The notes under the pieces: generated by a model
Told to the model about the DNA's origin: nothing
Seen by the model: the letters and a program-made list of their open reading frames with translations, nothing else
The model's database searches: none
Assembly: GCA_027858995.1 (NCBI GenBank)
Contig: JAQIBP010000088.1
Coordinates: 43,038-107,037, forward strand
From: Deltaproteobacteria bacterium
GTDB taxonomy: Bacteria; Desulfobacterota; Desulfobacteria; Desulfobacterales; Desulfobacteraceae
DNA: 64,000 bases
Direction of reading: 5' to 3'
Shown here: positions 1 through 64,000 of the stretch, one piece after another
Position numbering within the stretch: the stretch's first letter is position 1
Layout of the letters: each line of letters begins with the position of its first letter
Program-made: the position numbers and the translations under genes

Positions 1-1
1 T

Positions 2-532
2 TCAGCATATTTTGATGCCAGGTGGAAAGATCCGGGCAGCGAAAAAAAACTAAGCGGTTATGCTTTTTATGACAGATCCATCCATGGAGCATCACAGCTG
101 CTTTTAAAAGATAACAGAATAAATGTTGTTCTTAATGATGAAAATGCTCTGTTTCAAAAAGACCAATGCCCGGATGCTGCGCTTTACTGCGGCTGGTACA
201 GCCTGGCAAAATATATTGATGCTTTTAAATGGACAAAAGGCTCTGTGGGATATCATATTGCAAGTGCAGAATGCACAACTTTAAAAAGAGAACAAAGTCA
301 GGTCTGGTGTAAAAAAATGCTGGACAATGGAATTGCAGCAACCATAGGTCCTGTGGGAGAGCCCTATGTTCAGGCCTTTCCTGTACCTCGAATTTTCTTT
401 AATTTTCTCACAGAGGGTTATCTAACTCTTGCAGAATCATATATAATAAGCCTGCCCTATCTTTCATGGAAAATGGTTCTTGTGGGAGATCCTTTATACA
501 AACTGAACCTGGCTGGTTCATCAAAGCTGTAA
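2..532 (+). CDS. TIGR03790-family protein, C-terminal part (runs off the left edge)
   Basis: Frame open from base 2; ...GTIGPVGEPYVQAFPVPRIFFNFLTEGYLTLAESYIISLPYLSWKMVLVGDPLY resembles the C-terminus of TIGR03790 proteins. Confidence 0.65.
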   Translation, partial: SAYFDARWKDPGSEKKLSGYAFYDRSIHGASQLLLKDNRINVVLNDENALFQKDQCPDAALYCGWYSLAKYIDAFKWTKGSVGYHIASAECTTLKREQSQVWCKKMLDNGIAATIGPVGEPYVQAFPVPRIFFNFLTEGYLTLAESYIISLPYLSWKMVLVGDPLYKLNLAGSSKL

Positions 533-776
533 AACATAAAAACACCTCAAATCTTTATGACTATGGAAGCGCAGATTTATAGTTTGTATTTTTTTGCAGG
601 ACTTACTTTTAGTATTTTATATTTTTCTTCAAAATTGCACGCTTTGTCTCTTGCTGCCATTGAAAATTAAACAATATAAAGTTTGAATACATTGTTAAAC
701 TTTAATAACTTGACTTTATAGTTAGATGTAATTACAATAATTACATAATGCTTATACAATTTCAGGAGAACTATCC

Positions 777-1049
777 ATGGAAAAACAAATGCGCATAAGG
801 GATATTAAAATCATTCCCATTGGAAATTCAAAAGGAGTCCGCATACCCAAAACACTTCTTCAAAAATATAATCTTACAGATTCAATTTTACTTGAAGAAA
901 CAAATGCAGGGCTGCTGCTTAGAACAAAAGACAGTGGCAAGCTTTCCTGGGCAAACACCTATAAAGCAATGGCCTCTGAAAAAGAGAACTGGAACGATTT
1001 TGATACTGTCATATTTGACGGCCTTGAAGAGGAAGATTTTGAATATTAA
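777..1049 (+). CDS. AbrB/MazE-like antitoxin
   Basis: IKIIPIGNSKGVRIPKTLLQKYNL = SpoVT/AbrB fold N-terminus; followed by a MazF-like ORF. Confidence 0.8.
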   Translation: MEKQMRIRDIKIIPIGNSKGVRIPKTLLQKYNLTDSILLEETNAGLLLRTKDSGKLSWANTYKAMASEKENWNDFDTVIFDGLEEEDFEY

Positions 1050-1365
1050 AAGATATGAAATATATTTTGCAGATCTTAACCCGACAATTGGAAGTGAGAT
1101 AAAAAAAGTTCGTCCTGTTATTGTAATCAGTCAGAATGAAATGAATAAATACCTGGAAACCATTGTTGTATGTCCTTTAACTTCCAGATTACATCCACAG
1201 TGGAGAACCCGGCTTCAGATTAAATGTACAAATAAAAAAGCTGAAATAGCTGTTGATCAAATACGCACCATCAGTAAACAGAGATTGAAAAATAAAATAG
1301 ATTCTTTATCAGATGTAAAAGCTGCTCAGTTACGCAAACTTATAACTGATATGTATGGGGAGTAG
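1039..1365 (+). CDS. MazF/PemK-like toxin, probable TTG start
   Basis: KRYEIYFADLNPTIGSEIKKVRPVIVISQNEMNKYLETIVVCPLTS is MazF-like; no in-frame ATG near this point, TTG at 1039 overlaps the mazE end. Confidence 0.8.
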   Translation: MNIKRYEIYFADLNPTIGSEIKKVRPVIVISQNEMNKYLETIVVCPLTSRLHPQWRTRLQIKCTNKKAEIAVDQIRTISKQRLKNKIDSLSDVKAAQLRKLITDMYGE

Positions 1366-1503
1366 ATACTCTTCTCTGATCAAATTTCTTACAATCGGGT
1401 AGTTTATATCTTCTTGTAAAACTATCCATTTAATGGACCACAATCAATATTTTTTGTTAAAAACCATTTTTGGACAATAGTGATTCTCCATATAAAATCA
1501 CTT

Positions 1504-2321
1504 TTAATGTTGAGAGCGGAAAAATTTATCTTGCATTGTACTCATAAATTCCTGTGCCTCAAGTAATTGAAGAGGTGATAATTTTTTTTCAGATAATTCT
1601 CTAATTTCTTGAGCTAATTCCCTTTTTTTTGAAAAACCTGGGTCATAAACTGGATATGTAGCAGCCAAACCACACCAAATATAAGCAAATTTATAACTTT
1701 GTATAACTCCTATGCCGTCATAATACAACATCCCAAGACTAAATTGAGCATAATAACTCCCCTGTTTTGCTGAATTTCTCCACCAATATGCGGCTTTTAC
1801 ACGATCTCTTTGTGTTTCAATGCCATCATAATACATATTTCCAAGTTTATATTGTTCTAAATAGCTACCCTGTTGAGCGGCTTTTGTTAACCAATACAGA
1901 GCTCTGACATAATCCTTGGGTGTAGCACCATAACCATAATCCGAAGCATATGCACATGCAAGTTCACGCTGAGCATCAAGATTGCCCTGCCGAGCAGCTT
2001 TTGTTATCCAAAAAATAGCTTTTCCCTCGTCCTTCAAATTTTGATTATATGTTTGGCCAAGGATAAATTCATCATCTGCATTTCCTTGTCTTGCTGCTTT
2101 TGTTAACCAGTAAATAGCTTTTTTTTATTCTTACGAGCTCCATTCTGTCCATACAAGTATAGGTGTCCTACAATTGATTGCGAAAAAGCATCTCCTTGTT
2201 TTGCTAATTTTAATTGTTTTTTAAAAGAACTATCCAAAAAATAGTCCGCCCCCCGAGCATAAAAAATAATTAAAGATATAGAAAAGGCTATTAAAGTTGT
2301 AGTTATTAGAATCCTCTTCAT
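1504..2321 (-). pseudogene. Sel1-repeat (SLR) protein interrupted by a frameshift at an A8 tract
   Basis: ORFs 1504-2037 and 2103-2348 are one Sel1-repeat protein; adding one A to the A8 (minus-strand) tract near 2119-2126 restores ...NKKKAIYWLTKAARQGNADDEFILGQTYNQNLKDEGKAIFWITKAARQGN... Confidence 0.7.
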
Positions 2322-2389
2322 TAATTTTTCCTTTTTGTATATTTCCATTCAACAAATTTTTTCACCGTTAACACCTGCTTAATTCCCTT

Positions 2390-2773
2390 TCAGACTTTAT
2401 CTGCTGACTTGTTCAGTATGTTCTTGATTTGTGCTTTAAATGCGTCATAAATAAACCATACACCTATAAATAAGATGGGAATTCCTATTATCATTGTTGA
2501 TGCGCCTATGCCAACAAGAATTAGGATAATACCTACACCGATTTTACCGATTTTTGTTTTCTCTAAGGGTTGCAAAGGTTCTGTATTGACAAGCTCAGAA
2601 GATTGTATGGTTTCTTGGTATTTGTAGATGCGCCAGCCTCTGTATGTAAAATATATTCCTATCGGAATCATAGGAATCCCGATCCCGATTCCAGCAGATA
2701 CCAAACCAACGCCACCAATAATGATTCCAAATAACAATATTCCGACTCCAAAAATTAAATGTTTCACTTTCAC
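2390..2773 (-). CDS. small membrane protein of unknown function
   Basis: Several hydrophobic Gly/Ile-rich segments. Confidence 0.5.
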   Translation of the reverse strand: MKVKHLIFGVGILLFGIIIGGVGLVSAGIGIGIPMIPIGIYFTYRGWRIYKYQETIQSSELVNTEPLQPLEKTKIGKIGVGIILILVGIGASTMIIGIPILFIGVWFIYDAFKAQIKNILNKSADKV

Positions 2774-2985
2774 CTCAATTTACTAACGTTGTGTTATTCG
2801 ATCTAAAGGGGGGGGGGTGATTATTTTAATAGTTCTATATTTTTTACAGTTATTAATACTATAGTGAAATGGCGACTTGCAAACATATGATATAAGGAAC
2901 CATAGATTTTCACCTTTTTACCCAATAAGGATCTATATAAATCGTATTCATCTGATCCAACAAATACCAATTGCATTCTTTTGAT

Positions 2986-3270
2986 TTAATACTCAGGAAT
3001 ATTGATTTCATCCGTATTTTTATTAATACAAATTTCATTATCAAGATGAATGATCCAATATTTTAGAGCTTCATCGCCTTTTTTGATACTTGAATAATTC
3101 GGTGGGCCTGCAAACGTTTCGGGCTGAATAATACCTGTAACTGAAATAATTTCAGGCTCATAAGCAAGACATTTTGAATTTGCCGTAACTTTGGAGTAAT
3201 TAAAAATACAAGCAAAAATTAAAATAAATAGAGCAATAGATATCTTCTTAGCAATAGATATCTTCTTCAT
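2986..3270 (-). CDS. hypothetical secreted protein
   Basis: N-terminal signal-like helix; no recognised domain. Confidence 0.4.
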   Translation of the reverse strand: MKKISIAKKISIALFILIFACIFNYSKVTANSKCLAYEPEIISVTGIIQPETFAGPPNYSSIKKGDEALKYWIIHLDNEICINKNTDEINIPEY

Positions 3271-3655
3271 TGATTACTTTATTTTGCTCCCTTTAACAAG
3301 TATAATCCCTACCATAATACGGTATTAACCAGTTTTAAATATTGATCAATAACGATGAAATATCACAACATATTATTTTTGTAAATAAGCATAAATATTT
3401 ATCTATAAGGCTTAAATTTTTTAAAATTCTTCCATTGAGTGCTTGCTACATCCGTTAATGGAAGTCAAGCTGCCTGGAACGGGGTATGTAAAATTTCTTA
3501 TGGTAAATATATAGAGATTAAAAAGGTTTTAGTTAAATTTTGATTGACCTTCCCCTCAATAAAATCAATACTATATACAAGCGGCACAGCAAATAATTGA
3601 TGGTTGGAAAAAGCAGGAAAGTTGAAAATCAGTCTGCAAAAACTTTATATTAATT

Positions 3656-5383
3656 TTGAAACTCATCTATCCATATTTTAAAAAAAATCTAAATAAAATA
3701 CTTCTCGGTATTTTATGCATGATTATTGTTGATGCTGCACAGATAATTGTTCCCCAGATTATAAAAACTATAATTGATAATCTGACTACAGAATCTTTTG
3801 ACAGCAAAACACTCTTTTTCCAATGTCTTTTTATCCTTCTCCTTGGTCTTGCCATGGCAGGCTTGAGATATGGATGGCGTAATCTTCTCATGGGAAGTGC
3901 AAGAGATGTTGAAAAAAATATCAGAGATGATCTTTTCAGACGTGTCTTAAGCCTTGATATGGCATATCTTGATAAAGTCAAAACAGGCGATATCATGGCG
4001 CATGCCATAAGTGACATCAACCATATCAGGATGGCATTCGGGTTTGGATTGATTGTGTTTGTGGATATTATTCTGCTCGGTGGTGCCACCCTTGCCATCA
4101 TGGCCGCAACTAATCCAAAACTCACTGCCCTTGCCATGATTCCCATGCCCCTGCTGATCATTGTCACAAAAACTCTGGGGAAAAGAATGCATACATTCCA
4201 TACAAGTGCCCAGAAATCATTTTCCGTGTTGACCGAGCTTGTAAGGGAAAGTTTTTTTGGTATCCGCATAATAAAAGTATTTAATTTTGAAACTTTAACC
4301 GGAAAAAGAGTCAAGGAAGCTTCGACAGATTATTTTAAAAAAAACCTGAAACGGGCTTTTATTACAGCATTGCTAAAACCCCTGCTGGGCTTATTTTTCA
4401 ATTTATCCACACTGATAATCATATTTTATGGTGGTTTTCTTGTAATACAAAAAACTATCACGCCGGGTGAACTTGCAGCTTTTCTTCAATATCTCGGGAT
4501 TCTTGCATGGCCCATCATTGCCATTGGATGGATAACTAATCTGTTTCAAAGAGGAATGGCTTCCCTTCAAAGGGTTAATCTTCTCATTGATGCAAAACCA
4601 GATGTAACCTCTCCTGAAAACCCAAGCAGACTTTCAAAAATAAGGGGAGACACTGTTTTTAACAATGTCAGCTTTGCCTATGGAAAAAATCAATATGTGC
4701 TTAAAAATATAAACTTGAGGATACATAAAGGCAGCCGTATTGGAATTACAGGCCCGCCCGGCTCCGGGAAAACAACTCTTGTCCAGTTAATTCCAAGACT
4801 TTACAATCCAACAGAGGGAAAACTTTCCATAGATGGCATAAATATTAAAAATATTGATCTTGATTTTTTAAGAGAGAATATCGCTCTTATGACCCAGGAA
4901 GCATTTCTCTTTTCAGGTACAATCAGGGAGAATATTCTCATGGGCAGACAGCCTGAAAAAAAGCGTCTTGACCAGATTATACATGTCTGCAGTCTTAGCA
5001 CTACCCTGAAAAAAATGCCCAAAGGCCTTGATACTCTTGTCGGAGAACGTGGTGTTACACTGTCAGGAGGTCAGAAACAGAGAATTGCCCTTGCCCGCAC
5101 CCTTATAGAAGATAAACCCATTATTATCTTAGATGACCCCATAAGTCAGATGGATACTGACACTGCATCCAAAGTTATTCTCAGGATGAATCAAATGAAT
5201 CAAGATGCATGTTTAATAATTATCTCCCACAGAATTTCTGCACTTGCACCCTGTAACAAGATTTATATTATAAACAACGGTGAAATAGAGTCTTCCGGAA
5301 CCCACAAAGAACTAATTCAAAAGAGTAATTTTTATAAAAAATCCTATGAGGTTCAGCAGTCAAAAAGGGGTTATCATGTCTGA
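3656..5383 (+). CDS. ABC exporter half-transporter (permease-ATPase)
   Basis: Walker A GPPGSGKTT, signature LSGGQKQR, Walker B IIILDDP. Confidence 0.9.
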   Translation: MKLIYPYFKKNLNKILLGILCMIIVDAAQIIVPQIIKTIIDNLTTESFDSKTLFFQCLFILLLGLAMAGLRYGWRNLLMGSARDVEKNIRDDLFRRVLSLDMAYLDKVKTGDIMAHAISDINHIRMAFGFGLIVFVDIILLGGATLAIMAATNPKLTALAMIPMPLLIIVTKTLGKRMHTFHTSAQKSFSVLTELVRESFFGIRIIKVFNFETLTGKRVKEASTDYFKKNLKRAFITALLKPLLGLFFNLSTLIIIFYGGFLVIQKTITPGELAAFLQYLGILAWPIIAIGWITNLFQRGMASLQRVNLLIDAKPDVTSPENPSRLSKIRGDTVFNNVSFAYGKNQYVLKNINLRIHKGSRIGITGPPGSGKTTLVQLIPRLYNPTEGKLSIDGINIKNIDLDFLRENIALMTQEAFLFSGTIRENILMGRQPEKKRLDQIIHVCSLSTTLKKMPKGLDTLVGERGVTLSGGQKQRIALARTLIEDKPIIILDDPISQMDTDTASKVILRMNQMNQDACLIIISHRISALAPCNKIYIINNGEIESSGTHKELIQKSNFYKKSYEVQQSKRGYHV

Positions 5384-7169
5384 AAATCATTTAGAGGAGA
5401 GAGAAATAAAACTTGCTGACCTAAAACTTATAAAAGCTGTCTGGCCTTTTCTCAAACCCTATTTATGGATGCTTCTCTTTACAACTTTCCTGGTATTGAT
5501 TGTTACAGCTCTTGAACTTGTCATGCCCATTTTTATTCAAAAAGCTTTTGATCACTTTATTATCCCTGTTGCTGAAACAGAGGGTATCACTATCTTTGGC
5601 CTCTATATTGGATCTTTCAAAATCTTTTGTCTTATTTTCCTGACAATAATCATTATTGCATTTATAATTGATTTTTTTCAAAGCTTTTTCATGGAATACA
5701 CAGGCCAGAAAATTATTTTGAATTTAAGGTGTGAACTCTTCTCCCATATGGCTTTTTTACCTGTTGAATTTTATGATAAAAACTCCAGTGGACGCTTAGT
5801 ATCGAGGGTAACCAATGATATTGAAAATATGAATGAAATGTTCACATCCATCCTGATATTTATTTTTAAAGATCTTATGCTCATGACCGGCATTCTTGTG
5901 ATTTTATTTAACCTTGATATCAAACTTGCACTTTATCTCTCCTGCCTTGTACCTGTAATTATAGCAAGCATTGTATTCTTCTCAAAAGTTCTGCGGACAA
6001 CATTTAGAACTATCCGGCAAAAAATAGGTGAAATAAACCACAGTTTTTCTGAAGCTGTTACAGGTATCAAGATAATCCAGACAACATCAAGCAGCAGCAC
6101 ATTCATGAACAGATTTGAAACTCTTAATTTTGAACACTACACAGCAGCACTGTTTCAGATTAAAATATTTTCCATATTCATGCCCTTTATAGGCTTTCTC
6201 GGTATCGTAAGTACTGCCATGATTATCTGGACAGGAAGTTTTGCGGTTATTGAAAAATCCATGACCATTGGTGAACTTATTGCCTTTTTCACATATATGA
6301 AACTTTTTTTCCGACCCTTAAGGGATTTATCGGAAAAATTCAATTTTCTCCAGAGTGCACTTGCCTCGGCAGAACGTATTGTAACAATACTCAATCATGA
6401 CAAGGCAAGCTTGAGAACCGGGAAAATAGAAAATTATATTGATAAAATACACAGCCTTGAATTTGATAAAACTGATTTTTCTTATAAAAAAAATGAAAAA
6501 GTATTAAACAATATTTCCTTTTCTCTTAAGAGGGGAAAATCAATTGGAATTGTAGGGGAAACAGGGTCAGGCAAAAGTTCAATCATAAACCTGATCACAG
6601 GTTTTTATCAATTAGACAAAGGTAATATTCTTATTAATAATTTAGATCACAGCTCCATTAACATCAAAGATATAAGGGATAAAATCGCACTTGTCATGCA
6701 GGATCCTTTCCTTATTTCAGGCAAAATAAAAGATAATATTCAACCATCAAGATTAGATATGAAATCTGAAGCTCTTGAAAAGGCATTATATGATGCAAAC
6801 TGTGATTTTCTGTTTAATAAATTCTCAGGCATTGATACATTGATACAAGAGGGAGGCCGTCCCCTCTCCAGCGGTGAAAAACAGCTTGTCTGCATTGCAA
6901 GGGCATTTGCCTTTAATCCGGATTTGATTATTTTTGATGAGGCAACATCTTATATGGATTCACAATCTGAACAAAAGGTCCATAATGCCATGAAAAAACT
7001 TATGAGAGGGAGACTTGCCATTATCATTGCCCACAGACTCTCCACGGTGAAAAACTGTGACACCATTATTCTTTTAAGGGATGGTACAATAAAGGAGAGA
7101 GGATCACATCAGGAACTTGTTAAATTAAAGGGTGAGTATTATCATCTTTTAAAAAAAGAGCAGATCTGA
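5376..7169 (+). CDS. ABC exporter half-transporter, likely heterodimer partner
   Basis: Walker A GETGSGKSS, signature LSSGEKQL, Walker B LIIFDEAT; overlaps the previous gene. Confidence 0.9.
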   Translation: MSENHLEEREIKLADLKLIKAVWPFLKPYLWMLLFTTFLVLIVTALELVMPIFIQKAFDHFIIPVAETEGITIFGLYIGSFKIFCLIFLTIIIIAFIIDFFQSFFMEYTGQKIILNLRCELFSHMAFLPVEFYDKNSSGRLVSRVTNDIENMNEMFTSILIFIFKDLMLMTGILVILFNLDIKLALYLSCLVPVIIASIVFFSKVLRTTFRTIRQKIGEINHSFSEAVTGIKIIQTTSSSSTFMNRFETLNFEHYTAALFQIKIFSIFMPFIGFLGIVSTAMIIWTGSFAVIEKSMTIGELIAFFTYMKLFFRPLRDLSEKFNFLQSALASAERIVTILNHDKASLRTGKIENYIDKIHSLEFDKTDFSYKKNEKVLNNISFSLKRGKSIGIVGETGSGKSSIINLITGFYQLDKGNILINNLDHSSINIKDIRDKIALVMQDPFLISGKIKDNIQPSRLDMKSEALEKALYDANCDFLFNKFSGIDTLIQEGGRPLSSGEKQLVCIARAFAFNPDLIIFDEATSYMDSQSEQKVHNAMKKLMRGRLAIIIAHRLSTVKNCDTIILLRDGTIKERGSHQELVKLKGEYYHLLKKEQI

Positions 7170-7240
7170 TCAAATAAAGGTTGATATTTTGACATTAAAT
7201 TTTTCAGAATCAATCGTATTAAACAAGGATTGCATTGAGA

Positions 7241-7340
7241 GTCAGCCACAATATGTCCGCTCAGTGTGAATAGAATAATGTTTCAGTCTCATATAATCCT
7301 GAGTTTCATCAAGCAGACGTTTGTTATTTTTACTTGACAT
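7241..7340 (-). pseudogene. integron-integrase-like tyrosine recombinase, N-terminal remnant
   Basis: Minus strand from ATG at 7340: MSSKNNKRLLDETQDYMRLKHYSIHTERTYCG*; resembles IntI-type N-termini (LLDQVR..(L/I)R.KHYS.RTE.AY..W); stop where D-W would be expected. Confidence 0.7.
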
Positions 7341-7461
7341 ATATTCCTCTTCTCTGTTACTGAAATTTTGAGTGAAGTAAAAAATAAATTATCAAGTAGT
7401 TTATACCTGATAATAACCAATTTTGCAGCTTATCAGGTCAAACAACACTGTGAATAAATGG

Positions 7462-8375
7462 TTAGCCTATTGAAATGAAAAGCAGCCAATTTTCAAAGAT
7501 ATGAAAACTAAAGAAACCAGAACAAATTTTATCAACAGAATGATGGGGCTAGATTTCAAAAGCATACAAGGAAAGTATTCTTTTTGTAATGATGAAAGAA
7601 GGCAGGTTCTTTTTAGTCTAGATTTGAAACATGGTGAAAATTCTGGTCTAATTCTTAGTCCAAATTGGTCCCAAAAGGGATATTCACATTCTATGAAGCA
7701 TATCGAGAAAATTTTGAATAATGGATATGACCTTCTAGTATACAAAACTAAATCTACAACAAAAAATGGGGTAACCAAAATAATAGAATATGAGCCCTTG
7801 TTGGAAAAAAGAAAATTAATTGTTGGAGAAGGCGGTAAATATCTAGCAGCCCCTACAAATATTTTTTTTACTGAAGAAATATCTGAAAGTGGTAAACATT
7901 ACTTCGAGGGCACTAAAAAGAATATAACAATCAATGCTTACGAAAGAAATTCAGAAGCTCGACAAGCATGCATTAATGCATTGGGATGTTTATGCAATAT
8001 TTGTGGGTTCGACTTTGAATCTGCCTATGGTGATAGAGGAAAAGGATTTATTCATGTTCATCACATAGTTCCTTTGTCAGAAATAAAAGGTGATTATAAA
8101 ATTAACCCCTTAAAAGACCTCATCACTGTTTGCCCTAATTGTCATGCAATGTTACATCGAAATGGCCATACAATTCCACCAGAAGAATTATTAATAAAAT
8201 AGCCTTTCTTAAAAAATATTCCAAGAAAACGCTACACCTGAAACACCAAGGGCTAACAAATCATTTCACCGGAAAAAAAGAGGTTCGGGGTTTGAGTTGC
8301 TTCCCGCCCCGCATCAAGGAAATAGGTGACTCAATACTCCTTGCCGCGCAATCTTTTTTCCGGTGAATTCAGCCG
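7462..8375 (+). mobile_element. putative integron gene cassette 1 (HNH endonuclease + attC)
   Basis: Begins after G^TTAGCC at 7461; ends at G^TTATGT at 8375; first bases TTAGCC complement the attC R'' GGCTAAC. Confidence 0.72.
7501..8202 (+). CDS. HNH endonuclease (McrA-like C-terminus)
   Basis: CNICGFDFESAYGDRGKGFIHVHHIVPLSEI...DLITVCPNCHAMLHR. Confidence 0.85.
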   Translation: MKTKETRTNFINRMMGLDFKSIQGKYSFCNDERRQVLFSLDLKHGENSGLILSPNWSQKGYSHSMKHIEKILNNGYDLLVYKTKSTTKNGVTKIIEYEPLLEKRKLIVGEGGKYLAAPTNIFFTEEISESGKHYFEGTKKNITINAYERNSEARQACINALGCLCNICGFDFESAYGDRGKGFIHVHHIVPLSEIKGDYKINPLKDLITVCPNCHAMLHRNGHTIPPEELLIK

Positions 8376-8381
8376 TTATGT
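8251..8381 (+). repeat. attC-like recombination site, ~131 bp
   Basis: R'' GGCTAAC ... GTTATGT R'; inner arms TTCACCGGAAAAAA / TTTTTTCCGGTGAA; 8-nt unpaired segments on each side between the TAAC core and the stem. Confidence 0.75.
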
Positions 8382-8424
8382 CAGGCAATCACAAATTAAT
8401 TATTATATTTTATAGGAGTTTATA

Positions 8425-9039
8425 ATGTTTAACGCAGAATTCTTAATTACAGCGTTGGTTGTTGTCCTGATACCAGGGACGGGAGTGATCTATACAGTGT
8501 CAACTGGTCTTTTTCTTGGGTGGCGAGCAAGTATTGCTGCTGCTTGTGGTTGTACAGCCGGTATCATCCCTCACCTGTCTGCAAGCATTCTTGGATTGTC
8601 TGCCATTCTTCATATGAGTGCTGTTGCCTTCCAAGCAGTTAAATATGTAGGCGCTGCCTATTTGCTTTATCTTGCATGGTCAATGTGGCGTGAAACAGGA
8701 GGATTAAAATTTAATTCACCCACCCACAAAAATGGCTTAAAGCAGATTGCAATAAAGGGATTTTTGATTAACATTCTTAATCCAAAACTATCAATTTTCT
8801 TCTTAGCTTTCCTGCCACTTTTTGTCTCGCCAAACACTTCATCACCAATGTTTGATATGCTGATTCTGAGTATTGTTTTTATGACCATGACATTAATTGT
8901 TTTCATTCTGTATGGTATCTCAGCAAATGGAGTTCGACGACATGTTGTCAACTCACCGAAAGTGATTATCTGGCTACAACGATCATTCGCCGCCACATTT
9001 GCAGCTCTTGGTATTAAGCTTGCTGTGACAGACCAATAA
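8425..9039 (+). CDS. LysE/RhtB family translocator (putative cassette 2)
   Basis: FLITALVVVLIPGTGVIYTVSTGLFLGWRASIAAACGCTAGIIPH typical LysE N-terminus. Confidence 0.9.
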   Translation: MFNAEFLITALVVVLIPGTGVIYTVSTGLFLGWRASIAAACGCTAGIIPHLSASILGLSAILHMSAVAFQAVKYVGAAYLLYLAWSMWRETGGLKFNSPTHKNGLKQIAIKGFLINILNPKLSIFFLAFLPLFVSPNTSSPMFDMLILSIVFMTMTLIVFILYGISANGVRRHVVNSPKVIIWLQRSFAATFAALGIKLAVTDQ

Positions 9040-9069
9040 CTTAATTTTAGTGAAAATAGAATTAAGACA

Positions 9070-9095
9070 AGACAACAATGCGTTCAACGCCGACC
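9070..9095 (+). repeat. attC 5' half-site (R''-L'' only)
   Basis: AGACAACAATGCGTTCAACGCCGACC resembles classical attC left arms (TAACAATTCGTTCAAGCCGACG); no matching right arm follows. Confidence 0.6.
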
Positions 9096-9260
9096 AGTGC
9101 GACCGAATTACTTGATTTGCGATCCCCAGTCGGTAACAGGCTTGAAAAGTTGAGTGGAAACAGACAAGGGCAGCACAGCATAAGAATCAACAAGCAGTGG
9201 CGTGTATGCTTTGTATGGTCTGATGAACCATGCGATGTAGAGATAACCGATTATCATTAG
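9078..9260 (+). pseudogene. HigB/RelE-family toxin, 5'-truncated
   Basis: ATELLDLRSPVGNRLEKLSGNRQGQHSIRINKQWRVCFVW...VEITDYH; the usual ~30 N-terminal residues are absent. Confidence 0.75.
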
Positions 9261-9272
9261 GAGATACAAATT

Positions 9273-9572
9273 ATGAACAATATGCGACCAATCCATCCAG
9301 GAGAAATTATCAAAGAAGAGTACCTTAAACCTCTGGATATGAGTATAAATGCTTTGGCAATTGCTTTGCGTGTGCCAGCACCCAGAATTTATGATGTGGT
9401 AAGGGAAAAGCGAGGTGTCAGTATTGATACTGCTCTTAGACTGGCTACATACTTTAACACCACTGCACAATTCTGGATGAATCTACAAGTCAGTTATGAC
9501 CTCAAAATTGCCCGACAGAATATGAAAAAAATCAAGAATGAGATAACCCCTTTGCAAATTGCTGTCGCCTGA
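9273..9572 (+). CDS. higA: HigA-family antitoxin
   Basis: MRPIHPGEIIKEEYLKPLDMSINALAIALRVPAPRIYDVVREKRGVSIDTALRLATYFNTTAQFWMNLQ. Confidence 0.9.
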   Translation: MNNMRPIHPGEIIKEEYLKPLDMSINALAIALRVPAPRIYDVVREKRGVSIDTALRLATYFNTTAQFWMNLQVSYDLKIARQNMKKIKNEITPLQIAVA

Positions 9573-9609
9573 TTTATTCAAGTTGCCTGTTACAAAAAAA
9601 TAGATCATT

Positions 9610-10386
9610 CTATAATTTTATCAGTTTCCCGGGTTGATCAGGCTTTGCAACATGCAGGGTAATATTTGATCCGTTCAAGCCTTTAAAAACTTCTGCAGCA
9701 GCTTTTTCAGGACAATTATTCTCTTCACTTAAATGAGCAAGAATAACATGCTTTAAATTATCTGCCTTAAGCTCTTTAAGTAAATCTCTGGCATCAATAT
9801 TGGACAGATGCCCGGTTCTGCCTTTGATCCTCTGCTTGAGATGCCATGGATAGGAGCCATTGATCAACATTTCAGGGTCATGATTTGACTCAAGATATAA
9901 AACAGTGCTGTTTTGCAAATGATCTTTTACAAGGCTTGTTGCAATACCAAGGTCAGTTGCAATACCCAGTTTATGGGTTTCAAATTCAAGGGTCAGTCCA
10001 ACAGGATCTATGGCATCATGGGAGATTGAAAAAGGATTGATTTTAATTTGATTTATTTTAAAAGATCTGCCGCATTCAAAAAATTGCAAATTTTTAATTT
10101 CACCAAGATTTGAGCAGGCATTCCAGGTTTTTTGTGTGATATAAACAGGAATATTATAACGACGGCTCAATATGCCGGCACCTTTGACATGATCTGAATG
10201 CTCATGGGTGATTATAATTGCTTTAAGACTTTCAGGCTCAAAATGAACTGCGTTTAAACGCCGCTGAATTTCAATACCTGAAAGCCCTGCATCAATTAGA
10301 ATAGAAAAATCATTGCATGAAACAAAAAGGCAGTTCCCCCTGCTTCCACTGGCAAGGGGACAGACAAAAAATGAGTTATTTTTCAT
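9610..10386 (-). CDS. MBL-fold metallo-hydrolase (YycJ/WalJ-like)
   Basis: [22 protein letters not shown] motifs. Confidence 0.85.
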
Positions 10387-12463
10387 CTTCTTTTACAGCT
10401 TTATAGCTGAGTTTTATCTTTCCATCTCTTGTAATATCCAGAACCTTTACAGGAATAACTTCTCCCTCTTTTAAAACATCGGTTACCTTTTTAACCCTGT
10501 AATTTGCAAGCTCGGAAATATGTACCAGGCCATCTGTGCCCTGCTTGATATTTACAAAAGCGCCAAAATCGGTAATTTTAACAACTGTGCCCTGATAAAT
10601 TGTACCAATCTCAGGATCAAGGGCAATATCTTTTACCATTTGAAGTGCAAGTGCTGAGTCCTCTTCATTGGTTGCTGCAATTTTAACAATACCTGAGTCA
10701 TCAACTTGAATAACTGTATTGGTATCAGCCTGAAGCGCTCTTATCACCTTGCCGCCAGGACCTATGATATCCCTGATTTTATCAGACTTAATCTGGATAC
10801 TGACAATTTTAGGAGCATGGGGAGAAACTTCGTCTCTTGTATTTTTCAAAGTTTCAAGCATTTTACTAAGAATATGTATCCTGCCGCCTCTGGCCTGGTT
10901 AAGAGCTGTTTCCATGATATCTTTTGAGAGTTCTTTAACCTTGATATCCATCTGAAGAGCTGTAATGCCTTCAGCTGTTCCAGCAACCTTAAAATCCATA
11001 TCACCAAAATGATCTTCATCTCCAAGGATATCAGACAGAACCGCTGTTTTATTTTCGTCTTTAACAAGTCCCATGGCAATTCCTGAAACAGGTGCCTTGA
11101 TTGGAACTCCACCGTCCATCAGGGCAAGAGTCCCTGAGCAGACTGTTCCCATGGAAGAACTTCCATTGGATTCCAGAACCTCTCCAACAAGACGGATAGT
11201 ATATTCAAAATCTTCCTGGGCAGGAAGAACTCTTGAAAGAGCACGGCTTGCAAGGTTTCCATGGCCAATATCACGACGGCTGGGACCTCCAGCTCGTCTG
11301 CACTCTCCAACGGAAAAAGCAGGGAAATTATAATGGAGCATAAAAGCCCTTGTCTCATTACCCATGAGGGTTTCAACACGCTGCTCATCCATTCCTGAAC
11401 CAAGGGTTAAAACACCAAGCACCTGGGTTTCACCTCTTGTGAAGAGTGCTGAACCATGTGGTCTTGGAAGATTTCCAACTTCACAATCAATCTGTCTTAT
11501 TTCATCAAAGGCTCTGCCGTCAATTCTCTTGTCTTCTTTTAAAACAATATCCCGGCTGACATTTTTAACACATTTTCCAAATGCCCCTTTTATCTCTTTA
11601 ATCTGCTCTGGGTAATCTTCACAAAATTGCTCAACAGCTTCATCTTTTAAAATACTCAAAGCTTTTTGACGCTCAATTTTTGTTTTTATCTGGACTTTTT
11701 CATAGATTTTCTCTCTTGAGAATTCAACCACTTTTGCAATGAGTTCTTCATCCTTTGCAGGTGGTACAAATATGCGTTTCTCTTTTCCAAACTCTTTTTT
11801 AAGTTCAACCTGGAGATCAATTAATGGCTGCAGAGCTTCATGTCCAAAAAAGATTGCATCAAGCATATCTTTTTCAGAAATAATATCAGCCCCTCCTTCA
11901 ACCATGACAACACCTGTTTTGGAACCTGCCACCATAAGTTCAATGTCGCTTTCTTCCATCTGTTCAATTTCAGGGTTGACAACAAACTCACCATTGATCC
12001 TGCCCACCTTTACACTTGCAATGGGACCTGCAAAGGGAATATCTGAAATTTCAAGGGCTGCTGAAGCACCCAGCATGGCAAGGGTGTCTGGTTCATTGAT
12101 TTTATCCATGGACAGAACCGTAGCAATGACCTGGGTTTCATAATTGTAATCATCTTCAAAAAGAGGGCGGATTGGTCTATCAATCAATCTTGCAGTTAAG
12201 GTCTCTTTTTCAGAAGGTCTGCCTATTTCTCTTCTAAAATAATTTCCAGGAATCCTGCCTGCTGAATAAATTTTTTCCTGATATTCAACTGTTAAAGGTA
12301 GAAAACTGATTTCCGGTTTTGGATCTTTTGAGCCAACCGCAGTAACAAGAACAATGGTTTCTCCGCACTGAACAATTGCTGATCCTGATGCCTGTTTGGC
12401 AATTTTGCCTGTTTTAATGGAATACTCTTTTCCATTAATAGTTGTTGTAAATGTTTTTTCCAT
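10376..12463 (-). CDS. pnp: polyribonucleotide nucleotidyltransferase
   Basis: Full-length PNPase with KH and S1 domains. Confidence 0.97.
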
Positions 12464-12701
12464 AAATTTTTCCTATAATAAGTAAGGCGAAAATGATAAG
12501 GAAATTTCTAAAAATTATAAACCCGCATGTCTGACATCAAACCTGATAGTCTTAAAGACCCAAAATTGTGGCTGCTTAAAATTATGAATTTAATGGCAGG
12601 CATGCGAACTTATTTAAAATTCCCCTTAACATTGTCGCTCGACAAGCTGTTACAAAATGCTAATCTCTTCATTTTGCAGCAGACAGTCTATTAAAAATAA
12701 T

Positions 12702-12738
12702 AAACCGGTTCCTGACTAAACATAGTCAAAAACCGGTT
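12702..12738 (-). terminator. rho-independent terminator after rpsO
   Basis: AACCGGTT..TGACTA-aaca-TAGTCA..AACCGGTT inverted repeat, U-rich on the minus strand. Confidence 0.75.
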
Positions 12739-12749
12739 GTGTTTCATTG

Positions 12750-13019
12750 TTATCGTCTTAATCCGAGTTTTTCAATCAGGGAACGATATCTGTTTATATC
12801 TCTTTTCTTGAGATAATCAAGAAGGCTTCTGCGCCTTCCAACAAGGATCAGCAAACCACGTCTTGAATGATGATCTTTTTTGTGCTCTTTGAGATGTTCT
12901 GTAAGATAAGAAATACGGTGGGTTAAAATTGCAACCTGCACTTCTGGTGAACCTGTGTCAGAATCATGAATTTTAAATTTTCCAATCATCTCCTCTTTGT
13001 TTTCTGCTAATAAAACCAC
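12750..13019 (-). CDS. rpsO: 30S ribosomal protein S15
   Basis: Characteristic S15 sequence. Confidence 0.97.
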
Positions 13020-13172
13020 TTTAAAACTCCTTTATATGGAATAAATAAAATATGGTATTTTTCAACAATCTGACCTTTTTATGATTTCCTATCCAATATT
13101 CCATTCAGAAAAAGAAATGCAGAGCAGACTATTATACCATTACAAAAACATATAACCTTGTACAAATACCAG

Positions 13173-14078
13173 TTAAACTGCAAAAACGCAAGAATAATTA
13201 TACTCCTGCCGATTTTTATTAAGCTGAACTATTGCGAGCAGCTCACTGTTTCCATCAACTAACCTTACAGATTGACCAGGTTCTGACAAAGAGGACTTCA
13301 GTTCATTGACGAGAAGCTTTTGCCCGAACTTAACCTTTTGGGTTATTGAATGGTTAACTGCAATTTTTGGCATAAACTTTAAACAATCTGACATGGGAAT
13401 AATCTTTTGCATTGCAGCATCTTTATCAAGGCTTTCGAGTTCAGAAAGTTCAATTGCATTTTCAAGTTTAAATTCGCTGGACTGGGTTCTGCAAAGTTGT
13501 GAAAGATGGCCGCCGCACCCGAGCTCTCTTCCAATATCAAAGGCAATACTTCTAATATATGTTCCCGATGAGCAAAAAACCTCAAGATCACAACAGGGCG
13601 GTTTAACCTGCCTGATTTTTATACTGAAAATTTCAATCTGCCTTGGTGGTTTTGTGATTTTCTTTCCCTGGCGCGCAAGCTTGTACAGTGGCTGGCCTTT
13701 ATGTTTTAAAGCTGAAAACATTGGTGGCACTTGTTCCTGGACACCTTTAAAAGATTGCACGACCTGCTCTATATCCTGTTTTGTCAAAGCTTCCATAACA
13801 CTATCTGATGCAGTAAACACTGTTTGTCCTGTCAGATCATAAGTATCTGTTTCCCTTCCAAGACAGACCCTTGCAAGATATCTTTTGTGCCCTTCAAGAA
13901 AAAACTGCGAAATTCGGGTTGCCTTGTTGATTGTGCATAGAAGCAATCCTGTGGCAAAGGGGTCAAGAGTGCCTGTATGCCCTGTTTTTTTAACTCCAAG
14001 GGCTTTTTTAACACGGGCTACTGCACGGGCGGAAGATATACCTTCAGGTTTATTAATTGCTATGATACCATTTTTCAT
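13173..14078 (-). CDS. truB: tRNA pseudouridine(55) synthase
   Basis: NKPEGISS, GHTGTLDPFATGLL. Confidence 0.95.
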   Translation of the reverse strand: MKNGIIAINKPEGISSARAVARVKKALGVKKTGHTGTLDPFATGLLLCTINKATRISQFFLEGHKRYLARVCLGRETDTYDLTGQTVFTASDSVMEALTKQDIEQVVQSFKGVQEQVPPMFSALKHKGQPLYKLARQGKKITKPPRQIEIFSIKIRQVKPPCCDLEVFCSSGTYIRSIAFDIGRELGCGGHLSQLCRTQSSEFKLENAIELSELESLDKDAAMQKIIPMSDCLKFMPKIAVNHSITQKVKFGQKLLVNELKSSLSEPGQSVRLVDGNSELLAIVQLNKNRQEYNYSCVFAV

Positions 14079-14143
14079 ATGTGATTTGTGAGATATTAGG
14101 TTTAAGTTATGATCTCGACAGGCTGTCGAATAAAAGAGTTCTC

Positions 14144-14503
14144 TTATTCATCTGATATCCCAATGTTAGCAGATCGAATCAGCTCATCCATCCGGGCTGC
14201 CTTATCAAAAGAGTCATCATAGGCAAATTTTAAATCCGGCATATATTTGAGTCCTAATTTCGGAGCAATTCTTTTTTTAATAAAACCTTTTGAATTTTTA
14301 AACCCTTCCAGCGCCTGGAAGATTCTCTCCTTATCTCCAAAGATAGTAATATAGACAGTGGCAACCCTTAAATCAGTAGTAAGCTTAACACTGCTTATTG
14401 TAGCCATCTCAATTCTCGGATCCTGCATCTTTTTACTTAAAAGTTCAGTAATGGCATGTTGAATTTTCTTACTGATTCTTTCAGCGCGTGTATAGGGTTT
14501 CAT
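14144..14503 (-). CDS. rbfA: ribosome-binding factor A
   Basis: RbfA sequence and position between truB and infB. Confidence 0.93.
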   Translation of the reverse strand: MKPYTRAERISKKIQHAITELLSKKMQDPRIEMATISSVKLTTDLRVATVYITIFGDKERIFQALEGFKNSKGFIKKRIAPKLGLKYMPDLKFAYDDSFDKAARMDELIRSANIGISDE

Positions 14504-14509
14504 CTTTAA

Positions 14510-17449
14510 TTAATCAGCCTTATACTTTCTCTCTTCAACTTCATAGCATTCAATAACATCACCCACTTTGATATCATTAAATTTTTCAAGACCGATACCG
14601 CATTCAAATCCCTGCTCCACTTCTTTAACATCATTCTTAAACCGTCGCAGAGAGGAAATCTGTGTATCACGCTTAATAACACCATCCCTTAAAAGTCTTA
14701 CATTTTTGCCGCGGACAACCTTGCCCTGTGTAATTTGACAACCGGCAATTGTACCCATTTTCGGAATTACAAATGTATCACGGACATCTGCCTGACCGAT
14801 GATATTTTCATGGAATGTTGAAGGCATCATACCTTCAAGAGCAGCTTTAATATCATTTATAACATCATAAATAATATCATAGAACCGCATATCCACATTC
14901 TCCTCTTTGGCCATTATACGAATCTGTGGATTGGGTCTTACATTAAAACCTACAATAATAGCATCGGAAACAGCTGCAAGGGCAATATCTGAATCATTAA
15001 TAGTACCCGTACCAGAGTGAACGATTTTAACATCAACTTCATCCTTGGCAAGATCTTTTAAAGATTCATTTAATGCTTCAATGGAGCCTTGAACATCTGC
15101 TTTAACAATGAGTCTAAGCTCCTTGATTTCAGCGGCTCCAAGATTTTCAAACATTTTTGTAAGGTTAGCCCGGCTTTTCTTGGCAAGCTCCTTTGCTCTC
15201 TGCTTTTGCATTCTATGTCCGGCAATCTGTTTTGCATCCTTCTCAGAAGCCACTGCAACAAATTCATCTCCAGCATCTGGCACACCATTTAAACCAACAA
15301 TTTCCGCAGGTGTGCTGGGACCTGCGTTGTCAAATCTGTTCCCGCCATCATCTATCATTGCCTTGATTTTACCTGAATAAAGCCCGCATACAACAGAATC
15401 ACCATCTGTTAAAGTCCCCTGTTTCACAAGGACAGTTGCGACTGGCCCCCGTCCTGTATCCAACCTTGATTCAACAACATAGCCGGATGCTTTTTTATCA
15501 GGGTTTGCCTTGAGTTCCAAAACTTCTGATTGCAGTAAAATCATCTCAAGCAGTTCATCAATGCCTTCTCCACTCTTTGCCGAGACCTTAACAAAAATTG
15601 TATCTCCTCCCCAATCTTCAGGAAGCAGATCAAATTCGGAAAGCTCCCGCATAACCCTGTCAGGGTCAGCACCCTCCTTGTCCATCTTATTAACGGCAAC
15701 CACAACCGGTACTCCTGCTGCCTTTGAATGATTTATAGCCTCTTTGGTCTGTGGCATAACTCCATCATCAGCTGCAACAACAAGGATAACAATGTCAGTA
15801 ACCTGTGCCCCTCTGGCTCTCATTGCAGTAAAAGCAGCATGACCAGGAGTATCAAGGAAAGCTATCTGCCCGCCGTTTGGAGTTTTAACATTATAAGCAC
15901 CAATATGCTGGGTAATCCCCCCAGCTTCACCACTGGTGATTTTAGATTTTCTGATAACATCAAGAAGTGAAGTTTTACCATGGTCAACATGTCCCATGAT
16001 TGTGACAACCGGAGCTCTTCCAATCTGTTTACCCTCATCGTCATCTCCGCCTACCATATCAAGGAGAGTCTCTTCTTCAAAAGAGGCTTTCTCCACCTCA
16101 AAATCAAATTCTGTAGCAACCAGAACAGCTGTATCAAAATCAATTGTCTGATTCACTGTTGCCATGACACCCATACCCATCAACTTGGCAATCATCTCAT
16201 TTGCTTTAATACCCATACGTTTTGCAAGTTCTGCAAGTTCAATGGCCTCATCTATTTTAATACGCCTTTTAATGGCTTTAGGTTTTGTAATCTGGGTCTG
16301 TTGAAAATTTCCTTTTTTCCCTCTGGAATCTTTTCTACCACGTTTTTTTCTACCTCGACCACCCTTGTATAAGGCATCCCCTTCAATAACTGATTTTTTC
16401 TTACGCTTTTTTCTTTTTGCAAAAGGTTTATCAGTATCAAATCCAGCTTTTCTTTTGTTACGCTTGTCATCACCTGGCTTGAGAGGTTCAACAGATGGAA
16501 TAACAGCGCCAGAGCTCACAGGAGAGGAGGGTTTTACTTGATCTTTCTTTTGAAACTGTTTTTTCCTTGCACCTGGTTTAGGTCTGGAGCTTTTGGCTTT
16601 TTTTCTCTCATCTCCGGGCTTATTTTTTTTCAAATTTTTAAGAACTGAAGGATCTGCAATTTGTACTATTTTAGCAGGCACAGCTTTTTTCTTTCTCTTT
16701 TTTGGCTGTTTTTCTTTTTCCTTTTTCTCTTTTTCTTCTGGAACAGCAGCTGCTTCCTTTTCTTTTTTTGAGGATTTTTCTTTCTGTTTTTCTGGTTCAG
16801 GTTTTTGCTCTTCTGACTTGCTGATTGCTCTCTTCTCTGCTTTTAATTCTGCAACCGCAGCCTTTGATTTTTTCTTTTTACCAGAAGAGGTGTCTGATTT
16901 TTCAGTTTCAGATTCAGGCTCTGACTCAGGTTCAACACTTTCAGTTACAAGAGGTCCTACAATTCTGGCAGGTTTGCTCTTTTTCTTTTTTGATTTTGGA
17001 GAAACTTTTTCAGTTGCAGAGACTGACGTTTTTCGTTCTTTCTTTTCAACATCTTTTTTAATTTCTTTTTCGCTCTCTTCTGATGTATCCTCAGACACAA
17101 CAGCTGGTTTTAATTTTTTTTCTTCTTTTACAGGTTTCTTCTTTTTTACAACTTCTTCCTGCTCAGGCTTTGTCTCTTTTTGTACCTCAATTGTCTCCTC
17201 GATTTCAGGGTCAGCTATCTCTTCTGCAGTTTGTTTTCGCCTGCGTATGACAGGTTGTTTGCTTTGAACATCTTTCTGTTTTTTTTTGGTTTTCTCCAGA
17301 CATTTTTTTTTGATTTTGCTGATATCACTATCTTTGAGAGAACTCATATGGCTTTTAACTTCAATTTTCAACTCTTTCATCTTATTAAGAAGTGCTTTAT
17401 TTGTCATATTCAGATCTTTAGCTAACTCATATACTCTGATCTTCGCCAT
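14510..17449 (-). CDS. infB: translation initiation factor IF-2
   Basis: [16 protein letters not shown]; long charged N-terminus. Confidence 0.97.
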
Positions 17450-17535
17450 TTATTGCCCCCACATAATACTATTTATTTTCTTTTGTCTGCTATTTTAAAT
17501 TTTATATAACTTCTGCTTGAATTATCTTAGTTTTC

Positions 17536-18939
17536 TTAAATTCCCTGATCTTCTCCAGATTCTTCTCCAGATTTTTCTTCAGATTTTTCTTCAAGTTTTT
17601 CTTTAGATTCTTCTTCGGGCCTTTCTTTGGATTCTTCTTCGAGCTTTGCTTCAAGTTTTTCTTTGGATTCTTCTTCCTTCTCTTTCAGCCGCTCTTCTTT
17701 ATCTTTTGCCAGAATTAATTTTGCCTCATCAACAATTTCTTCCGCCTTGGATTCTTCCAACTCACTTACTGAAACAATATCTTCAATGACTGCCTGTGCT
17801 ATATCTGCAATAGAAGAGTATCCACCTTTGAAAAGTGCTTCTGCCAAAGGTAATCCCACCTCTGAAAGTCTCATCAGACTGTCATAACCCTGTTTTAATT
17901 CACGGCTGTAATCCTCTTCACTGGTTACTTCCAAATGCCAGCCTGTGATTTCACAGGCAAGGGAGACATTCTGACCGCCCTTACCAATGGCTATTGCAAG
18001 ATATTCATCATTTACAATAACTTCCATGGATTGATTATCTTCATCAATAATCACCCTTGCTATTTCAGCAGGAGAGAGAGCATTACAGACAAACCTGGCT
18101 ATATCAGGACTCCACTGAACAATATCAATTTTTTCACCACGAAGTTCTTGAACAATGCTTTGTACTCTGTTTCCCTTCATTCCTACACAGGCCCCAACAG
18201 GATCAACATCAGAATCAGTAGATGATACAGCAATTTTAGCCCTTAAGCCCGGCACTCTTGCAGCCCCGCGCATAGTTACAATTCCTTCTGAAACTTCAGG
18301 AACTTCAGTCTTAAACAATTCAACCAGAAATTCAGGGTGGGTGCGGGACAGAAGAACCTGTGCTCCCTTTGACTCTTCTAATACATCCAGAACATAAGCT
18401 CTTATTCGATCCCCTCTTTTATAATTTTCCCTTGGCATCTGGTCTCTTGGCCTTAAAACTGCTTCTGTCTGACCCAGATTAACAATTATACTGCCCCGGT
18501 CAAAACGCTGAACAATACCATTTATAATTTTTCCTTTTTTATTGATGAAATTTTCATAAACAGCATTTCTTTCCGCCTCTCTCATTTTCTGAATTATGAC
18601 CTGTTTGGCTGATTGAGCAGCAATTCGTCCAAACTCTTCTGTGTCAATCCTGATACCAAGGCTGTCGCCTATCTCACACTCCGGATCATATTCGTATCCC
18701 TCTTCAATGGTTAATTCGCTGTCTGCATATTCAACTTCTTCCACCACCTCTTTAAAATGGAAAACTTCGACCTCACCACTTTTACCATCATAATGAACCT
18801 CTATATCAGCTCTGGCTCCTATTTTCTTTCTTGCTGCTGATACTATAGCCTCTTTCAGGGTATTAATAAGAACTTCTGCATCAATACCTTTTTCACGGCT
18901 CACCTGGTCAATAACTCTTTTAATATCTGTGATAAACAT
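17536..18939 (-). CDS. nusA: transcription termination/antitermination factor NusA
   Basis: S1/KH domains; E/K/S-rich tail. Confidence 0.96.
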   Translation of the reverse strand: MFITDIKRVIDQVSREKGIDAEVLINTLKEAIVSAARKKIGARADIEVHYDGKSGEVEVFHFKEVVEEVEYADSELTIEEGYEYDPECEIGDSLGIRIDTEEFGRIAAQSAKQVIIQKMREAERNAVYENFINKKGKIINGIVQRFDRGSIIVNLGQTEAVLRPRDQMPRENYKRGDRIRAYVLDVLEESKGAQVLLSRTHPEFLVELFKTEVPEVSEGIVTMRGAARVPGLRAKIAVSSTDSDVDPVGACVGMKGNRVQSIVQELRGEKIDIVQWSPDIARFVCNALSPAEIARVIIDEDNQSMEVIVNDEYLAIAIGKGGQNVSLACEITGWHLEVTSEEDYSRELKQGYDSLMRLSEVGLPLAEALFKGGYSSIADIAQAVIEDIVSVSELEESKAEEIVDEAKLILAKDKEERLKEKEEESKEKLEAKLEEESKERPEEESKEKLEEKSEEKSGEESGEDQGI

Positions 18940-18942
18940 TCT

Positions 18943-19431
18943 CTAACATTCTCCATTTTGGTGATCTGCAAGTTTTGCCCTGCTGATCACATGGTCTGAT
19001 ATCTCAATCTCTTTTTTATCGACTAACATCATAACAGAATCATCATTAACTGTTTCAAGAATCCCAACAAACTTTTTTTGTTCTTCAATCAACTCATTGG
19101 TCCAAATTTTTACTCTTTCACCCCTGAAACGATGAAAATCTTCTTTTGTATTTAAAGGCCTGTTGGGCCCGGGAGACGAGACTTCAAGTCTGTAACTGCC
19201 AATATGTTCAATTTGTACATCGATTAAATCACCAAGCTGGCGGCTTATATAAACACAATCTTTCAATGTAATACCGCCTTGCTTATCCATAAAAAGTCTG
19301 ACAATTTTTTCTTGGTTACTACTGGCAATCTCCAGATGAACAAGCTCAAAATTTTCAGCCTGACACAATGGTTGAGCCACCTCTTTAATTTGATCAACCA
19401 GCATACTCTTATATTTTTTTTCGTCTCTCAT
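18943..19431 (-). CDS. rimP: ribosome maturation factor RimP
   Basis: RimP-like sequence upstream of nusA. Confidence 0.9.
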   Translation of the reverse strand: MRDEKKYKSMLVDQIKEVAQPLCQAENFELVHLEIASSNQEKIVRLFMDKQGGITLKDCVYISRQLGDLIDVQIEHIGSYRLEVSSPGPNRPLNTKEDFHRFRGERVKIWTNELIEEQKKFVGILETVNDDSVMMLVDKKEIEISDHVISRAKLADHQNGEC

Positions 19432-19610
19432 CTGTTCTTTTATTAACCATATATTGGTTTCACCCTTAAATACAAAAACGGGCAGATGCCCGTTCCTACT
19501 ACAACATTAACAAAACCTTCACCCCAATTATTAAAGGTTCAGATCATATCTAACTCACATCAATGGAACCTAATCTACCATCCAGCTGCTTTACCCCACC
19601 TACTAAAAAC

Positions 19611-19686
19611 TGGAGCGGGCAACGAGACTCGAACTCGCGACATCAAGCTTGGGAAGCTTGCACTCTACCAGCTGAGTTATGCCCGC
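19611..19686 (-). tRNA. tRNA-Gly(CCC)
   Basis: GCGGGCA...loop TTCCCAA...TGCCCGCTCCA cloverleaf. Confidence 0.93.
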
Positions 19687-19730
19687 ATAAGCCAGTCAAT
19701 ATACCAAGCCCTATCTTATTTGTCAATTTA

Positions 19731-22172
19731 TTATTCCGGCAAATCTGCATTAAACAGATCAATAATAGTTTTGGAAATATTAGTATGCAGCTTTTTAATA
19801 TTCTTCTCTTTCAGGGTTCTATTTGCAGCTCTGTAAACAACCCTGAAGGATAAAGATTTTTTATTTTCAGAAAGAGTTTCTCCTTCAAAAACATCAAAAA
19901 GAGAAACTTGCTCAATCAATGATTGCTTTTGTGTAATTTTTTCAAATTGATTCAAAATTGCCCCAATGGTTACTGATTTCTCCACAATAATTGTAATATC
20001 CCTTGAGACAGAGGGAAATTTCGGCAGAAGCATTGCTGTAATATTCCCATGAATCAAAGCCTGTAAAGCTTTAAAATCCAGGTCAAAAACAAAGGCATCC
20101 TGCTTTAATCCATAATTTTTTAAAACCTTTTCATTGATTTGTCCAATAGTGCCAATCAGTGTATCACCTGATTTAACCAATGCTGCATATCCATTTTTAT
20201 AGTATGGGCAGGATTGATCTTCAATTTTTTCAAAACTTAAGTTTCCAATTATAAGTCCTTGCAAAAGGCCTTCCACCACACCTTTTAAATCAAAAAAATC
20301 AAACCTTTTCTTTTTTGAATACCATGATTGATCAGAACGATTCCCTGTTATCAAAGCTGCAACAACTTCTCTCTCTTCAGGCAGAGATCCCTTTTGGGTA
20401 GCAAAAAAAATTTTACCGATCTCAAATAGCTTCAGTGTGTCTGCCTGAAGGGAAATATTTTTTTTCATTGTTTCAAGAAGTCCTGGAATCAAAGAACTTC
20501 TTAAGACTGACATCTGATCAGAGATGGGGTTTAAAATGGTTTCGACCTCTCTTCTTTTATCTCTATCAGAGAGGTTCAAACGGTCACATGAGTTTTCATT
20601 AACAAAATTATAATTGATAGCTTCAAAAAAAGAGAATCCAGTCATTATTGATCCAATTTTTTCTCGAAGAGAAACTTTTTTATCCAAAAGCTTACCTTTT
20701 GCAGCAGCCATGGGATAACTTGTTTCAATGTTATTATATCCCCAGAGTCTTGCCACCTCTTCTGAAAGGTCTTCAGGCCTTGTAACATCTACTCTGAATG
20801 AAGGTATGCCAACTTTAAGCCATGCTTCATCTGTTTTCTCAACTTTGAAATCAACCGATTCAAGGATATGTCTGATTTCATGGACATCTAAATGTGTACC
20901 CAGCCGGCTGTTAAGGGCATTTGTATTTATATCAATTTCAGGTTGAGCCTGTTTTTGAGGGTATTCATCAATAATACCCTTTGCAATAGTTGTTGTATTG
21001 CAAACTTGAGCTATCAAAGTTAGGGCTCTATTTAGTGCATTGACTGTACCTTCAGGATCAACTCCACGCTCAAACCTGTGTGATGCATCTGTTGCAATAC
21101 CAGTTTCCTTTGCAGTTTTTCTGATTGAAACAGGATTAAAATATGCACTCTCCACCAGTACTGTTGTTGTGGAGTTTGAAATTTCTGAATTTTCACCCCC
21201 CATTACCCCGGCAAGAGCTACTGGCCCATCACCATCACAAATCATGAGCATATCAGGTTCAAGTTTATGATTTTTGTTATCAAGCGTGGTGAAATCCATA
21301 TCACTGCCCATCCTTTTAACAACAATCCTTCCCTCTGCAACACGGTCAAAGTCAAAAGCATGAAGGGGCTGGCCAGTTTCCATCATAACAAAATTCGTTA
21401 TATCAACAACATTATTTATGGGTGTAAGTCCTATGGATTCAAGTCTGTCCTGAAGCCAGAATGGTGAGGGTTCAATTTTAACATCCATTAAAAGACCTGC
21501 AGAATATCTCGGGCAAAGATCAGGATCACTGATTTGAACTTTGGCAGAATCATGGATTGAAATATCTCCTATTTTACCCTCTGGCAGTCTATAATCCGGA
21601 AATGTTACTTTTTGCTCTGGTTCCGTGAAAGCACCAACTTCACGGGCTATACCAATATAACTCAAACAATCGGGTCTATTGGGAGTCAAATCAACTTCAA
21701 AAACAATATCTGAAAGCTTTAAAGCTTCTTCAAGGGGTGTTCCCGGGACAAAATTGCCATCAAGATCCATAATTCCTGCGGCATCTGTCTCAAGTCTTAA
21801 TTCAGCTGCACTGCATAACATACCTGCAGATACTTCACCTCTAAGTTTACCCTTTTTTATTTTAAAATCTCCTGGAAGAACTGCTCCAGGGAGTGCGCAG
21901 GGCACAAACATACCTCCATACACATTAGGTGCGCCACAGACAATTTGAATAAGTTCATCTCCGCCTGCATCAACCTTACAGACAAATAATTTATCTGCAT
22001 TGGGATGTTGATTTACTTCAATCACCTTGGCTGCTACAATATTATCAAGATAATTATATCTCTCGTCCACTGCTTCTACTTCAAGACCTGCCATGGTCAA
22101 TTTTTCTGCGATTACTAAAGGATCGAGATCAACCTTAATATACTCTTTTAACCAGTTTAAACTTACTTTCAT
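19731..22172 (-). CDS. pheT: phenylalanine--tRNA ligase beta subunit
   Basis: MKVSLNWLKEYI..., full length. Confidence 0.97.
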   Translation of the reverse strand: MKVSLNWLKEYIKVDLDPLVIAEKLTMAGLEVEAVDERYNYLDNIVAAKVIEVNQHPNADKLFVCKVDAGGDELIQIVCGAPNVYGGMFVPCALPGAVLPGDFKIKKGKLRGEVSAGMLCSAAELRLETDAAGIMDLDGNFVPGTPLEEALKLSDIVFEVDLTPNRPDCLSYIGIAREVGAFTEPEQKVTFPDYRLPEGKIGDISIHDSAKVQISDPDLCPRYSAGLLMDVKIEPSPFWLQDRLESIGLTPINNVVDITNFVMMETGQPLHAFDFDRVAEGRIVVKRMGSDMDFTTLDNKNHKLEPDMLMICDGDGPVALAGVMGGENSEISNSTTTVLVESAYFNPVSIRKTAKETGIATDASHRFERGVDPEGTVNALNRALTLIAQVCNTTTIAKGIIDEYPQKQAQPEIDINTNALNSRLGTHLDVHEIRHILESVDFKVEKTDEAWLKVGIPSFRVDVTRPEDLSEEVARLWGYNNIETSYPMAAAKGKLLDKKVSLREKIGSIMTGFSFFEAINYNFVNENSCDRLNLSDRDKRREVETILNPISDQMSVLRSSLIPGLLETMKKNISLQADTLKLFEIGKIFFATQKGSLPEEREVVAALITGNRSDQSWYSKKKRFDFFDLKGVVEGLLQGLIIGNLSFEKIEDQSCPYYKNGYAALVKSGDTLIGTIGQINEKVLKNYGLKQDAFVFDLDFKALQALIHGNITAMLLPKFPSVSRDITIIVEKSVTIGAILNQFEKITQKQSLIEQVSLFDVFEGETLSENKKSLSFRVVYRAANRTLKEKNIKKLHTNISKTIIDLFNADLPE

Positions 22173-22174
22173 AA

Positions 22175-23182
22175 TTAAAACTGCCTTAAAAAACGAATAT
22201 CGTTTTCATAAAATTTTCTAATATCATCAATACCATATTTGAGCATGGCCATACGTTCGATGCCGACACCAAAAGCAAATCCGGTATATTTTTCTATATC
22301 ATATCCTACATTTTCAAAAACAGCAGGATGAACCATTCCGGAACCCAATATTTCAAGCCAACCTGTTTTTGAACAGATTCGGCAGCCTTTCCCCTTACAC
22401 ATTACACAACGGATATCGACTTCAGCACTTGGTTCGGTAAACGGGAAAAAGCTTGGCCTGAACCTTAGAGAGGTCTGTTTATCAAAAAACTGATGGATAA
22501 AAGTGGTCAAAATTCCTTTTAAGTCACCAAACGAAATGTTTTTGTCTACCATCAGGCCTTCGATTTGATAAAACATAGGGGTATGGGTAACATCTGAATC
22601 ACACCTGAAAACTTTTCCCGGTGAAATAATTCTTACCGGAGGTTTGGTCTCTTCCATAACTCGTGGCTGAGACGGGGATGTATGAGTTCTTAAAACAATA
22701 TTTTCAGACACATAAAAAGTGTCCTGCATATCCCTTGCAGGATGATATTTTGGAATATTCAAAGCCTCAAAATTATAATAGTCTGTCTCAACTTCAGGAC
22801 TTTCTGCAATATCAAACCCAAGCCTTAAAAAAATATCACAAATCTCATTTGCCACCTGGGTTATGGGATGGAGCGAACCTCTTTGAGCTGGCCGTCCTGG
22901 AAGTGTCACATCAATACCTGTAAAATCCTTACCATCGACACTCTCAAGCTTTGAAAAGGCATTTTTAAATACTTTTTCAAGTTTGCCTTTAAGAATATTC
23001 GCCCTCTTTCCAGCACTGGGACGCTGATCCTCTGGAAGCGCAGATATATTTCTCAAAAATCCAGTTAACACACCTTTTCGGCCAAGATATTTAATGGAAA
23101 GCTGTTCAAGCTGTTCTGAATTACCAGCCTGTTCTATACTCTCCAAAGCCTGCTTTTCAATATCAATAATATTATTCTGCAA
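22175..23182 (-). CDS. pheS: phenylalanine--tRNA ligase alpha subunit
   Basis: [45 protein letters not shown]. Confidence 0.97.
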
Positions 23183-23199
23183 AACACCCTCTCAGATGG

Positions 23200-23550
23200 T
23201 TATAGTTTTGCTGTGGCAAGTGATGCAAGTTGGGAAAAAGCAGTGGGGTCAGAAATTGCAAGGTCAGCCAATACTTTTCTATCAAGTTCACTACCTGCCA
23301 ATTTAAGACCATTTATAAATTTACTGTATGACAGATCATTCATCCTTGCAGCTGCATTAATCCTTACGATCCAAAGTTTTCTAAAATCTCTTTTCCGTGT
23401 TCTTCTATCCCGATATGCGTACATCAACGCTTTATCAACAGCATCTGCAGCTGTGCGGTATAATTTACTTCTTCCGCCTCTAAAGCCCCTTGCAAGTTTA
23501 AGCACTTTATTTCTACGCCTTCTTGCTTTAAAACCTCTTTTAACTCTCAT
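23200..23550 (-). CDS. rplT: 50S ribosomal protein L20
   Basis: L20 sequence. Confidence 0.97.
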
Positions 23551-23739
23551 TGTTCAAACTCCTCAACTCTTTATAATCTATATTTTTGCAACCAAACCTC
23601 ATTGCAAATTTGATCTCTCTCCATAACTGTTATGAAGCCCGGAATCACAACAAAGAATGAAACTTGATTAAAATATCTGTTCTCCTGTTTCCAGTCTCCG
23701 GTTTCTATTTTTTAGTCTCTAATTTCTAGTTTAGTGTTC

Positions 23740-23937
23740 CTATCCATTGGGCAGCAAGCGCCGGACCTCTTTTGTATTATCCTTACAAATCATCTGATCC
23801 AGCCTGTAAGATCTTTTTCTCTTAGTGGTTTTCTTGGTTAATATATGACTGGAATGGGATTTCCTGAATTTATATTTCCCTGATCCTGTCTTTTTAAAAC
23901 GCTTGGCAGCTGCTCTGCATGTTTTAATTTTTGGCAT
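23740..23937 (-). CDS. rpmI: 50S ribosomal protein L35
   Basis: L35 sequence. Confidence 0.96.
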
Positions 23938-24091
23938 TTTATCCTCTCCATATTTTACAATTTACAAAAAAAGATGGTGGTATCTTATTAAAAACGCACG
24001 ATACACCACCATACATTTACTTATCAAAACCCATGAACAAAACAGTGTCCATTGGCTTCTATATATTTTTAAGCACTTTTTCGGTCAGACA

Positions 24092-24613
24092 CTATTTAGG
24101 TCCCAAAATCATAGTAATAACCCGGCCTTCATTTTTAGGAGTCTGCTCAACCTGTGCAAACTCTTCAGTCATGGCAACAACCTTTTCCAAAACCACGTGG
24201 GCCTGCTCTCTAAGAATAAATTCCCTGCCTCTGAACACCATTGTAACTTTTACCTTATCATTGTTACCGATAAATTTTTCAATATGCCGGGCTTTGGTTT
24301 CAAGGTCATGGTTATCTGTTTTGGGTCGTACCTTTATTTCCTTTATCTGGGTACTTTTTTGTTTGCGTTTAGCCTCTTGCTTTTTTTTGGTCTGTTCGTA
24401 CTTGTATTTCCCAAAATCCATTATCTTGCATACAGGCGGATTTACCCCGGGTGACACCTCAACCAAGTCAAGAGCCTCTTCGCCGGCAACCTTTAATGCT
24501 TCGTCAATGGGCAAGATACCTATCTGCTCACCATCAGAGCCTATAACACGAACCTGGCTTGCTCTGATTCCCCTATTCACACTTGTCTGGTTCTGTCTTC
24601 CTCGCTTAACTAT
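24092..24613 (-). CDS. infC: translation initiation factor IF-3, probable AUA start
   Basis: NRGIRASQVRVIG...; in-frame ATA at 24613 preceded by GGAGG with 7-nt spacing. Confidence 0.9.
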   Translation of the reverse strand: MVKRGRQNQTSVNRGIRASQVRVIGSDGEQIGILPIDEALKVAGEEALDLVEVSPGVNPPVCKIMDFGKYKYEQTKKKQEAKRKQKSTQIKEIKVRPKTDNHDLETKARHIEKFIGNNDKVKVTMVFRGREFILREQAHVVLEKVVAMTEEFAQVEQTPKNEGRVITMILGPK

Positions 24614-24702
24614 TTTTACACCTCCTGCAACTACATAATGCTAAATTAATAGAACAAGTATAACCCTACAATAATAGTAGCTTGTACAAAAAAATGCAAG
24701 CA

Positions 24703-25290
24703 CTATTTGTTTTGATCCCTTTTTATCTTTTTTTGTTCAAGGGTGTATCTCTCCAAATAACTGTTCTTCCAATACAAATTTGTCTCTTTATTAAAAAAAT
24801 CATAGAAAAGATCAAGACTTTTTTGCCGTAAGACCCCTGGAATAACATCAATCTTAGCTTTTGCGTATAAAGGGGGTAATTTTTTCAAATCACACTTAGT
24901 TCCACCTCCCATTGGGTCTTCATAGGCATATACTATTGTATTTATACCTGACAGGAGGATTGCCCCAAAGCACATCAGGCATGGCTCCATGGTTGAAAAA
25001 AGAGTTAAATTCCCAAATGTAATTGGTCTGCTGCCAGCTTCAATCTGTTTTAAAGCTCTTATCTCAGCATGATCGGTTTCACTGAAAATATGCTGACCAT
25101 TAGCAGTTCCACTCCTTGCGCCATTGGCAATTACTTTTCCAGCCTCCACAATCACACATCCAACCGGGAATTCACCCTTGTTAAATACTTTTTTTGCCTG
25201 TTCCAATGCCAGGCCCATATAATATTTGTAGTCCAAATCAGACCTCTTCTCTTTAAAAATGATTTTGCAAAAATGCTCCCTGCAAAACAA
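24703..25290 (-). CDS. nucleoside deaminase (CDA fold)
   Basis: HAEIRAL and PCLMC zinc motifs. Confidence 0.85.
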   Translation of the reverse strand: MFCREHFCKIIFKEKRSDLDYKYYMGLALEQAKKVFNKGEFPVGCVIVEAGKVIANGARSGTANGQHIFSETDHAEIRALKQIEAGSRPITFGNLTLFSTMEPCLMCFGAILLSGINTIVYAYEDPMGGGTKCDLKKLPPLYAKAKIDVIPGVLRQKSLDLFYDFFNKETNLYWKNSYLERYTLEQKKIKRDQNK

Positions 25291-25470
25291 ATTTCGAACT
25301 GCAGTTATAAATGCTTACTCTTCCAACATCCTTTTTTGTTAGAAAATTGTTGATAAATAAGTTTCTATTGTGTAACAATCTTTCGACATGCTGTTACAAA
25401 AATATTAAACTGATTTTCTAATAATTTTATTACATTTTATTAAATTTCAAGATTTATTCAATACTAATTT

Positions 25471-26580
25471 ATGGAAAAAGAAGAAATATACATAAAAAAA
25501 GTGGTCTCAAACAAAAATTTTTGTGTCAGGGAACAATTCCAGATTAGAGAAAAAAGTTTTTTATCAAAATTTGGTGCACTGAGCAGTAAAGCGAAACGTA
25601 GAGATGAAACAAAAAACAGGTGCAATATCAGAACACCTTTCCAGCTTGACAGAGACAGTATTGTATATTCCAACGCTTTCAGGCGTTTAAAGCACAAAAC
25701 ACAGGTTTTCCTCTCTCCCCTTGGTGACCACTATCGAACCCGGCTTACCCACACACTTGAAGTGGTGGAAATTTCAAGAAATATTGCAAGAGCCATGCGT
25801 CTTAATGAAGACCTTGCAGAAGCCATTGCTCTAGGCCATGATCTGGGCCACACACCTTTTGGCCATGGTGGTGAAACTGCTCTTATAGAGGTTTATTCCC
25901 CTCATTTTTCACACTCTGACCAAAGTTTAAGAGTGGTGGATTCCCTTGAAAATCGAGGTAAAGGTCTTAATCTGACTCTTGAAGTCAGAGACGGAATCCT
26001 CAAACATTCCAAAGGGTTTGGAAATATCATTCCGTCAACCCCTGGAGAGACTGCCATCACTATTGAAGGAAGAATAGTTAGGATAGCAGATATTATAGCC
26101 TATTTAAACCATGACCTTGACGATGCTTTAAGGGGCAAAGTCGTAAAACCGGCTGATGTGCCTGACATATGTGTTCAAAAGCTTGGGAAAACACACTCCG
26201 AGAGAGCCAGCATAATGATTGAAGAGTTAGTGTATAACTCTGGCCAAAAAAATGATAAATTTATCCTGAATATGGGCCAAGAGACCTTCAACGCAATGAT
26301 AATACTGCGCAAATTTTTATATGACAAGGTTTATAGGTCACCTGTAGTCCATAATGAATTTTTAAAAGCTAAAAAAATAATCATAGGTCTTTACAATTAC
26401 TTCTTAGATAACCCTGATGCCATGCAAAAAGAGCTGGAAAAAATGGAAATGGCTTCATGGGATTTTTCAAAAAACAAGCTTAAACGCTCTGTTTGCGATT
26501 TAATTGCAAGCATGACCGATCGTTATGCCCTGGATCTTTACTCCAGGCTTTTTTTCCCAAATCATTTTCCCCTGGCATAA
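25471..26580 (+). CDS. deoxyguanosinetriphosphate triphosphohydrolase-like (HD domain)
   Basis: FRRLKHKTQVF, TRLTHTLEV, GHDLGHTPFGHGGE. Confidence 0.93.
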   Translation: MEKEEIYIKKVVSNKNFCVREQFQIREKSFLSKFGALSSKAKRRDETKNRCNIRTPFQLDRDSIVYSNAFRRLKHKTQVFLSPLGDHYRTRLTHTLEVVEISRNIARAMRLNEDLAEAIALGHDLGHTPFGHGGETALIEVYSPHFSHSDQSLRVVDSLENRGKGLNLTLEVRDGILKHSKGFGNIIPSTPGETAITIEGRIVRIADIIAYLNHDLDDALRGKVVKPADVPDICVQKLGKTHSERASIMIEELVYNSGQKNDKFILNMGQETFNAMIILRKFLYDKVYRSPVVHNEFLKAKKIIIGLYNYFLDNPDAMQKELEKMEMASWDFSKNKLKRSVCDLIASMTDRYALDLYSRLFFPNHFPLA

Positions 26581-26584
26581 TATA

Positions 26585-27139
26585 ATGACAGCTGCAATCT
26601 TTAAACCCCTTATAAACCTTTTTGATGCAATGGATAAAACCTGGAATAAAATTGCTGCAGATTACTCTTTTCACTGTAACGGCTGTGAGGACAATTGCTG
26701 TAAATCCCTCTTTTTTCATCATACATATATTGAAAAACACTACCTGCTCCACGGTTTTAATGCACTTGATCACAGCAAGAAAGAGATAATCTTAAACAGA
26801 GCCAGAGAGTATTGCAATAAAACCTTTAACCAGGCCAAGGAAATTAAAAGCCTTAAAATATACTGCCCTCTCAATGAAAACAATCTTTGTCTCTTATACC
26901 GGTTCAGGCCAATGATATGCAGGCTTCATGGTTTACCCCACGAGCTTAACAGACCTGGATACCAACCTGTCAAGAGCCCGGGTTGCCATGCTGGACTATT
27001 TAATGATAAACAATATATAAAATTTGACAGAACACCTTTTTATGAAAAAATGGCTCAAATAGAAGCTGATTATGGAAAAGAGATTAAGATGAGAGGTAAG
27101 ATCAAAGAGAGTGTTGCTCAAATGCTGATTTCACAATAA
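26585..27139 (+). CDS. YkgJ-type cysteine-cluster protein
   Basis: FHCNGCEDNCCKS...CPLNENNLCLLYRFRPMICRLHG. Confidence 0.7.
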   Translation: MTAAIFKPLINLFDAMDKTWNKIAADYSFHCNGCEDNCCKSLFFHHTYIEKHYLLHGFNALDHSKKEIILNRAREYCNKTFNQAKEIKSLKIYCPLNENNLCLLYRFRPMICRLHGLPHELNRPGYQPVKSPGCHAGLFNDKQYIKFDRTPFYEKMAQIEADYGKEIKMRGKIKESVAQMLISQ

Positions 27140-27248
27140 CTGCCATGGGCAGACCTGGTCTTTTGCCAAGGTTTGTCCACAACACAATATCAAAGAGTTA
27201 TAAAATTTAATTTACTCTTTCATATAAATACTATACTACAAGGATCAC

Positions 27249-28229
27249 ATGGATACTCAAGAAAAACAGATAGTCACCATTGGAGGCGGAAGCGGTCAAT
27301 TCATTTTTTTATCAGGATTGAGAGACCTTGAAAACATACAGGCAACTGCCATTGTTTCCATGGTGGATTCCGGGGGAAGCACCGGCAGGTTAAGAGATGA
27401 ATTTGGTATTCTTCCTCCGGGAGATATTTTAAAATGTATCCTTGCATTGTCGCCATACCAGGATACCTGCCGCTCTATCCTGCTTAAACGTTTCCAAAAA
27501 GACCGCCGCCTTGCAGGTCACAGTGCCGGTAACATGCTTTTAACAATGCTTTCAAGATATACGGGGAATTTCCCTGCAGGGGTGACTGCACTTGCTGAAA
27601 TACTTGATGTGGACGGGACTATACTTCCTGTTACAATTGACAGGGCAACCCTGGTAGCGGAGCTTACCAGCGGGCAGAGGATATATGGTGAGGAGGCCAT
27701 TGATCTGCCAAGGGGGAACCAGCGTGAACAGATAAAAGATGTATTCCTTGTTCCACACCATAATTCCTCCATCTCTGTTTACCCACCTGTTTTAAAAGCA
27801 ATTGAAAAGGCAGACTATATTTTCATCGGACCTGGTGATCTGTTTACCAGTATTATACCCAATCTTATTGTGCCGGGAGTTAAAAAAGCCCTGCAAAACA
27901 CATCTGCAAAAATATATTTCACCATTAATATAATGACCAAATTTGGGGAAACCCACAATTTTACAGGTAGAGATTTTGTTACAAACTTAGAGGAACGCCT
28001 TGGACGGGAAGTTGATGGAATAATCGGTAACAAAACAAGACCCGTACAAAAAATCCTTGATAACTATCTTGAACAAAAATCAAAGTTTGTTAATATAGAT
28101 ACAACAAAGCCATTCTGGAATCACCGAAAAATACACATGGAAGATATCCTTGATGTCAATTCAATGATTGTCAGGCATGATTCCAAAAAGCTTGCTGATA
28201 TTATTCTAAGGATTATCCACAAAACTTAG
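27249..28229 (+). CDS. YvcK/CofD-family protein
   Basis: TIGGGSGQF, MVDSGGSTGRLRDEFGILPPGDILKC. Confidence 0.85.
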   Translation: MDTQEKQIVTIGGGSGQFIFLSGLRDLENIQATAIVSMVDSGGSTGRLRDEFGILPPGDILKCILALSPYQDTCRSILLKRFQKDRRLAGHSAGNMLLTMLSRYTGNFPAGVTALAEILDVDGTILPVTIDRATLVAELTSGQRIYGEEAIDLPRGNQREQIKDVFLVPHHNSSISVYPPVLKAIEKADYIFIGPGDLFTSIIPNLIVPGVKKALQNTSAKIYFTINIMTKFGETHNFTGRDFVTNLEERLGREVDGIIGNKTRPVQKILDNYLEQKSKFVNIDTTKPFWNHRKIHMEDILDVNSMIVRHDSKKLADIILRIIHKT

Positions 28230-28277
28230 AAACATTCTCATAAACCTGTTTCGATTCAGGGAAGGCTGGCTGGATAA

Positions 28278-29096
28278 TTACACAATCCCTTTGGGCATGG
28301 GAGGAACCTTCTCCCCTGCCAGGATAAATCCTCCGTCAAGTCTTAAAATGCTTCCTGTCATATAGGGAGCATCCTGGATGATAAAGAGGCAGGCTTTGAC
28401 CACATCATCTATTGTACCTGTTCGATTAACAAGGGTATGATTGATCAATGACTGCTTTTCACTATCGGTGAGAACTTCTCTCCATCCCCGGGTATTTTGT
28501 GCATGCCGGGTTTCAAAAATTCCCAGCATAATTTCATTGACCCTGATATTTGGAGCTCCCATACGTGCCCAGGTTTCAGTCAGAGAAGATATTCCTCTGT
28601 TGGCAGCTGCATATCCATCATTAAAAACAAGGGCAGCAGGACCTGACCGCCCTACAATGGCAGCTATGGAAGATATATTGATTACTACAGCTTCCTGAGA
28701 TTTTTTCAGCAAAGGTAAAACAGCTGTAAACACCCATTGTTTAGCTTTAAGCGTGGTTTCAATTTCCAGATCCCATTGATCTTTAATATATTCACCATGA
28801 ACCGTTGGCCATCCACCGCGTTCAATATTATTTATCAAAATATCTAAGCGCCCATATTTTTTTTCAATGTTCATGGCAAGGCTTTCAATATCTTTAATAT
28901 TGCGCAGATCAGCTGTGATAATCATATTTTCTGCTCTGGATGCATTAAAATCTCTCTCCATCTTTTCAAAGGAATCTTCCCAGTCATGGCGTGTCAATAC
29001 AAGTTCTGCTCCCTTTTTTGCAAGGCCAAGACCGATTCCTTTTCCTATACCCTTCACAGCCCCGAGAACCAGAGCAATTTTGCCTTTAATCTGCAT
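28278..29096 (-). CDS. SDR-family oxidoreductase
   Basis: LVLGAVKGIGKGIG, NISS, C-terminal LDGG. Confidence 0.85.
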   Translation of the reverse strand: MQIKGKIALVLGAVKGIGKGIGLGLAKKGAELVLTRHDWEDSFEKMERDFNASRAENMIITADLRNIKDIESLAMNIEKKYGRLDILINNIERGGWPTVHGEYIKDQWDLEIETTLKAKQWVFTAVLPLLKKSQEAVVINISSIAAIVGRSGPAALVFNDGYAAANRGISSLTETWARMGAPNIRVNEIMLGIFETRHAQNTRGWREVLTDSEKQSLINHTLVNRTGTIDDVVKACLFIIQDAPYMTGSILRLDGGFILAGEKVPPMPKGIV

Positions 29097-29101
29097 AGAA
29101 T

Positions 29102-29845
29102 TTACTCTCCAAAGATCATTTTTATACCAAACAGCGTATGTTTTACCCACTCAAGTCCAAGATTCAATAATACTTCATTATCTTTTTTAATTTTTTCTTT
29201 ATGATCTTCAGGGATATTGAATTTATCTAAAAGGTTTTTTTCAAAAATCTGCTCCCTGAACTCATCCAGATCATACAAAGCCATATAAAATTTATCAGCT
29301 GCTGCACCTTCGAGTTTACCGGGCAGGATCTGGTTTTTAAGGCTGATCAACTCTATAAGTTTATCATTCTCTTTATTGTGCTTATCCACATTCTGGCCCT
29401 TAAGCCACTCTTTAACTTTCTGGCTGGGTTTTTTCCCAAACCCTTTGCAGTGAGGCTCTTCAATGAGCGCAAAATATTCACTGATCTCCCCTGTCTCCCT
29501 GGACCTTGCAATTGCACGGGCCAGGGGATACATGCGGCAGGATGCAGGCCGATCTTGATAAACAGAACATCCTTTTGGAGTCACAAAAGGGCACTCATGT
29601 CTTTTCCCTGGATTGGGTTTAAATTCAACCACAGGCAGACCAGACTCAGGGCCGTAATGCAAAGATGTATATGTTTTTAAAAAATCCTGCGATGATATGC
29701 CAAGAGAATTTTTCAATCTTAAAACATCATAAGGAGTCAAAGCCTGATTAAGGTCACGGCAGCATTCATTAAAGCATTCATTTTCAAAAGAACAATTAAA
29801 ATTCATCAGATTTTTAAGATCAATCGGTACCATCTCTTCCGACAT
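29102..29845 (-). CDS. YkgJ-family cysteine-cluster protein
   Basis: CSFENECFNECCRDLNQALTPYDVLRL...CPFVTPKGCSVYQDRPASCRMYPL. Confidence 0.85.
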   Translation of the reverse strand: MSEEMVPIDLKNLMNFNCSFENECFNECCRDLNQALTPYDVLRLKNSLGISSQDFLKTYTSLHYGPESGLPVVEFKPNPGKRHECPFVTPKGCSVYQDRPASCRMYPLARAIARSRETGEISEYFALIEEPHCKGFGKKPSQKVKEWLKGQNVDKHNKENDKLIELISLKNQILPGKLEGAAADKFYMALYDLDEFREQIFEKNLLDKFNIPEDHKEKIKKDNEVLLNLGLEWVKHTLFGIKMIFGE

Positions 29846-30347
29846 TTTATCTCCTTTTTATACAATTCTTAAGTTTCTGACCTTTAGGTTATTTTTATGT
29901 TTAACTTTGAATTAAGGATAATTCATCGTTTAAAATTTTGTCTAATTCATTTTTACCAATTCTCCATGCACAATTTAAATTATCAATTATCAATTATCCT
30001 TTCAAATTACCAGCCCCTTTTAAATCTCTCTGTTTACCATATATTGTATCACATCACTTGACATATAGATATATATTGTGACTCTTAGAACAAATAGAGA
30101 TATTTGAAAACAGTGGTGTTTTTTAAAAAAAATTTTCTTTATAAATACATCTTGACAAACTCAGTAAGAGGGTGTTATTCCGATTTTGAAAATATATTTA
30201 GCGGTATATATTTCCTTTGACATGAAAATAAAATTTAAGAATTACCAAACCGGACAGCAAAAAATATAATCTGCCCGGTTTAGATAAGATAGTAGCACAA
30301 CGGTATTGTGCATTTTTGATTAACTTATATTAATGGAGGTATTTTAA

Positions 30348-30785
30348 ATGCCATCTTTTGTAATTGCAGAAAAATGTGACGGCTGCAAAGGCGGGGATAA
30401 GACAGCATGTATGTACATCTGTCCCAATGACCTGATGGTTCTTGAACCTAACGAAATGAAAGCATATAACCAGGAACCAGATCAATGCTGGGAATGTTTT
30501 TCATGTGTAAAAATCTGTCCTACTCAGGCAATTGAGGTTAGAGGATACTCAGACTTTGTACCAATGGGAGGCTCTACTGTTCCCATGATGGGTACTGAGG
30601 ATGTTATGTGGACATGTAAATTTAGAAACGGAGTTATCAAACGTTTTAAATTTCCCATCAGAACAACTCCTGAAGGTGAAGCTAATGCATATCTTGACCT
30701 TAAAGGTAAAGATCTTGACAGTGGGCTGCTTTCAACACAGGAAGCAGATGGTTATGAACTCAAAGCTCCAACCGAGCTTGTATAA
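30348..30785 (+). CDS. aprB: adenylylsulfate reductase beta subunit
   Basis: MPSFVIAEKCDGCKGGDKTACMYICPNDLM. Confidence 0.97.
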   Translation: MPSFVIAEKCDGCKGGDKTACMYICPNDLMVLEPNEMKAYNQEPDQCWECFSCVKICPTQAIEVRGYSDFVPMGGSTVPMMGTEDVMWTCKFRNGVIKRFKFPIRTTPEGEANAYLDLKGKDLDSGLLSTQEADGYELKAPTELV

Positions 30786-30834
30786 CTTTATTGTCAACCA
30801 TTTAATTTGATACTAATAATTTTGGAGGTATATA

Positions 30835-32808
30835 ATGGCATTACCTAATAAACCTACTGGAGAACTTAAAGCTGTAAGAGATCCAAAGGTTGAGAAAAGA
30901 GACGTTGATATTCTGATCGTTGGTGGCGGTATGGCTGCCTGCGGAACAGCATTTGAAGTAAAAAAATGGGCAAGTGACGACACAAAAATTCTTCTTTGTG
31001 ACAAAGCAGCCCTTGAAAGATCAGGCGCAGTAGCCCAGGGTCTTTCAGCTATTAACACTTATGTTGGCGACAACTCGCCTGAAGATTATGTACGCATGGT
31101 CAGAAACGACCTTATGGGTATTGTACGTGAAGACTTGATTTTTGACCTTGGACGTCATGTTGATGATTCAGTTCATCTTTTTGAAGAGTGGGGACTCCCC
31201 ATGTGGAAAAAGAGTGATGACGGAAAAAACGTTGACGGCAAAAAAGGTGTAAAACTGGGAACACTTAAAGGCGGAGCCACTCCAGTTAGAACTGGTAAAT
31301 GGCAGATTATGATCAATGGTGAATCTTATAAAAGAATTGTTGCAGAAGCAGGTAAACTTGCTCTTGGCGAAGACAACATCATTGAAAGATGCTTTATTGT
31401 TGAACTTCTCAACGATGAAAATGATCCCACAAAAATAGCCGGCGCAATTGGTTTTTCCGTACGTGAAAACATAGTTTATATCATCAAGGCAAAAACAATG
31501 ATGGTTGCCTGTGGTGGCGCAGTTAATGTTTACCAGCCACGTTCAGTTGGTGAGGGTAAAGGTCGTGCATGGTATCCAGTATGGAATGCAGGCTCCACCT
31601 ATACTATGGCTGTAAGAGCTGGTGCTGAACTCTCCATGATGGAAAACCGTTTCACCCCGGCTCGTTTTAAAGATGGTTACGGACCTGTTGGTGCGTGGTT
31701 CCTTCTTTTTAAAGCTGTAACTGTTAATGGTCTTGGTGAAAACTTTGCTGCTTCTGATGAAGCAAAAGCAGAGCTTGAAAAATATGCTCCCTACGGAACT
31801 GCTGCTGTAACTCCTACATGCCTGAGAAACCATCTCATGATGAAAGAGTACAAAGAAGGCCGTGGTCCAATCATCATGAAAACTACTGATGCTCTTGCCA
31901 AACTTGGCGAAACAATGAGCAAAAAAGAGATGAAACATCTTGAGTCAGAAGCGTGGGAAGATTTCCTTGACATGTCTGTTGGTCAGGCAGGACTGTGGTG
32001 TGCAACAAACACTGAACCTGAGAAAAAAGATTCAGAAGTCATGCCAACTGAGCCGTATCTTCTTGGTTCTCACTCTGGCTGCTGCGGCATTTGGGTTTCA
32101 GGTCCTGACGAAGACTGGGTTCCTGCTGATTACAAATGGGGTGTTGGAGACAAAGTCTATAATCGTATGACCACTGTCAAAGGTCTGTTTACCTCTGGTG
32201 ACGGCGTTGGCTGTTCCGGTCATAAATTCTCCTCCGGCTCACATGCTGAAGGTCGTATCTGTGCAAAAGAGATGGTCAGATACATCAGAGATAACCCTGA
32301 AGAGGTAAGTTTCAAAGAGACCGACGAAGAGCTGGTTGACCTTGTTTACAAACCTGTCAGAAATTATCTTGATAATTGTGAATATACAACAGATGAAACC
32401 ATTAACCCGCACTATTGCAAACCTGCCGGTATGGCACTTCGTCTCATGAAGATGACCAATGAGTATGGTGGCGGAACAGCCACTTACTACATGACTTCTG
32501 GTGCATCTCTTGAAGTCCTCATGGATCTGTTTGAAATGTTCCGTGAAGATCTTGAGAAAATTGCTGCCGGTGACCTGCATGAACTCATGAGAGCATGGGA
32601 AATTACCCATCGTCTCTATACAGTTGAAGCTCATACCCGTCATATCCAGTACCGTGAAGAGTCAAGATATCCTGGGTTCTATTACAGAAGTGACTTCATG
32701 GGTCAGAATGATGATGAATGGTTCTGTTTTACAAACTCAACTTATAACAAAGAGACAAAAGAGTGGAGTTTGAAAAAAGTACCTTATATTAAGATTATTT
32801 CCGATTAA
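30835..32808 (+). CDS. aprA: adenylylsulfate reductase alpha subunit
   Basis: Full-length AprA downstream of aprB. Confidence 0.98.
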   Translation: MALPNKPTGELKAVRDPKVEKRDVDILIVGGGMAACGTAFEVKKWASDDTKILLCDKAALERSGAVAQGLSAINTYVGDNSPEDYVRMVRNDLMGIVREDLIFDLGRHVDDSVHLFEEWGLPMWKKSDDGKNVDGKKGVKLGTLKGGATPVRTGKWQIMINGESYKRIVAEAGKLALGEDNIIERCFIVELLNDENDPTKIAGAIGFSVRENIVYIIKAKTMMVACGGAVNVYQPRSVGEGKGRAWYPVWNAGSTYTMAVRAGAELSMMENRFTPARFKDGYGPVGAWFLLFKAVTVNGLGENFAASDEAKAELEKYAPYGTAAVTPTCLRNHLMMKEYKEGRGPIIMKTTDALAKLGETMSKKEMKHLESEAWEDFLDMSVGQAGLWCATNTEPEKKDSEVMPTEPYLLGSHSGCCGIWVSGPDEDWVPADYKWGVGDKVYNRMTTVKGLFTSGDGVGCSGHKFSSGSHAEGRICAKEMVRYIRDNPEEVSFKETDEELVDLVYKPVRNYLDNCEYTTDETINPHYCKPAGMALRLMKMTNEYGGGTATYYMTSGASLEVLMDLFEMFREDLEKIAAGDLHELMRAWEITHRLYTVEAHTRHIQYREESRYPGFYYRSDFMGQNDDEWFCFTNSTYNKETKEWSLKKVPYIKIISD

Positions 32809-32845
32809 TTTTGAAAATAGTTTTTAAAGTACGTTTTTAGAAGAG

Positions 32846-32887
32846 ACCTCCAGGTGCTTATTTTATAGTGCCTGGAGGTTTTTTTAA
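32846..32887 (+). terminator. terminator after aprA
   Basis: CCTCCAGGTGC...GTGCCTGGAGG then T-run. Confidence 0.85.
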
Positions 32888-33052
32888 ATGCATAATTCTT
32901 AATTCTTAGTTTTGAATTAATGAGTTTCTTCCAAAATATACAAATTCAAAATTAAGAATTGAAAATTACGTAACAGAAGACAGAATGCCACAGATTACGG
33001 CATAAATTAATAATTTAAGAACCAATATAACTAAAATGCACGGAGGGAAAGC

Positions 33053-34330
33053 ATGACAACAGACAATTTAGCTCCGGTCAGTGGAAGTTTAATGGTGGTT
33101 GGCGGTGGAATCAGCGGCCTTACAACTGCCCTGGAAGCAGCTGAAATGGGGTATGAGGTCTTCCTTGTGGAAAAGGAAGCATCCCTTGGTGGAAGGGTAT
33201 CCCAGCTCAAACACTACTTCCCCAAACTCTGCCCGCCTACTTGCGGACTTGAGATCAACTATAGAAGAATCAAGGACAATAAAAATATTAAAGTATTTAC
33301 CATGTCTGAAGTCCAGAATGTAGATGGTAGTGCAGGTGATTATACTGTTACTGTAAAGACAGCACCGCGATATGTGAATGAAAATTGTACTGCATGTGGT
33401 GAATGCGCCAAGGTGTGTGATACTGAAATATCAAATGAATTCAATTTTGGCATGGATCGCAGAAAAGCAGCATATCTTCCCCATAACATGGCCTTTCCAA
33501 TGCGGTATATAATGGATCCTGCCATGAGTACTGATGATCGAGACAAAATCAAGGATGTCTGTAAATATGAGGCCATTGATTTTGACATGGAAGAAAAGAC
33601 TCTGGATCTGAAAGTTGGTGCCATTGTCTGGAATACAGGATGGACTCCCTATGATGCCACAAAGATTGACAATCTTGGATTTGGCAGGTATCAAAATGTT
33701 GTGACTAATATGATGCTTGAGAGAATGGCATCTTCAAATGGTCCCACAGCAGGTAAAATTTTAAGACCGTCCGATGATAAAGAACCTGAAACAATTGCAT
33801 TTGCACAATGTGCAGGTTCAAGGGATGAAAACCATCTGCATTATTGTTCCTATATATGCTGCATGGCATCATTAAAACATGCAACATACTTAAGAGCACA
33901 ATATCCAGACGCAAAAATATATATCTATTATATTGATCTTAGAACTCCAGGACTTAAATACGAAAACTTCTATGCAAAACTTAAAGAAGATGAAAATATC
34001 TTTTTTGTAAAAGGCAAGGTTGCTGAAGTTTCAGAAGAGGAAGGATCAGGTAATCTAAACCTTGTTGCCGAAGATACCATCTCAGGTGAGAAAATAAGGC
34101 AAACAGTTGATATGCTGATACTTGCAACAGGTATGCAGCCAAATACAGCCATTGATAAACCAAATGTTGAACTTAATTACAATGAAGACGGCTTTATCAT
34201 CAATGACTTTTCAAAAGGCGGTATGTTTGCGGCTGGTTGTGCAAATAAGCCTGCTGATGTTGTAACTTCTAACCAGAATGCCACAGGTATGGCTCTTAAA
34301 GCCATTCATACCCTTGTAAGGAGAGGATAA
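33053..34330 (+). CDS. qmoA: quinone-interacting membrane-bound oxidoreductase QmoA
   Basis: HdrA-like FAD/Fe-S protein after aprBA. Confidence 0.95.
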   Translation: MTTDNLAPVSGSLMVVGGGISGLTTALEAAEMGYEVFLVEKEASLGGRVSQLKHYFPKLCPPTCGLEINYRRIKDNKNIKVFTMSEVQNVDGSAGDYTVTVKTAPRYVNENCTACGECAKVCDTEISNEFNFGMDRRKAAYLPHNMAFPMRYIMDPAMSTDDRDKIKDVCKYEAIDFDMEEKTLDLKVGAIVWNTGWTPYDATKIDNLGFGRYQNVVTNMMLERMASSNGPTAGKILRPSDDKEPETIAFAQCAGSRDENHLHYCSYICCMASLKHATYLRAQYPDAKIYIYYIDLRTPGLKYENFYAKLKEDENIFFVKGKVAEVSEEEGSGNLNLVAEDTISGEKIRQTVDMLILATGMQPNTAIDKPNVELNYNEDGFIINDFSKGGMFAAGCANKPADVVTSNQNATGMALKAIHTLVRRG

Positions 34331-34332
34331 TC

Positions 34333-36669
34333 ATGGATAAAAAATATGGAGTATATATCTGCACAGGATGCGGCATCGGTGATACCCTCGATATGGAAGA
34401 TCTTGTTTATGTTCCAGATGAAGAGGGCATAAATTGTACCACCCACCCGTTTTTGTGCTCAAAAGAAGGTGTAGCGTTAATTCAAAAAGATGTTGATGAT
34501 GAAAAAGTCAATGCCATGGTCATTGGAGCATGTTCCAGGCGTGTTAACTTTGATGTATTTAATTTTGAAGGATGCATTGTTGAGAGAGCAAACTTGAGAG
34601 AAGGCGTTGTATGGCCGCACTCAAGAGAGAAATACCCAAAGCTTGAAAAAGACCAGAAAGATGATGAAGAGCATTTTGATCCCATCCAGATGAAAGCTGA
34701 AGATTATATCAAAATGGGTATGATACGAGTCGAAAAAGTAAAATTGCCAGAACCCTATAAAACTGAATCTTTTTCCAGAAAAATTCTGGTTCTCGGCGGC
34801 GGTGTAACAGGCATGTCATCAGCCCTTGATGCTGCAAAAGCAGGATATGATGTTACAATTGTTGAAAAAACAGACAAACTTGGCGGGTATGCAGCTAACA
34901 TGAGAAGTCAGATGCCGGTTTGTGAACCCTTTGAAACTCTGCGGCCTTCCATTGCAGATGATTTGATTGCCGAGGTTGAAAGTTTTTCAAATATTGATAT
35001 TAAAACAACCACAGAGGTTGCCCGTATTGCAGGGCAGCCTGGTGAATTCCTGGTAACATTAAAGACACCAGGGGAAAAGATAGCCTTTGACGTTCCCTTT
35101 CCTCTGCCGGAAGAGATGCTGGTGGATGAAAACGGCAAGGATCTGACCGCAGAAGATGCCCATGCCAAATTTCTTGAATATAATGAAGGCAGGGAGGATA
35201 TTCTTAAGCGTGACCCGGACGGAGAGCTTTACGGGGCAGTTATTCTTGCAGCAGGATGGCGACCTGATGTTCTTGAAGGAGAAAAGTACGAACATCTTGG
35301 TATCGATCTTGATGATGTTGTAACCAATGATGAGTTTGAAAAAATTGCCGCTAAAGGCAAAATTGTCAGACCTTCCGACGGTAAAGAGGCTAAAAACGTT
35401 GTGTTTATTCAATCTCCGGGCAAAGATGAAGATGATGCCGATTTTGAATATACAGGCTCAGTAACAAGCCAGGTTGCTTTAAAGCAGGCAAAATATGTAA
35501 GAGATGATTATCAAGATGGTAAAGCATATATTATTTACCAGCATATGAGAACTCCCGGCCTGCAGGAGTATTTTTATAAAAGCATGCAGCAGGAAGACGG
35601 AATTTTCATGACCAAAGGTGCTGTAACTGAAGTTGCCCCCCAGGGTAATGGCCTTTCAGTAACTGCCACCAACACTCTTCTGGGTGAAAACCTTGCCATT
35701 AAGGCTGACATGGTTGTTGTGGCAGGCGGTATGGTTCCAGTTACAAAGGATGATCCAGTTATTAACCTTGCATACAGACAGGGACCTGGCTTTCGGGATA
35801 ATGATATTTTTGGTCAGTATGCAGACTCCAACTATATCTGCTTTCCATATGAAACCCAGAGAACAGGTATTTATGCTGCAGGTGCTGTAAGACGAGCCAT
35901 GACCATTGAAGAATCAATGGAAGATGCAACAGGGGCTGCTTTAAAAGCAATTCAGTGTATTGAAAGCTCTAACAAAGGAATATCAGTTCATCCAAGATCA
36001 GGCGACATGACTTTTCCTGATTTCTTTTTTCAAAGATGTACCCAGTGTAAACGCTGCACTGTTGAGTGCCCCTTTGGCGCCCTTGATGATGATGAAAAAG
36101 GAACACCAATGGCTAATCCGACAAGGTGTAGAAGATGTGGAACCTGTATGGGAGCATGTCCTGAAAGAATCATCTCTTTTGCAGACTACACAATTGACTC
36201 CATTGGCTCCCAGGTTAAAGCAATTGGGGTTCCGTCGGAAGACGATTATGATGAACCTCCATTCAGATTCCTTGCACTGATTTGTGAGAATGATGCTTTT
36301 CCTGCCCTTGATATGGTGGGTATGAACAGAATGGATTATTCTCCAAATGTGAGGTTTATCCCCATAAGATGCCTTGGCTCATTTAATGTTATCTGGGTCA
36401 AAGATGCACTGGCTCAAGGTATGGACGGAGTTATTCTCATTGGATGTAAACATGGTGATGATTACCAGTGCCACTTTATAAAAGGTTCCGAGCTGGCAGA
36501 AACAAGAATAAAGAAAATAGGTGATGCCCTTTCAAGCCTTGCTCTTGAAAAAGAACGGGTAGCCTTTACGGAAATTGCCATTGACGAATATGACAAGCTG
36601 CCTGAAATAGTAAATGCCTTTGCTGACGAAGTTGAAGCCCTTGGTCCAAACCCATTTAAAGGATTCTAA
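34333..36669 (+). CDS. qmoB: QmoB (HdrA/MvhD-like)
   Basis: HdrA-like flavoprotein, ferredoxin clusters, MvhD-like C-terminus. Confidence 0.95.
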   Translation: MDKKYGVYICTGCGIGDTLDMEDLVYVPDEEGINCTTHPFLCSKEGVALIQKDVDDEKVNAMVIGACSRRVNFDVFNFEGCIVERANLREGVVWPHSREKYPKLEKDQKDDEEHFDPIQMKAEDYIKMGMIRVEKVKLPEPYKTESFSRKILVLGGGVTGMSSALDAAKAGYDVTIVEKTDKLGGYAANMRSQMPVCEPFETLRPSIADDLIAEVESFSNIDIKTTTEVARIAGQPGEFLVTLKTPGEKIAFDVPFPLPEEMLVDENGKDLTAEDAHAKFLEYNEGREDILKRDPDGELYGAVILAAGWRPDVLEGEKYEHLGIDLDDVVTNDEFEKIAAKGKIVRPSDGKEAKNVVFIQSPGKDEDDADFEYTGSVTSQVALKQAKYVRDDYQDGKAYIIYQHMRTPGLQEYFYKSMQQEDGIFMTKGAVTEVAPQGNGLSVTATNTLLGENLAIKADMVVVAGGMVPVTKDDPVINLAYRQGPGFRDNDIFGQYADSNYICFPYETQRTGIYAAGAVRRAMTIEESMEDATGAALKAIQCIESSNKGISVHPRSGDMTFPDFFFQRCTQCKRCTVECPFGALDDDEKGTPMANPTRCRRCGTCMGACPERIISFADYTIDSIGSQVKAIGVPSEDDYDEPPFRFLALICENDAFPALDMVGMNRMDYSPNVRFIPIRCLGSFNVIWVKDALAQGMDGVILIGCKHGDDYQCHFIKGSELAETRIKKIGDALSSLALEKERVAFTEIAIDEYDKLPEIVNAFADEVEALGPNPFKGF

Positions 36670-36709
36670 ATTTTAACTATTTTATAAGATAGTTAGGAGG
36701 TATCATAAT

Positions 36710-37918
36710 ATGATTGAAAAATATCTTGCTCAACCAGATCTTGACTTTATAGCACAGGTAAAAGGTCTTGGTGGAGAAACATTAAAAAAATGCTATCAAT
36801 GTGCCACTTGTTCGATTGCCTGCCCTATTGCTCCTGATGATAGTCCTTTCCCAAGAAAAGAGATGATAGCAGCTTCCTGGGGACTTAAGGACAGGCTTGT
36901 AAATAGTGGTGATATCTGGCTTTGTCATCAATGCGGTGATTGTACTGATCTCTGCCCGAGGGGCGCTGCTCCAGGCGATGTTCTGGCTGCAGTCAGATCT
37001 GTTGCAATTACAGAATATGCCCAACCTAAAGCCCTTGCAAAAGCGGTTAATGATCCGAAAAAACTGCCGATACTTCTTGCAGTTCCAGCTGTGTGGTTTG
37101 CAATCCTTGCCTTTATTACCATGACAGCAGGGGAAACCATGGAAAAAATCTTCCATACCATTTTTGGTGATGTTCTTGGGGGTCGTCTCCATTGGTCACA
37201 TGCCAGTGAAGGGGCAGACCATGTAATTGCCCAGGCAAATTTTTTCTCCACCTGGTTTGTGGACATGACCTTTGTGCCTATTGCAACAGCAGTAGTTGTT
37301 ATCTTTTTTCTAAGCCTTAAAAATTTTTTAAATGATATTCATGAAAATGCTGTTCTCGAAGGTAAGACTGACAAGACAACTCTGGATTATAAAGAGTTTT
37401 TCCAGGCTCTTTTAAGGGTTATTCCTACAATTTTAAAACATGACAAATTCAATGAGTGTGAATCCAATAAAGATAGAGCAACTCCTCACATGATGGTTCT
37501 TTATTCTTTTATCGGACTTTTTATTGTAACTGCTGTTTGCGGTATGATGTTATATCTTGGCGGACTGCCAGGACCATATTCACAGCTTAATCCCATAAAA
37601 TGGCTTGCCAATATTGGGGGAGTTGCCCTGACCATTGGCGGAGCATTAATGATTAAGAATCGATTTGATAAAAAAGATGATCAGATTACATCCTATAAAG
37701 ACTGGTTTATCCTTGTTGTTGTTTTCTCTCTTGGTCTTACCGGTCTGCTAACTGAAATGGCACGCCTTGCCCATATGGCAGGTGCCTCATATTTCTTTTA
37801 CTATCTGCATTTGATTGCAATCTTTGAACTCTTTGCTTTTTTACCGTTTTCAAAGATGGCACATCTTGTTTACAGGTTGACTGCCATGACTTATGCTGAA
37901 TATGGAAACAGACGATAA
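36710..37918 (+). CDS. qmoC: QmoC (HdrC plus membrane cytochrome b domain)
   Basis: CYQCATCSIACP, CHQCGDCTDLCPRGA, TM segments. Confidence 0.95.
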   Translation: MIEKYLAQPDLDFIAQVKGLGGETLKKCYQCATCSIACPIAPDDSPFPRKEMIAASWGLKDRLVNSGDIWLCHQCGDCTDLCPRGAAPGDVLAAVRSVAITEYAQPKALAKAVNDPKKLPILLAVPAVWFAILAFITMTAGETMEKIFHTIFGDVLGGRLHWSHASEGADHVIAQANFFSTWFVDMTFVPIATAVVVIFFLSLKNFLNDIHENAVLEGKTDKTTLDYKEFFQALLRVIPTILKHDKFNECESNKDRATPHMMVLYSFIGLFIVTAVCGMMLYLGGLPGPYSQLNPIKWLANIGGVALTIGGALMIKNRFDKKDDQITSYKDWFILVVVFSLGLTGLLTEMARLAHMAGASYFFYYLHLIAIFELFAFLPFSKMAHLVYRLTAMTYAEYGNRR

Positions 37919-37930
37919 GGGAGACAGATT

Positions 37931-38131
37931 TTGACCGAAGGAACAATCAAATGGTTTAATTCAAAAAAAGGTTTTGGTTTTATTGAACAGGAATCAGGAG
38001 ATGATGTATTTGTTCATTTTTCAGCAATTGAAATGTCTGGTTTTAAAACACTTGCAGAGGGTGAACGCGTAGAATTTGAAGTAGAAGAAAATGACAAAGG
38101 CCTTTCAGCAAAAAAAGTTGTAAAGGTCTAA
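37931..38131 (+). CDS. cold-shock domain protein
   Basis: [33 protein letters not shown] start. Confidence 0.93.
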
Positions 38132-38372
38132 AACCATATTATACCGGGGCAAAAAAATTTTCTGCCCTGGTTTCCAACTCTTATCTCCCAGTTGCTGCCC
38201 TCTAAGCTCCTAATATTTCCAGGGAACAATCCATATTACAATCTTACAACTTAAATAGATGATCTTATTCTGAATTTGCAGTATGATTAAACTTACTTTA
38301 TAAAAACTAAATTTTTATTGCATATTATAAAAATTCCTGTAAAATAAATCCCATATAAAACAAAAATTTTAA

Positions 38373-39473
<1,101 letters not shown>

Positions 39474-39478
39474 CCTCA

Positions 39479-40759
39479 TCAGCGTACCCAGTGCCTTCCT
39501 GCAATCATATAGAGAAAAACAGAACTCAAAATCAAATATCCAAACATCTCGACACTTTTTGTTTTAAAAATAAAAGAAAGCATAACAATAATTGAAGCAC
39601 TGATCATAAAAAAAAGTGGCTTTGGGATATGCTTTAGAATCACCCGCCCAAAGTGTGCAAACCGAATATGACTCACCATTAAGACGATAGATACAGTGGT
39701 CAACCCCCACAATATTCCCGGTGTTGCAATAAGAGAGGCACCAAGAACGATCAATGCTCCCGCAGGACTGGGAAGCCCGTTAAATATATTCTCAGGCAGA
39801 TCTGTCCGGTTTTTATCAACCGAGACAAACCGGATAAGTCGAAATGCAACTCCGACAATAAAGGCAACACTGACAAGCCATGCCAATGAACCGTCTTTCT
39901 GAACAATCACATAGGCTGGAGCCAGTCCAAAACTGACAAAATCAGCAATATCATCCAGATAAGGCCCATATTTTGTTCCACCATGCTTTAAAGCCATACG
40001 TCCGTCAAACAAATCAAATAATTGCCCTATAATAATGATACAAATTGCCCATGCAAAATAGTGGTTATGAGTTAAGATCAGGCTGGCCACACCACAGCAG
40101 AAATTAAGAGTAGAAAGGATATCTGCATAGAGCCGGTTGGGTATAAATTTAAAAACAACAGATGCAGTTGAAAGAATAATGCAGGCTATGAGCACTTCAT
40201 CTGCAATGTTTATAAATTCTGAATTTTCATCCAGCAATGCACACAAAATAACAAGACCAAAGCAGATGATGGCTTTTATTTTTCCAAAATTATTGGCCGC
40301 TCCGGAAAATCTGATCCAGTTCAAAATATGCCGGGCAAGAAACTGGCCCGCAAATTCAATGGCCACAAGAATCCATATCAATTTTATTGATATAATACCT
40401 GCATATGCAAATCCAATCAATGGCGGCAAATAGGTTAATTTGTCACACATGGGGTCCAGCCATTCTCCCCAGGTAGACCCCATGTTGCATCCTCTTGCCA
40501 CAACACCGTCAGCACCATCAAGGATTGCTGCAAAGGTAAATATAAATATTGCAATGGATTGATAAGTGGTAAAAAAGTAGAGGATAAATCCAAAACCAGC
40601 CATGCCTGTCCGCCAGTAACAGATTGAATTCGGGTGTAAAAGCCACTGATGTGACATTATATATTCCTGCATATACTGCTTTTTAACAGCTTGGGAAAAC
40701 CATAAGAAAAATACCGTCCCAATGACAGCAGAAACAATAATAACTAACAATCTTTCCAT
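39479..40759 (-). CDS. tandem/fused CDP-alcohol phosphatidyltransferase
   Basis: Two CAPT motifs: DGVVARGCNMGSTWGEWLDPMCD and DGRMALKHGGTKYGPYLDDIAD. Confidence 0.82.
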   Translation of the reverse strand: MERLLVIIVSAVIGTVFFLWFSQAVKKQYMQEYIMSHQWLLHPNSICYWRTGMAGFGFILYFFTTYQSIAIFIFTFAAILDGADGVVARGCNMGSTWGEWLDPMCDKLTYLPPLIGFAYAGIISIKLIWILVAIEFAGQFLARHILNWIRFSGAANNFGKIKAIICFGLVILCALLDENSEFINIADEVLIACIILSTASVVFKFIPNRLYADILSTLNFCCGVASLILTHNHYFAWAICIIIIGQLFDLFDGRMALKHGGTKYGPYLDDIADFVSFGLAPAYVIVQKDGSLAWLVSVAFIVGVAFRLIRFVSVDKNRTDLPENIFNGLPSPAGALIVLGASLIATPGILWGLTTVSIVLMVSHIRFAHFGRVILKHIPKPLFFMISASIIVMLSFIFKTKSVEMFGYLILSSVFLYMIAGRHWVR

Positions 40760-40950
40760 TTTATCATCTCAATTGATTAAATTAATTTTTAACATCTCTT
40801 TTACTTATCATTCTATTCCAAAATAGTCCATTGCATTAAGAGGGGCAAGAATTTGCTGTTCCCGTAATTGACCTGCCCGATAAGAAATGCAAGCTGTACC
40901 AGTAAAATAGAATACAAAAAGACCATGAGGCGAAACTAAAAAATAAAAAA

Positions 40951-40980
40951 GGTTTCAACAAAATGCTGAAACCTTTTTAT
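40951..40980 (-). terminator. hairpin downstream of the tRNA-Asp fragment
   Basis: AGGTTTCA-acaaaatgc-TGAAACCT. Confidence 0.65.
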
Positions 40981-40985
40981 ATATC

Positions 40986-41034
40986 TGGCGGGAGTGACGA
41001 GACTCGAACTCGCGACCTCTTGCGTGACAGGCAA
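40986..41034 (-). repeat. 3' half of tRNA-Asp, truncated duplicate
   Basis: Identical to 42494-42542 from the CCA end into the anticodon arm, then diverges. Confidence 0.9.
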
Positions 41035-41461
41035 CTTCCTGATTTTGAATAAGCCTAATAGCAGGGGTTGTGTAGAACTCTTTCTTCTACCCATACCCCT
41101 ATTTTACCCCATGTTAAATCCAAAGCCGCAACCAAAAGCCGCAACCAGAAATATATTTTCCCAGCCAGAAGCACAAAGATAAAAATTAGTTATCGTCTGT
41201 CCATAGCACCCTGAATACTGTTACAGTCCTTGTAATCGTGTCACAGTTTTATACAATAATTCATGTAATCTTGTTACAAGAACGTCAAAAGCCGTGCCCT
41301 TAAGGCGTAACAGAAAACAATGCTTGTAATTACACTCAATTAAAATGTTTAGGTGCATGCTATATTCTGGATAATTTTGACTGCCCTTAAATCCAATAAA
41401 AAAGGCAGAATCAACTCAATGACCCTGCCCTTTTGCTATAGTTATTTTAATAAAAAACTTA

Positions 41462-42040
41462 TTACTGTTTTTTTCTGTTTACTCCTGCAAGTCCGAGAAG
41501 ACCAAGACCAAAGAGGAGCATTGTAGCTGGTTCGGGTACTGGAGCACCCACGTCGGGGGGTACTGGAGCACCCTCGTTAATTACCATATTGTCAATACTG
41601 GGCCAGAACCCGTTGCCATAGGACTCATCAGGGCTGTAAAATGTAATAGATGCAACATTATCTGTTTCAACAGATACAGTTAACCAATTGTCCCAAGAAG
41701 TATAATTTGATAAATCAACAGTTGCAGACCAAATAGAGGAGCTGTCAGCAGCAAAGGCTTCAATGTCCATTTGACCAATATTTCCACCACCATAGTTCTC
41801 CCAAGGCATAGCATTCATTTGGAAGCTATTAACGTAGGCACCGTCGAGATCAAGTAGGTAATCATCATTGTTATATTGCTCACAATAAAGATGCCCGCCA
41901 CCTGTGCCATTCCAGGTCATAGATCCGCCCAAAGTAACACCAAGATTTGTACTATCTTCAAAATCAAGTGTTACAGCTCCTGCAACTCCAACAGACATCA
42001 TTAAAAAAAAACTAACTAATAAAATTCCAATTTTTTTCAT
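41462..42040 (-). CDS. PEP-CTERM sorting-domain protein
   Basis: Signal peptide; C-terminal VPEPATMLLFGLGLLGLAGVNRKKQ. Confidence 0.92.
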   Translation of the reverse strand: MKKIGILLVSFFLMMSVGVAGAVTLDFEDSTNLGVTLGGSMTWNGTGGGHLYCEQYNNDDYLLDLDGAYVNSFQMNAMPWENYGGGNIGQMDIEAFAADSSSIWSATVDLSNYTSWDNWLTVSVETDNVASITFYSPDESYGNGFWPSIDNMVINEGAPVPPDVGAPVPEPATMLLFGLGLLGLAGVNRKKQ

Positions 42041-42065
42041 AAAAACCTCCTTACATAATTTTTTT

Positions 42066-42131
42066 CAGGCAACTGGTTATCTTCCCATAAGACCCATTTG
42101 CTTTCCGCCCCTACTTCGCAATAGGTTTGGT
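42066..42131 (-). promoter_or_regulatory. GEMM/c-di-GMP-I-like riboswitch in the PEP-CTERM leader
   Basis: CAAACCTATTGCGAAGTAGGGGCGGAAAGCAAATGGGTCTTATGGGAAGATAACCAGTTGCC: GNRA-capped hairpin CCTATT-GCGA-AGTAGG, then a second hairpin ending GTTGCC, ~26 nt before the start codon. Confidence 0.65.
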
Positions 42132-42404
42132 TTTTTCGATATTCAATATTGTTTTAAAGCAACATCTGTGCCATCAGCCCATACAGCCCGGAACTATTGT
42201 AAAATGGGCATGTTGAAAAATAAGCGATTATGGTTATTACATTTTTTACATAGTTTTAAGAACTTTTTTATATAATAGTAGTAAATAATGTAATAGTAAT
42301 AATTGTAGCACCAACCTCCGTTCATAAACCATAACTTCATATCCATAGAACGCCACGGACAAGCCATGCCAATAAAACGCCTCTCTGCACCATAAAAAAT
42401 GGCT

Positions 42405-42458
42405 GCAAAGGTAAATATAAATACTGTAAAGGATTGATAGGTGGTAAAAAAACAAAAG
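42405..42458 (-). pseudogene. remnant of the CDP-alcohol phosphatidyltransferase gene
   Basis: gctgcaaaggtaaatataaatactgtaaaggattgataggtggtaaaaaa resembles 40527-40577; translated FFTTYQSFTVFIFTFAAI vs FFTTYQSIAIFIFTFAAI. Confidence 0.75.
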
Positions 42459-42493
42459 GGTTTCAACAAAATGCTGAAACCCTTTTATATATT

Positions 42494-42571
42494 TGGCGGG
42501 AGTGACGAGACTCGAACTCGCGACCTCTTGCGTGACAGGCAAGCGTTCTAACCAAACTGAACTACACCCCC
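42494..42571 (-). tRNA. tRNA-Asp(GTC)
   Basis: GGGGGTGTAGTTCAG...CCTGTCACG...CACTCCCGCCA. Confidence 0.95.
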
Positions 42572-42587
42572 GAAACAATTAATTTTA

Positions 42588-42663
42588 TGGTGGGCGATGC
42601 AGGGCTTGAACCTGCGACTTCAACCTTGTAAGGGTTGCACTCTCCCAACTGAGTTAATCGCCC
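42588..42663 (-). tRNA. tRNA-Val(TAC)
   Basis: GGGCGATTAACTCAG...CTTACAA...ATCGCCCACCA. Confidence 0.95.
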
Positions 42664-42893
42664 GAAAAACAAGAGCACTTATATCAATAATAAAAAATTG
42701 TGTCAAGCAAAAAGTGTTATTTCCTAACTTGCAAGTAAAGATTAAAAGTGTTATATGTTGATTTATTATTATACAGGAATTCAAATTTTCACCTACGAAA
42801 ATTGAACCTGTTTTTATTCAATGAGATACCAGCGATAAATCGCTTGTTCTCTGTTTTTTTTAAGTTCTGATTTTCACTTTAAGGAGTCTTAAA

Positions 42894-43961
42894 ATGGATC
42901 CTGTACAAGGATATCTTGAAATTATGGATAAAGGGTTTGGATTTTTAAGGAATATAGAAGAAAACTTCCAGCCAAAACCTGAAAACACCTATGTCCCAAT
43001 TAGTTTAATACGAAGATTAAACTTAAAAGAGGGCAGTTTTATTGAAGGATTTGGAGAACAAAAAGGATCGAACAATCCAAATCTTGCATTAATTCAAATT
43101 GAGACAATAAACAAGCTGCCTTTTGATGATTTTAAAGACACGCCTCTGTTACAGGATCAGGTGAGTATAAACCCTTTTGAACGTTATTATCTTACCCAGA
43201 ACAGTGATGATTTTACAGGAAAAGCTCTTGATATGATCTCTCCCATTGGTATGGGTCAGAGAGGACTCATTATTGCTCCGCCTAAATCAGGGAAAACAAC
43301 AATACTTCGCCATATGGCAAATTCAATTGTGATGAACCATTCCGACGCTAAAGTTTTTATTCTCCTTGTTGATGAAAGACCGGAAGAAGTTACTGATTTT
43401 CAAAGGGGTCTTAAAGATGCCCACGTTCTATACTCTTCGGCAGATCAGCAGACTGGGCAGCATATGAGAATGACTCGCCTTGCCATGCATACTGCAATCA
43501 GATATGCTGAAATAGGACAAAATGCAGTGGTATTTATTGACTCCCTGACCAGGATGACAAGAGCTTTTAATGCAATTACTGACAGCCATGGCAAAACCAT
43601 GACAGGTGGACTTGGAGCCAATGCCATGGAGTTTCCCAGGAAAATTTTCGGGGCTGCAAGAAAACTTGAGAATGGTGGTTCTCTAACAATTGTTGCCACA
43701 ATACTTGTTGATACAGGCAGCCGTATGGATGATATTATTTACCAGGAATTTAAAGGAACAGGTAATATGGATCTGTTTTTATCACAGGAGTGTGCAGAGC
43801 AAAGGATCTGGCCAGCCATTAATATCAACAAATCCGGCACAAGAAAAGAAGACCTGCTCATGGATAAGGATGAACTTAGTAAAATAGTTGAAATTAGAAG
43901 AAGTATTGCCACTATGGATGAACAAACAGCTATGACACAATTTTTATCACTACTTGAATAA
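42894..43961 (+). CDS. rho: transcription termination factor Rho, short form lacking most of the N-terminal helical domain
   Basis: GYLEIMDKGFGFLR OB fold; PPKSGKTT; DSLTRMTRAFN; EFKGTGNMDL. Confidence 0.88.
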   Translation: MDPVQGYLEIMDKGFGFLRNIEENFQPKPENTYVPISLIRRLNLKEGSFIEGFGEQKGSNNPNLALIQIETINKLPFDDFKDTPLLQDQVSINPFERYYLTQNSDDFTGKALDMISPIGMGQRGLIIAPPKSGKTTILRHMANSIVMNHSDAKVFILLVDERPEEVTDFQRGLKDAHVLYSSADQQTGQHMRMTRLAMHTAIRYAEIGQNAVVFIDSLTRMTRAFNAITDSHGKTMTGGLGANAMEFPRKIFGAARKLENGGSLTIVATILVDTGSRMDDIIYQEFKGTGNMDLFLSQECAEQRIWPAININKSGTRKEDLLMDKDELSKIVEIRRSIATMDEQTAMTQFLSLLE

Positions 43962-43995
43962 CAAAAAAAACCTTTACTCGTTTTTGTATAAAAAC

Positions 43996-46344
43996 TTATA
44001 ACAGGGCATTTTCAAATACATAGGACATATCTTCTGCAAAAACAATTTCCATCTGTTTTTGAATGGATCTTGGAATCTCTTTAATATCCTTTTTATTATC
44101 TATTGAAACAATAACTTTTTCAATACCATTGGCATGGGCAGCAAGAAGTTTTTCTTTTAATCCGCCAACAGGAAGAACACGTCCGCGCAATGTAATCTCT
44201 CCTGTCATGGCTACTTTTCTTGAAACCTTTTTTCCTGTTAAAACAGAAACCACTGCTGTACACATGGAAATACCTGCCGAGGGACCATCTTTGGGTATGG
44301 CACCTTCTGGAACATGAATATGTATATCCCGTGTTTTATAAAAATCCTCTTTTATATTTAACTCTTTACTTCTGGATCTTACAAAACTCACTGCAGCCTG
44401 GGCAGACTCTTTCATTACATCTCCAAGTTTTCCTGTAACATGCACATTCCCCTTACCCGGCATGGTTACGGCTTCTATGGTAAGCAGTTCACCGCCGGCC
44501 TGGGTCCATGCAAGGCCTGTGACAATCCCTATTTTATCATCTTTTTCAAGAATACTATCCCTGTAGCTGGGTTGTCCAAGATATTTTGAAACCTGCGTAG
44601 TGGAAATTCTATGCAATTTCCTGTTCTCGGTTTGAACGATCTCTTTGGCTATCTTCCTCAATATAGAAGAGATTTCTCTCTCCAGATTTCTAACCCCGGC
44701 CTCTTTTGTATATTGTTTTATAATGGCATGAATGGCATTTTTTGAGAAAACTGCATCAGCTTTTGTAAGGCCATTCTCATTTAATTGTTTTGGTATTAAA
44801 AATCCTTTGGCAATTTTCTCTTTTTCATACTCTGTATATCCCGGGATCTGGATAACTTCCATCCTGTCTCTCAATGGTATGGGGATATCGTGCAGTGTAT
44901 TGGCTGTAGTGATAAAAAGGATCTGGGAGAGATCATAATCAACTTCAAGATAGTGATCATTAAAATTTTTATTTTGCTCAGGATCCAGTGCTTCAAGCAT
45001 GGCAGATGAAGGATCACCTCTGAAATCAGCTGTCATTTTATCAATTTCATCAAGGCAGAATACCGGGTTATTATATCCTGTCTTTTTCAAAGTCTGGATT
45101 ATTTTGCCGGGCATGGCTCCCACATAGGTTCTTCTGTGCCCTCTTATTTCTGCCTCATCCCTGACACCGCCAAGGGAAATTCTGGCAAAGGATCTCCCTG
45201 TGGCAGAAGCTACTGATTTTGCCAGAGATGTTTTGCCCACCCCGGGAGGACCAACCAGGCAGAGGATAGGTCCTTTAATTTTTTTTACGAGTATCTGCAC
45301 TGCAAGATATTCAAGAATCCTCTCCTTGGGTTTTTTCAGCCCATAGTGATCCTGCTCAAGAATTTGTTCAGCTTTTTTAAGATTATTTTTTGAGCGATTC
45401 TTCCTAAACCAGGGCAGAGAGATTAACCAGTCAATATAATTTCTAACAACAGTGGCTTCAGATGACATGGGAGGCATCATCTTTAATTTTTTAAACTCCC
45501 GTCTTACAACCTGGGCAGCTTCTTTGGACATCCTTTTTTTCTTAATACTGTTTTCAAGCTCCTGGAACTCAGCTGCACCGCCATCTTCACCCATCTCCTT
45601 TTTAATGGCACGCATCTGCTCATTCAAATAGTGTTTTTTCTGCAGCTTTTCCATCTGATCTTTTACTCTGCCCTTTATTTTCTGGGACATGATAAAGACT
45701 TCTGCTTCCTTTTGAATAAGCTTTAATAATAAAAAAAATCTCTCTTCAATATTGCCGCATTCAAGCAATTTTTGTTTGTCATATACTTTAAAAGGCATCT
45801 GGCTTGCTATGGTATCAGCAAACCTGGATTCATCGGCAGCAAGGGCGTTAAGATTTTTAAAAAAATTTTGCGGTATTGCTTTGGAGAGAGTTGCATACTG
45901 TTTAAATGCTTCAGTGAGTGTTCTAATGGCAGCTTCTCTGGCTTTTTCAGGCAGGGGAACTGCAGACAGATCAATGTAGTCAACGCCAAGATAACCATCC
46001 TCTTCAGACAATTTGATAATTTTGCCTCTCTGGCATCCTTCAAGCAGTGCCTTAACTGTTCCATCGGGCAATTTCAGAAGCTGAATAATCTTTGCTTCAG
46101 TGCCAACCTGAAAAATATCATTTATATCAGGTTTTAAAATTTCAGGATCTTTCTGGCTTGTTAAAAAAATCTTTTTGTCTGCCGCCATGGCATGGGACAA
46201 AGCCTTAATGGATTTATCCCTTCCCACAAACACAGATGTAGTAATGGATGGGAACAAGACCATATCTCTTAAAGGCACCAGAGGAAGATGTTTTTTCTCT
46301 TCTGGTAAACCACTCTGGTTAAAGAGCTTGGGAATGTTAATCAT
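43996..46344 (-). CDS. lon: ATP-dependent protease Lon
   Basis: GPPGVGKTSLAKS; catalytic PKDGPSAG. Confidence 0.97.
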   Translation of the reverse strand: MINIPKLFNQSGLPEEKKHLPLVPLRDMVLFPSITTSVFVGRDKSIKALSHAMAADKKIFLTSQKDPEILKPDINDIFQVGTEAKIIQLLKLPDGTVKALLEGCQRGKIIKLSEEDGYLGVDYIDLSAVPLPEKAREAAIRTLTEAFKQYATLSKAIPQNFFKNLNALAADESRFADTIASQMPFKVYDKQKLLECGNIEERFFLLLKLIQKEAEVFIMSQKIKGRVKDQMEKLQKKHYLNEQMRAIKKEMGEDGGAAEFQELENSIKKKRMSKEAAQVVRREFKKLKMMPPMSSEATVVRNYIDWLISLPWFRKNRSKNNLKKAEQILEQDHYGLKKPKERILEYLAVQILVKKIKGPILCLVGPPGVGKTSLAKSVASATGRSFARISLGGVRDEAEIRGHRRTYVGAMPGKIIQTLKKTGYNNPVFCLDEIDKMTADFRGDPSSAMLEALDPEQNKNFNDHYLEVDYDLSQILFITTANTLHDIPIPLRDRMEVIQIPGYTEYEKEKIAKGFLIPKQLNENGLTKADAVFSKNAIHAIIKQYTKEAGVRNLEREISSILRKIAKEIVQTENRKLHRISTTQVSKYLGQPSYRDSILEKDDKIGIVTGLAWTQAGGELLTIEAVTMPGKGNVHVTGKLGDVMKESAQAAVSFVRSRSKELNIKEDFYKTRDIHIHVPEGAIPKDGPSAGISMCTAVVSVLTGKKVSRKVAMTGEITLRGRVLPVGGLKEKLLAAHANGIEKVIVSIDNKKDIKEIPRSIQKQMEIVFAEDMSYVFENALL

Positions 46345-46365
46345 TAATTTTTAAACTCTCTTGTT

Positions 46366-47628
46366 TCAGGCTTGTTTTTTCTTGGGCTGCTCATAAAGCA
46401 GTATCGGATTTTCATTTTTCAGTACTACCTCTTCGCCCACAACACACTCCTGAACATTCTCTTTTGAAGGAATTTCAAACATTATATCCAGCATGGTTTC
46501 TTCCATAATAGCACGAAGACCCCTTGCCCCGGATTTTCTTTTTACTGCCTCTTTTGCCATGGCTTTGAGGGCTTCATCCGTAAACTGAAGTTTTACACCT
46601 TCAATTTTTAGCAATTCCCTATACTGTTTAACAAGAGCGTTCTTGGGTTCGGTTAGAATCTGCACCAATGATTGTTCATTAAGCTCACCTATGGATGTAA
46701 TAATAGGCAGACGGCCCAGGAACTCAGGAATAAGACCAAATTTAATAAGATCTTCCGGCTTAAGCTGCTCAAGCAAATCACCAATATTTCTCTCTTTTTT
46801 ATCAACAATCTTTGCACCAAACCCCATGGATTTTTTGGTAATTCTTCTTTCAATTACCTTTTCAAGCCCAGTAAATGTGCCACCGCAGATAAAAAGAATA
46901 TTAGAGGTATCAATCTTGACATAGTCCTGCTGGGGATGTTTTCGCCCCCCTTTTGGCGGAATACTTGCAACCGTACCTTCAATAATTTTTAAAAGTGCCT
47001 GCTGGACACCCTCTCCTGAAACATCCCGTGTGATAGAAGGGTTATCGCCGCGCTGGGATATTTTATCAATCTCATCAATATAAATTATTCCCTTTTGAGC
47101 TTTCTCAATATCATAATCAGCATTCTGAACAAGGGACAAAATGATATTTTCAACATCCTCACCAACATAACCTGCTTCAGTTAATGCTGTGGCATCTGCC
47201 AGGGCGAATGGCACATCAAGAAATCTTGCAAGGGTTTGGGCGAGAAGTGTTTTCCCGCATCCAGTAGGACCGATGATAAGGATATTACTCTTTTGAATTT
47301 CCACATCATCTTCTCTCTTTTCCAGAGTTGAAGTCAAACGCTTATAATGATTGTAAACAGCAACAGCAAGAACTTTTTTGGCGCGATCCTGCTCAATAAC
47401 ATAAGAATCCAGCAATTCTTTTATCTGCATGGGCTTTAAAAAATCTTTCAGCCCACTCTCTTCAGTCTGTTTTTCCTTCTCTTCATCTTCAACAATTTCA
47501 CCGCACAATTTTATGCATTCATTACAGATATAAACACTGGGACCTGCTATGAGTTTTTTAACCTCTTTTTGGTTTTTACCGCAAAAGGAACAGAAAAAAG
47601 GCTCTTTGGTTTCATCTTTACTGGTCAT
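46366..47628 (-). CDS. clpX: ClpX ATPase
   Basis: Zinc-binding [23 protein letters not shown]. Confidence 0.97.
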
Positions 47629-47635
47629 ACTTAAA

Positions 47636-48256
47636 TTACTCCTTTAAAGAATCATCTATTTCTTCTTCCAACTGACTTCTATTGACAACAACCTTGTCCA
47701 CAATACCATACTCTAAAGATTCCTCGGCTGACATAAAATAATCTCGATCAGTATCCTTAGATATTTTTTTAATATCCTGACCTGTATGGAAAGATAAAAT
47801 TTCATTTAAAGTATCTTTCATTCTTAAAATCTCATTTGCCTGGATTTGAATATCAGTGGCTTGCCCCTGGGCACCTCCAAGCGGTTGGTGAATCAATATC
47901 CTGGAATTAGGCAGAGTAAATCTTTTACCCTTTGCACCTGCTGTGAGTAAAAGAGCTCCCATGCTTGCTGCCTGACCAATACACACTGTTGCAACATCAG
48001 GTTTTATGTACTGCATGGTATCATAAATAGCAAGACCTGCTGTAACAACTCCTCCAGGAGAATTAATATAAAAGCTTATATCTTTTTCAGGATCTTCTGA
48101 TTCCAGAAACAGGAGCTGGGCAACAATGACATTGGCAACCTCATTATCAATGGCAGATCCAATAAAAATAATTCTATCTTTTAAAAGGCGTGAATAGATA
48201 TCATAGGCACGCTCCCCTCTGTTGCTTTGTTCAACAACCATTGGAATTAGTGGCAC
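47636..48256 (-). CDS. clpP: ClpP protease
   Basis: Catalytic [11 protein letters not shown] and IHQPLGG. Confidence 0.97.
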
Positions 48257-48289
48257 GGTTTTAACTCCTTATATTCTAATTTACTTAAA

Positions 48290-49666
48290 CTACTCTTCTT
48301 TTGCATCTGTATCATTTTTATCAGCAGTATCTGTGGTATCATCAGTGTCGTCAGCATTATCTTTAACAGCATCTGGTTCAACTTCAGTAATACTGCCTTT
48401 CTCTATTATAATGTCTACTGCTTTTTTTTCAAGCTGTGTATGTTTATAAAAGTCAAGCTGCTTGGGATCCATATTGAAATAATTTTTTACTGAATCAACA
48501 GGTGCATTCATTCCCATTGCCATCTCTTCAAAACTTTTTTCCAACTCTTCATCAGTAAGTTCAAGCTTTTCCTGGGAAATAACCTTATCAAGGATCAAAT
48601 GCCTTCTGGCCTGTTTTTCTGCTACATCACGGTATTGTGTTTTAAGCATATCCTTGCTCAATCCTGCCTCTTCCAGGCTGGTATTATTTGCAGTAAAAGA
48701 TTGTTCTGCTTCTGCTATTATACCATTGAGTTCTCCTTCGATCATCGCTTCAGGCACTTCAAACTCATATTTTTCTAAAAGATTTTTAAAAACCTGTTCA
48801 GAAAGTTCATGCTGTATTCTCCTGGTATATCCCTTTTCTAAATTTTCACGAATGGAAGTCCTGACATCATCCAGAGTTTCAAATTTTCCCAGGTCTTTTA
48901 CAAGATCATCATTGATCTCCGGCAGAACTTCCTCCTGAATTTCTTTTAATGTTACTTTATAAATAATGGTTTTGCCTTTTAAATTTTCATCATGGAAATC
49001 GTCAGAGTAAGGCACTTCAATTTCAATATCCTGAACCGGAGTTACACCTGACAGTTTTTCTGAAAACTCTTTTGGCATGGCATCCTGCCCTATTCCCATA
49101 ACATAGTTTTCAATTTTCGGTGTTGGATCAAAGGGTTTATCATTTAAAAAACCCTGATAATCAATCAAAACAAAATCACCATCTTTAACTGGACGCTCTT
49201 CAGTCACAGTCTCTTTTTTTGCCATTGTTTTCTGGATCATATGGATCTGACTCTCTATCTCACCATCTGATATTTCATACTTTGTCTTCTCTAAAGCAAT
49301 ACCTTCAAATTCAATATCATCAAGTTCTGGTTTAATTTCCACTGTTATATCAAAAATATATGCATTTTCAGGATCTAACTCCGGAGGGTCCATTTGAGGA
49401 CCACCAACAATATTTAAGTCATGTTCTTTAATGGCCTCAATAAAGGCTTGCTGAATCAACCGGGGTGCAACATCAGCATGAACATCTTTTGAAAACCTGT
49501 TTTCCAATACCTTACGGGGAATTTTGCCCTTTCTGAACCCTTTTACATCTGCCTTTTTTTTCAATTCATTATAGGCAACATTCAACTCTTTGGTAATATC
49601 TTCTTTTGGGATTTCAAAAGAGAGTACTTTTTTCACACTGCTTTTATCTTCAATTTTTACTGGCAT
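48290..49666 (-). CDS. tig: trigger factor
   Basis: VKGFRKGKIPRKVLE; FKBP and C-terminal domains. Confidence 0.95.
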   Translation of the reverse strand: MPVKIEDKSSVKKVLSFEIPKEDITKELNVAYNELKKKADVKGFRKGKIPRKVLENRFSKDVHADVAPRLIQQAFIEAIKEHDLNIVGGPQMDPPELDPENAYIFDITVEIKPELDDIEFEGIALEKTKYEISDGEIESQIHMIQKTMAKKETVTEERPVKDGDFVLIDYQGFLNDKPFDPTPKIENYVMGIGQDAMPKEFSEKLSGVTPVQDIEIEVPYSDDFHDENLKGKTIIYKVTLKEIQEEVLPEINDDLVKDLGKFETLDDVRTSIRENLEKGYTRRIQHELSEQVFKNLLEKYEFEVPEAMIEGELNGIIAEAEQSFTANNTSLEEAGLSKDMLKTQYRDVAEKQARRHLILDKVISQEKLELTDEELEKSFEEMAMGMNAPVDSVKNYFNMDPKQLDFYKHTQLEKKAVDIIIEKGSITEVEPDAVKDNADDTDDTTDTADKNDTDAKEE

Positions 49667-49924
49667 ATCTTTTTTATCCTGTATCCGTTTTGAGGCCAAT
49701 TTCTTCCTGGGTCTCAATTTATTAAACTTGAATCAGCATTGAACACTGCTTCAAAAAATTAAAAATATGTAATATTTAAATTATATATTACATATTAAGC
49801 ACCTTACACAAAGTTTATTAAGATAACTATTATATATAAGGGTGTCAAGAAAATTGGAAAAAGAAAATCTTGATTTTATTTTTTTATAATGATAACTTGT
49901 CTAATTGTGTTCAACACTGAATAA

Positions 49925-50001
<77 letters not shown>

Positions 50002-50453
50002 TGTTCTATAATCCTCCCTGTTTTCTGGTTGTAGCTTTTAGTTGCGTGCCTCTATTTTTTAATGTAGATTTTCCTGTAAGAATTTAACATTGTATGCTCT
50101 GATGGAATTCAAGACCATATCCTTGCCAAATGGCACGATATCCAGTCTTCATATTCCGGGACGAGTAGAAAAGACAATCCATGAACACAGAGCAGGCAAT
50201 GACAAACCATCTTGAAAATGCTCTCCGTGAAATCATCTCGCACATGAACGTGCAACAGTGATTAAAATAGCAACCAGGAGATTATATGAAACAAAAAAAT
50301 ATTAAAAACGGATTGATTCAATTAACTAATGGTTTAATTCAATTTAAAACAGGTGCAGAACATCTCAACCTGTGTTAACATCCATTGGAAAAAGCAGGTG
50401 TGTTGCCTGCCATGCAATACCCTAAAGGGCCGAAACTAACTTAAAGGAGTCAA

Positions 50454-51401
50454 ATGAAATATAAAATTTTTGTGGACGGACAGTTTGGAACAACCGGCTT
50501 AAAAATAGATGAAATGTTAAGCAAAAGGGATGAACTTGAGATTTTAAAAATAGCAGAAAAAGGGAAGAAAAACCCTGAGATCAAACAGAAGTTACTTAAT
50601 CAGGCCGATATGGTATTCCTTTGTCTGCCTGATGCTGCTTCTAAGGAAACAATGCAGTATATCACCAATAACAGAACAAAAGTTATCGATGCAAGCACAG
50701 CACATCGGACAAACAGGAAGTGGACTTACGGTATACCGGAATTAAATTTGCTTCAGAGAGAAAAGATAAAAAACAGCACTAGAGTTTGTGTGCCAGGTTG
50801 TCATGCAACAGGTTTTATAATGGCTCTTAACCCTTTGATGGAAAACAATATTGTTTCAAAACAGCAGAAATTGATCTGTCACTCTATCACCGGATACAGT
50901 GGCGGAGGAAGAGGAATGATAGATGTTTATGAAGATCCTGAAAATTTTGACAAAGTAAATTCCCAAAGGCCCTATGCCTTAAATCTTGACCACAAGCACC
51001 TGCCTGAAATGCAGTATGTTTTAGGGTTGGAGACACCACCGCTTTTTACACCAAGCGTTGGAAATTTTAAACAGGGCATGCTGGTGATGTCCTATCTAAT
51101 TAAAGATCAATTGGCTTCACAGATGTCCGGGCAGAAGATTGTGGCGCTGTATACCAAATATTATGAAAACAATCGATTCGTCAAAATCATTGAGAAAACT
51201 GCTGAATACCTTGATGGTGGCTTGTTGGATGCAAAATCGTGTAATAACACAAATAGAATTGAAATATCAGTGTATGAAAATACCGACTATATAGTGATAA
51301 TTTCCTGCTTGGACAACCTTGGAAAGGGTGCTTCGGGCGCAGCGGTTCAGAATATGAACATCATGCTGGGACTGGATGAAAACCTGGGATTGAAGATATA
51401 A
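50454..51401 (+). CDS. argC: N-acetyl-gamma-glutamyl-phosphate reductase, short type
   Basis: FVDGQFGTTGLKI, VPGCHATGF, YSGGGRGMID. Confidence 0.92.
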   Translation: MKYKIFVDGQFGTTGLKIDEMLSKRDELEILKIAEKGKKNPEIKQKLLNQADMVFLCLPDAASKETMQYITNNRTKVIDASTAHRTNRKWTYGIPELNLLQREKIKNSTRVCVPGCHATGFIMALNPLMENNIVSKQQKLICHSITGYSGGGRGMIDVYEDPENFDKVNSQRPYALNLDHKHLPEMQYVLGLETPPLFTPSVGNFKQGMLVMSYLIKDQLASQMSGQKIVALYTKYYENNRFVKIIEKTAEYLDGGLLDAKSCNNTNRIEISVYENTDYIVIISCLDNLGKGASGAAVQNMNIMLGLDENLGLKI

Positions 51402-51428
51402 GATATCAGCAGCATCCTATTGAATTTT

Positions 51429-52631
51429 TCATTCAAGCAGATCCAAAGCAAATTGGACAAATGTTTCCACACCCAGCAATAACAGTGGTTCGTCAAAATT
51501 AAATTTGGGATTGTGCAGGGGGGCACACTTCTCAAACCCTGTGCCAAGAAAAAAAAAGCACCCTTTTGTTTTCTCAAGAACAAAAGCCATATCTTCAGCT
51601 CCCATAGTGGATTCAGGTTCCCTGACCTGGTCTTCGGAGACGACTTTAGCCATACTTTTTTTCATAAGTTCAATCATGCCGCAGTCATTCTCAAGCGGGG
51701 GATATCTATGAAAGAATTCAAATTTATAGGCAGCGCCCATGGAATCACATACACCCTTGATAATCTGTTCCAGTATATTTGGATAATCCTCATCAATTTT
51801 TTTGCTGAAGGTTCGAGTTGTGCCTGTCAACACTGCTTTTTGCGGTATTATATTAGGTGCGCTCCCGGCATGAAAAGACCCAATGGTGATAACAGAAGGG
51901 GTCAAAGGATTGAGTTTCCGGCTCACTACCCGCTGGAGGGCATTGACTACCTGTCCGGCCGTATCCAGGGCATCCACACAATTATGAGGCATTGCCCCAT
52001 GACCACCTTTGCCTATGATTTCAATTTTAAAAAAACTGGCAGCCGACATAATAACACCAGGTTTCACCCCTAAGGTGCCGGCTGGAAGACCTGGCCACAC
52101 ATGACATGCCACTGAATAATCCACATGGGGATTTTCTAAAATTCCTGCCTCAATCATTGGTTTTGCTCCGCCAGGCCCTTCTTCGGCCGGCTGGAACATA
52201 AATTTGATATTGCCTGAAAAGTGGTCCTTTAACCGGGAGAGTATGCCGGCTGTGACCAGTACCATGGCCATGTGTCCATCGTGGCCGCAGGCATGCATCA
52301 TATTATCCTGGGTGGAAGCAAAGGCAAGCCCGGTCTCTTCATGGATGGGCAGAGCATCCATATCAGCTCTTATAAGCAATGTTTTCCCGGGCCTTCCGGT
52401 TTTTAAAAGCCCAACTACACCTGTTTTAGCCATACCCGTACTCACTTCAAGTTCTGGTATGTTATTTAGATAATCTGCCACAAACCTGGTTGTTTTATGT
52501 TCTGAAAACCCTTTTTCCGGAATTTTATGAAGGGCTTGCCGGATGGCGGTTATATTGGCTTTTTCTTCATCAATTATTGTCTTGATATCTATCATAACAG
52601 AAACTCCAAAAATTATTTTTTGCTCAGACAT
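51429..52631 (-). CDS. M20-family amidohydrolase
   Basis: IRADMDALPIHEETGL, MHACGHDGHM, MGAEDMAF. Confidence 0.92.
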   Translation of the reverse strand: MSEQKIIFGVSVMIDIKTIIDEEKANITAIRQALHKIPEKGFSEHKTTRFVADYLNNIPELEVSTGMAKTGVVGLLKTGRPGKTLLIRADMDALPIHEETGLAFASTQDNMMHACGHDGHMAMVLVTAGILSRLKDHFSGNIKFMFQPAEEGPGGAKPMIEAGILENPHVDYSVACHVWPGLPAGTLGVKPGVIMSAASFFKIEIIGKGGHGAMPHNCVDALDTAGQVVNALQRVVSRKLNPLTPSVITIGSFHAGSAPNIIPQKAVLTGTTRTFSKKIDEDYPNILEQIIKGVCDSMGAAYKFEFFHRYPPLENDCGMIELMKKSMAKVVSEDQVREPESTMGAEDMAFVLEKTKGCFFFLGTGFEKCAPLHNPKFNFDEPLLLLGVETFVQFALDLLE

Positions 52632-52697
52632 CTACTTATCAGACAAGTTAAAAGCTAAACTCTCGTTTTTTACCTGTCAAGAATTATTTATACTCTT

Positions 52698-53249
52698 TTA
52701 ATGCTTTTTATCAACAGCCACCCTGTTTAAATCTATTTCCCATAACTCCTCGGTGAGTTCCTGCCCCCAAATCTGGTGAGTTTTATTTTCCATGACATGA
52801 AAACCAAAGAGTTCATATAGCTGGCGGGCAGCATATAGATTACTTATTGTCCACAGAATAATCTTCTGGTAATTATTGCGTTTACAAAATGCAATGGCCT
52901 CATGAAGTAATTTTTTACCAAGACCTCTCCCTCTTGCTTGTGGTTCTACTAAAAACCATCGCAGTTGGGCCACTGCATCTTCTTTCTTTACAATTGCAAT
53001 AGAACCCAAAGGCGTTGTTCCCTCTTCAACAACCCACAAGTTTTCCTTTTGAGAGTCATACTGCATTATAAACTGTGATAAACCTGAGGCCACATAGGCA
53101 TCAAACGTTACATCAAATCCATAGGTCTGTGAATAAAACATGGCATGCCTATATGTAATATATCCAATATCACCAGGGCGGTGAGACCTAAGTGTAAACA
53201 TTTTTGAATGCGGTTTCTCTTCTGTAAAAATTTGTTTTATTGTCTCCAT
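52698..53249 (-). CDS. GNAT N-acetyltransferase
   Basis: LRWFLVEPQARGRGLGKKLLHEAI. Confidence 0.88.
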   Translation of the reverse strand: METIKQIFTEEKPHSKMFTLRSHRPGDIGYITYRHAMFYSQTYGFDVTFDAYVASGLSQFIMQYDSQKENLWVVEEGTTPLGSIAIVKKEDAVAQLRWFLVEPQARGRGLGKKLLHEAIAFCKRNNYQKIILWTISNLYAARQLYELFGFHVMENKTHQIWGQELTEELWEIDLNRVAVDKKH

Positions 53250-53340
53250 ATCAACTACATGATGTTAATTTAAAAATCAAAGAGTAAAAAAAACTACCGC
53301 CATAGGTTGGAAGACAGGTGTAATTAAGAACTTTATGTAT

Positions 53341-53730
53341 TTAATTTTTTAAAATCTTAATCTTTACGATTTCACCTTTTTTATTAATATATGCCACTCC
53401 ATTTGCAAGAGTTCGCCCGGACTTGGAGCCAAGAATTTTGATTTTTTCTTCATAAAGGGTAATAGATGAAAGTTTTTCTTGTCTTGAATTTGATTCTGAT
53501 TTTAAAGCATTAGTGTTATCTGTTGTATTTTTTTTTGAGACATTGGTTTTATCTATTGATTGCTCTTTTGGTGCCAGTTTTTCAACAGCATCATAACGTG
53601 CCTTATTCCTGCTGGCAATCAGTCGCCCGACACCTGAAAAATCATTTTCCCCATTCTCATCCTGACAAGAAGAAAAAATCAAAAAAACAAATCCTAATAA
53701 CAGATATACAAAACAATTTTTTACTCTCAT
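53341..53730 (-). CDS. hypothetical lipoprotein
   Basis: Signal sequence with lipobox LIFSSC. Confidence 0.55.
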   Translation of the reverse strand: MRVKNCFVYLLLGFVFLIFSSCQDENGENDFSGVGRLIASRNKARYDAVEKLAPKEQSIDKTNVSKKNTTDNTNALKSESNSRQEKLSSITLYEEKIKILGSKSGRTLANGVAYINKKGEIVKIKILKN

Positions 53731-53894
53731 TATATTAACCTTGATTTACTGTATTTCTTTGATAATATCACCAAAACCGCCTTAAATCAATAATCGTGCA
53801 GTGTAAAACTTTATTATTAAGACAAATTCATCTGATTCCATAAAAATTGGACTTGAAAAAAATATAAAAAATCACTATATATACTTCTTCCGGC

Positions 53895-54016
53895 TGTGCA
53901 GGCCGGGTATGGAATATTCTGATCGGTCGCCTAGTAACAGAAGGCCATGAACCTCGTCAGGTCCGGAAGGAAGCAGCGATAAGTGATCTCTTCTGTGTCC
54001 AGGATCGATCCCGATT
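53895..54016 (+). ncRNA. ffs: SRP RNA, small bacterial type (approximate ends)
   Basis: GGCCATGAACCTCGTCAGGTCCGGAAGGAAGCAGCGATAAGTG core. Confidence 0.93.
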
Positions 54017-54181
54017 ATGCAATTTTCCCCTCACCCTTCTGCCAGCCGGATTTTTCTTTTTCTCAAGTATTTTATATCTTGACATGCTTTTAAACAGACT
54101 TATTTTTCTCCCAATCATTTAATTTAGATATTTATTGAAGGTACGTTTAATTAAACGAAATTTTAAAGCAGGAAAAATAAA

Positions 54182-54778
54182 TTGACAGAACAAAAAGATC
54201 AAAAAAAAGATACCGACCAAAAAGGTTCTCCCGCAAAAAAAAAACCCCCCAAAGGAAAGTCTAAGAAAAAGGATAAGGCGAACACTAAAGAGATAACTCA
54301 ATTAAAAGAGCAGATTGCATCTGAAAAAGACCGTGTTCTAAGACTTTCAGCTGAATTTGACAACTACCAGAAAAGAAAACAGAGGGAGTTGGATGAATTT
54401 AAAAAATTTGCCAATGAAATAATTTTTAAACAGCTTTTAACGGTTGTTGACAACCTTGAAAGGGCTATATCCTCTTCACAAGAAAACTCTGATAAAAAAA
54501 CATTGATAGAAGGTGTTGAACTTACATACAAGGAAATTATCAAACTTTTTGAGACATTTAATGTAAAACCGGTAGAAGCTGAAAATAAAACATTTGATCC
54601 CAATTTTCACCAGGCCGTTACCCAGGAAGAGACCGATAAGATACCTGATAATACTGTCACAAAAGTGCTTCAAAAAGGTTATCTCCTCCATGACAGATTG
54701 ATAAGACCTGCCATGGTTATAGTATCAAAAAAGAGACAAAAAAATAAAACTGATAAAAAAGAAAACAAAAAAAATTAA
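54182..54778 (+). CDS. grpE: nucleotide exchange factor GrpE
   Basis: [11 protein letters not shown]...; upstream of dnaK. Confidence 0.95.
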
Positions 54779-54798
54779 AAACAGCTTGGAGGATAATT

Positions 54799-56736
54799 AT
54801 GGCTAAAATTATTGGAATAGATCTTGGAACAACTAATTCATGTGTAGCAGTTATGGAAAGAGGTGGTGAAGCAAAAATCATCACAAATGCAGACGGTGGA
54901 AGAACTACACCATCCATTGTTGCAGTATCTGAAAACGGAGAGCGAACTGTGGGACAGACTGCAAAAAGGCAGGCTGTTACTAACCCTGAGAACACCGTAT
55001 TTGCTGTAAAAAGACTGATCGGACGAAAATTTAAATCAAAAGAAGTGCAGAATGACATCCCAATTCTTCCTTATAAAATTGAGGCTGCTTCCAATGGCGA
55101 CACTCGAATCAATCTAAGGGGAAAACAGCACAGCCCTGCTGAAATCTCTTCTTTTATACTGGCAAATATTAAAAAAACAGCTGAAGATTATCTTGGAGAA
55201 GAAGTCAAAGAGGCGGTTATTACTGTACCAGCTTATTTTAATGACAGTCAGAGACAGGCAACAAAAGATGCCGGTAAAATTGCCGGTCTTGAAGTAAAAA
55301 GGATTATCAATGAACCAACAGCTGCATCCCTTGCATATGGTCTGGATAAAAAAGGCGAAGAGAAAATAGCTGTATTTGATCTTGGCGGCGGAACATTTGA
55401 TGTTTCAGTTCTTGAAATTGGTGATGGTGTTTTTGAAGTTAAATCAACATCAGGTGATACCCATCTTGGCGGTGAAGATTTTGATTTAAGAATTATTGAT
55501 TATATCGCCACTGAGTTTAAAAAAGATCAGGGGATTGATGTCAAGAGTGACAAAATGGCTCTCCAGCGTCTTAAGGAAGCTGCTGAAAAAGCTAAAATGG
55601 AGCTTTCATCATCCACAGAGACCAGTATTAATCTGCCCTTTATCACTGCAGATGCCTCAGGACCAAAGCATCTTGATGTTAAATTGACCCGTGCTAAATT
55701 GGAATCTCTTGTGGCAGACCTTCTTGATAATCTTGAAAAACCATGCAAAAAAGCTTTAAAAGAGGCAAATCTTGGAGCCGGTGGTGTGGATGAAGTAGTA
55801 CTTGTTGGAGGTATGACCCGTATGCCTGCAGTCCAGGCACGTGTTGAAAAAATATTTGGAAAGAAACCTCATAAAGGTGTAAACCCGGATGAAGTTGTTG
55901 CCATGGGTGCTGCAGTGCAGGCTGGTGTTCTTCAGGGTGATGTAAATGATGTTCTCCTGCTGGATGTTACACCTCTATCCCTTGGTATTGAAACCCTTGG
56001 CGGTGTTATGACCAAACTCATTGAAAAAAATACTACAATTCCAACCAATAAAAGCCAGGTGTTTTCAACTGCTGCTGACAATCAGCCTGCTGTTTCAATT
56101 CATGTACTCCAGGGTGAAAGAGAGATGTCAGCCGACAATAAAACTCTTGGTCAGTTTGAGCTGGCAGATATTCCACCTGCACCAAGAGGAGTGCCTCAAA
56201 TTGAAGTATCCTTTGATATTGATGCAAACGGCATTGTGCATGTGGCTGCAAAAGACAAGGCAACCGGCAAGGAACAGTCTATCCAGATTACAGCAGCCAG
56301 CGGCCTTTCTGAAGATGAAATCAATAACATGGTTAAAGATGCTGAAATGCATGCTGATGAAGACAAAAAGAAAAGAGAACTCATTGATACCCGGAATAGT
56401 GCAGAAGCCCTTATTGATCAGACCGAGAAAACCTTGAAAGAGCATGGAGACAAGGTTGATGAAGAGACAAAAAAGGGTATTGAATCTGCTGTGGAAGCTT
56501 TGAAACAATCCAAAGATTCAAATAATTTGGATGATATTAAACAAAAGGTCGAGGCTCTGTCCCAGGCATCCCATAAGCTTGCCGAGGTTATGTACCAGAA
56601 GGCATCACAGGATGGACAGGGAGATGCCGGAGCTCAAGGGACAGATGCTGAAGGCGGCAGTGCTTCTGATGCAGGTGCTAAGGAAGATGATGATGTCGTA
56701 GATGCTGATTTTGAAGAAGTTAAAAAAAAGAAGTAA
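54799..56736 (+). CDS. dnaK: chaperone DnaK
   Basis: [19 protein letters not shown]... Confidence 0.98.
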
Positions 56737-56769
56737 TAAATAGTGCTTGACTGAAAACCTGTTGAATTT

Positions 56770-56812
56770 AATCCTGCTGTGTTTTATATAGTACACAGCA
56801 GGATTTTTTATA
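56770..56812 (+). terminator. terminator after dnaK
   Basis: AATCCTGCTGTGT...ACACAGCAGGATT then T-run. Confidence 0.9.
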
Positions 56813-56816
56813 TGGT

Positions 56817-56938
56817 ATTTGGATGCAAACTCACCCATCTGTGTCGTTGCTTCAAAATTTTGCAATCCTCATGTACATAAGTACACTCCGGTTGCAAAAC
56901 CTTTTGCGCCTAACATATGGGCAAGTTTGCATCCAAAT
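56817..56938. repeat. 122-bp imperfect palindromic element
   Basis: ATTTGGATGCAAACT(CA)CCCAT...ATGGG(CA)AGTTTGCATCCAAAT, with nested TGTAC-ataa-GTACA and TTTTGCAA/TTGCAAAA arms. Confidence 0.8.
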
Positions 56939-56997
56939 AATTTTTTTAACCATAGAGAATGTTTGCGTTATGAAACGTTAACAATGAGAACATTTTA

Positions 56998-58593
56998 ATG
57001 ATTATTACACAGGTTTTAGCCCAAAACGCTGAAAAATATAAAAATGAAACTGCACTTGTTGAGCTGGCTCCATCTTTAGATCAGCGCAGAACCCTGACCT
57101 GGAAAGAGTTTTACAATGTTTCCAACCGGTTTGGTAATGCTCTTTGTCAACAAGGAATTCAAAAAGGGGATAAAATTGTTCAATTAATGACCAATTGTCT
57201 TGAATGGCTCCCCATCTACTTTGGAATCCTATCAACCGGTGCCTGGGCTGTACCTCTCAATTTCAGGTTTGAAGCTGACAAAATACTTCTTTGTACCGAT
57301 ACAGCTGAGGCCAGTGTTTTTATCTTTGGTGAAGAGTTCATTGAAAAAATTGACCAGATAAAAAATAAACTTGATAAACATATCAGGCTCTGGATCTTTA
57401 CAGGCCCCAAAGCTCAGTGCCCTGATTTTGCAATTCAGTATGAAACATTTATTAATGAGCAGCCAGCCAATCCCATTCATAATGTTGATATTGATAAAGA
57501 AGATGATGCTGCCCTTTATTTTACAAGTGGTACAACCGGAACCCCGAAAGCTGTGCTTTTAACCCACAAGAATCTTGAACATGCCTGCCAGGTGGAACAG
57601 GCCCATCATGGCCAGACCCATGAAGATATCTTTCTTTGTATCCCGCCTTTGTATCATACAGGTGCCAAAATGCACTGGATGGGCAGCCTCCTTGTGGGAG
57701 GTAAAGCTATTCTTCTTAAGGGTGTAAAACCCCAGTGGATAATTGATGCTGTTTCCCAGGAACATTGTACCATTGTCTGGCTTCTGGTTCCATGGGCACA
57801 TGATATTCTCATAGCAATAGAGAACAAGGAGATTGATCTTTCAAAATATAATCTCTCACAATGGAGACTGATGCATGCCGGTGCCCAGCCAGTCCCGCCA
57901 AGTCTGGTGGAAACATGGCAGAAATATTTTCCAGGACAGGATTATGACACCAACTATGGCCTTACTGAATCAACAGGTCCCGGATGTATTCATCTTGGGC
58001 TTGAGAATGTTGATAAAACAGGCCCGGGTCCCATTGGTCTGCCAGGATCTGGCTGGGAAGCAAAAATTGTGGATAAGCAGGATGAACTGCTTTTTGGTAA
58101 TGAGTCAGGTGAACTCATTATCCGGGGTCCAGGAGTCATGAAGGAGTATTATAAAAACCCTGAAGCAACTGCCAAAACAATAAAAAACGGATGGCTTTAC
58201 ACAGGTGATATTGCCAGATATGATATAAACGGCTTTATATGGCTCGTGGACAGGAAAAAAGATATGATTATCTATGGTGGAGAAAATATCTTCCCCAATG
58301 AAATTGAAAATTTTTTCCAGAATAACAGTAAAATCAAAGATATCGCTGTTATTGGTATTCCAGATGACAGACTTGGAGAAATCCCTGCCGGCATAATAAG
58401 TGTAAAACCAAATTGCATTTTATGCGAAAGTGATATAATTGAATTTCAACAAGATCTGCCCCGGTATAAACAACTAAAAAAAATCTTTTTTGGTGATGTT
58501 CCGAGAAACCCCACCGGTAAAATAGAGAAACCCAAACTTCGAAGAATCTATGCCAGAGACAAACGTAAAGATCTTAAAAAACTTCTTCGATAA
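56998..58593 (+). CDS. AMP-dependent acyl-CoA synthetase/ligase
   Basis: YFTSGTTGTPKAV, GWLYTGDIA, GGENIFPNEIE. Confidence 0.92.
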   Translation: MIITQVLAQNAEKYKNETALVELAPSLDQRRTLTWKEFYNVSNRFGNALCQQGIQKGDKIVQLMTNCLEWLPIYFGILSTGAWAVPLNFRFEADKILLCTDTAEASVFIFGEEFIEKIDQIKNKLDKHIRLWIFTGPKAQCPDFAIQYETFINEQPANPIHNVDIDKEDDAALYFTSGTTGTPKAVLLTHKNLEHACQVEQAHHGQTHEDIFLCIPPLYHTGAKMHWMGSLLVGGKAILLKGVKPQWIIDAVSQEHCTIVWLLVPWAHDILIAIENKEIDLSKYNLSQWRLMHAGAQPVPPSLVETWQKYFPGQDYDTNYGLTESTGPGCIHLGLENVDKTGPGPIGLPGSGWEAKIVDKQDELLFGNESGELIIRGPGVMKEYYKNPEATAKTIKNGWLYTGDIARYDINGFIWLVDRKKDMIIYGGENIFPNEIENFFQNNSKIKDIAVIGIPDDRLGEIPAGIISVKPNCILCESDIIEFQQDLPRYKQLKKIFFGDVPRNPTGKIEKPKLRRIYARDKRKDLKKLLR

Positions 58594-58679
58594 CTGCTGC
58601 AAGTGGTTTTCAACGATTATTGCCACAATAGCAGTTAATTTAAGTTCTTTTATATAATTTTTTCCATAAAGGAGATAAA

Positions 58680-59348
58680 TTGAAAATAGTATTCCATAAA
58701 AACTTTCCTGTAAAATTATCTGTCTTTCTTGCTTTTCTATGCTTTTTTGCAGCAAACCCCGCATTTTGTAATACTATTATTAAAGAAGATATTTTAAATG
58801 CTCTTGAACAAAAATATTCAGACAAAAGCTTTAAAGCAGACTTTACTCAGGTTTCAAAACTTGCAGCACTTGATATAACGGAAAAAGCATCCGGCACAGC
58901 ATTGTTCAGCCACCCCGGCAAAATGAGATGGAAATATTTAACACCCCAGCTTCATGAAATTATTACCAATGGCGCATCTTTATGGATATATCGACCGGAA
59001 GAAAAACAGGTCATGCATGGGGATGCATCCCAATTTTTTCAATCAGGCGCAGGTGGTGCTTTTTTGTCTGATATCTCCCTTATCAGAAAAAACTTTACCA
59101 TCACTGTGAAAGAAGTTACAGCCAATTATGTTGAGATTGTTCTCATTGCAAAGAGAGAAACTAAGGATATCTCTTCAATTATTATACGGATATCACAAAA
59201 AAACAGTGCAATTGAACGGGTTGTTACATATAATCCATATGATGATACAACACTGTTTCAATTCAGCAATATCCAATTTAAAAATATTGATCCTGAAATA
59301 TTTGAGTTTCAAATACCCGGCGGAGTGGATATTATAGAGATGGACTGA
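58680..59348 (+). CDS. lolA: LolA-like outer-membrane lipoprotein carrier
   Basis: Signal peptide; FKADFTQVSKL, GTALFSHPGKMRWKY. Confidence 0.87.
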   Translation: MKIVFHKNFPVKLSVFLAFLCFFAANPAFCNTIIKEDILNALEQKYSDKSFKADFTQVSKLAALDITEKASGTALFSHPGKMRWKYLTPQLHEIITNGASLWIYRPEEKQVMHGDASQFFQSGAGGAFLSDISLIRKNFTITVKEVTANYVEIVLIAKRETKDISSIIIRISQKNSAIERVVTYNPYDDTTLFQFSNIQFKNIDPEIFEFQIPGGVDIIEMD

Positions 59349-59692
59349 CAGCCACGGCTGCCTGCTTTATAGCTCACCCGGAGTGTCCTCCTGAAGTGCT
59401 TGAGATTGCTGACAGCATCCAGTCAACTTCAGGCATGATAAGTTTTGCAGGACAATCTGATCATGACTCTTTTATTATCGGGACAGAGACAGGGCTGCTC
59501 TACCCACTCTCAAAGGCATATCCTGCTAAAAAATTATATCCTGCTTCAAAAAAAATGTATTGCACAACCATGAAAACAATTAGTCTTGAGAATCTATCCT
59601 CATCTCTTGAAAATATGACAGGAGAGATAAAGGTTCCTGAAGATATCAGAAAAAAAGCACTGGGTGCTGTTCAAAGAATGATTGATTTATAG
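59348..59692 (+). pseudogene. nadA: quinolinate synthase, C-terminal remnant
   Basis: TATAACFIAHPECPPEVLEIADSIQSTSGMISFA...DSFIIGTETGLLYPLSKAYPAKKLYP...CTTMKTISLENL; N-terminal domains absent. Confidence 0.82.
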
Positions 59693-60430
59693 GGAATCAA
59701 ACACCTCATCTGGAATGTCTGCATTGGAATAAAATTGTTGCACATCATCGCTGTCATCTAAGGCTTCCATGAATTTTATCATCTGTTCGGCTTCCTTGCC
59801 ATCCAATTTGGTCATATTCTGGGGTATCATGGTAATTTCTGATAACTCATATTTGATCTCTGCTGCATCAATTGCATCTTTTACTGCATCATACTCTCCA
59901 GGCTCGGTAATAATATCAAAGGAGTCTGTCTCCTCTATAATATCTTCTGCTCCCGCATCCAAAGCCAGGTCCATTAGTGTCTCTTCATCTGCATGCTCTT
60001 TAGAGACTGAAATAAGCCCTTTTTTATCAAACATCCAGGCAACACACCCGTCTGTTCCAACATTACCGCCAGACTTACCAAAAATATTGCGCACTTCTGC
60101 AATGGTTCTGTTTCTATTATCTGTCAGGCACTCCACCAGCACTGCAACGCCACCGGGACCATATCCTTCATATATAATTTCCTCGTAATTAACGCCTTCT
60201 AACTCACCGGTTCCCTTTTTAACAGCTCTTTCAGAAGTATCCTTGGGCATATTCTGAGAATTGGCTGCATTCATCGCATGGCGTAGCCTTGGATTGGCAT
60301 CAGGGTCACCTCCGCCCATCCTTGCAGCAACAGTGATCTCTTTTATCAATTTAGTAAAAATCTTACCCCGTTTTTTGTCAGCAGCTCCCTTTTTATGCTT
60401 TATTGTTGACCATTTGCTATGTCCCGACAT
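59687..60430 (-). CDS. yebC: YebC/PmpR-family regulator
   Basis: [32 protein letters not shown]. Confidence 0.96.
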
Positions 60431-61082
60431 TTGATATCTCCTTTCTGCCCTTTGCTATGATATATATTTCTTTACTCTGTTTTCTGCAGCTTTTCGGTTT
60501 AAAAATTTTGCAATTTTTAAATTTTGATTTAACATTTTTCTGAAAACTATTAAAGTCATTACCTTGAAATATCTTGCATACAAAATTCCCATCTGCAGTC
60601 AAAAAATAATCTGCAACCTTTAATGCCATCCTGCATAGTTCAAAAGATCTTAATGCATCCACATCCTTTCTTCCGGTTGTGGCAGGAGCCATATCACTCA
60701 ATACCACATTGAATTTTTTAATTTCATCCAGAAAAGACCTGTTATTCAGATTTAATATATCATCTTGAATTACAGATACATTCTGGGGCAGATTTATATC
60801 AATCTGCTTTAAATCAATACCAAATACATGGCCATTATGTTGGACATGTTTTGCAGCATACAGCAGCCATGAACCAGGTGCACACCCAAGATCAATCACC
60901 TGGTCATTTTTTTTTATCACTTTGAATTTTTTTTGTATCTCTTCAAGTTTATACACAGATCGGGCAGGATAATTTTCCGATTTTGCCCTTCTTGTCAGAT
61001 GATCTTCCCACTGGTTTTTATTTCCTTTTTTTTTTTGCTTTTTCATTTTTCTCCAGACATTAAAACAAAACCTCCACAACAC
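60417..61082 (-). CDS. rlmE: 23S rRNA 2'-O-methyltransferase (RlmE/FtsJ)
   Basis: [28 protein letters not shown]. Confidence 0.93.
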
Positions 61083-62418
61083 TTTTAAGAAAACTTACAC
61101 TCTCAATGGTCATGTTTTTGATCCTGGAGAGCTGCTTAATATTATTGTAAGGGACAAGACATTTTGTAAATCCCATCTTCGCAGCCTCTTTAATCCTTGC
61201 CTGGGCATGCCCCACAGCCCTTATTTCACCTGTAAGTCCTATCTCTCCTATCAATGTTGTCTGTTTATCCACTGGTTTATCTAAAAAACTTGAAGCCAGT
61301 GCTGCAGCAATGGCAAGGTCGGCTGAAGGCTCTACAATTTTTACCCCGCCTGTTACATTCATAAAAATATCAAGGTTGGAAAGATTCATTCCAAGTCTTT
61401 TCTCCATAACTGCAACAATCAGTGCAACCCTGTGGTTGTCAAGACCGAGAACTGTCCGCCGCGGTGTACCAAAACTTGAACTTGATACAAGACCCTGGAT
61501 TTCAACAAGAATAGGTCTGGTACCTTCCATGCAGGAAGTTACCACTGATCCGGGAGCAATGGTTGAGCGTTCAGAGAGGAAAACAGCCGAAGGGTTTGGA
61601 ATCTGGGTCAATCCCTTTTCATTCATTTCAAAAACGCCAATTTCATTAGTTGAACCAAATCTGTTCTTCACAGCCCTTAAAATCCGGAAGACATGGCTTT
61701 TATCACCTTCAAAATATAGGACTGTATCCACCATATGTTCCATAATTCTCGGACCTGCAATAGCACCTCCCTTGGTAACATGGCCAACAAGAAAAATTGG
61801 GATGCCTGTTGACTTGGCAAGCTTCATAAAATGCATGGAAGCTTCCCTTATCTGGGTTACACTGCCTGGAGTCGAAGATACATCAGGATGAAATACAGTC
61901 TGGATAGAATCAATTACCAAAGCATCATATTTTGATAATTCCACCATTGCAAGAATGGAATCAAGATCAGTTTCAGAGACAACAAACATGGCAGACCCAT
62001 GGGAATTAAGCCTTTTTCCCCTCATGGAAATCTGCCGCACTGACTCTTCTCCGGAAACATAGAGACACTTTTTCCCTGAATCTGACAGTTTTGATAATAC
62101 CTGGAGCATCAAGGTGGATTTTCCAATTCCAGGATCACCGCCAATGAGAACCAGAGAACCTTCAACAAGGCCTCCTCCAAGTACCCGGTCAAATTCTGCC
62201 ACGCCCGTTTTGATTCTATCTGTCTCTTTAACTTTTACAGAATCAATGAGAACAGGTTCAGGCAGAAAAGAGGATTTTTTCTTTTTTAAAACACCTGGAA
62301 AACTGCGCTCCTCAGCCAGTGTGTCCCAGCCGTCGCATTCCGGGCACTGCCCCATCCATTTTGGAGCCTGGGCTCCACAAGACTGGCATCTGAATATAAA
62401 TTTATCTTTTTTTGTCAA
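61060..62418 (-). CDS. radA: DNA repair protein RadA
   Basis: FRCQSCGAQAPKWMGQCPECDGW; GGDPGIGKSTL. Confidence 0.96.
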   Translation of the reverse strand: MTKKDKFIFRCQSCGAQAPKWMGQCPECDGWDTLAEERSFPGVLKKKKSSFLPEPVLIDSVKVKETDRIKTGVAEFDRVLGGGLVEGSLVLIGGDPGIGKSTLMLQVLSKLSDSGKKCLYVSGEESVRQISMRGKRLNSHGSAMFVVSETDLDSILAMVELSKYDALVIDSIQTVFHPDVSSTPGSVTQIREASMHFMKLAKSTGIPIFLVGHVTKGGAIAGPRIMEHMVDTVLYFEGDKSHVFRILRAVKNRFGSTNEIGVFEMNEKGLTQIPNPSAVFLSERSTIAPGSVVTSCMEGTRPILVEIQGLVSSSSFGTPRRTVLGLDNHRVALIVAVMEKRLGMNLSNLDIFMNVTGGVKIVEPSADLAIAAALASSFLDKPVDKQTTLIGEIGLTGEIRAVGHAQARIKEAAKMGFTKCLVPYNNIKQLSRIKNMTIESVSFLKSVVEVLF

Positions 62419-62489
62419 TTTTGCTCAAATCCTGTTTTCTCTTATTCATTTAAGATGTGAAACTATACCAGCTTATCCAGACCATGGCA

Positions 62490-62545
62490 AGATTCAGATA
62501 GACAGATTCAGATAGACAGATTCAGATAGCCAGATTCAGACAGCC
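62490..62545. repeat. 14-bp tandem repeat, 4 units
   Basis: (agattcagatagac) x4, last two units slightly diverged. Confidence 0.9.
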
Positions 62546-62698
62546 AGCTGCCAGATATTTAGATATCAAATATCGATATTTTAAAAAAAATTGCATGATC
62601 CATTAATCCATAAAAATATTGCATGATTGATAGTTGCGCCTTTTCTCATCAGGTGGGCTGTCCCCCTCCCTATCTGAGATCTTAATCTGCTGCTGCTA

Positions 62699-63690
62699 TC
62701 AGTCATCAACTTTCAAATATGTAATCTCAAAGGCCTTGCATGACCGATATTGTTGAAGGCGGTTACTGAGAGAGAAAGAGCCATTCATTTCATAGTGCTG
62801 GAAGATATCCAGACCTCGGTCTAAAAGAATTTTCCATCCGTGGTCAGTTACAATATGACGTGCATGCAGTGTCTGGATCTGGTCAAATTCCCATGTAAAT
62901 TGAACACCTGCAATAGCACAATTTTCCTGTATCTTCATAAAAAATTCTATCTGTTGGGGCCCTTTGAATTCATCTTCTACTGTTATCAGATGGACTTTAA
63001 CTTCATCATCTTTAGGTTTGAATTTAGCTATTGTTTCGAGGAACTCCATGAGATTTCTAATCTGATAGAAAATTCGGATATATGAATCAGTCACTGTTAT
63101 TTTTTTTGTATCCTTGAAATATGGACAGAACAACTTGTCAAATGTTAATCCACGCTGATTTTCTTTTACAATCACCTGTCTTTCTTTGAGTTCAAGCTGT
63201 TTTTCGATAACATCATCTGAGGTTTGAGGCTGATCTGATCCTTGTTCATCCTTGGCCGTATCGGATTCTTCACCTGAAGAGGAACTAAAGTACTGGGGAT
63301 ATTCCTCTTCTTCAAGATTCTTCACATGAATGATTTTTTTACCATCATTTTGTCTGTATGCGAATCTTACTGCAGCATATGTTGAATCAATTTTCATTAA
63401 TTGATCTTTGACCCTTTTCCTGCCTTCAATGGCAAATTGCAGGACTTCTTCTATCTCTTTTTCTGTTGCTTCTTTGTGAGGGAATAAAATTTTCATCAGG
63501 CCGGAAAACGTCTTATTAATTCCATCTTTATCCCTGGTTGAAATATCGCTCACCAAATTAAAATGTTGAGCATATTGGTCTGAATAATCATGGTTCCTGA
63601 GTGATCTTAAAATTTCAGCAAGGTAGTCCACAACAAAGCCATATCCATTGGAAAACATTTCTCCACGAATAATGTCTACTTCCCAGCATA
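62699..63690 (-). pseudogene. BrxL-like Lon-related protein fragment with a MITD1-like C-terminal domain
   Basis: CWEVDIIRGEMFSNGYGFVVDYLAEILRSLR resembles the BrxL family; C-terminal ITVTDSYIRIFYQIRNLMEFLE...HARHIVTDHGWKILLDRGLDIFQ resembles MIT_C; frame enters unrelated DNA near 63690 and stops near 63752. Confidence 0.65.
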
Positions 63691-63700
63691 GGAGAAAAAA

Positions 63701-63916
63701 ATGACTGATTTAAAAAACCACCTGTCATATTTAAAATTGCCCTATATCAGAGAAAACTATGAATCGGTTGCAGCAACAGCAGCCCGCAAACAATGGACAC
63801 ATATTCAATTTTTATCAGAACTGATCAAACAGGAATCCGGCCTGCGCAGGGATAAAATGATCCAGCGCCGTATCCGTATGGCTAAGGGGCGACTCAAGAT
63901 TAAATTAACATATTAA
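63701..63916 (+). pseudogene. IstB-like (IS21-family helper ATPase) N-terminal fragment
   Basis: LSYLKLPYIRENYESVAATAARKQWTHIQFLSELIKQESGLRRDKMIQRRIRMAK, then frame loss. Confidence 0.75.
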
Positions 63917-64000
63917 AGGGTAATTCTATCAAGCCCTTCAGCCAATTCGATTCTTTTAATTTGTTTTATCTGTGTGATTTTAATAACAAAAATGATGATT

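Follow-up and report, generated by a model that had tools for sequence, protein, structure and literature searches.

Does the DNA between an ABC exporter and an MBL-fold gene on contig C64, part of a 4.0-Mb draft genome, hold what is left of a single integron? A preliminary description of the window, the 64-kb stretch of DNA analysed here, had read it in this way, as an intI start followed by attI and plus-strand modules, all remnants of one integron. Its listed ORFs, inverted repeat and short minus-strand frame were all found in their places, and its reading is borne out by the intI stub, the attI alignment and the attC model. We regard positions 7242-9094 as very probably a decayed sedentary chromosomal integron lacking its integrase.

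An integron comprises an intI gene encoding a tyrosine recombinase, an attI site beside it, and attC cassettes in one orientation that point away from intI. Here, 32 codons and a stop are left of intI; attI lies beside them, defined by a seven-locus alignment that ends at the crossover GTT; and the HNH and LysE genes follow on the plus strand, with an attC at 8251-8381. The locus is filed as a decayed and not an active integron because its intI is a remnant, although the IntI homology is clear. Table 1 lists its parts, among them the intI remnant, attI, a single complete attC, the starts of the two cassettes and a junction inside higB; comparison of sequences places the attI end, both cassette starts and the deletion junction to the base.

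Table 1. Features of the integron locus and of the adjoining higBA genes, in window coordinates
Feature	Position	Strand	Basis or remark
intI remnant	7242-7340	-	codons 1-32; next codon TGA, Trp in relatives; homology stops at ~7241
attI	7341-7461	+	ends ...CTGTGAATAAATGGTT; seven-locus alignment
Cassette 1 (HNH ORF and attC)	7462-8375	+	start complementary to its own R''; attI similarity stops here
HNH endonuclease-domain protein, 233 aa	7501-8202	+	PF01844, E=1.1e-7
attC	8251-8381	+	covariance model 52.1 bits, E=9e-11; detector 12.8
Cassette 2 (LysE exporter and broken attC)	8376-9094	+	G301 homology begins at 8376
LysE-family amino-acid exporter, 204 aa, intact	8425-9039	+	PF01810, E=5e-33
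5' half attC (R''-L'' side), AGACAACAATGCGTTCAACGCCGAC	9070-9094	+	resembles G150 sequence; support moderate
higB, without promoter and first ~40 codons	9078-9260	+	PF05015 positions 40-91 of 91 only
higA antitoxin, intact	9273-9572	+	TIGR02607, E=6e-32

The integrase remnant and attI

Translation from 7340 to 7242 gave MSSKNNKRLLDETQDYMRLKHYSIHTERTYCG, followed by a stop. The closest IntI N-terminus, MSSSKNKHLLDEVRDFMRLKHYSIHTERTYCEWIKRF, was found in G136, a member of another Desulfobacterales family, and shares 25 of the 32 residues with the stub peptide (78%), while the integrases of the genus are 37-52% identical to it across 23-24 residues. On the integrase side, DNA similarity to four loci (G277, G284, G136 and G011) stops at 7240-7247. 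Searches of the 32-aa peptide with hmmscan against Pfam and NCBIfam (TIGR02249 included) and with phmmer against PDB returned no match, the peptide being too short to score, and its assignment to IntI rests on the pairwise and DNA alignments. The identity to the G136 integrase thus upholds the minus-strand intI-like N-terminus proposed at 7340-7241; that reading would have fallen had the peptide matched only non-integron recombinases or nothing, and its annotated plasmid matches are integron integrases.

With 7175-7500 as the query, a nucleotide search of the order recovered this intI start together with its attI in G136, G277, G284, G011, G129 and contig C126 of the same genome. In the resulting seven-locus alignment, similarity spans the intergenic part up to ...AATAAATGGTT and then ends at GTT, a limit that coincides with the expected crossover, 7461|7462. 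The attI-like interval of ~120 bp, which the first reading had inferred, is thereby confirmed, since six further intI-attI loci align across it. An inverted repeat also lies within attI, consisting of ACCTGATAA (7405-7413) and TTATCAGGT (7430-7438) separated by N16, and is mostly kept in the related attI sites.

Cassettes, attC sites and the higB junction

Cassette 1 opens with TTAGCC at 7462 and, together with the preceding G (GTTAGCC, 7461-7467), pairs 7/7 with the R'' sequence GGCTAAC (8251-8257), as is expected of a cassette that circularises; the claimed match between cassette start and R'' is therefore an exact reverse complement. Homologues of the HNH protein are patchy across the order, with similarity chiefly in the C-terminal half. 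The 5' side of the attC is laid out as R'' GGCTAAC, spacer AAATC and L'' ATTtCACCGG with one extrahelical base, and is followed by a long terminal region and by a 3' side consisting of L' CCGGTGAAT, spacer TCAGCC and R' GTTATGT; the inverted repeat pair 8254-8278/8354-8378 is present.

To this site a simple attC detector assigned the top score of the window on both strands, and on dinucleotide-shuffled DNA the same detector produced one score of at least 12 in 900 kb. It replaced an earlier detector (near-full R-box consensus, no extrahelical base), which had missed even the sites of the integron on contig C1 of this genome. A covariance model trained on 17 attC sites, the window site being left out, found 8251-8381 as its sole match in the 64-kb window, so that the module of HNH gene and attC stands, and the absence of a covariance match that would have spoken against it did not occur. 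Most of the 17 training sites had been found via a pattern common to the window site and a C1 site, which makes the R''-L'' side of the model partly non-independent and leaves its L'-R' side independent. The model describes a narrow attC family and recovered only some of the C1 sites; its silence elsewhere therefore proves little. The attC arms recur in independent attC sites, and most of 26 GTDB loci with the same 5' pattern are completed by a matching 3' half, as in CCGGTGAATTCAGACGTTAGGC. No match to the attC was returned by blastn against plasmids.

Cassette 2 was delimited with the help of G301, from another family, whose LysE homologue is 88% identical at the nucleotide level over 8376-9048, begins exactly at 8376 and sits between two copies of the recombination-site end TATCGAATCAATATCTAATnTTA. 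As this match starts at the crossover base and is flanked by repeated recombination-site ends, the status of LysE as a cassette is supported. Its homologues are scattered, occurring in 17 of 292 genomes of the order at 55-91% identity, with up to 91% outside the family. The half attC that follows has a degenerate R'' and lacks the 3' half, and it is similar to the stretch after the LysE homologue of G150 (GACATAACGAATTGCATCAACGCAGACC); a search of viral contigs gave no match to it and a search of plasmids only chance-looking ones. Of the proposed module of LysE and half attC, the gene is thus supported as a cassette by the G301 boundary, and the half site moderately so.

An intact higBA pair in G299, from another family, is 97.7% identical to the window at the nucleotide level over 9095-9572 and aligns only from 9095; its higB has ~40 additional codons with a promoter region upstream, and its HigA is 95% identical to that of the window. 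A match in G165 extends to 9599, 27 bases past the higA stop. Since the half attC passes straight into higB at 9095, supplying the ATG of the truncated gene, and the G299 higB is longer, a deletion has fused the attC to the interior of higB. The "truncated higBA" of the preliminary description accordingly holds for higB and fails for higA, which is full length. No attC was detected beside the closest higBA relatives by the covariance model, whose narrow family makes this weak negative evidence; the cassette origin that had been suggested for higBA is not supported by these sequences.

Related integron loci in the genome and genus

On contig C1 (L017/L090) of the same genome, IntI is intact (429 bits) and comes with an array of several attC-like sites, among them an attC whose arms equal those of the window attC (GGGCTAACAAATCA...CCGTTAT). 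The complete attC of the window may still be a substrate for the C1 integrase, which could thereby mobilise cassette 1. On contig C126 (L195, G000:C126:44000-56000, ~50491-50685), a second stub, MSSKNNKRLFDEARDYMRLKHF followed by a stop, is joined to an attI of the window lineage with 79% nucleotide identity. This remnant adjoins an isocitrate-dehydrogenase-like gene, after which come an OLD-like ATPase gene and possible further cassettes. The two integrase-less attI platforms, in the window and on C126, each have their own cassettes, and it is conceivable but quite improbable that both are served in trans by the C1 integrase; if so, one integrase would have several satellite insertion sites.

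Contig C46 (L018, G000:C46:7471-8406) encodes an IntI-like protein (345 bits) that is extended at its N-terminus, and IntI-like integrases of ~440-456 aa with such an extension recur in the genus (L018, L098, L100, L104 and L106). Short attC-like hairpins lie near some of these extended integrases, such as CCAACAAATTCAAATGCACCGGGCGAGCCGGTGATTTAGGTTG in L104. On the 3.8-kb contig C53, an attC of 43.8 bits (L217, G000:C53:435-505) is followed by two ORFs, one for an EptA-like phosphoethanolamine transferase and one PAP2-like, both named from reading the sequence, which are possibly a cassette.

History of the locus and comparison with known systems

Between the exporter stop codon and the intI remnant lie 72 bp. 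In some congeners (L024 and L026) the ABC exporter gene is 14 bp from the MBL-fold gene, indicating that the integron is an insertion. Within the genus this gap, 7170-9612 in the window, varies between 14 bp and several kb. A nitroreductase-like gene often occupies it, and in G006 a periplasmic-binding-protein-like gene does; both names were given by eye from the sequence and not by a family search. Nothing IntI-like was detected in the exporter/MBL gaps of these congeners. Points against the integron reading are that G006, the closest congener with a fully sequenced gap (78% exporter identity), has no integron there, that none of the relatives examined has one intact at this locus, that the half attC is degenerate and unpaired, and the unassigned 72 bp beside the exporter. 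Farther along the window, a c-di-GMP-I riboswitch lies at 42065-42141 on the minus strand (Rfam RF01051, 47.2 bits).

In the history that we propose, an integron would once have been located between the ABC-exporter operon and the MBL-fold gene and would have captured at least two cassettes at attI. The cassette nearest attI is the latest captured; LysE would have been acquired earlier and HNH, closer to attI, later. A deletion would have destroyed intI, leaving 32 codons and a stop where Trp would have followed, and a second one would have joined the 5' half of the LysE attC to the interior of higB, with loss of the rest of the array and of the higB promoter and 5' end. Capture, deletion of intI and an array-trimming deletion account for every part of the locus; the order of these events, and decay at the present locus, are what we infer.

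The decay may instead have happened elsewhere, with an already broken fragment of intI stub, attI and cassettes moving in as a block. The same-lineage stub and attI beside the isocitrate dehydrogenase gene on C126 and the variability of the ABC/MBL gap would suit such a move, which we nevertheless consider unlikely: the window and C126 loci differ at the nucleotide level, in their first genes and in the codon at which intI is broken (32 against ~22), and these differences exclude a recent block duplication. That no integron ever stood here, the C1 integrase having put the cassettes at a secondary site to form a CALIN, is very improbable, given that an intI N-terminus and attI face the array head-to-head, correctly ordered and spaced, that the stub belongs to another type of integrase than that of C1 (42% across 24 aa), and that the attI alignment already contradicts it; in its favour are the intact C1 IntI, the R''/L'' sequence shared by a C1 attC, and the proposal of off-target insertion as an origin of CALINs (PMC8618304). 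Unrelated genes gathered around a chance hairpin in an intergenic gap, a notion to which the other genes found there in congeners (nitroreductase, periplasmic binding protein) lend some colour, can practically be dismissed, as it is excluded by the attC score and by three boundary matches, each independent and resolved to the base.

As a decayed integron, the window locus is a clear but ordinary case of a known type of genome fossil, and it leaves the understanding of integron function unchanged. It is unusually well delimited, adds one more Desulfobacterales case in which integrase loss stranded chromosomal cassettes, and yields a consensus attI for a lineage of integrases that looks broken in most sampled copies. 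Integrons that have lost intI and stably retain their remaining cassettes are already on record, the ilvD integrons of Xanthomonas being one example (PMC12444791). There, too, a stop codon or a deletion has disrupted intI, and attI and the cassettes persist; the window differs from them in genus and locus, in having lost nearly all of intI and in holding just two cassettes. With CALIN elements, one proposed origin of which is the loss of a recognisable intI (PMC8618304), it shares cassettes without a functional neighbouring integrase. A CALIN is defined by at least two attC sites with no intI nearby, whereas the window, with one complete attC and one half, falls short of this customary minimum and still has attI and the intI stub. 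It resembles the C1 integron in an attC with the same arms, but the C1 integrase is intact and of another lineage and the C1 array is longer. The intI-attI loci of G129, G136, G277, G284 and G011, all Desulfobacterales, agree with the window in integrase lineage and attI end and differ from it in chromosomal site and cassettes; among them, the G129 integrase reads intact and most others are broken.
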